A program made the position numbers and the translations under genes. From the NCBI GenBank assembly GCA_019115525.1, contig DXDJ01000024.1, positions 1-34,995 of the forward strand: a DNA stretch of 34,995 nucleotides, read 5' to 3'. The DNA is from Candidatus Helicobacter avistercoris (GTDB lineage: Bacteria; Campylobacterota; Campylobacteria; Campylobacterales; Helicobacteraceae). The notes beneath the pieces were generated by a model. The model was not told where the DNA came from, did no database searches, and worked only from the letters and a program-made list of their open reading frames with translations. Below are positions 1 through 34,995 of the stretch, piece by piece. Position 1 is the first letter of the stretch; each line of letters begins with the position of its first letter.

Positions 1-25
1 TACTCTACCGCTGAGCTAATCCGGA
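1..25 (-). tRNA. tRNA gene, 5' part only (possibly tRNA-Asn)
   Basis: Read on the minus strand, the window begins inside a tRNA whose 5' end is at about position 25. The visible part is a 7-nt acceptor strand (TCCGGAT), the TA of positions 8-9, and the D-arm pattern GCTCAGCGGTAGAGT. The anticodon lies outside the window, so identity is uncertain. The short D-loop and T-starting acceptor recall Helicobacter tRNA-Asn, but this is from memory only. Confidence 0.85.
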
Positions 26-50
26 ATAAATAAGCTCAATAAAAGCCGAG

Positions 51-79
51 ATTATAAAGAAAAAAAATCTATATGTCAA
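51..79 (-). promoter_or_regulatory. Consensus sigma-70 promoter of the tRNA gene
   Basis: The minus strand reads TTGACA (74-79), 17 bases, then TATAAT (51-56), a perfect match to the housekeeping consensus. A C/G-rich CTCGGC follows the -10 box, as is common in stable-RNA promoters. The start would fall near position 44, about 19 bases before the tRNA. The -35 box contains the TGA stop codon (76-78) of the upstream radical-SAM gene. Confidence 0.8.
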
Positions 80-993
80 GACTTTGGAGCAAAAAATTTC
101 ATATTTGCAACTTTTTTTATCTCAATTTGACCATTTTGTAGCATTTTCTGACAAATTTGCTCTCCATCAAAAAGAGAGGAAAATTCATCTACACTGATAG
201 GACGCTTCTTTAGAAGTTCCAATACATCTTCCTCGCTACTCAAAAGAGTCCTATGCTCTAGAGTGATTTGCTTTCTTGCAGGAATACTTACACATAATCC
301 CTCAAAGACGGAAGATAAATTTTGCAATACTTGGTGTTCTACCCCTTGGATTTTATATGCTGGTGGGCGATCTAGTGTGCCCAAATCCACCCTATGCACG
401 CCAACCTCACGCATAAAATTTGCCAAAAGCTTCATTTCTTCAAGATTATCATTGAGATTTTTCAAAATCAAGATCTCAGCTACAAGCTCTCCTTTGTAGG
501 TGCATGCAAAATCCTTGATTCCATTTTTGATTTGCTCAATTTCAAGACTCTTGTTTGGGCGATCAAGTTTTTTGAAACATTGCGGAGTAAAACAATCAAG
601 CGAAAACTTCACAATATCAAACTCTCTTAATGCCGCCTGAACTTCTCTCTGGCCAAATCTCGAACCATTGCTCAAAATCAATGTTTTATATTTGCCCTTG
701 ATTTCTTCTTTGATTTTTGTAATCAACTCTAAGAGATAAGGATAAAGGGTTGGCTCACCATTAGCACTAAGTGTGATAACATCAAGCTTTGGCTCATTTT
801 CCAATCTTTTTAAAAGTGGGTGCAAAATCTGATCTACGCTTAAAACATCCTCCATACTTGCTACGCTTTTTGCACCACCAAGCTCACAATAAAGACAATC
901 AAAATTACATTGTTTTTTGTTGGGGGAAAGATCCACACCCAAGGAAATCCCAAATCTCCTTGAATGGATGGGGCCAAAAATGATGTTTTGCAT
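76..993 (-). CDS. Radical SAM protein of the COG0731 type
   Basis: This 305-residue protein has the radical-SAM cluster motif CxxxCxxC at Cys29, Cys33 and Cys36 (CNFDCLYCE), which should bind a [4Fe-4S] cluster and S-adenosylmethionine. An N-terminal GPxxSRRxGxSLGVD segment precedes it, and a LSxNGEPTLYP segment follows near residue 75, both typical of this family. H. pylori carries a similar gene (HP0117) near topA. The substrate is unknown; distant relatives act on tRNA or activate other enzymes. The ATG overlaps the hemE stop codon as TAATG, so translation is probably coupled to hemE. The family call is firm; the function is not known. Confidence 0.88.
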   Translation of the reverse strand: MQNIIFGPIHSRRFGISLGVDLSPNKKQCNFDCLYCELGGAKSVASMEDVLSVDQILHPLLKRLENEPKLDVITLSANGEPTLYPYLLELITKIKEEIKGKYKTLILSNGSRFGQREVQAALREFDIVKFSLDCFTPQCFKKLDRPNKSLEIEQIKNGIKDFACTYKGELVAEILILKNLNDNLEEMKLLANFMREVGVHRVDLGTLDRPPAYKIQGVEHQVLQNLSSVFEGLCVSIPARKQITLEHRTLLSSEEDVLELLKKRPISVDEFSSLFDGEQICQKMLQNGQIEIKKVANMKFFAPKS

Positions 994-2015
994 TAGCGTT
1001 TTGTTTTTTCTCTTACAAGTTTGACAAGCTCTATGGCATTTTCTCTAGGCAAATCTGGGATCATTCCATGCCCAAGATTGAAGATATGCCCCCTCCCCTC
1101 ATTCATCACGGATAAAATTTCATCCACTCCTTCAATCATCGCTTCACGATTATAAAGTCTTGCGGGTTCTAGATTGCCTTGCAAGACATATTTGCCTCCC
1201 ATTTTTTCTTTTGCCAAACTCATTGGAGTTCCCCAATCCACTCCAAAAACATCAAAATCTCCATCTAAGTATTCAAGATATGCACCTACACCTTTGGGGA
1301 AGAGCATCACTGGGATATGAGGATACTCGCTCTTGATCTCTTTGGCAATTTTTTTCATATACTCCCAGCTAAAACTCAAATATGCATTCAACTCAAGTGC
1401 AGATGCCCAAGAATCAAACACCATCACTGCATTTGCCCCTGCTCTTATTTGAGATTTAAGGTATCCAATCAAATCTTGAGTAATGATTTCAAGCAATGAA
1501 TGCAAGAGTTTAGGATTGCTATAAAGCATTTTTTTGCTATGAGTATAAGTCTTGCTTCCCTCTCCTTCAATCATATAAGTTGCTAGTGTCCAAGGAGATC
1601 CACAAAACCCTATCAATGCCTTGTCTTTGGCAAGCTTGCTTCTAATCGAGCTTACTGCATCATAAACATATCCAAGCTTTTGATAAGAACCACTCTGTAA
1701 AAGTTTGAGATCTTCTTGTGAGCGAATTGTTTTTCCAAACTTTGGCCCCTCTCCTGCCAAAAAATCAAGTGGCAATCCCATCTCAAGTGGAACAACCAAA
1801 ATATCACTAAATAAAATTGCCGCATCTACATCCAAAATATCAACAGGCTGAAGCGTAACCTCGGTGGCAAGTTCTACATTTTTGCAAAGATCCAAAAAGC
1901 TTCCTGCTTTGGCTCTTGTTTCTCTATATTCACTCAAATATCGACCAGCTTGTCGCATCATCCAAATTGGAGTATAGGGGGTTGCTTTCCCTAGGGCACA
2001 ATCAATAAAAATCAT
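993..2015 (-). CDS. hemE: Uroporphyrinogen decarboxylase
   Basis: HemE removes four carboxyl groups from uroporphyrinogen III to give coproporphyrinogen III in cytoplasmic heme synthesis. The 340-residue length is normal. The family signature [12 protein letters not shown] is at residues 16-27 and supplies the arginines that hold the substrate carboxylates. LFSDILV and the [10 protein letters not shown] segment are also conserved. The ATG at 2015 is preceded by AAGGA with 5-base spacing. Its stop overlaps the radical-SAM start by one base, suggesting a two-gene operon. Confidence is high from the signatures. Confidence 0.96.
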
Positions 2016-2048
2016 ATCTTTCCTTTTGTAGCAAAACTAAAAGGCAAA

Positions 2049-2077
2049 ATTATATAAAGAAACAAAAAACAAAACAA
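2049..2077 (-). promoter_or_regulatory. Probable promoter of hemE
   Basis: The minus strand has TATAAT at 2049-2054 and a weaker TTGTTT 17 bases upstream at 2072-2077. The start would fall near 2042, giving a leader of about 27 bases before the hemE ATG. The region is T-rich, so the -35 assignment is weak. Confidence 0.5.
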
Positions 2078-2090
2078 AGGGAATAAACAG

Positions 2091-2117
2091 AAAATAAAAA
2101 CCCTCAAAAGAGGGTTT
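2091..2117 (-). terminator. Rho-independent terminator after rplT
   Basis: On the minus strand a 7-bp stem AACCCTC/GAGGGTT (2110-2116 with 2099-2105) closes a 4-base loop and runs into a T-rich tail (complement of 2091-2100). It lies just behind the rplT stop and separates the ribosomal-protein block from hemE. Confidence 0.85.
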
Positions 2118-2124
2118 GGGGGAA

Positions 2125-2475
2125 TTAGAGAGCTTTTTTTGCACTCTCTACGATTTTTGAAAATGCACTCATATCATTCATTGCCATATCAGCAAGAATT
2201 TTTCTATCAAGTTCAATATTTGCTAATTTTAAACCGTGCATAAATTTAGAGTAGCTAATATCGTGCATTCTGCAAGCTGCATTGATTCTCACGATCCATA
2301 GACTTCTAAATTCTCTTTTCTTTTGCTTTCTATCGCGGAAAGCATAATACATACTTCTTTCAAGTTGCTCTTTTGCTTTTCTGAAGTGTTTTCTTCTACC
2401 GCTATAAAAACCTCTAGCAAGTTTTAAAATCTTTTTGTGGCGTCTTCTTCTTACCACTCCTGTTTTTACTCTCAT
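2125..2475 (-). CDS. rplT: 50S ribosomal protein L20
   Basis: L20 binds 23S rRNA and is needed early in 50S assembly. The 116-residue basic protein starts [15 protein letters not shown] and contains the conserved [10 protein letters not shown] and [16 protein letters not shown] segments. It is the last gene of the thrS-infC-rpmI-rplT block and is followed by a strong terminator. In other bacteria L20 represses its own operon through the leader RNA. The 87-base rpmI-rplT gap here contains a short ACCT/AGGT hairpin, but I cannot show that it regulates anything. Confidence 0.97.
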
Positions 2476-2562
2476 TTTTTTCTCCTTTACCTATTCTTTA
2501 GGTGTGATTTAAATCAAACTTTCCCTTTTTTTCTCAAGGGGGACTAACAACTCATTCTGCAA

Positions 2563-2757
2563 TTACGCCATACACAATAGCTTTTTTACAGAATCCATAT
2601 TTGCATCATGAACATACTTGGGTGCATTCAAGTTGGCTTTTCTTTGGTGATCTTTCTTAGTCAAGATATGACTTTTGAAAGCACTACCACGCTTTACAAG
2701 GTTCTTTTTTACCTTGAAACGCTTAGCCGCACCGCGATTTGTTTTCATCTTTGGCAT
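2563..2757 (-). CDS. rpmI: 50S ribosomal protein L35
   Basis: L35 is a small basic protein of the large ribosomal subunit. The 64-residue product starts [14 protein letters not shown], the standard family N-terminus, and contains [11 protein letters not shown] and KYVHDANM. I chose the ATG at 2757 over a GTG two codons earlier because AGGAG sits 7 bases before the ATG and nearly touches the GTG. It lies between infC and rplT in the usual order. Confidence 0.95.
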
Positions 2758-2785
2758 TTTCACTCTCCTTTCATAAGATTAAAGA

Positions 2786-3301
2786 TTATTTCTTTTTGGG
2801 GACAAATAGAATATTAACATATCGTCCCTCAAGTTTTGCCTCTTTTTCAGCCACTGCAATATCTTCTAGCATTTCAGTTACTTTGGCAAGCAAATCCATC
2901 CCAATGTTTGGGATTCCAATCTCTCTTTGCTTCAAAAACACTCTAAATCTCACATGCTTTCCATTTTCTAAAAACTCTCTAGCGTGTTTGACTTTGTAGT
3001 TTATGTCGTTTTGTGCAATCTGCACAGAAAGTTTGATCTCTTTGATTTCAATTTGCTTTTGCTTTTTCTTGGCTTCTTTTTGCTTCTTTTCTGCTTGATA
3101 TTTGAACTTTCCATAGTCCATAATCTTGCAAACTGGAGGATTGGCATTGGGTGAGATAAGCACCAAATCCAAATCGTGTTGAACCGCGAGTTCTAGAGCC
3201 TCTCTAGAACTCATAATTCCAAACTGCTCCCCATCTTCACCAATGCATCGCACTTCTTTTAGTCGGATATCTTCGTTTAATAATGTTTCTTCTTTGCTCA
3301 A
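2786..3301 (-). CDS. infC: Translation initiation factor IF-3
   Basis: IF-3 binds the 30S subunit, keeps subunits apart and checks the start codon and initiator tRNA. The 171-residue protein has the usual N-domain ([21 protein letters not shown]), a basic linker rich in K and Q (about residues 85-105), and the C-domain ([23 protein letters not shown]). It starts with TTG, and the TTGA at 3298-3301 overlaps the thrS stop. No better ATG exists upstream within the gene, and the N-terminus matches the family. Genes for IF-3 often have rare start codons, so the TTG may matter for regulation. Confidence 0.94.
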
Positions 3302-5109
3302 AAGCTAACCTCTTTCATTTTGGTTTCTACAAGTTTAAGGAATTCACTCTCACTTAACTCATATTGTGATTTTTCTCTTCTATCGCGGATTGGCAAGATT
3401 TTGCTCTGCATTTCCTTCTCGCCCAACACGATAATCATCGGCACTTTTTGCTTCTCAGCTGTTCGCACACGCTTGCTTAAAGTTTCATTCTTGCTTGAAA
3501 TCTCAGCATAGGCACCAAAAGCAAGCATCTTATCTCTTAGTTCATTAGCATATTTGACTTGCTCATTTGAGATAGGGATAATCACCGCTTGAGTTGGAGC
3601 GATAAAGAATGGCAACTCCCCTCCAAAATGCTCGATAAGGATTGCAATAAATCGCTCAAATGAACCTAAAATCGCTCTATGAATCATCACAGGTTGCTTG
3701 GCTGTATTATCCTCATCAATGTATTCAAGAGCAAATCTTTGAGGTAAATTCATATCAATCTGTACAGTCCCACACTGCCATTTTCTACCAATAGCATCTG
3801 TAATTTTCATATCGATCTTTGGCCCATAGAATGCTCCACCTCCCTCATCAATCCCATAAGAAATACCACAAGAACTTAGAGCATCTTTGAGTGCTTGGGT
3901 TGAAATCTCCCACACTGCCTCATCACCGATAGATTTCTCAGGCTTGGTTGAAATCTCCATTTCATACTTAAATCCAAAAGCATCCATAATGCGTTGAGCA
4001 AACTTCACAATGGAGATAATCTCATCTCTGATTTGATCAGGCTTACAAAAAATATGAGCGTCATCTTGAGTAAATTCCCTTACCCTCAAAAGTCCGTGCA
4101 ATACCCCACTCTTCTCGTGGCGATGCACTACGCCATACTCATAGAATCTTAAAGGAAGCTCACGATAAGAGCGGATCGAGCTTTGATAGACTTTGATATG
4201 CCCTACACAGTTCATCGGCTTAATGCCATATTCTACTTCATCAATCTGTGTGAAATACATATTTTCACCATAGTTTTGATAATGCCCACTAATCTTCCAC
4301 AAATCGCTTTTGAGTATCTCTGGCCCTCTTACAGGTTCATAGTGGCGGATGATATGGGCTTTTGTAAGCAAGCCTTCAAGGGTTCTTCTAAGTCTTGCAC
4401 CTTTTGGAAGCCAAATAGGAAGCCCAGCCCCTACATCCTCATCAAATGTGAAAAGCCCCATTTCATTCCCTAACTTTCGATGATCTCGCTTTTTGGCTTC
4501 TTCAAGCTGGAAAAGGTATTGTTTCAAAGATTCTCTATCTGCAAAAGCGATTCCATAGATACGAGTGAGCATTTTAGCTTTCTCATCTCCTCCCAGATAA
4601 GCTCCTGCGATTTTGATAAGCTTGAATGAATGTAGGAATTTTGTATTAGGCAAGTGAGGCCCACGGCAGAGATCCTCAAACTCTCCTTGAGTGTAAATGC
4701 TAAGCGTTGGAGAATTAATCTTGCTAATCACTGCCATTTTGAGATCATCATCTTTAAATCTCTCAATGACTTCATCACGAGCAAAAGTTTGCTTACTGAT
4801 TGTAAAACCTTGTTTTGCAAGTTCTTTCATCTTCTCTTCAATCTTTGGCAAGTCTTCCTCTGAGATTTTGCACCCTACTTCAAAATCATAATAAAACCCC
4901 TCATCTACTACTGGTCCGACAAAAAACTTCGCTTCAGGGTAAAGAGACTTGATTGCTTGTGCCATAAGATGAGCACAAGAGTGTCGAATGATTGAGAGAG
5001 ATTCGGCAGAATTGTCAAATACTACTTCCTCACCACTTACACCCATTTCTTGAGCAGTGGCAAGATCTAAAACCTTATCTTGATACTTAATGCCTATAAC
5101 TTCAGACAT
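3298..5109 (-). CDS. thrS: Threonyl-tRNA synthetase
   Basis: ThrRS charges tRNA-Thr in the cytoplasm. The 603-residue protein has an N-terminal TGS domain, the editing domain ([11 protein letters not shown], and GPHLPNT with conserved His), the class II catalytic core (KPMNCVGHI with a zinc-binding Cys, [13 protein letters not shown]) and a C-terminal anticodon-binding domain. A longer reading from an ATG at 5136 is open, but it lacks a ribosome-binding site and would begin almost at the predicted transcription start. The ATG at 5109 has AGAGG upstream and gives the MSEVIGI start expected from relatives. Its stop overlaps the infC start. Confidence 0.97.
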
Positions 5110-5147
5110 ATAACCTCTGTATGTTTGAATTTTCATAAAAAGTTGTG

Positions 5148-5153
5148 ATTATA
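5148..5153 (-). promoter_or_regulatory. Probable -10 box of the thrS-infC-rpmI-rplT operon
   Basis: The minus strand reads GTAGTATAATC, with TATAAT at 5148-5153, directly after the lspA stop codon. The start would be near 5141, about 32 bases before the chosen thrS ATG. No convincing -35 box is seen; an A/G-rich tract lies there. Confidence 0.55.
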
Positions 5154-5687
5154 CTACTTTTCTCTTTTCTTTTTCCAAAAAAGCATTATCAAAAGCAAGA
5201 TTCCTACGCCAATATTGATAAAAACATCTGCGAGATTAAAAACCGCAAACTCAAATTTATAATGCCAAAAAATATAATCCACCACACCCCCATATTCAAA
5301 GCGATCATACAAGTTTGAAGCTCCTGAACCTATAAGCAAACCAAAAGGGATGAAATAGCTCTTGAGCAAATCCTCTGACACCAAAAACACATAGCCCAAA
5401 ATCACAATCAATCCAAGCTGGATCCATTTGAGTTTTTCTCCCAGAAATGAAAACATCGAAAACGCCACGCCTTTGTTAAGAACAGAAATGATAGAAATCA
5501 CACTTCCCTCATACCTAAACCCCTCGAGGATCAAATCCTTAACATACTGATCTAGCACAAAGCACAACACGCTTAAAATTCCAAAGCTTACAACTCTTCC
5601 ATAGTAGCGTTTGAAATTTTTATAGAGATTACACGGGCAGATAAAAATTCTCTTATTTTCCTCTTCTTTTACAGGATACTCGCTCAT
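5154..5687 (-). CDS. lspA: Lipoprotein signal peptidase (signal peptidase II)
   Basis: LspA is an inner-membrane aspartyl protease that cuts signal peptides from diacylglyceryl-modified prolipoproteins. The 177-residue protein has four hydrophobic segments. The two catalytic aspartates are visible as Asp137 in GGVVDYIFWH and Asp154 in FNLADVF. Family members are usually about 155-165 residues. This one has an extra hydrophilic N-terminus of about 25-30 residues with two cysteines (CPCN). The start is supported by AGAGG upstream and by direct abutment to the glmM stop (TAAATG). It probably shares a transcript with glmM. Confidence 0.95.
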   Translation of the reverse strand: MSEYPVKEEENKRIFICPCNLYKNFKRYYGRVVSFGILSVLCFVLDQYVKDLILEGFRYEGSVISIISVLNKGVAFSMFSFLGEKLKWIQLGLIVILGYVFLVSEDLLKSYFIPFGLLIGSGASNLYDRFEYGGVVDYIFWHYKFEFAVFNLADVFINIGVGILLLIMLFWKKKREK

Positions 5688-7031
5688 TTACACCTCTCCC
5701 AAAGCTTCTTTGAAATATGTGACAAGCTCCTCCATCATCTCCAAAAGCACTTTTTCACTCTTGCCTTCAAGGAGGATTCTAAGCTTGTTTTCTGTCCCAG
5801 AGTAGCGAATAAGATGTCGTATTTTTAAATCTTCAATCTTTTTGATTTTCTCTTGATAACCCTTAAGTGTGCTTAGATCTTCTTTTGAAGCGACATTGAG
5901 ATTGACTAGTTTACTTGGATATAGGCCAAAGGGATTAAGAATCTTGCTTGCACTCTTCCCACTTCGCTTAATCATTGCCATCACTTGCATCGCACTTACA
6001 AGCCCATCACCAGTTTTGGCAAAATCTCCAAAAATAATATGCCCGCTCTGCTCTCCCCCAAAGCTCAAGTCATAGCGTTGCATTTCCTCAAGCACATATT
6101 TATCCCCCACGCCACACCGCACAAGCTCAATGCCATTCTCGCCCAAAAACTCTTCAAATGCTAGATTGCTCATCAAGGTTGCAACGATTTTGGGAGTTTT
6201 TAGCATGGTGTTTTCTTTCATATACAAAGCCAAAGCCCCCAAAAGCTTATCTCCATCAATCACACTTCCCCTCTCATCAACCACAACCAACCTATCCGCA
6301 TCTCCATCAAGTGCAAATCCCACATCAGCTCGATACTGTCTTACAGCCTTTGCCAAGCCTTGAGGGTGGAGTGCTCCGCACTGCTCATTGATATTAAATC
6401 CATTGGGTTCATCATTGAGCACCACTATATCCGCTCCGAGCTCTTGAAAAATCGTTGGAGCTACACGATAGGCTGCACCATTGCTGACATCAAGCACTAC
6501 GCGTGTACCTTGAAGATTGAGATCTTTTGGGAATGAGTTTTTAATCTGCACGATATAGCGACCCACCACATCATCAATCCTCCTAGAACTTCCGATCTCT
6601 AAACCACTTTTAAGATATTGCTCCAATCCTGCAGTATCATTAAAAATCTTTTCTATTTCTTCTTCTGCTTCTTCTCCGAGCTTAAATCCAAAACGATTGA
6701 AAAATTTGATTCCATTATCTTCGTAAGGATTATGGCTTGCTGAGATCATTATCCCCCCATCACATCGCATATCTTCTGTCAAAAATGCAATCGCAGGAGT
6801 CGGCATAGGGCCCACTTGAATCACATCATAGCCTACAGAAGTGAGGGCTGAAACCAAGGCGTTTTCTATCATATAGCCACTGCGTCGCGTGTCTTTGCCG
6901 ACCAAGATTTTGTTGGTAATGGAATTTTTGCGGAAATACACTCCAGCAGCGATGCCAAGCTTCATCACTTTGAAGGGTGTAATATCCACTCCAGCCTTTC
7001 CTCTCACCCCATCAGTTCCAAAAATTTTCAT
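5688..7031 (-). CDS. glmM: Phosphoglucosamine mutase
   Basis: GlmM converts glucosamine-6-phosphate to glucosamine-1-phosphate for UDP-GlcNAc, and so for peptidoglycan and LPS. The 447-residue protein starts [11 protein letters not shown], has the catalytic phosphoserine Ser99 in ISASHNP, the Mg-binding loop DGDADR, and the C-terminal phosphate loop [12 protein letters not shown] longer open frame starts 16 codons upstream, but GGAG is well placed before the ATG at 7031 and the family starts here. In H. pylori this gene was first called ureC and also lies next to lspA. Confidence 0.97.
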
Positions 7032-7081
7032 TTTTTCTCCAAAAATATTAGATTTTGCTAGTTTTTTATCAAAAATCAAGG

Positions 7082-7087
7082 CATAAT
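7082..7087 (+). promoter_or_regulatory. Possible -10 box for rpsT
   Basis: CATAAT at 7082-7087, preceded by an A/T-rich tract, would give a start near 7094 and a leader of about 30 bases before rpsT. No clear -35 box is visible. The 93-base glmM-rpsT gap is divergent and must also hold the glmM promoter, which I could not place. Confidence 0.35.
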
Positions 7088-7124
7088 TTCGCCTTTAATT
7101 CTACAAAAAAAGGATTACATTCAA

Positions 7125-7400
7125 ATGGCAAATCATAAATCAGCGGAAAAAAGAATCCGACAAACGATCAAAAGAACAGAGAGAAATCGCTATTACAGAA
7201 CAAGAATGAAAAACATCATTCGTGCTGTAAGAGAAGCAGTAAGTGCAAAGGACTTGAACAAAGCTCAAGAAAGCCTTAAAATCGCAAACAAAGAGCTACA
7301 TAAATTTGTAAGCAAGGGGATTTTGAAGAAAAATACTGCATCACGCAAAGTTAGCCGACTCAATGCGTATGTAAAAAAATTCGCTCTTCAATCTGCATAA
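7125..7400 (+). CDS. rpsT: 30S ribosomal protein S20
   Basis: S20 is a small helical basic protein that binds 16S rRNA early in 30S assembly. The 91-residue product starts [13 protein letters not shown] and shows the family pattern [14 protein letters not shown] and [24 protein letters not shown] stands 9 bases before the ATG. The gene is divergent from glmM and precedes prfA, as in other Helicobacter. Confidence 0.97.
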
Positions 7401-7417
7401 CCCCTATTTTATAATTC

Positions 7418-7437
7418 AAGCAGGTTTTTCCCTGCTT
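7418..7437 (+). terminator. Hairpin between rpsT and prfA, weak terminator or attenuator
   Basis: AAGCAGG and CCTGCTT form a 7-bp stem with a 6-base loop, 18 bases behind the rpsT stop. The following sequence (AAAGTTTTATC) has only a short T-run, so termination may be partial and let some transcripts continue into prfA. Confidence 0.5.
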
Positions 7438-7468
7438 AAAGTTTTATCTTACTCTCAAGGCTATATTT

Positions 7469-8536
7469 ATGCTTGTAGAAAAACTAAAACCTATTATCGC
7501 ACGCTATGAGGAAATCACTTCACTGCTCTCCTCACAAGACATCATCAATGACATCAAAGCCCTCACAACCCTAAGCAAAGAACAAAGCGACATCGCTCCT
7601 ATTGCTTCAAGTGCCAAAGAATACATCGCTACACTTGAGGGGATCGAAGAGAACAAGCTTTTGCTAGAGGATAAAGAGCTGGGCGAACTTGCCAAAGAAG
7701 AGCTAAAGAGTTTAGAGGAGAAAAAACTAGAGCTTGAAGAAGAAATCAAAATCTTACTTATCCCCAAAGATCCCAATGATAGCAAAAACATTTATCTTGA
7801 AATCCGAGCAGGAACTGGGGGCGATGAGGCGGGGATATTTGTAGGAGATCTTTTCAAAGCTTATTGTCGCTATGCAGATTTGCAGAAGTGGAAAGTGGAA
7901 ATCATCAGCTCAAGTGAAAACAATGTGGGAGGATACAAAGAGGTTATCGCACTCATCAAGGGGAATGGAGCGTATTCCAAGCTCAAATACGAGGGCGGAA
8001 CGCATAGAGTGCAGAGAGTGCCAGAGACAGAATCTCAAGGCAGAGTGCATACTTCAGCAGTAACCGTGGCAATAATGCCAGAGGTTGATGATGTGGAAGT
8101 GTCTATCAATCCCAATGACTTGAAAATAGAGGTGTTTAGAGCAGGAGGGCATGGGGGACAATGTGTCAATACCACAGATTCTGCTGTGAGAATCACCCAT
8201 ATCCCCACAGGGATTAGCGTATCAATGCAAGATGAAAAATCTCAACACAAAAACAAAGACAAAGCTCTTAAGATTCTTAAAGCTAGGATTTATGAAGCAG
8301 AGCTTGAAGCACAAAGAAGCCAAAATGCTGAAGCTAGGAAATCTCAAGTGGGAAGTGGAGATCGAAGCGAGAGAATCCGAACCTACAACTACCCACAAAA
8401 CCGCTTAACCGATCATCGAATCAACCTCACGCTATACAGCCTTGAGGAAGTAATACTTGGGGGAAGACTTGATGAAGTCATCGACCCACTCATCGCCCAC
8501 GCCCAAAGTGAAGCTATGGGAGGAAGTGGGGAGTAA
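7469..8536 (+). CDS. prfA: Peptide chain release factor 1
   Basis: RF1 reads UAA and UAG stop codons and triggers peptide release on the ribosome. The 355-residue length is typical. The stop-codon-reading PxT motif is Pro185-Glu186-Thr187 (PET, where E. coli has PAT), in [19 protein letters not shown]. The catalytic GGQ is at 229-231 in [11 protein letters not shown]. The N-terminal helical domain is acidic and rich in Glu and Lys. The following 273-base gap marks a change to accessory DNA. Confidence 0.97.
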
Positions 8537-8639
8537 GCCTCACCCTCTTTCCCTTGCTCCTCTCCTTTTTTATTTTTGCTAAAAATCTTTAGATTCTGAT
8601 GTTTGCTCTCTTTGGTTTTTTAATCCTAAATAAAATTGA

Positions 8640-8711
8640 TATGTTAAAAAATCTTGAAATTTTCAACATGTTCTCCTCTATATGTTAAATTTTTGGCTGA
8701 TTTTTAACATA
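8640..8711 (+). repeat. Inverted and direct repeats upstream of the McrBC genes
   Basis: TATGTTAAAAA at 8640-8650 is matched exactly in inverse by TTTTTAACATA at 8701-8711. A further direct copy of TATGTTAAA lies at 8681-8689. The rest of the 8537-8765 spacer is AT-rich with no gene and no strong terminator for prfA. The repeats could be a binding site for a regulator of the downstream promoter or chance in AT-rich DNA. Confidence 0.5.
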
Positions 8712-8765
8712 ACACATCGCACTTTTATTTAAGAATTACCTCTTTTTAAATTCTTTGCTTAAAAC

Positions 8766-8793
8766 TTGACAATCAGAAAAAGAGAGATATAAT
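8766..8793 (+). promoter_or_regulatory. Consensus sigma-70 promoter of the McrBC operon
   Basis: TTGACA (8766-8771), 16 bases, TATAAT (8788-8793). Both hexamers match the consensus exactly. The start would fall near 8800, leaving a short leader that contains the AAAGGAG ribosome-binding site at 8804-8810. Such a complete -35 box is rare before protein genes in Helicobacter. Confidence 0.75.
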
Positions 8794-8815
8794 TTTTAAA
8801 AATAAAGGAGTGAAA

Positions 8816-10822
8816 ATGAATTTTTATTTTAGCAATGGAAATGAATTCAAAAATATCAAATCTAACGAAAAGAGTTTGGAAAAAGAATTTTCAATCTTTT
8901 TAGATGCAAAACAAATAAGAAGCAAGGATATATATATTAGCACTACAAAAAAGGTACTTCCAGAGTGTCAAAAAAGAGGGATTTTATCGGTAGACAGTGC
9001 CAATCTGGATATTTTTTCACTCACAGATATTGAAGTTATTAAAAATATATGCAACGAGCTTCGAAAGGGTATTCTAGTAGATTTGGACAAAAAATCAAAG
9101 GGTGCTCCACACGCCTGTCTTAATTCAAACTATATTGATTTTTTGACCTATTATCATGCCTATATGTCATATAGAGAAAATCTAAAGTTTGAAGAAAAAT
9201 CCCTTCCGACAACAGGAAACGAAAGTTTTTTTAAAGTTTTTTATAAAGAAAATTGTTCAATACAAGTACAAGCAGTCAATAGCACCAACTATCGTTCATA
9301 TAGCTTAGATCGTTTTTTAAACTATTGTGTTAATCCAAAAAATGAGAGTGGAAGTAGTTATGCTCCAATTCTATTTGATGACATACTTCAACATTCAAAA
9401 ATTATAATCAAAACACAAGCAAAAGACTTAAATAAAAATATAGGAGAAAAACAAATGAGCAATCAAGAAATAAAAAACCAACCTCTTAATCAAATTCTCT
9501 ATGGTTCCCCAGGTACAGGGAAAACTTATAATACGATTGATAGAGCATTGTGTATTCTAGGGTTTGGAGTTATTGTAGATCAAAAATGTATACTTGAGTA
9601 TGAAAAAATTAAAGATGAGCTTGCATATCTTGAAATTAACTTCAATTTCAAAAATGATCGCTCTTGTGCTAAAGCATTATTTGATCACTATTGCAAAGAA
9701 GAATATATTGAGTTTGTGACTTTTCACCAAAGTTATGGACATGAAGAGTTTGTAGAAGGAATCAAACCTATTGAAAAAGACAATGCTGTCATATATAGAA
9801 CACAAGATGGAATTTTTAAAAAAATTTCACTTCGTGCAAATAGAGAAAAAGATTTTGAATCATTTTTTAAATATTTCACAAAAAAGCAAAGAACATTAAG
9901 AGGTAAAGCAGGTACTCCATTGTCTTTTGATAAAAATAGTCGAGGAACATTGACTGTCCACTTTACAAATGGAGAAAAAAATTTGTCCATTGACTACAAT
10001 AAGGTAGTCACGCTTTTCAACCATTTTAAAGATAAAAGAAATGATTTTTATGCAATGAAAAATATTGCCACAGAAATGGAAAAAATTTTGGATATTAAAA
10101 ATATACCACCGACAGCATATTGGACTATTATTGATTTCTATTTCAAAGAGTATCTAAAACCCTACATCCTCATCATTGATGAAATCAATCGAGGAAATAT
10201 CAGCAAGATTTTTGGGGAACTTATTACCCTCATTGAGCCAAGCAAAAGAATTGGAGCAGAAGAGGAGCTAAGAGTAACTCTACCATATAGCCAAACATCT
10301 TTTGGTGTGCCAAATAATCTCTATATCATCGGAACGATGAATACTGCAGATAGAAGCATTACTAGCCTTGATACAGCTCTTAGAAGAAGATTTGAGTTTG
10401 TTGAGATGATGCCTGATGCTACAAAACTTGAAGGCAAAGTAATTGAAGGAATTAATCTCCAAAAAATGCTTACAGCAATCAATGAGAGAATTGAATTCCT
10501 CTATGATAGAGAAAAAACAATCGGACATGCATATTTGCTTGATATCAAAAATCTTGATGACCTCAAAGAGGCATTCCAAAATAAAATCATTCCTTTGCTC
10601 CAAGAGTATTTTTACAGAAACTATACCTTGATTCAAGCAGTTCTCAACGACAATGGGATGATAAAAGAAATTGAAGATTCCAAAAAAACAAGCATCATCA
10701 ATTGCAAGGGATTTAAGAAACTTGAAAATATTGATTTTGAAAGTAAAACAATCTACTCAATCTCCGATGATGAAAACCTTTGGGATGATCCACAGACTTA
10801 TATCAACATCTATGAGGGGTAA
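8816..10822 (+). CDS. mcrB: McrB-like AAA+ GTPase of a modification-dependent restriction system
   Basis: McrB proteins bind modified DNA and use GTP-driven translocation to activate the McrC nuclease. In this 668-residue protein the motor domain has Walker A GSPGTGKT (230-237), Walker B IIDEINRGN (Asp455-Glu456), the McrB-specific MNTADR (508-513) that replaces the usual GTPase base-recognition motif, and an arginine cluster RRR (523-525). Residues 1-213 should be the DNA-recognition domain, but I recognise no known fold in them. I chose the ATG at 8816 because AAAGGAG overlaps the GTG at 8810. The stop overlaps the McrC-like gene. The mcrB label is by class; the target modification is unknown. 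Confidence 0.88.
   Translation: MNFYFSNGNEFKNIKSNEKSLEKEFSIFLDAKQIRSKDIYISTTKKVLPECQKRGILSVDSANLDIFSLTDIEVIKNICNELRKGILVDLDKKSKGAPHACLNSNYIDFLTYYHAYMSYRENLKFEEKSLPTTGNESFFKVFYKENCSIQVQAVNSTNYRSYSLDRFLNYCVNPKNESGSSYAPILFDDILQHSKIIIKTQAKDLNKNIGEKQMSNQEIKNQPLNQILYGSPGTGKTYNTIDRALCILGFGVIVDQKCILEYEKIKDELAYLEINFNFKNDRSCAKALFDHYCKEEYIEFVTFHQSYGHEEFVEGIKPIEKDNAVIYRTQDGIFKKISLRANREKDFESFFKYFTKKQRTLRGKAGTPLSFDKNSRGTLTVHFTNGEKNLSIDYNKVVTLFNHFKDKRNDFYAMKNIATEMEKILDIKNIPPTAYWTIIDFYFKEYLKPYILIIDEINRGNISKIFGELITLIEPSKRIGAEEELRVTLPYSQTSFGVPNNLYIIGTMNTADRSITSLDTALRRRFEFVEMMPDATKLEGKVIEGINLQKMLTAINERIEFLYDREKTIGHAYLLDIKNLDDLKEAFQNKIIPLLQEYFYRNYTLIQAVLNDNGMIKEIEDSKKTSIINCKGFKKLENIDFESKTIYSISDDENLWDDPQTYINIYEG
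9442..9457 (+). promoter_or_regulatory. Internal ribosome-binding site and in-frame ATG in the McrB-like gene
   Basis: AGGAG at 9442-9446 stands 8 bases before an in-frame ATG at 9455 (residue 214), just 16 residues before Walker A. E. coli McrB is known to make a short form lacking the DNA-binding domain from an internal start. The placement here would give the same kind of product of about 455 residues. This is inference from position only. Confidence 0.5.
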
Positions 10823-10827
10823 TGCCA

Positions 10828-12387
10828 ATGAAGCCCCTCATCTACACAATCATTGAATATCAGTCCTTTGGGGCTGATGAGATTGTCAAAACTTGGGAAT
10901 CTCAAGACAAGCTCTTACAATCCGAGCAAACACCTCAAAAAGAAAAAGAGGAGAGAAAAAAACTTCTTGCTACCAAAGCAGAAAAGTTTTTCCAAACCCT
11001 AGAGAAGTTTCAAAAAAGCACAGAGCAAAACGATAAATTCCTCAAACACTGCAATGCAACCAAACTCAAAGCCCAAAACTATGTAGGGATCATCCAAACC
11101 CCTTATGGCACATTAGAGATTTTGCCAAAGTGTTTTAGAGGGGATGCTCTCCAAGAACAAGAGATGAGAAAACCAACACAAGAAGACAAACAAAAACACA
11201 AAAAAGAATTAACAGAATTTTATAATATTGAGAATTTTCAACAGCAGTTTGATTCAAATGACAAACAAAATCAACAAAACAAAGAACAAAAAACCATAAT
11301 AGAATCTTTTAGACTTATTGACACCCCTCAAAAATCCGCACAAAGATTCCTTATCCATTGCCTCACATCACTCAAAGACACGCCATTCAAACAAAGCCAA
11401 ATCTCTTCCATCGACACTTGCAACACCCCTTTGCTTGATGTGTTTATGCAGATGTTTTGCCAAGAGCTTTTAGAGATTTGCAAAAAGGGGATTCGCCACG
11501 ACTATGGCGCTATCGAGGAGAATAGAGCTTATCTCAAAGGCAAACTTCTCTTTAGCGGACAAATCCGACACAATCTCGTGCATAAAGAACGCTTCTATAC
11601 AAGCAGTGATGAATACATCACCGACATTGCAAGCAATCGCCTCATCAAATCCACTTTGGAACTTATCCACTCCAAAGCCACATCTCACGCCACTCTTACG
11701 CTTATCAATCAATGCCTTGAGGTTTTTGAAGAGATTCCAAGCAGTGGCAATATAGAGGGGGATTTCCTCTCTTGCACGAGCTCAAGGCACTTTAGCTACT
11801 ATGACAACCTTTTGGAGTGGTGCAAACTTTTCTTGCAAGGTAATAGTTTTTCAGCCTATAGTGGAGAGAGCAAGGCTTATGCCCTCCTCTTCCCTATGGA
11901 AAAGCTCTTTGAATCCTATGTAGCCCACATGCTCAAAAAAAGCAATCCAAACGCAACCATCCATGCCCAAAACTCAAGCCAACATCTTCTCTATACCAAA
12001 AATAACTCACCTCTCTTTAAACTCAAACCTGATTTGCTTTTTGAGATAAAGGAAAAAGAAGGAAAAGAAAAAAGAAAAATCGTCGCCGATACCAAATGGA
12101 AGCCCCTCAAAAATGCTGAGGACAAAAAGCACGGGATCGCCCAAAGTGATCTCTATCAAGTCTTTGCTTACGCTCATTATCATGAGGCTTCTGAAGTTTG
12201 GCTCATTTATCCCAAACTTTACGAGCAAAACGACAGAGAAGAAGGAGAGATTAAAAAGATTATTGATAATCTAAAAGAATGGAATGCACAAGAACACTAT
12301 TATTGCCACCCTTGTGCTTTTAAAGAAACACTAAAACATCACAAAATAGAGCTAAAAATCTTTTTTGCCCCTCTAGCCTTCCACTAG
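10828..12387 (+). CDS. mcrC: McrC-like PD-(D/E)XK nuclease subunit
   Basis: McrC is the cutting subunit that docks on the McrB ring. The 519-residue protein has the family segment YVGIIQTPYGTLEILPK near residues 88-104. A C-terminal nuclease core is visible as KPDLLF (Asp402) and VADTKWK (Asp421-x-Lys423), followed by QVFAYAHYH. A Lys/Gln-rich stretch (about 108-155) looks like a linker. A first ATG at 10822 overlaps the upstream stop as TAATG. The second, two codons on, is 8 bases behind GAGGGG and is preferred. Translation is coupled to the McrB-like gene. The mcrC label is by class. Confidence 0.86.
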   Translation: MKPLIYTIIEYQSFGADEIVKTWESQDKLLQSEQTPQKEKEERKKLLATKAEKFFQTLEKFQKSTEQNDKFLKHCNATKLKAQNYVGIIQTPYGTLEILPKCFRGDALQEQEMRKPTQEDKQKHKKELTEFYNIENFQQQFDSNDKQNQQNKEQKTIIESFRLIDTPQKSAQRFLIHCLTSLKDTPFKQSQISSIDTCNTPLLDVFMQMFCQELLEICKKGIRHDYGAIEENRAYLKGKLLFSGQIRHNLVHKERFYTSSDEYITDIASNRLIKSTLELIHSKATSHATLTLINQCLEVFEEIPSSGNIEGDFLSCTSSRHFSYYDNLLEWCKLFLQGNSFSAYSGESKAYALLFPMEKLFESYVAHMLKKSNPNATIHAQNSSQHLLYTKNNSPLFKLKPDLLFEIKEKEGKEKRKIVADTKWKPLKNAEDKKHGIAQSDLYQVFAYAHYHEASEVWLIYPKLYEQNDREEGEIKKIIDNLKEWNAQEHYYCHPCAFKETLKHHKIELKIFFAPLAFH

Positions 12388-12429
12388 AGGATCTCTCCCT
12401 TCTTTATCCCATTATTTACGACATTTACT

Positions 12430-14343
12430 CTATTTTTTAGCACTCTTTATACTCTTCTGCCAACCCTTGCTTGCTCTTTTTACTACCTCAAGTACGCTAT
12501 CCATTCCTCCAGCAAGGGAGAATAGCCAGTATTTATGTAAGAAAATAAGTTCGATTTGTTTAGCTCTTCTTTGCATTTCATCTTGTGTATTTTTCACCAG
12601 CACTTTGGCAATATCCATTTCTTGATGAAAAATATAGGATTGCAGAGCATCGATAAATGTGGCTGAGAAGATTGGATCTTTGAAATACTCTTTGATCTTT
12701 TCAATCTCTTTGCTAAGTTTGTCAAGCTTTTTATACTCTATGCTCTCTAGCTTATTTTCCTCATTGAGCTTTTCTAGCTCCTCACAGCATTCTGCAACTT
12801 TGAGAAAGACTTTTTCGATCTTTTTTTGCTTGGATTTTCCCTCTTTAAGCCATAGTTTGCATCTCTCAGAAATGATTTGCATATTTTGCTCTACCACTTC
12901 TTGTGTTGGGAAGTTCAAAGCAAGTTTGGCTTTTGGCTCTTTGGGAATAGAGGCAATTGCATCTTTGAAGGGAATCTCTTTGCTTCCCTCTATTCTTGCT
13001 CCTCCCTCAGTGGAGTTGATAACCTCCAAAGGATAGGGAGTGTTGGCAATGTCTCGCTCATAGAAGTTCAAAAACATCTTCCATACCGTGGTGCTTTCCA
13101 CTTCCCCTCCTCCACCATATTTTGTAACAAAGACTTTGTTTTCTTTTGGCTTGATTTCATCTGCTCCATAGATAGCATCTTTTGAGTGTGAGCTTCCATC
13201 TTCGCCAAATGCCAAATCTTGACCAATAATAATGCAACGCTTAAATCTTGAATGCACCACCATTTCATACGCCATATTTGCAGCACTCATTCCAATACCA
13301 ATATAGCCATATTCATCGATCCCAAAATAAGTGGTGTAGCCAAAAGGACGGAAGCTGTATTGAATGAGACCTCCCTTTTCTTCTACGGCCTTTTTTAGTC
13401 GTGGATGCACGATAGAAGTTAGGGCAAACACCACGCCTTCAAATGCTTCTTTTGGTGTTTCTTCATAGAATTTTGCCGTAGCCTCTACTCTCTCAAGTGA
13501 AAGCACAACATCAGGCTTGATTCCATGCTTATAGAGGATTGGAAAAGAAGCATCGATACAAAAGAGCGTCGCATAAGGAGCGATCTCTTTTAAAAGTGGA
13601 AGCTGTTTATAAAGACTTGGTCCAGTAGCAACAATGATGGCTGTATCTCTCCCCCTTAGCTGGGTGATAAGATCCACAAGACTTGGAGAGCAAAGAGAAG
13701 AAGGGAGATTTGCAATATGATGCTCAATCCCAACAATTGCATCATGAGCGTCATTCCCCACGGATACAACAGCATGTTCTATGGCCTTAATAAAGTAAGA
13801 GTTAAGAGTGTATAGCTCATCATAATAATTCTCATAATAATAGGCACTACAAGCCTCAAGCATATAAGTTTTGGCATAAAGTTTGGAGTGCTTATCTTTA
13901 TCAAAAAGATTTAATACCTCTTGATACCCTACTTTCTCTCCCCATAGCAAAACAAGTTTGCCCTCTAAAATTTCATTTGAAAAATCAATAAAATGCAAAG
14001 CGATGAACAAAATCTCAAGCTCAAGCTCAACAACTACAATCCTCTTTCTAATCTCATTTCCTAGCAAAAGTTTATAGAGCACGCCATTTCCCATGCCATA
14101 AAAATACATATAAGGATAATAGGCATATTCGCTTAGCTCATTAAACCTCCTCATACTTTCCTCAAGCGGACTTGTAAGATAGAGAGGTTTTTCTCTTTTT
14201 TTGTCAAAAATATTATAGTTTGCCACATCCTCACCCATAAAAACTTCATATTTTTCATTAGGTTTGTGAGATTGAAGCAAAAGTGCAAGCGTAGGATTTG
14301 TGATTGCAATAGAAGCTAGATTGCTTTGGAAAAAATCTTTCAT
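12430..14343 (-). CDS. Maf-family motility accessory factor (flagellin glycosylation)
   Basis: The 637-residue protein belongs to the Maf/MptE-like (DUF115) family, known in Campylobacter and Helicobacter for flagellin modification with nonulosonic acids. The nucleotide-sugar-binding core is visible as AIIVATGPSLYKQLPLLKEI and LFCIDASFPILYKHGIKPDVVLSLE (about residues 233-285), then a RCIIIGQDLAFGEDGSSHSKDA segment. The C-terminal 150 residues are rich in Lys and Glu and probably coiled coil. It follows flaB after 48 bases with no strong terminator, so the two are likely cotranscribed. H. pylori has an equivalent gene (HP0114) beside flaB. The sugar it transfers cannot be read from the sequence. 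Confidence 0.88.
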   Translation of the reverse strand: MKDFFQSNLASIAITNPTLALLLQSHKPNEKYEVFMGEDVANYNIFDKKREKPLYLTSPLEESMRRFNELSEYAYYPYMYFYGMGNGVLYKLLLGNEIRKRIVVVELELEILFIALHFIDFSNEILEGKLVLLWGEKVGYQEVLNLFDKDKHSKLYAKTYMLEACSAYYYENYYDELYTLNSYFIKAIEHAVVSVGNDAHDAIVGIEHHIANLPSSLCSPSLVDLITQLRGRDTAIIVATGPSLYKQLPLLKEIAPYATLFCIDASFPILYKHGIKPDVVLSLERVEATAKFYEETPKEAFEGVVFALTSIVHPRLKKAVEEKGGLIQYSFRPFGYTTYFGIDEYGYIGIGMSAANMAYEMVVHSRFKRCIIIGQDLAFGEDGSSHSKDAIYGADEIKPKENKVFVTKYGGGGEVESTTVWKMFLNFYERDIANTPYPLEVINSTEGGARIEGSKEIPFKDAIASIPKEPKAKLALNFPTQEVVEQNMQIISERCKLWLKEGKSKQKKIEKVFLKVAECCEELEKLNEENKLESIEYKKLDKLSKEIEKIKEYFKDPIFSATFIDALQSYIFHQEMDIAKVLVKNTQDEMQRRAKQIELIFLHKYWLFSLAGGMDSVLEVVKRASKGWQKSIKSAKK

Positions 14344-14369
14344 TATTGTGCCTTAAGGGTAAGATATCC

Positions 14370-14382
14370 CCCCAAAGAGGGG
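14370..14382 (-). other. Short GC hairpin between flaB and maf
   Basis: Four C:G pairs (14370-14373 with 14379-14382) close a 5-base loop about 10 bases behind the flaB stop. No T-run follows on the minus strand, so it is not a convincing terminator. It could slow decay or partly reduce read-through from flaB into maf. Confidence 0.35.
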
Positions 14383-14391
14383 AAAAGAGGA

Positions 14392-15936
14392 TTATTGAAG
14401 AAGCTTGAGAACGTTTTGTTGTACCGCATTGGCTTGTGCCATAGCATAGCTTCCGCTCTGTGCCAAAATGTTGTGTTTTGAGAATGTTGCAGATTCTGCA
14501 GCAAAGTCAACATCTCTAATTTGCGATTCTGCAGCCTTAACATTGACTTGTGTTACAGAAATGTTGTTGATTGTTGATGTGAGCTGATTTTGCACAGAAC
14601 CCATATCTGCTCTAATCTTGTCAAGCTGAATTCTTGCTGATTCTGCCATATCCATTACAATCATTGCACCCTCCAAACTTGTAACACCAGAGCTTAGACC
14701 TTGTGCATTTAGACTCGCTTGAGCTCCGTTTGCATTTGCACCAGAAGCTGAGGCAACATCAGCATTGAAATCTCCTAGCAAAGATCGCAAAGCAATCGTA
14801 GCTTCCGCCACACCTTGAGCTGAGTGGAATCCAACATGACTAAAGTTTGTTCCACTAATGACGATATCTCTAGCATTGGTTCGAACAAGAGTTAGACGAC
14901 CAACAATTGCGTGATTTGTTCCGGAGATTCCCGCGAAGTTTCCTCCTCCAAATACCGCACCTGTCGCACTCGTTGTTTGAATCGAAATCGCTCTTCCATC
15001 AATACTCTTTACATTGATTCTTCCTGTAATATCGATAAATGCCTCAACACCTGTTGAATCTTTAACCGCATTGATCGCATTGATAAGCTTTCCATCCGCA
15101 TCGTTTTTCTTAACATCATTGATCGTTCCGATATTTACGCCATTGATTGTAAGACCACGCACTGTTCCTGACTGCACAGGCTGTCCTCCTGTTGCCATAA
15201 CATTCCAACTTGCTCTTACACCAAGTTTGTCAGAATAGCGATTAATTGCCTCACTGAGCACACCAATACCAGTTCCTGCTGAGTTTGAAATCTTAACTGT
15301 TTCAATTGCATATTCTTCTGTTCCATTAACTTCTTTGAAATTGAAAGATACTTCGGTTAGATTTTTAGCCGCCGCACTTGCTTTCATACCATCTGCATTA
15401 ATAGATGAACTCTCCATTCTCACATGTCCAATCTTGTCTGATGTAGTTGCACCAATAGAAGCCTTGATTGTTGTGTTTGAGAATGCACCGATTTGGAACT
15501 CTTTGTTAGTAAATGCACCTGAGAGCATTTGCTGACCATTGAAGCTTGTAGTGTTGGCAATATTATCCAACTCTTCAAGCAATCTTGTAATATCAGCTTG
15601 AAGTGCCTTTCTTGTCTCTGTTGTTTGACCATCTTGAGCAGCTTGGATTGCTTTTGTTTTGATCGTATCCAAGATTTTGATCTGCTCATCCATCGCCTTA
15701 TCGGCAACTTGAATCATACCAATAGCATCATTGGCATTCTTGACTGCTTGTCCCAAGCTCTCACTTTGTGATCTCAAAGAATCCGCAATCGCCATACCTG
15801 AAGCATCATCGGCTGCTTTATTGATTCTAAGTCCAGAGCTCAATTTCTCAAGTGAAGAGCTCAACGCACGGTTGTTTTGCACGCCAATGGTATGAGCATT
15901 GAGTGCAGCTACGTTAGTGTTTATCCTAAAACCCAT
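14392..15936 (-). CDS. flaB: Flagellin B
   Basis: This 514-residue flagellin matches the Helicobacter FlaB type in its start ([23 protein letters not shown]) and in its length, and differs from FlaA, which starts AFQVNTN. The D0/D1 helices are at residues 1-175 and about 415-514, ending [14 protein letters not shown]. The middle is variable. FlaB is the minor, hook-proximal flagellin in H. pylori. The segment [16 protein letters not shown] is the variant seen in epsilonproteobacterial flagellins that escape TLR5. The ATG has AAGGA 6 bases upstream and a sigma-54 promoter. Maf follows in the same direction. Confidence 0.95.
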
Positions 15937-15976
15937 CTTGTATCCTTACTAAAAAAGTTTTTACGTAAGGACAAAT

Positions 15977-15993
15977 AGCAACTAGTGTTCCAA
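15977..15993 (-). promoter_or_regulatory. Sigma-54 (RpoN) promoter of flaB
   Basis: The minus strand reads TTGGAACACTAGTTGCT. The GG (-24) and GC (-12) are separated by exactly 10 bases, and TTGGAAC/TTGCT match the sigma-54 consensus well. The start would be near 15966, 30 bases before the flaB ATG. flaB is known to be RpoN-dependent in H. pylori. Confidence 0.88.
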
Positions 15994-16050
15994 CTTTTTA
16001 AACACCCCTATTTTGCAGACAAAAAAACAATTTTCTTGATACATTTCACA

Positions 16051-16076
16051 TATAATTCACAAAAGCCATTTATAAT
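16051..16076 (+). promoter_or_regulatory. Two candidate -10 boxes upstream of topA
   Basis: TATAAT occurs at 16051-16056 and again at 16071-16076, giving starts near 16063 and 16083 and leaders of about 45 and 25 bases. A TTGATA at 16036 is only 9 bases from the first box and so cannot act as its -35 box. Confidence 0.5.
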
Positions 16077-16107
16077 GTATGCAAAATTCATCACAAAGAG
16101 AAAAACA

Positions 16108-18306
16108 ATGAAAAACCTTATCATCGTAGAGTCTCCTGCAAAAGCAAAGACTATTGCCAACTTTCTTGGAAAAGATTATGAAGTGATTGCAAGTAAAGGA
16201 CATATTCGAGATTTACCTCAAAATAAATTTGGGATCAAAATCAAAGATAAAGAATTTATCCCTGATTATGTTGTTTCAAGCGATCACAAAGATGTTGTAG
16301 AAAAGATCAAAACTCTTGCTAAAAAATCCGATCAAATCTACATCGCAACCGATGAGGATCGTGAAGGTGAAGCCATAGGTTACCATATCACTCAAGCCAT
16401 TGGAGGAGATGCTCAAGAGTATCCACGCATAGTTTTTCACGAAATTACAAAGAGTGCTATCACTCATGCTTTGCAGACTCCAAGACATATTGATATGGAC
16501 AAAGTTGATGCACAACAAGCTAGAAGACTGCTGGATCGAATCGTAGGTTTCAAACTTAGTGGCTTAATAGCCAACAAAATCCAAAAAGGCTTAAGTGCAG
16601 GAAGAGTGCAAAGTAGCACACTCAAAATCGTCGTAGATAGAGAAAGAGAGATTCAAGCCTTCAAACCCATAAGATATTTTAGTATTAGTGGAATTTTTGC
16701 TCAAAATCTCAACACGGAGCTTATTGAATACAAGGGTAGAAAAATCGAAAAGCTCACTTTAAAAGATGAGAGCGAAGTAGAAGAAATGCTAAAAGTTTTA
16801 CAATCACAAAGCTATCAAGTCAGCGAGATTAGCAAAAAAAGCAAAAAAACTTCTACACCTCCTCCATTTATGACCTCAACACTCCAACAAAGTGCCTCAA
16901 ATCTTCTAGGCTTCTCTCCCAAAAAAACAATGAGTCTAGCTCAAAAACTCTATGAGGGAGTTCAAACCCATGCAGGAATCATGGGGGCAATCACTTATAT
17001 GAGAACAGATAGTCTAAACATCGCCAAAGAAGCACAAGAAAAAGCAAAAGAAGTCTTACTCAAAACCTATGGCAAAGATTTTGTGCCAAGCAAACCCAAA
17101 AACTACACCACCAAAAGCAAAGGAGCTCAAGAAGCTCACGAAGCAATCCGTCCGACAAATCTAGACTTCACTCCAGAGATTGCAAAAGGTTTTTTGAGTA
17201 ATGATGAATATAAACTCTACACTCTCATCTACAATCGCTTCTTAGCTTCACAAAGCACGGATGCGGAGTTTGAAAGTCAAACCTTACTTATCTCTTCTGA
17301 GAGTGGGGTTTTCAAAGCAAGTGGAAGCAAGCTTGTATTTGAAGGATTCTACAAAATCACTGGAAGTGAAGACAAAGATAAACTTCTTCCTCCACTCAAA
17401 GAAGGTGAAAAGCTTCAAACACAAGAGATTTTAAGCAAAGAGCATTTCACTGAAGCACCTTCTAGATATTCTGAAGCAAGTTTGATTAAAACTATGGAGA
17501 GTTTAGGTATTGGTCGTCCAAGTACCTATGCTCCTACGATCTCTCTACTCTCAAGCCGAGAATACATCAAAGTAGAAAAAAAGCAGATCTTCGCTCTTGA
17601 AAGTGCTTTTAAAGTAACGCAAATGCTCGAAGAGTATTTTAATGAAATTGTTGATAGTCACTTCACTGCAAAACTCGAAGAAGAACTTGATGATATTGCG
17701 GAGAAAAAGGAACAATGGCAAGAAGTGCTTTGGAGATTTTATGAACCATTTGAAAAAAAACTCACAGAAGGAAAGAGTGCTATCCCTTCTCAAAAAATAG
17801 CCATCCCCACTGGTGAGCAATGTCCAGAGTGTGGAAGTGAGCTAATCAAAAGAAATGGAAGATATGGCGAGTTTGTAGCTTGTAGTGGTTATCCTAAGTG
17901 TAAATACATCAAAAAAGATGCACCCAAAATCGAAAATGAATCAACAGAGGATTTTGGTGTATGCGAAAAATGTGGAAGTGCAATGGTCAAAAAAACAGGA
18001 AGAAGAGGAGAGTTTTTGGCTTGCAGTGCTTATCCTAAGTGCAAAAATGCCAAACCCCTCAATCCTACACCTCAAAAACCCCTTAAAATCAAATGCCCTG
18101 AGTGTGGAGGAGAGATTTTGCAACGCAATAGTAGAAGAGGAGCATTTTTTGGGTGTGGGAATTATCCAAAATGTACTTTTGTTTCAAAATACGAACCCAT
18201 TGCTGATCCAAAATGTCCAGAATGTGGCTATATGATGGCACAGAGAACTTATAGAGGGAAAGAAATTTGTGAGTGTATAAAATGTAAAACAAAGGTGGAA
18301 AAATAA
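16108..18306 (+). CDS. topA: DNA topoisomerase I
   Basis: TopA relaxes negative supercoils by cutting one strand through a tyrosyl-DNA link. The 732-residue protein starts MKNLIIVESPAKAKTI with the TOPRIM domain (ATDEDREGEAIG holds the metal-binding acidic residues). The catalytic Tyr297 is in GAITYMRTDS. The C-terminal 180 residues carry four Cys4 zinc ribbons, each with CPECG or CEKCG and a second Cys pair. The open frame extends 41 codons upstream to 15985, but that part crosses the promoters and is not family-like, so I use the ATG at 16108. A TopA gene beside flaB is the H. pylori arrangement. Confidence 0.96.
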   Translation: MKNLIIVESPAKAKTIANFLGKDYEVIASKGHIRDLPQNKFGIKIKDKEFIPDYVVSSDHKDVVEKIKTLAKKSDQIYIATDEDREGEAIGYHITQAIGGDAQEYPRIVFHEITKSAITHALQTPRHIDMDKVDAQQARRLLDRIVGFKLSGLIANKIQKGLSAGRVQSSTLKIVVDREREIQAFKPIRYFSISGIFAQNLNTELIEYKGRKIEKLTLKDESEVEEMLKVLQSQSYQVSEISKKSKKTSTPPPFMTSTLQQSASNLLGFSPKKTMSLAQKLYEGVQTHAGIMGAITYMRTDSLNIAKEAQEKAKEVLLKTYGKDFVPSKPKNYTTKSKGAQEAHEAIRPTNLDFTPEIAKGFLSNDEYKLYTLIYNRFLASQSTDAEFESQTLLISSESGVFKASGSKLVFEGFYKITGSEDKDKLLPPLKEGEKLQTQEILSKEHFTEAPSRYSEASLIKTMESLGIGRPSTYAPTISLLSSREYIKVEKKQIFALESAFKVTQMLEEYFNEIVDSHFTAKLEEELDDIAEKKEQWQEVLWRFYEPFEKKLTEGKSAIPSQKIAIPTGEQCPECGSELIKRNGRYGEFVACSGYPKCKYIKKDAPKIENESTEDFGVCEKCGSAMVKKTGRRGEFLACSAYPKCKNAKPLNPTPQKPLKIKCPECGGEILQRNSRRGAFFGCGNYPKCTFVSKYEPIADPKCPECGYMMAQRTYRGKEICECIKCKTKVEK

Positions 18307-18307
18307 T

Positions 18308-19360
18308 ATGAAAAAAATCTCATTCTTTCTTTTTTGCTCATATTTTGCCTTTGCCAAAACCTTGGCATACACAGAGGTCAAACAGCTTGCACAGGAGGCA
18401 ACAAGTGCATTTTTGCAAGAGTATCAACCAAAAGGCAAGCCAACACTGATCATCTCAAATATTACAAATGAAGCAGATATTGATATTGATCTGCTAACTC
18501 TTAGTATCGCTAGAGATATAAGACAAAGTGGGAAATACAATCTTATCAACTCCAAAGAATCAATGCTTAAAAATGCAAGAGGTATGAGAGATGATGAAGA
18601 ATACAATCCTGCAACAGTAATTGAAAAAGGAGAGCTAATCGCTCCAAATATTTCTCTAAGTGGGGCAGTAAGCAAGCAAACTCAAGATGGAGTAACCACC
18701 TACTTACTCTTGCTCACACTCACAGATATCAAAACCGGTCTTTTGCTATGGGATAAGGATATTTTCCTCTCTCAAGAGCTTGATGATTCTGTAAAAATTC
18801 GCACAGCAGATGTGGTAAAATCCCTACCCATTACACCAGCTCCTCAAAAACAAGAAACAAAAAAGACAGAGGAGCAAGAGAGTAGGAATTCATTTTTTCT
18901 TCTTGGACTTGAAGGGGGATTGGGTGCTGGAGTAGATAGCTCCTTGACTTATTTTGGTGGGGCAAAGATTGGATATGCCTATAAGGGAAATTCTTTCTTC
19001 TCATTTAGTGTTTATGGACTTTATGAATTGCACAATCGCCCCACTGCAGATGAAAGTGAAGATAAAAAAAGAAGCAAAAAAAGTAGATCATGGGATGATG
19101 AAGAGGATGATAAGGAGAAAAGCTCAAATATTTATCAAGGGATAGGTGCTGGAGCAAGGATCAATCTAAGTGTGCTCTATGCGGGGGCGAATTTCTTATA
19201 TGATCTCAATAGTTCAAATGTAGATTATCTTTTTGATGCGGGCTTTAGCTTTAGCTTTGGTATCGTTGATTTGAGTATTGGAGCTAGATATACCCTAGCC
19301 CCAGATCAATCAGTCAAAAATCAATTTAGCGGAGTGATTGGATTGGATTTTAGGATCTAA
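18308..19360 (+). CDS. Exported protein joining an LpoB-like domain to a probable outer-membrane barrel
   Basis: A signal peptide (MKKISFFLFCSYFAFA, cut near residue 16) leads the 350-residue protein. Residues 20-175 resemble the LpoB/FlgO type: a KPTLIISNITNEADIDIDLL strand, LSIARDIRQSGKYNLI, and an APNISLSGAVS strand. A Lys/Glu linker (about 178-195) follows. Residues 197-350 alternate aromatic and Gly strands (GLEGGLGAGVD, FFSFSVYGLYELH, GAGARINLS) and end in FRI, as in small outer-membrane barrels. A charged insert at about 247-280 looks like a surface or periplasmic loop. It lies 1 base after topA. Function unknown; LpoB relatives activate peptidoglycan synthases, but that is not shown here. 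Confidence 0.72.
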   Translation: MKKISFFLFCSYFAFAKTLAYTEVKQLAQEATSAFLQEYQPKGKPTLIISNITNEADIDIDLLTLSIARDIRQSGKYNLINSKESMLKNARGMRDDEEYNPATVIEKGELIAPNISLSGAVSKQTQDGVTTYLLLLTLTDIKTGLLLWDKDIFLSQELDDSVKIRTADVVKSLPITPAPQKQETKKTEEQESRNSFFLLGLEGGLGAGVDSSLTYFGGAKIGYAYKGNSFFSFSVYGLYELHNRPTADESEDKKRSKKSRSWDDEEDDKEKSSNIYQGIGAGARINLSVLYAGANFLYDLNSSNVDYLFDAGFSFSFGIVDLSIGARYTLAPDQSVKNQFSGVIGLDFRI

Positions 19361-19365
19361 TCCTT

Positions 19366-20571
19366 TTACTCAAACTCTCTGATAATTTTCCCCAAATCCA
19401 CTCCACCCATTGCTTTCTGAGAGCATTTTTCATAAATCCCCTTTGAGCCTTGAAGCAAATCTTGACTAGAGATCCCATGAGCTATTGAGATTTTGGCTTC
19501 CAAAAAAGCACTTAAATGATCGCAAAATTTCAAAAACTCTCCGCACACAGGATCAAACTCATCTTTGTCATAATTTTTAAGCAACTCTTCTCCGCTTTCT
19601 AAATATATTGGAGCAAATGAAGAGGCAAGCTTATAGCGATTACTAAATTCATTTTGCGTGAAATACTCAATATCCTCTACAATATTTGCGGGGACATTGG
19701 AGAGAATTTTTTCTTGGACTGCCTCTCTCTCGATCTTTTTAAGTTGCTCATCCAATCCTTTGACATTGTGTTTAATTGGCGAGATGATATCGCGAGTAAG
19801 AATCTCAGGTAGATCATGAAAAAGCCCGCAAAGAAAATGATTGATCCTCATTTGCTTGCACACGCCCAAATCAAGACTAAGCAGATATGCACTCATTGCT
19901 ACAACCAAAGTATGTCCCAAAACACTCGTTTCAGGCACTCTTGGAGTTTGACTCCATCGCTTTTGAAATCGCAATTGCCCAAACATATCAATCACTTCTT
20001 TGCTTTTTTGATACAGCACAATCTCGCTCATCCCTGCTAGATGATAGAAATGCTCCACCTCACTATCAATGATGTTTTTGATATTTTCTACGCCATACAT
20101 TTTGGGATTGAAGTTGTAGATGATGTCAAACTCCCATTTTGAAGCATAAAAATGAGAAGCTCTAAGAATATCAACCTCCAGACATTTTGGAGGATTTTTG
20201 AGATACTCTTGCAGTGAAGTAAGCAAGCCATAAGGTTCAATATCTTCTCTCAAGGCCTCTACAACAAAATCCGCCAGTTCATTGCGATGATGTTTTTGGA
20301 GTTTGTGAAAAACTGGGGGTTTAATATCTGTAAGCACCATTCGCTCAAAAAACTCAAAACAAAAAAAGCAAATGAGCTTTTCCCAATCCACCTCGATTCC
20401 ACGCTGAATTTCTTCATAGCGAGAAAGAAAGTAGGCAATAACCATTTTGTGTGCTTGTTTATCAAGCTCAACAAACTCCACTGGACATGCTTGATCATTC
20501 CATCTGCGAATTGAAGCAGAAACAAAGATTTTTCTTAGGAGTTTTGCACTTAATCGTGGGGATTTTAGCAT
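19366..20571 (-). CDS. Tandem HD-domain protein (YfbR-like), first copy degenerate
   Basis: The C-terminal half of this 401-residue protein has a metal-dependent phosphohydrolase core: His220 (LGHTLVVA), His252-Asp253 ([12 protein letters not shown]) and Asp261. The N-terminal half looks like a second copy: His41 ([14 protein letters not shown]) aligns with His220, and [16 protein letters not shown] aligns with [16 protein letters not shown]. In that copy the HD pair has become Glu-Phe, so it is probably inactive. YfbR-type enzymes dephosphorylate deoxynucleotides, but the substrate here is unknown. The ATG lies inside the gmhA 3' end (7-base overlap), making this the last gene of the long greA-to-HD run. 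Confidence 0.8.
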
Positions 20572-21119
20572 TTAAACGCCTCATCAATTTTTTGACAAAT
20601 ATAGTGAATGATAAGGATATGCATCTCTTGGATTCTTGGAGTGTTTTGGCTTGGGATCACAATATTTGGCTCACACCAATCATTCATCTCTCCTCCATCT
20701 CTTCCACTCAATCCTACACAATGGCACCCTCTTCTTCTGCCCTCTTTTAAAGCATTGATAACATTTGCAGAATTTCCACTTGTAGAGATTGCAAAAATCA
20801 TATCATCGCTTTTTGCCAAAGCTTGGACTTGACGAGAAAATATATGCTCAAAGCCATAATCATTGCCAATCGCACTCAAAGCAGAAGTGTCTGTGCTAAG
20901 AGCAATTGCAGGTAACCCCATACGCTCCACCTTGTATCTTCCTGTAAGTTCTGCACTAAAATGCTGTGCATCTGCTGCACTTCCACCATTACCGCAGATT
21001 AGAATCTTTCCTCCGCTCTTTAATACTTCAACGCAATGCTGGGCAAGGATTTCAATCTTTGTTCCCATTTTTTCACTTGTAAGCTGAGCAACTTGAATAT
21101 GTTCTTGAAATTCTTGCAT
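20565..21119 (-). CDS. gmhA: Sedoheptulose-7-phosphate isomerase
   Basis: GmhA converts sedoheptulose-7-phosphate to D-glycero-D-manno-heptose-7-phosphate, the first step of LPS heptose synthesis. The 184-residue SIS-domain protein has the phosphosugar loop [22 protein letters not shown] and the second SIS loop [19 protein letters not shown]. Length and motifs match the family. AAGGA precedes the ATG. It lies 3 bases behind hldE and overlaps the HD-domain gene. Confidence 0.95.
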
Positions 21120-21122
21120 TTT

Positions 21123-22508
21123 TTATCCTTTGATTTTTTGAATAATGTTTGTTGTGCTTTTTCCATCAACAAACTCTATTAGCCTCACTTCTTGGGCAAA
21201 CTCACTACCTACAACTTCCTTTCCCTCATAATCTGCTCCTTTGACCAAAACCTTTGGAGCAATCGATTTAATCAACTCATAAGGGGTAAGCTCATCAAAA
21301 ATAATGACATAATCCACACATTCTAGCGATGCGAGAAGATAAGCTCTATCTTCTTGAGAGTTTATGGGGCGATCCGCTCCCTTTAAAGCTTTTACCGAGC
21401 TATCAGAATTTACCCCTACAACCAAAATATCTCCTAGTTTTTTTGCCTTTTGCAAATAGCTTACATGCCCTTTGTGCAAAATATCAAAACAACCATTCGT
21501 GAAAACAATATTGGCATTTTTTGGAATCTCGCTCACACAAGAGATGATTTTGCTCTGAGTGCAGCCAGGATGATGAAAACGGCAAATCTCTTCTTGTGTA
21601 GCCGTCGCACTTCCTACTTTTGCAACCACCACAGCAGCAGCAAGATTTGCAAACTTGCAGGCTTCTTGAATACTTTTGCCTTGTGAGAGAGAGTAGCAAA
21701 GTGAAGCAATCACCGTATCCCCTGCCCCCGTAACATCATAGACTTCTTGAGCAAGAGTGGGAAAAACCTCAAGGCTTTCTTTTTCTAAAATTCCTATCCC
21801 ATCTTCGCTTAGAGTAATAAGTGGGTAAGTGAGGTTACACTGGGTTTTTAGGGATTTTAGAGCCAAAAGAAGCTTTTCTCTATCATCAATCTCAATCCCA
21901 GTAGCCTCTCTAGCCTCTTTTTTGTTTGGTGTAAGAAGTGTTGCATTTTTGTATTTACTATAATCACTTCCCTTTGGATCACACAGGATAATTTTTTGAT
22001 TTTGATTTGCCAAAGCAATCAATCTTTGAGTCATCTCTTCACCCAAAACCCCCTTGCCATAATCAGAGAGAATTACCCCATCAAACTCATCAATCCTACT
22101 TGCAATCAAGCCAAACATTTGCTCCAAAACTTCAGAATCTAACTCTTCTTTGTTTTCTCTATCCACTCGCAAAATTTGCTGATTTGAAACCAAGATTCGA
22201 CTTTTTTGAGTGGTTTGTCTTTGAGTGTCTTTGTAGATAAGCTCTACCCCTATCCCCAGCTCTTTAGCATTTGAGAGCAAAACCTCTCCAGCCCTATCCT
22301 CGCCTATCACTCCGCAAAGTTCTACCTCTGCCCCTAGAGCAATTAGATTATGAGCAACATTGCACGCCCCACCAAGACGATTTTGCTCTCTTTTTACCTC
22401 CACGACTTGCACTGGAGCCTCAGGAGAAATCCTAGAGCAATCCCCCAAAATATAGTGATCTAGCATCAAATCCCCTACAACTAGGATTTTTGGGGTTTTT
22501 AGAAGCAC
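21123..22508 (-). CDS. hldE: Bifunctional heptose-7-phosphate kinase / heptose-1-phosphate adenylyltransferase
   Basis: HldE first makes heptose-1,7-bisphosphate and later joins heptose-1-phosphate to AMP. The 461-residue protein has a ribokinase-type N-terminal domain (KILVVGDLMLDHY, RLGGACNVAHNL, DVTGAGDTVIAS with the catalytic Asp) and a C-terminal nucleotidyltransferase domain from about residue 325 (FTNGCFDILHKGH, GADRPINSQEDR). The start is GTG with GGGAG 5 bases upstream, inside the hldD 3' end (10-base overlap). The product heptose bisphosphate is a known innate-immune signal in Gram-negative bacteria. Confidence 0.96.
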   Translation of the reverse strand: MLLKTPKILVVGDLMLDHYILGDCSRISPEAPVQVVEVKREQNRLGGACNVAHNLIALGAEVELCGVIGEDRAGEVLLSNAKELGIGVELIYKDTQRQTTQKSRILVSNQQILRVDRENKEELDSEVLEQMFGLIASRIDEFDGVILSDYGKGVLGEEMTQRLIALANQNQKIILCDPKGSDYSKYKNATLLTPNKKEAREATGIEIDDREKLLLALKSLKTQCNLTYPLITLSEDGIGILEKESLEVFPTLAQEVYDVTGAGDTVIASLCYSLSQGKSIQEACKFANLAAAVVVAKVGSATATQEEICRFHHPGCTQSKIISCVSEIPKNANIVFTNGCFDILHKGHVSYLQKAKKLGDILVVGVNSDSSVKALKGADRPINSQEDRAYLLASLECVDYVIIFDELTPYELIKSIAPKVLVKGADYEGKEVVGSEFAQEVRLIEFVDGKSTTNIIQKIKG

Positions 22509-23509
22509 TTTTTCTCCCTTGCATAGATTGCCTTAATCTCAGGCATATAATCATCAATCCCCTGCTCTAACTCAAAGCGTGGAGAATATCCCAGATCCTG
22601 AGTGGTTAGAGAAATATCTGCTTCTGTATGGTTTTGATAGAAAGTATAGGGATTGTCAATGTATTCCACTTCAAACTCTCCAAGATGAAATTTGATTCGC
22701 TCAACAATGTCATTAAAACATCTTGCCTTTCCACTTCCTACATTATAAATCCCACCTTTTTTGGCTTTCATTGCCAAAATATTGGCTTGGACTACATCTT
22801 GGATATAAACAAAATCTCTCTTTTGCTCTCCATATTTAAAAAGTCTTACTTTTTTATTGTGCATTGCTTGAAGAGAGAGTTGCAAAATCATTGAAGCTGT
22901 TTTGCTTTTATAAAACTCTCTGGCTCCATAGACATTAAAAAATCTCATCCCAATAATTGGAGCTGTGGGATTGTCTTTGAGGATTGCTCTCACACTCTCA
23001 TCCATACAAAGCTTTGAAAATCCATAGACATTCTCAGGCACTTCTCCCTCTCCAATCTTATTGGGTGCTGGAGAGTTTCCATAAGTCCCTGCACTTGAGG
23101 CATAGATCATTACCCCACCTTGCTTTTGAGTAAGCTCTAAAAGATGAAGAAAATGATCGTGATTGGTCTGCATAACAATTTCTTGATTTAGCACTGTTGT
23201 ATCTGAAATAGCAGCTTGATGAAAAACATAATCAAACTTGATTTTTTCAAACAACGCACTCATAGCTTGAGTATTGTTGATATTCTCACAAATCGTATGC
23301 CCCCTAAATCCCATAAGATTTTTAAAATGTCCCAAGGATTTGAGATTTCCACTTGGGAAAGTCTCATCATTTCTAAAGCAATCTAGCACATAGATGTTTG
23401 CCTGTGGGTGATTTGCTTGAAAATAAAATGCCAAAGCACTACCAATAAACCCTGCACCACCAGTGATTAGAATATTTTTCCCTGCTAAATCATCTTGAAT
23501 GTATTTCAT
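22499..23509 (-). CDS. hldD: ADP-L-glycero-D-manno-heptose 6-epimerase
   Basis: HldD epimerises ADP-D,D-heptose to ADP-L,D-heptose, the donor used by LPS core heptosyltransferases. The 336-residue extended SDR protein has the NAD(P) loop ITGGAGFIGSALA near residues 14-26, a SSAGTYG segment and the catalytic YxxxK as YGFSK. It sits between gmhB and hldE with a 10-base overlap to hldE, so all four heptose enzymes are cotranscribed. Confidence 0.95.
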   Translation of the reverse strand: MKYIQDDLAGKNILITGGAGFIGSALAFYFQANHPQANIYVLDCFRNDETFPSGNLKSLGHFKNLMGFRGHTICENINNTQAMSALFEKIKFDYVFHQAAISDTTVLNQEIVMQTNHDHFLHLLELTQKQGGVMIYASSAGTYGNSPAPNKIGEGEVPENVYGFSKLCMDESVRAILKDNPTAPIIGMRFFNVYGAREFYKSKTASMILQLSLQAMHNKKVRLFKYGEQKRDFVYIQDVVQANILAMKAKKGGIYNVGSGKARCFNDIVERIKFHLGEFEVEYIDNPYTFYQNHTEADISLTTQDLGYSPRFELEQGIDDYMPEIKAIYAREKKCF

Positions 23510-23511
23510 AT

Positions 23512-24039
23512 TTACTTCTCCTTTTCTTCAAAAGTTTGAATCTGCTGAAGAGCAATAACCCATTGCAATCCTTGGATTTCTGAAAAATCTGGCTTTTTGA
23601 TTGAGAGATAAAATTTCTTTCCAATTCCAGCATTTTGAGCGGCTTGCATATCGCTTTGTTTATCTCCTATCATAATGCTATTTGTAAAATCAATTCCAAA
23701 ATCCATATCCGCTTCTTCAAACATCCCTGTTTTTGGCTTTCTACAATTGCATCCATCCAAATGCGGGCAAAAATACACCTTATCAAATCCAAAACCCAAT
23801 TTGCTTTTGATTTGAGTTTGCATATACTCAGTCAAGTCCAAAAAATCTTCAATCGAATAATACCCTCTTGCGATTCCAGATTGATTGGTTACAACAAGCA
23901 AGAGATAGCCTTGAGATTTGTAGAAAGAAAGAAGATCAAAAATCGCAGGATTAAATTCAAATTCATTCTTAGAATACACATAGCCTTTATCAATATTGAT
24001 CACACCATCTCGATCAAAAAATACGGCTTTTCTTTTCAT
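23512..24039 (-). CDS. gmhB: D-glycero-beta-D-manno-heptose-1,7-bisphosphate 7-phosphatase
   Basis: GmhB removes the 7-phosphate between the two HldE steps. The 175-residue HAD phosphatase has the catalytic aspartates Asp9 and Asp11 (FFDRDGVIN), TNQSGIARG, and a zinc-binding loop with Cys91, His93, Cys97 and Cys99 (CPHLDGCNCRKP). The C-terminal HAD motif is MIGDKQSDMQAA. It lies 2 bases before hldD. Confidence 0.95.
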   Translation of the reverse strand: MKRKAVFFDRDGVINIDKGYVYSKNEFEFNPAIFDLLSFYKSQGYLLLVVTNQSGIARGYYSIEDFLDLTEYMQTQIKSKLGFGFDKVYFCPHLDGCNCRKPKTGMFEEADMDFGIDFTNSIMIGDKQSDMQAAQNAGIGKKFYLSIKKPDFSEIQGLQWVIALQQIQTFEEKEK

Positions 24040-24048
24040 TGATCCTCC

Positions 24049-24711
24049 TTAAAAAAGTTTAATCCCTTTATAAATCGTATAAAATCCAAAACCAATCATC
24101 ACAACAGCAGAGATTTTGAACATTATGTCTTTGAATCTTGAAGCAAGCAAGAGATTTGTAAGGATACCTGCCAAAAGCATAGGAATAAGAGTTGCAACAC
24201 CAAAGATTCCCATTATGGCCATTCCCCTCAATGCTCCGCCACTTGCCAAAGCAATCAAAGCAAAATAATAAATAATTCCGCAAGGTAAAAGACCATTGAG
24301 AATCCCTAAAATATAGAAACTTCTCAAACTTTTTGAAGCATAAATTTTAGCAAAAAAAGCCTTGAAGCCTCCTTTTTGTGTCAATGAAGGTTCAATCTTG
24401 CTTAAAAACTTTGGAGCAAAAAGGATCAAAACTCCAAAAGCAGAGGTTGCAATACCAATAAAAATCAAAGTCCCTCCCTTGGTGTAGGGGTTGATCTCAA
24501 ATACCTTTCCAGCTCCCCCACATAATGCTCCAATGAGTAAATACGAGCTTATTCTTCCTAGATTGTAGAGCAAATTGCAAGGCACTGGAGAGAAGTGATT
24601 TTGAGCGATTTTGGAGTTGAGAGCCAGCACAATCCCTCCGCACATCCCTATACAATGACCAATCGAGGCAAAAAAAGCGATGTTAAAGATGAGAAAAAAA
24701 TCCAACTCCAC
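24049..24711 (-). CDS. TauE/SafE-like (COG2836) membrane protein
   Basis: The 220-residue protein has about six hydrophobic segments and two cysteine motifs placed in pairs of helices: HCIGMCGG near residue 19 and GLLPCGIIYY in the second half. This is the pattern of COG2836 proteins, related to DsbD/CcdA-type transmembrane domains, often named sulfite exporter or linked to metal and cytochrome-oxidase assembly. The substrate cannot be read here. It starts with GTG directly after the stop of the upstream exported protein (GGAG 8 bases before), so the two are tightly coupled. Confidence 0.8.
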   Translation of the reverse strand: MELDFFLIFNIAFFASIGHCIGMCGGIVLALNSKIAQNHFSPVPCNLLYNLGRISSYLLIGALCGGAGKVFEINPYTKGGTLIFIGIATSAFGVLILFAPKFLSKIEPSLTQKGGFKAFFAKIYASKSLRSFYILGILNGLLPCGIIYYFALIALASGGALRGMAIMGIFGVATLIPMLLAGILTNLLLASRFKDIMFKISAVVMIGFGFYTIYKGIKLF

Positions 24712-25023
24712 CTAAAAAGCTCCCTTGAGTGCATCATTCATCAATTCTTGAGTTTTTTTCAAACTCTGCATTTTTAAATCTTCTTGGTCATTTTTGTTGG
24801 GATTGGATGAGGGAATCTTGGGAGTTGATTTGATTTCTTCAGGAGAGATTCCATGAGGCATTTTCACAAATACATCCTCATAGTTTTTATCCCCTTTTTT
24901 GTAGCGAATATAAACCTCGCCAGTTTGATTATTGTAAAGATAAGTATCTCTCTTGTCTGCAAACATAATCCACTCACCCCACACAATCCCCAAAAACAAA
25001 ACAAGACTACAAACGACTTTCAC
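24712..25023 (-). CDS. Small exported protein of unknown function
   Basis: I do not recognise this family. The frame is open from an ATG at 25113, but that would overlap coaX deeply. A GTG at 25023 with GGAG 7 bases upstream gives a 103-residue protein with a clean signal peptide (MKVVCSLVLFLGIVWG) and only a 17-base overlap with coaX. The mature part has EVYIRYKKGDKNYEDVFVKMPHGIS, which looks like strands, then a Pro/Asn/Lys linker and a helical tail. It sits in the coaX run beside a TauE/SafE-like gene. Confidence 0.7.
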   Translation of the reverse strand: MKVVCSLVLFLGIVWGEWIMFADKRDTYLYNNQTGEVYIRYKKGDKNYEDVFVKMPHGISPEEIKSTPKIPSSNPNKNDQEDLKMQSLKKTQELMNDALKGAF

Positions 25024-25639
25024 GATATTTCTCCACGGCTTTGAGCATTCCTTCAAAAACAAGAATCTCATTGTAAATGCTGTTTTTGAAAAACTTTGAG
25101 AAAAACTTTCCATCCCCTCCAGAGAAGTAAATTCTCTTGCCTTTTGCTTGCTCTTGAATAAAACCTACGATACTTTTGAGGATCCCAAGACTGATGGCTT
25201 CTTTTGTATTTTGAGGCATAAGATCCAAATCAAGTGAGAGATTGGGCATAATCTTCAATCTCTCAGAAATTCCTGAAAAAAGTTTCAAATAGCTAGCAAT
25301 CCCGGGCAAAATATATCCTCCAAGATGAACACCATTTTGCATAATATCCACGGTTATTGCACTTCCAGCATCTACAACTACACCATCTTCAACAGCCATA
25401 CACGCACATTTTCTATCAACGCCCAAACCAATATAAGCAGTATCAAGAACACCAAAAGTTTCAAGAGAAATAGCATAAGGAAACTTCTTTAAAAACGCTT
25501 CTTCACCGCGTCTTGAAACACTGATATAAAAAATCTCTTGATTTTGAAATTGTGAGAGAATCTTATCTGCACGCTCTTTCCAAACTCGTCCATTTTGATA
25601 GAAATGCAAAAAAGTATTCCCAATATCACACAAAATCAT
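25007..25639 (-). CDS. coaX: Type III pantothenate kinase
   Basis: CoaX phosphorylates pantothenate, the first step of coenzyme A synthesis. The 210-residue ASKHA-fold protein has the N-terminal phosphate loop ILCDIGNTFLHFY (Asp5), GLGVDRKCACMA, VVDAGSAITVDIM and a C-terminal IYFSGGDG. Type III enzymes are the usual form in Helicobacter. Its start overlaps the upstream lipoprotein stop by 4 bases (ATGA), and its 3' end overlaps the next gene. Confidence 0.93.
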   Translation of the reverse strand: MILCDIGNTFLHFYQNGRVWKERADKILSQFQNQEIFYISVSRRGEEAFLKKFPYAISLETFGVLDTAYIGLGVDRKCACMAVEDGVVVDAGSAITVDIMQNGVHLGGYILPGIASYLKLFSGISERLKIMPNLSLDLDLMPQNTKEAISLGILKSIVGFIQEQAKGKRIYFSGGDGKFFSKFFKNSIYNEILVFEGMLKAVEKYRESRL

Positions 25640-26637
25640 TTCAATTCCAATATTCCTTTTTCATAATAAAAAAGATTCTCTCTTGTAAAGATATTCTTCT
25701 CTCTTGAGAGGCTGATCTTGTAAATTGAGGGTGTGAAATCTTTCAAATTAACGCGAATAAGATAGCCAGATCCTGTTTCAAGCACACTTAAAATATTGTT
25801 TGTGATATTAATGCTTGAAAAAGAAGCAAACTGGAACTTCAACTCACGCAAAAGTTTGAGAGTAAAATCAAGTTCTTTGATACTTCCATCAAGCGTGCTT
25901 AGATAAATTTTGTTGTCTTGGATTTTAATATCCCTGATCTCAGCATCATAAGTGTAACCTGATCCGCCATAAAGGCTAAGAAGCTTTTTGCTTGTTGCCA
26001 TAAGCGTAAGAGTTTTTCCAACATCAAGAAAAATAACATTATTAAAAAATGGAGCAGAATCAATCACGATTGTTTTGTCTATTTCTGTTGTAGCTCGATC
26101 TAGGATTACAACGCTTCCATCAAGCATTGGGTAATAAATTTTTCCCCCACTAAAAACAGGAGTTTGAACAAGAGAATTTACAGCGATTGCGGAATTGGTT
26201 TTTTTTGAGAAAATCTCACTTTTGCTCTTTAAGTCATAAAGATACATCGTATTCTCATTACTCACCATTGCAACCTCACCCCCATAGATTGTTGCACTCA
26301 CAGGGCAAAAAGCAATAGACATTCTCTCTTTTTCTTTTCCTTTATTATCATAGATTACAAGTTCTTGGCAATGAGAGTTGAAGAGATACATCCCTTGAGA
26401 AAACCCAATAAAAGTCTCTCCCTCTTTAAACTCAACTTTGCTCAAACCCTCTTGTGTAAGGATTTGTCGATTTTCTAAAATCGCTCCACTTTTATTGGTA
26501 TCTACAATCTCTGATGGGAGCTTAGAATCAAAGGAAACTTCACCATTGACTTCAAGAGGTTTGAAATACTCCTTTTGGGAGCATCCAAAGAAAAAAAGAA
26601 AAGCAATAGCAAAAAATAAAACCTGCTTATAGCCCAT
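25636..26637 (-). CDS. Lipoprotein with beta-propeller-like repeats
   Basis: The 333-residue protein starts with a lipoprotein signal: MGYKQVLFFAIAFLFFFGC, with Cys19 as the likely lipidated residue. The rest is rich in short strands with turn motifs (TMYLYDLKSKSEIF, GSVVILDRATTEI, IYLSTLDGSIKEL), as in PQQ or WD40-like propellers. Such lipoproteins can scaffold outer-membrane assembly (BamB is one), but no specific signature proves this. It overlaps the TPR-like gene by 11 bases and coaX by 4. Function unknown. Confidence 0.75.
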   Translation of the reverse strand: MGYKQVLFFAIAFLFFFGCSQKEYFKPLEVNGEVSFDSKLPSEIVDTNKSGAILENRQILTQEGLSKVEFKEGETFIGFSQGMYLFNSHCQELVIYDNKGKEKERMSIAFCPVSATIYGGEVAMVSNENTMYLYDLKSKSEIFSKKTNSAIAVNSLVQTPVFSGGKIYYPMLDGSVVILDRATTEIDKTIVIDSAPFFNNVIFLDVGKTLTLMATSKKLLSLYGGSGYTYDAEIRDIKIQDNKIYLSTLDGSIKELDFTLKLLRELKFQFASFSSINITNNILSVLETGSGYLIRVNLKDFTPSIYKISLSREKNIFTRENLFYYEKGILELK

Positions 26638-27202
26638 AATGTCCTATCCTATTGGCAAAATCCCTCAAATCCGAATCATTGCCAATCTCATCTAATTTTT
26701 TCAAAGCCTCTTCTCTGTTTTTGTTTTGGATTGCCATATATCCCTCTTGCAAAAGAGCCAAAGGTAAAAATTCACCAAAATTTGCAGAAACAAAAGACTT
26801 ATTAAGCGTTGCAACTTCATAGCTTGAATAGTGTGCAATGAGTGGATTGCTAGATTTAGCAAAGCTTGCAAGCTCCTCAACATTGTTATTTGTAATCGCT
26901 CTAGAAAATTTCATCATCTCATAAAGTTCAAAATTTTTATTTTTTAGCTTATCCCATGCTTGAGTGTCTTGTGGGTTTTTCTCAATCGCACTCATTAGCT
27001 CACTGCTCTCAATCGCTCTTTTTTCTCTGAAGTAATCCCCAGCCCATATATAAGCAAGCCAACCAATCCCGACTAGAAGCAATGCAATGAAAATATATTT
27101 GTATTTTCTAAGAAAACCCTCTATTCTAAAAACACTCTCAAGCATTTTTTCATCACTTGAAATCTCTTCTCTTGCAACCTGTAAATTTTCTTTGATACTC
27201 AT
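26627..27202 (-). CDS. Single-pass membrane protein with TPR-like domain
   Basis: The 191-residue protein has a cytoplasmic N-terminus, one membrane helix at about residues 36-55 (YIFIALLLVGIGWLAYIWAG), and a helical region outside the membrane with TPR-like pairs (LALLQEGYMAIQNKNREEALKKLDEIGND). This layout resembles YfgM-type proteins, which are encoded next to bamB in many bacteria. That fits the propeller-like lipoprotein overlapping it by 11 bases. The comparison is structural, not proven. Confidence 0.65.
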   Translation of the reverse strand: MSIKENLQVAREEISSDEKMLESVFRIEGFLRKYKYIFIALLLVGIGWLAYIWAGDYFREKRAIESSELMSAIEKNPQDTQAWDKLKNKNFELYEMMKFSRAITNNNVEELASFAKSSNPLIAHYSSYEVATLNKSFVSANFGEFLPLALLQEGYMAIQNKNREEALKKLDEIGNDSDLRDFANRIGHYGL

Positions 27203-27205
27203 CTT

Positions 27206-27640
27206 TTATCCTTTAATCCCACTACTTCCAAATCCCCCCTCCCCTCTTTGCGTATCCGAGAGACTCTCAACTTCTACAAACCCCACTTGTTCAACCTTTG
27301 CAATCACACCCTGGGCGATCCTATCCCCCTCTTCAATCTCAAAATCCACTTTTGAATGATTGATCAAAATCACACAAACCTCTCCGCGATAATCGCTATC
27401 AATCGTGCCAGGGGAGTTTAACACACTGATTCCATTCTTGAGTGCAAGCCCGCTTCTTGGACGCACTTGAAGCTCATAGCCATTTTCTATTTCAAACGCA
27501 AGTCCAGTCTTGATAAGCTCCCACTCTCCTGCTTTGATGATCTTTTTTTCAATAGAACAAAAATCAAATCCAGCACTTCCTATGCTCTGATATGCAGGGA
27601 TTTTTGCACTCTCACAGAGTTTTTTGATCTTAACTTGCAT
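27206..27640 (-). CDS. dut: dUTP diphosphatase
   Basis: Dut splits dUTP to dUMP and pyrophosphate, keeping uracil out of DNA. The 144-residue trimeric-type protein shows motif 1 (GSAGFDF), motif 2 (RPRSGLALKNGI), motif 3 (LNSPGTIDSDYRGE) with the catalytic Asp, and motif 5 (RGEGGFGSSG). A longer frame begins at 27673, but MQVKIKKL at 27640 matches the family and has GGAGAG upstream. The ATG overlaps the greA stop as TAATG. Confidence 0.95.
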   Translation of the reverse strand: MQVKIKKLCESAKIPAYQSIGSAGFDFCSIEKKIIKAGEWELIKTGLAFEIENGYELQVRPRSGLALKNGISVLNSPGTIDSDYRGEVCVILINHSKVDFEIEEGDRIAQGVIAKVEQVGFVEVESLSDTQRGEGGFGSSGIKG

Positions 27641-28134
27641 TACTTCTCTCCAAACATAATAGGCTTGTAGCATACTTCTAAGATCTCAAACTCGCTCTCT
27701 CCATTTGGCAAGCGGATCGTAACTTCATCGCCCTCAGTTTTGCCCAATAGACTTTTTGCAATCGGAGAGCCAAAAGAAATAAGCCCCCTGCTAGGATCGC
27801 TCTCAATCCCTCCAACAATAGTGTATGTCGTTTCTTTATCTGTATCAAGATTCAAAATCTTAACCGTGCTCCCAAAGCTAACTTTATCATGAGCCAGCTT
27901 ACTTGGATCAATCACTTGAGCGTTAAGCAACATCTCTCCTAGCTCTGCAATCCTTGCTTCAATGAAAAGTTGTTTATCTTTTGCAGCGTGGTATTCTGCA
28001 TTCTCTTTTAAATCCCCATAAGAGCGAGCAATATCAATCTCTTTTACAATATTTGGACGCTCGACTTCTTTGAGATTTTTTAGCTCATCGCACAACACTT
28101 GATAACCATAAGCTGTCATTGGTTCTTTATTCAT
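27640..28134 (-). CDS. greA: Transcription elongation factor GreA
   Basis: GreA enters the RNA polymerase channel and triggers cleavage of backtracked RNA. The 164-residue protein has the N-terminal coiled coil ([34 protein letters not shown] with the acidic tip) and the C-terminal FKBP-like domain ([29 protein letters not shown]). It is the first gene of a 12-gene run and is translationally linked to dut. Confidence 0.96.
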
Positions 28135-28160
28135 TTTTACCCTTTAAAAAATTTAAACAA

Positions 28161-28166
28161 ATCATA
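28161..28166 (-). promoter_or_regulatory. Possible extended -10 promoter of the greA run
   Basis: The minus strand reads TTGATATGATT in the 41-base lpxB-greA gap. TATGAT at 28161-28166 with an upstream TG fits the extended -10 type common in Helicobacter. The start would fall near 28154, about 20 bases before greA. Confidence 0.42.
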
Positions 28167-28175
28167 TCAAAAAAC

Positions 28176-29213
28176 TTACTCTAAAATCTTTTGAGCAAGT
28201 CTTTTAGAACTTCCAAAAGCAAGATATTTTCTTAATTGTTCAATTTTATAAAAAAATTCCTCACTTTTCATCCCATAGTATGCACGCAATAGATTGGCCT
28301 TAGTGCATTCATCTTGCAAAAGCTCTTGGTGAATCTCGCCTTGTGCAAAATGCCCATAAAGGATATTTGCAAGTCCAATGTGCCTGAGCTTAACAAACAT
28401 ACTTGCAATCCAAAAATCCAATCTTTTTGCCTGATACCCCAGCACAAAAGGAGTGCCAATCAAAGCAGATTGTAAAGTCGCCGTCCCACTGCAAATGAAA
28501 GCAAATTTCGCCTCATAGAGTGCAAAATTTGCATCATGAGAGATTTCAAATTCTTCCAAATAATCCCCATAATACTCCTTCATCCGCTTTTCATCAAAAT
28601 GAGGTGGGATGACAAGCACACGACGCTCTTTTTCAAACTCTTTTGCAACAGAAGAGAAAATAGGTAACATTCTCTCAATCTCTTGCTTTCTACTCCCTGG
28701 CATAAAAACGATACTCCCCTCTTCGCTTAGCTCGGTTTTGAAATGTGGGATTTCATCAAGCAAAGGATGACCGATGTATTCTGCCTTGCCTTTATACATT
28801 CCAATCTCAAAAGGCAAGATTCCATAAAGTTTGTCACAATATCGCTTAAGAGTTTTTACCCTCCAAGGCTTCCATGCCCAAACTTGAGGGAGGATGTAGT
28901 AGATGATTTCTTTTTGGGGGTATTTTTTTTTGATTGCTTTAGCAAGTGGAAGATTAAAACTTGATGAATCAAGCAAAAGCACTTTGTGAGTATTTTGGGC
29001 TTTGAGTGTCATCTCTTTGAGAACTTTTCTAAAAAAAGAAATTTTTTTGAAAATATCAACAAAACCCATTACAGAAAAATCTTTAGGTGTATAAAACCCC
29101 TTATGATCTTCTAACTCAAAAATTCCTTCAAACTCCACATCCCCAAGATGTTTTCTAAGTTCGGCAAGATGGAGATTAGAGCTTGTTTCTAAAGCACTTA
29201 CTAAGATTTTCAC
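28176..29213 (-). CDS. lpxB: Lipid-A-disaccharide synthase
   Basis: LpxB joins UDP-2,3-diacylglucosamine and lipid X to make the lipid A disaccharide at the inner membrane. The 345-residue protein has family segments YYILPQVWAWKPWRVKTLKRYCDKLYGILPFE, VFMPGSRKQEIERMLP and FICSGTATLQSALIGTPFVLGY. It starts with GTG, with GGGAGG 6 bases upstream. It is 41 bases upstream of greA and could read into the same transcript. It is divergent from ispG. Confidence 0.94.
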   Translation of the reverse strand: MKILVSALETSSNLHLAELRKHLGDVEFEGIFELEDHKGFYTPKDFSVMGFVDIFKKISFFRKVLKEMTLKAQNTHKVLLLDSSSFNLPLAKAIKKKYPQKEIIYYILPQVWAWKPWRVKTLKRYCDKLYGILPFEIGMYKGKAEYIGHPLLDEIPHFKTELSEEGSIVFMPGSRKQEIERMLPIFSSVAKEFEKERRVLVIPPHFDEKRMKEYYGDYLEEFEISHDANFALYEAKFAFICSGTATLQSALIGTPFVLGYQAKRLDFWIASMFVKLRHIGLANILYGHFAQGEIHQELLQDECTKANLLRAYYGMKSEEFFYKIEQLRKYLAFGSSKRLAQKILE

Positions 29214-29245
29214 CTAAAGCCTCCCAGTGCAAATGTAAAACCAAA

Positions 29246-29251
29246 ATTCTA
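29246..29251 (-). promoter_or_regulatory. Possible -10 box of lpxB
   Basis: TAGAAT on the minus strand at 29246-29251 would start transcription near 29239, about 26 bases before the lpxB GTG. It lies in the 97-base divergent gap shared with ispG; no clear -35 box is seen. Confidence 0.35.
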
Positions 29252-29274
29252 CCGATTTTCAAAGTGCAATGTGT

Positions 29275-29280
29275 TAAAAT
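29275..29280 (+). promoter_or_regulatory. Possible -10 box of ispG
   Basis: TGTTAAAAT has TAAAAT at 29275-29280 with an upstream TG. The start would fall near 29287, about 24 bases before the ispG ATG. The match is moderate. Confidence 0.38.
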
Positions 29281-29310
29281 CGCCAAAATCTCTAAACCCT
29301 TGGTGTAAAA

Positions 29311-30384
29311 ATGGAAAAATTAAGACGAAAAACAAAAGTAATTTATGTCGGAAATGTCCCTATTGGAGGAGATCATCCAATCTCAATCCAAAGTATGACT
29401 TTCTCAAAAACCTACGATACAAAAGCCACATTAGAGCAAATCAATCGCTTAGCACTTGTAGGATGTGATATTGTGCGAGTTGCAGTGAGCGACGAGAAAG
29501 ACGCTCACGCCCTCAAAGAGCTAAAATCCCTCTCCCCTCTTCCCATAGTCGCAGATATTCACTTCCGCTACAAGCTCGCACTTATCGCCTCAGAGAGTGT
29601 AGATGCAATCAGAATAAATCCTGGAAATATCGGAAGCAAAGATAGAATCAAAGCCGTAGTAGAGGCTTGCAAGCAAAGAGGGATTCCTATCCGTATTGGG
29701 GTAAATGGCGGAAGCTTGGAGAAAGAGTTTGAAGAAAAATACGGAGCAACACCCCAAGGAATGGTGCAATCCGCCCTCTACAATATCAAACTTTTAGAAG
29801 ATTTTGACTTCACAGATATCAAAGTCTCTCTCAAAGCCAGTGATGTTGTGCGAACCATAGAAGCTTATAGACTTCTAGATCAAAGTGGAGTGCCATATCC
29901 CTTCCATCTAGGCGTAACTGAAGCAGGGACACTCCCTCACTCCATGATCAAAAGCTCTATGGCACTGGGAAATCTCCTGCTTGATGGGATTGGGGATACA
30001 ATGAGAGTTTCAATCACTGGAGAGCTAGAAGAAGAAGTCAATGTCGCACGCAACATCTTGCGATATAGCGGAAGGCTAAAAGAAGGTGTGAGCATCGTTT
30101 CTTGTCCAACTTGCGGAAGAATTGAAGCAGATCTAGTAAGTATGGTCAAAGAAGTAGAAAAACGCCTCAAACACATCAAAACTCCTATGCAAGTGAGCGT
30201 AATGGGCTGTGCAGTCAATGCTCTAGGAGAGGCAAAGCACGCAGATATTGCTATTGCCTTTGGCAATCACGATGGATTGATTATCAAGCAAGGCAAGATT
30301 CTAGGAAAATTCAAAGAAGATAAGCTCCTAGAAACTTTTGTCTCAGAAGTTCAAGCCCTAGCAGATCAAATGGAGAGAGAATAA
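29311..30384 (+). CDS. ispG: (E)-4-hydroxy-3-methylbut-2-enyl-diphosphate synthase
   Basis: IspG (GcpE) is the [4Fe-4S] enzyme of the MEP isoprenoid pathway that makes HMBPP from MEcPP. The 357-residue protein has a TIM-barrel N-terminus ([40 protein letters not shown]) and the cluster-binding C-terminus with Cys265 and Cys268 (SCPTCGR), Cys300 ([10 protein letters not shown]) and the ligand Glu307. Its stop overlaps the proA start as TAATG. Confidence 0.96.
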
Positions 30385-31613
30385 TGGATTTTAAAGCAAT
30401 CAAACTTGCCCAATACACCCTAGCCCAGACATCCCACGCCCTCAAAGTCCAAGTCCTCAATGCAATGGCTAAAAATCTTTTAGCTCATAGTGCAAAGATA
30501 CTTCAAGCCAATGCTATCGATCTTGCTAATGCGACACATCTAAACTCCGCAATGAGAGAGCGACTAGCTCTGAGTGAAAGCAAAATAGAAGCTATGGCAA
30601 AGAGCATAAAAGAGATCGCCTCACTTCCCAATCCCTTAGGGCAAACACTTAAAGGTTGGCAAACTGAAAGTGGGCTAGATATCCAAAAAGTTAGTGTGCC
30701 CATAGGAGTAATAGGGATCATCTACGAATCTCGCCCCAATGTAACAAGTGATAGTGCAAGTCTGTGTTTTAAGAGTGGAAATGTTTGTATCCTCAAAGGG
30801 GGTAAAGAAGCCAAAGAGAGCAACACCCTCATTGCTAAGATTTTGCAAAATACCCTAGAGGATTTCTCACTTCCCAAAGAATACATTAGCACGCTTGAAG
30901 ACTATTCAAGAGAGGGGGTGCTTGAGTTTATCAAACAAGATCAATACATCGATCTTCTTATCCCCAGAGGGGGTGAGGGACTGATCTCTTTTGTAAGTCA
31001 AAATGCCACAATCCCAGTGCTCAAACACGACAAAGGCGTATGTCATCTCTATATCCATAAAGATAGCAAAATACAAGAAGCCATAAAAATAGTCATCAAT
31101 GCCAAAACCCAACGCCCCTCTACTTGCAACTCGATTGAAACTTTGCTTATCCATCAAGAGATTGCTCCAAGCCTTTTGCCCCCACTTTATCTTGCCCTCA
31201 AAGAAAAGGGGGTAGAGCTTAAGGTAAGTGCTGAAGTTCAAGACTTCATCCCTGAGAAACTACTAAATCTGCAAGAAGAGGATTTTCACAAAGAATATGG
31301 AGAAAAAATCCTAAACATCACGCTTGTCAAAGACTTACAAACCGCTGTTGATCACATCAATACCTATGGCTCCAAACACTCAGAATCTATCCTCACGCAA
31401 GATATTTCTAGTGCTGAGAAATTTCTAAATGAAGTAGATGCCTCTTGTGTATATCTCAATGCTTCTACTCGCCTTAGTGATGGAGGAGAGTTTGGGTTTG
31501 GGGCGGAGATTGGGATCTCTACAAACAAACTTCATGCCAGAGGGCCAGTGGGACTTGAGGGGCTTGTAACTTACAAATACAAGATTTATGGAGATTGGCA
31601 AGTTAGGGGATAG
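30384..31613 (+). CDS. proA: Gamma-glutamyl phosphate reductase
   Basis: ProA reduces gamma-glutamyl phosphate with NADPH to glutamate semialdehyde in proline synthesis. The 409-residue aldehyde-dehydrogenase-fold protein has the catalytic Cys248 in QRPSTCNSIETLL, plus PIGVIGIIYESRPNVTSD, LKGGKEAKESN and NASTRLSDGGEFGFGAEIGIST. It is coupled to ispG by a one-base overlap. No proB is seen next to it. Confidence 0.96.
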   Translation: MDFKAIKLAQYTLAQTSHALKVQVLNAMAKNLLAHSAKILQANAIDLANATHLNSAMRERLALSESKIEAMAKSIKEIASLPNPLGQTLKGWQTESGLDIQKVSVPIGVIGIIYESRPNVTSDSASLCFKSGNVCILKGGKEAKESNTLIAKILQNTLEDFSLPKEYISTLEDYSREGVLEFIKQDQYIDLLIPRGGEGLISFVSQNATIPVLKHDKGVCHLYIHKDSKIQEAIKIVINAKTQRPSTCNSIETLLIHQEIAPSLLPPLYLALKEKGVELKVSAEVQDFIPEKLLNLQEEDFHKEYGEKILNITLVKDLQTAVDHINTYGSKHSESILTQDISSAEKFLNEVDASCVYLNASTRLSDGGEFGFGAEIGISTNKLHARGPVGLEGLVTYKYKIYGDWQVRG

Positions 31614-31614
31614 A

Positions 31615-33051
31615 GTGGAAAAAATTGAGCTTAAAGAAACTCAAGCAGTTGAGTTCAAACAATCTTGGAGGGATGAATGGCTTAAGTCATTGAGTGCTTT
31701 TTGCAATACACAAGGAGGGATTCTTTATGTAGGGGTTGATGATCATGGAGAGATCATTGGAATTAAAAACTCCAAAAAACTTCTTGAAGATATTCCCAAT
31801 AAGCTCAAAGAAATCTTGGGGATTACTGCTTCAATTACCCTTCACACGCATCAAGAAAATGAATATCTAATGATTCAAGTTGAAAAATATCCATATCCTA
31901 TTAGCTACAAAGGCTCATATTATCAAAGGAGCGGGAGTGTAACACAAGAACTCAAAGGAGCTAGTCTAGATCACTTTCTTTTAACTCGTCAAGGAAGAAG
32001 ATGGGATGGACTTCCTTTGCCACTCTTTGGTGAAGAAGATATCGATCCTCTTGCACTCCGTCTATTTTCGCAAAAGGCTCAGAGTAAAAAGCGGATTGAT
32101 GAAGATTTTCTCCATGCAGATGTAAATACTCTAATCCAAAAACTTCACCTCAAGGAAGGGGAGTATTATAAAATTGCAACAGCGCTGCTTTTTGGTCACA
32201 ATCCTCAAAATTATGTTATAGGCAGTTGTATTAAAATCGGTTATTTTGCCTCAAATACAGATCTGCTCTATCAAGATGTTATAGAGGGCAATCTTTTTTC
32301 TCAAGTAGATAAAACCATAGAACTTGTTTTTAGCAAATATCTCAAAGCATGGATAAGCTATGAGGGGATTCAAAGAGTTGAAACTTTTCCACTCTCACAA
32401 ATTGCTTTTAGAGAAGCACTAATCAACGCCGTTGTTCATAAGGATTATGCAAGAGGAAGTGCGATACAAATTAGTATTTATGAAGATAAATTACTCTTAT
32501 GGAATGCTGGAGATTTGCCACTTCATTGGGATATTCAAACCCTTCTCTCCAAACATTCCTCCGAACCCCATAATCCAAGTATCGCATACCCTTTCTTTTT
32601 GGCAGGTTACATTGAATCTTGGGGGAGAGGAATTGAAAAAATTATTGAAGAATCAAAACATTACAATGGAATCATCCCCACTTTCAAAATCCAAAATGGA
32701 TTTTGGATTGAATTTGCATTTCCAAAAAATACAAAAAGAAAAATAGGTAATAAGTTGGGTAATAAGTTGGGTAATAAGTTGGGTAATAAGTTGGGTAATC
32801 AACCCTCAAAAAACTCCACAAACAAGGAAGATAACAAAGATATCAACACCCTCACCTCCAACCAAAAAACAATCCTTAGACTTTTGGAAAAAAACCCTAC
32901 ATACTCTACTGCCAAAATCGCAGATAAACTTCAAATCACACAAACAGCCATAGAAAAAAATATCAAAATCCTCAAAACTCTAGGATTGCTTGAACGCATT
33001 GGCACTCCTAGAAAAGGATATTGGCAAGTCAAAAAATATGCCAAACCTTGA
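31615..33051 (+). CDS. AlbA_2/GHKL-type ATP-binding regulator (COG2865)
   Basis: This 478-residue protein has an N-terminal AlbA_2 (Schlafen-like) domain (ETQAVEFKQSW, LSAFCNTQGGILYVGVDDHGEIIGI), a GHKL-type ATPase-like segment (FREALINAVVHKDYARG, DKLLLWNAGDLP, ESWGRGIEKII), four GNKL repeats at residues 378-393, and a C-terminal winged helix (KNPTYSTAKIADKLQITQTAIEKNI). Such proteins are putative transcription regulators of unknown target. I chose the GTG at 31615 because AGGGG is 6 bases upstream and the proA stop is just before it. An ATG at 31588 inside proA is also open but has no ribosome-binding site. Confidence 0.82.
   Translation: MEKIELKETQAVEFKQSWRDEWLKSLSAFCNTQGGILYVGVDDHGEIIGIKNSKKLLEDIPNKLKEILGITASITLHTHQENEYLMIQVEKYPYPISYKGSYYQRSGSVTQELKGASLDHFLLTRQGRRWDGLPLPLFGEEDIDPLALRLFSQKAQSKKRIDEDFLHADVNTLIQKLHLKEGEYYKIATALLFGHNPQNYVIGSCIKIGYFASNTDLLYQDVIEGNLFSQVDKTIELVFSKYLKAWISYEGIQRVETFPLSQIAFREALINAVVHKDYARGSAIQISIYEDKLLLWNAGDLPLHWDIQTLLSKHSSEPHNPSIAYPFFLAGYIESWGRGIEKIIEESKHYNGIIPTFKIQNGFWIEFAFPKNTKRKIGNKLGNKLGNKLGNKLGNQPSKNSTNKEDNKDINTLTSNQKTILRLLEKNPTYSTAKIADKLQITQTAIEKNIKILKTLGLLERIGTPRKGYWQVKKYAKP
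32746..32799 (+). repeat. 12-bp in-frame tandem repeat, four copies plus half a copy
   Basis: GGTAATAAGTTG occurs four times without a change at 32746-32793, then GGTAAT begins a fifth copy. Each unit encodes Gly-Asn-Lys-Leu in the regulator gene. Because 12 is a multiple of 3, copy-number changes would lengthen or shorten a linker between the ATPase-like domain and the winged helix without breaking the frame. Confidence 0.95.
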
Positions 33052-33088
33052 TCTGCTCCTGCTAAATCTCTTTGAAAAATATCTATTT

Positions 33089-33355
33089 TTACTCCTTATA
33101 TTTTGATTTTTGTAGATAAAGAAAAATTAAAAATGCCAAAGAAAGGGCAATGATTTCAAAAGTCAAGATTGAAGATACTCCAAAATGACGAATACAAAAA
33201 CCACCAAAATTATCTCGCAAATGCACCAAGTCCAAAATTGACAAAAATAAATAGAAAAAAGTATCAAAGGTTATGAACTGCGCTTCTCCCTTTCTTTGGA
33301 TTAGGAGTGAAAATGCCTTTGGCGGAGTGCCTTCTACTCTAAAGGTTGCTCTACG
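33089..33355 (-). pseudogene. 88-codon stop-free frame with two hydrophobic segments, possible gene remnant
   Basis: Reading on after the original cupin stop, the same minus-strand frame stays open for 88 codons without an ATG. It encodes VEGTPPKAFSLLIQRKGEAQ, then two hydrophobic stretches (ITFDTFFYLFLSILDL and SSILTFEIIALSLAFLIFLYL) and a basic tail (QKSKYKE). TTG and GTG codons occur inside, but no good ribosome-binding site is seen. It may be the tail of a lost membrane-protein gene. T-rich strands often look hydrophobic by chance, so this is weak. The rest of 33052-33366 holds nothing else I can support. Confidence 0.3.
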
Positions 33356-33693
33356 CTAAATTTCTGTTAGGGTGATATGCACCCCTCCCTTTTCTGTGCT
33401 TCCATGCCAATGCTTAAGATTGGGAGGACACGAGATAATGTAAGGATTCTTGTCTCTTCTCCCTCTGTTTGAGTGATGATTTCACCCTCCAAAACAATCA
33501 AAGTCTGCCCTGCGGGGTGAGAATGCCATGCCGTTTTTGCAAAAGGCTTAAATCTCACAAGCCCTCCTCCCATAGCTCTCCAAGAATTATCTTCAAACAT
33601 TAAAGTCACCTTCACTCCTCCGCTAAACATCTCGTCAAAACCATCAGAGACCTTTTGCTCCTGAAGTGTAGTGTATTGCTGAATTTTTTGCAC
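33356..33693 (-). pseudogene. Cupin-domain gene broken by a frameshift
   Basis: From a GTG at 33693 (AGGAG 5 bases upstream) the frame encodes a small cupin like those labelled mandelonitrile-lyase-like: MFSGGVKVTLMF, then cupin motif 1 FKPFAKTAWHSHPAGQTLIVLEGE. After GEETRILT (near 33440) it turns into LSRVLPILSIGM and stops at 33367. In the frame shifted by -1, the sequence continues as IISCPPNLKHWHGSTEKGG and VHITLTEI, stopping at 33356, which is exactly the expected cupin motif 2 and C-terminus. About three residues around the expected Gly-Asp are also missing, pointing to a small deletion. The truncated product lacks the second metal-binding motif. Confidence 0.82.
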
Positions 33694-33720
33694 TTCTTCT
33701 CCTGTCGATAAATTTGAGAC

Positions 33721-33751
33721 ATTATAAAACCTGAGAGCTACTCTAAGTCAA
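33721..33751 (-). promoter_or_regulatory. Probable promoter of the cupin gene
   Basis: The minus strand has TTGACT (33746-33751), 19 bases, and TATAAT (33721-33726). The spacing is 2 bases longer than ideal. The start would fall near 33714, about 21 bases before the GTG. So the broken gene may still be transcribed. Confidence 0.55.
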
Positions 33752-33851
33752 GAGCAAAAAAGTAAAAAATCCAAAGAATCAAGAGAATGATTTTTGCTTG
33801 TATTCTCTTATCGCTCCAGAAGCTCTGTGTTGATGGAGTGTGTATGAAAAG

Positions 33852-33867
33852 TGGAATTATATTTGCT
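33852..33867 (+). promoter_or_regulatory. Sigma-54 (RpoN) promoter of the flgBC-fliE operon
   Basis: TGGAATTATATTTGCT has GG at 33853-33854 and GC at 33865-33866, exactly 10 bases apart, with TTGCT matching the -12 element. The start would be near 33878, about 22 bases before flgB. Rod genes are in the RpoN class in Helicobacter. Apart from this site and the cupin promoter, the stretch 33752-33851 has an 8-bp inverted repeat (33781-33788 with 33802-33809) of unknown role. Confidence 0.82.
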
Positions 33868-33900
33868 TGAATATTTTCAATACCATCTTTAGGAGAGGAA

Positions 33901-34332
33901 ATGTCATTTATCGAGGTTTCACCGGTTTATAAATACGCTCACAAAGCTCTTGATTATCGCTCAATGCGACAAGATCTTATCTCAGGGAATATCGCAAATG
34001 TTGATACCCCATTTTATAAACCTCGTGATATCGACTTTGAATCCTACCTCTCAGAAGCAATGGATGAGGAGTTTGGAAGAAGCAGAAATATGGAGCTTCA
34101 AATGGCACAAACCAGTTCCAAACATCTCTCCCCTCTTGAGCAAAAACGCCAAGGTGGAACAATATTTTTTAGAGATGGACATATGGCAAGAAATGACGGA
34201 AATAGTGTCGATCTTGATGTAGAAACAAGCGAAATGGGAAAAAACAGCGTTATGTATCAAGCCCTTGTCGCCTCACTCAAAAAGCACAAAGGGATTTTTG
34301 CCTACGCTTTAGAATCAAGTAAAAATATATAA
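33901..34332 (+). CDS. flgB: Flagellar basal-body rod protein FlgB
   Basis: FlgB forms part of the proximal rod of the flagellar basal body. The 143-residue protein has the family N-terminus (YKYAHKALDYRSMRQDLISGNIANVDTPFYKPRDIDFE) and the C-terminal helix (VDLDVETSEMGKNSVMYQALVASLKKH). AGGAG stands before the ATG. It is the first gene behind the sigma-54 promoter and lies 10 bases upstream of flgC. Confidence 0.95.
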   Translation: MSFIEVSPVYKYAHKALDYRSMRQDLISGNIANVDTPFYKPRDIDFESYLSEAMDEEFGRSRNMELQMAQTSSKHLSPLEQKRQGGTIFFRDGHMARNDGNSVDLDVETSEMGKNSVMYQALVASLKKHKGIFAYALESSKNI

Positions 34333-34342
34333 GGAATAACAA

Positions 34343-34837
34343 ATGGCTTTTTTATCTAGTTTTGATATTAGTGGATATGGACTTTCAGCACAAAGAGTGC
34401 GTGTCAATACGATCTCTTCAAATATTGCAAACGCTAATACAACACGCACCGATGAGGGTGGGCCTTATAGAAGAAAAGAAGTAATCTTCAAAGCAATCAA
34501 TTTTGACAAAAAGCTCAATGCCAAACTCGCAGAGAGCGAGAATTTTCATAAATATGAAGATCCGCTTGATGAAGGAGCAAAGGGAGAGAAAGCCATCCCC
34601 TCTCTTACAAGTGTAGTGATTGATAAGATTGTGCGAGATGACAAAAATTTCAAGCTCAAATACGATCCAAGCCATCCAGATGCTGATGCCAATGGCTATG
34701 TTGCCTACCCCAATGTCAATCCAGTCGTAGAGATGGCAGATCTCATCGAGGCAACAAGAGCTTATCAAGCCAATGTGTCAGCGTTCCAAAGTGCCAAAAA
34801 TATGGCAAGCAATGCAATCACAATGTTTCAAGCATAA
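34343..34837 (+). CDS. flgC: Flagellar basal-body rod protein FlgC
   Basis: FlgC is a second proximal rod protein. The 164-residue product starts MAFLSSFDISGYGLSAQRVRVNTISSNIANANTTRT, the usual rod-protein N-terminal helix, followed by GGPYRRKEVIF. It ends with the conserved NVNPVVEMADLIEATRAYQANVSAFQSAKNM. AAGGA is 7 bases before the ATG. It lies between flgB and fliE, the standard order. Confidence 0.96.
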   Translation: MAFLSSFDISGYGLSAQRVRVNTISSNIANANTTRTDEGGPYRRKEVIFKAINFDKKLNAKLAESENFHKYEDPLDEGAKGEKAIPSLTSVVIDKIVRDDKNFKLKYDPSHPDADANGYVAYPNVNPVVEMADLIEATRAYQANVSAFQSAKNMASNAITMFQA

Positions 34838-34850
34838 GAGGAGATAGAAA

Positions 34851-34995
34851 ATGAACAAATTTGCAATCATAGATAACAATATCTCTCACATCTCTGTCAA
34901 TCAAGCTCCACAACCCAAATACGATGAGCAAAAAGCAAAGAGCTTTGAGAACTTGCTCAAAGATTCAATCCAAGAAGTCAATGCAGAGCAAAAGG
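34851..34995 (+). CDS. fliE: Flagellar hook-basal body protein FliE, 5' part
   Basis: An ATG at 34851, 8 bases after AGGAG, opens a frame that runs off the window end. The 48 visible codons encode MNKFAIIDNNISHISVNQ, then KSFENLLKDSIQEVNAEQK, which fits the FliE region entering the conserved helix (F-x-x-L-L-K-D-x-I-x-x-VN). FliE links the MS ring to the rod. The position right behind flgBC supports the call. Confidence 0.82.
   Translation, partial: MNKFAIIDNNISHISVNQAPQPKYDEQKAKSFENLLKDSIQEVNAEQK

Follow-up and report, generated by a model that had tools for sequence, protein, structure and literature searches.

Gene content between proA and flgB

The window, the whole stretch of 34,995 nucleotides analysed here (positions 1 to 34,995 of contig DXDJ01000024.1, Candidatus Helicobacter avistercoris, assembly GCA_019115525.1), holds between proA and flgB an extra segment of about 2.2 kb, whose content is a gene for a Schlafen/AlbA_2-HATPase-HTH protein and, on the opposite strand, the remnant of a cupin gene. 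The features of this region are as follows.

31588..33051, plus strand: Schlafen/AlbA_2 - HATPase_c_4 - HTH protein, neighbour of the cupin in the same extra segment
31607..33851, no strand assigned: segment absent from the same-genus genome G003, about 2.2 kb here and about 0.1 kb there
33052..33355, minus strand: region expected to hold the missing C-terminal segment of the cupin, with no profile match in any frame
33356..33442, minus strand: frame B remnant, YIISCPPNLKHWHG...HITLTEI, ending at the TAG at 33358-33356, delimited by profile matches
33367..33693, minus strand: 108-aa cupin ORF (frame A), with a GTG start and AGGAG ahead of it
33435..33447, minus strand: frame break with a net loss of 10 nt, from comparison with relatives
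33699..33703, minus strand: AGGAG ribosome-binding site, 5 nt upstream of the GTG, read directly
33721..33726, minus strand: TATAAT, a perfect -10 hexamer, read directly
33746..33751, minus strand: TTGACT, a -35-like hexamer with a 19-nt spacer to the -10, read directly

Residues 1 to about 84 of the 108-aa ORF represent the N-terminal two thirds of a cupin, including AWHSHPAGQ, and the remainder is out-of-frame sequence. The first-pass annotation had regarded both promoter and ribosome-binding site as intact, which holds for the ribosome-binding site and the -10 box but less well for the promoter as a whole, whose -35/-10 spacing is 19 nt; a consensus scan with a spacer limit of 18 nt listed no promoter for the cupin.

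In G003, gcpE and proA adjoin as they do in the window, and flgB follows only 165 bp after proA. Nucleotide similarity between the two genomes stops at 31606, within proA, and restarts at 33852, before flgB. The intact cupin of G003 lies on a different contig and is 46% identical to the window copy; among the six genomes of the genus, these two are the only ones with a cupin match. For the Schlafen gene, no full-length homologue was found in the five genomes other than the window's own. This arrangement is most simply read as an insertion in the lineage of the window, with the proA-flgB adjacency taken from one same-genus genome, G003, although the segment may instead have been lost there.

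The Schlafen/AlbA_2 gene contains a perfect 12-bp tandem repeat, GGTAATAAGTTG, present in 4.5 copies at 32746-32799 and coding for GNKL repeats, whose copy number could vary without affecting the frame. Elsewhere in the window, two adjoining genes at 8810-12387 were judged by eye to be a putative McrB/McrC-type restriction pair.

A cupin broken ahead of its second metal motif

The 108-aa ORF matched Cupin_2 with an E value of 8.7e-6, under the curated cut-off, and the (R)-mandelonitrile lyase model NF049940 with an E value of 3.6e-18 (profile positions 5-78 of 130), its 65.6 bits being below the curated cut-off of 140 bits. The nearest PDB sequences are the cupins 8OZ8, 4BIF, 4UXA and TM1010 2F4P (E about 1e-9). 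The NF049940 cut-off is passed in only 5 of the family's 121 genomes, so that on these scores the name lyase should be withheld from most intact relatives as well.

In cupins of this group, such as the 4BIF/4UXA enzyme, the metal ligands are the two His and the Gln of motif 1 (His-x-His-xxx-Gln) together with one His from motif 2. The window copy resembles the NF049940 cupins over its N-terminal two thirds, where AWHSHPAGQ of frame A (His-x-His-xxx-Gln) aligns with AWHTHPLGQ of 8OZ8 and 4BIF, with KHWHG and HITLT coming next in frame B. It differs from them in lacking its C-terminus and in having the second motif, KHWHG, only in frame B, with the first three metal ligands in frame A and the fourth, the His of KHWHG, in the other frame.

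A frameshifted cupin with its motif 2 displaced into another frame was what the first-pass annotation had proposed, and the profile searches confirm it, since one cupin profile is matched collinearly by two frames of the minus strand, frame A to about 33440 and then frame B to 33359. Against an unfiltered profile built from relatives, frame A (33693-33370) matched positions 5-95 (E = 2.6e-29) and frame B (ORF 33481-33359) positions 93-120 (E = 5.4e-7), with 28 fragments tested and E stated for 1000, and no other frame in 33000-33760 scored. A second profile, made of 36 intact copies nearly all from the same bacterial family, gave positions 7-95 for frame A (E = 3.5e-29) and 97-124 for frame B (E = 4.4e-9). 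The switch between the frames falls near 33441-33447, inside the interval of about 33435-33447 in which it had been placed.

Alignment to intact relatives, which had been suggested as a check, likewise bears out a net loss of 3n+1 bases. From the conserved Gly that follows the first motif (the G of eGEI) to the Cys of CPP, the distance is 22 residues, or 66 nt, in all 34 relatives in which it was measurable, versus 56 nt in the window copy (33486 to 33430), which amounts to a net loss of 10 nt (3x3+1). The residues gone at the break are those of the conserved KKG(D) turn ahead of the second metal motif. Because the break site has no repeat or homopolymer, slippage is not an obvious cause.

The missing C-terminus and the reading as a pseudogene

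The TAG at 33356 had been taken for the expected C-terminus, a view that the comparison with relatives contradicts: these run on for about 15-33 residues past HIAL (family consensus GEKDGKNVTWLEKVSDEEY); frame B, by contrast, comes to an early end after HITLTEI. The segment that follows HIAL in relatives (NVxWLExVSDEEY) is absent from all minus-strand frames of 33000-33760, nothing similar to the missing tail was found downstream in any frame, and the 51-aa ORF located there (33089-33244) showed no meaningful Pfam family. Since a point mutation to a stop codon would leave a recognisable tail, a rearrangement at the 3' end appears more likely than a simple stop mutation.

Intact homologues exist (36 in the second profile), and relative to them the window copy has two disabling lesions, both apparent from its sequence; the loss of cupin function and the acquisition of the gene are inferred. 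It is very probable that this cupin is a pseudogene of the (R)-mandelonitrile-lyase-like group, probably acquired with its Schlafen/AlbA_2 neighbour and disabled by a 10-base deletion and a separate 3' event. A small metal-binding cupin would have arrived between proA and flgB together with the adjoining gene; by the net 10-base deletion it would have lost the turn that precedes metal motif 2, which thereby shifted into another frame, and the separate event at the 3' end would have cost it the final part of the barrel. If translated, the 108-aa product would keep His-x-His-xxx-Gln but, devoid of the fourth ligand and the final strands, would not be expected to adopt the fold of an active enzyme. 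No second copy of the cupin region was found elsewhere in the same genome. For annotation purposes, the 108-aa ORF is to be labelled a pseudogene and not a working cupin.

An assembly or sequencing error that conceals an intact gene would be in keeping with a draft genome of 80 contigs and with the undamaged -10 box and ribosome-binding site, but we consider it unlikely: the loss amounts to about 10 bases, lies outside any homopolymer and is accompanied by the missing C-terminus, so that two independent errors would be needed, and a simple base-call error is itself unlikely. Even less credible is the idea that the short product serves some non-enzymatic function, or that the two frames are joined by programmed frameshifting. 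The ORF is indeed open and is preceded by a good ribosome-binding site and a -10 box; however, inspection of the junction revealed no slippery heptamer, a joined product would still be missing the final 15-33 residues as well as the KKG turn, and the breaks of relatives fall at other sites. A phase-variable gene caught in its off state might be suspected from two relatives, G022 and G030, whose frames are broken within homopolymer runs towards the C-terminus, but the window break has no repeat and consists of a net 10-base loss, which makes this the most improbable of the explanations considered.

With regard to the age of the pseudogene, the window copy and L003, its nearest intact relative, are identical at 41/66 positions (62%) ahead of the break and at 17/26 (65%) beyond it, and the mean identities over the 36 copies are 48% and 53%, respectively. 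Divergence is thus no faster beyond the break than ahead of it, and the frameshift is probably young; this equal identity on both sides, together with the intact ribosome-binding site and -10 box, supports the recent loss suggested by the first-pass annotation. A wider search of the order (399 genomes) yielded nothing nearer than the copy of about 61% identity in G019, and a search of named genomes for close relatives returned distant taxa only (best identity 49-53%). A plasmid source was considered and rejected, all plasmid matches being below 60% identity. Among the titles and abstracts returned for Helicobacter cupin pseudogenes, none concerns this gene. We regard it as a real but ordinary decayed gene, probably of horizontal origin.

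Broken cupins across the family

An NF049940 match occurs in 60 of the 121 family genomes, and the gene family disrupted in the window is also broken in G022, G030, G092, G096, G006, G086 and G010. These relatives carry stops (G092, the second copy of G096, G006 and G086), a truncation (G010) or frame breaks (L138 of G022 and L139 of G030), and each breaks at its own profile position, except for the two frame breaks, both of which lie at about profile position 127 in homopolymers (G5 and A8), a C-terminal site that is possibly prone to slippage. Broken cupins amount to about 7-8 of 61 matched copies, compared with about 3 of about 104 full-length catalase genes from the same genomes (split or interrupted in G023, G062 and G088), a rough control whose contrast is only a lead, as catalase is under stronger selection and some broken cases may be assembly errors. 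One possibility, which we consider less likely than not, is that the cupin has been repeatedly acquired and lost across this Helicobacter-like family, which could make broken copies unusually common; if true, this would point to a selective benefit that fluctuates. Present in only some genomes and broken repeatedly, the gene provides a modest clue to how genes are gained and lost in host-associated bacteria.

Catalase (PF00199) itself has no match in the window's own genome, versus 108 of the 121 family genomes with one. In genus g7 (L008 and L109-L113), the cupin makes up the N-terminal portion of an approximately 400-aa protein, whose C-terminal extension is a putative carboxymuconolactone decarboxylase domain.
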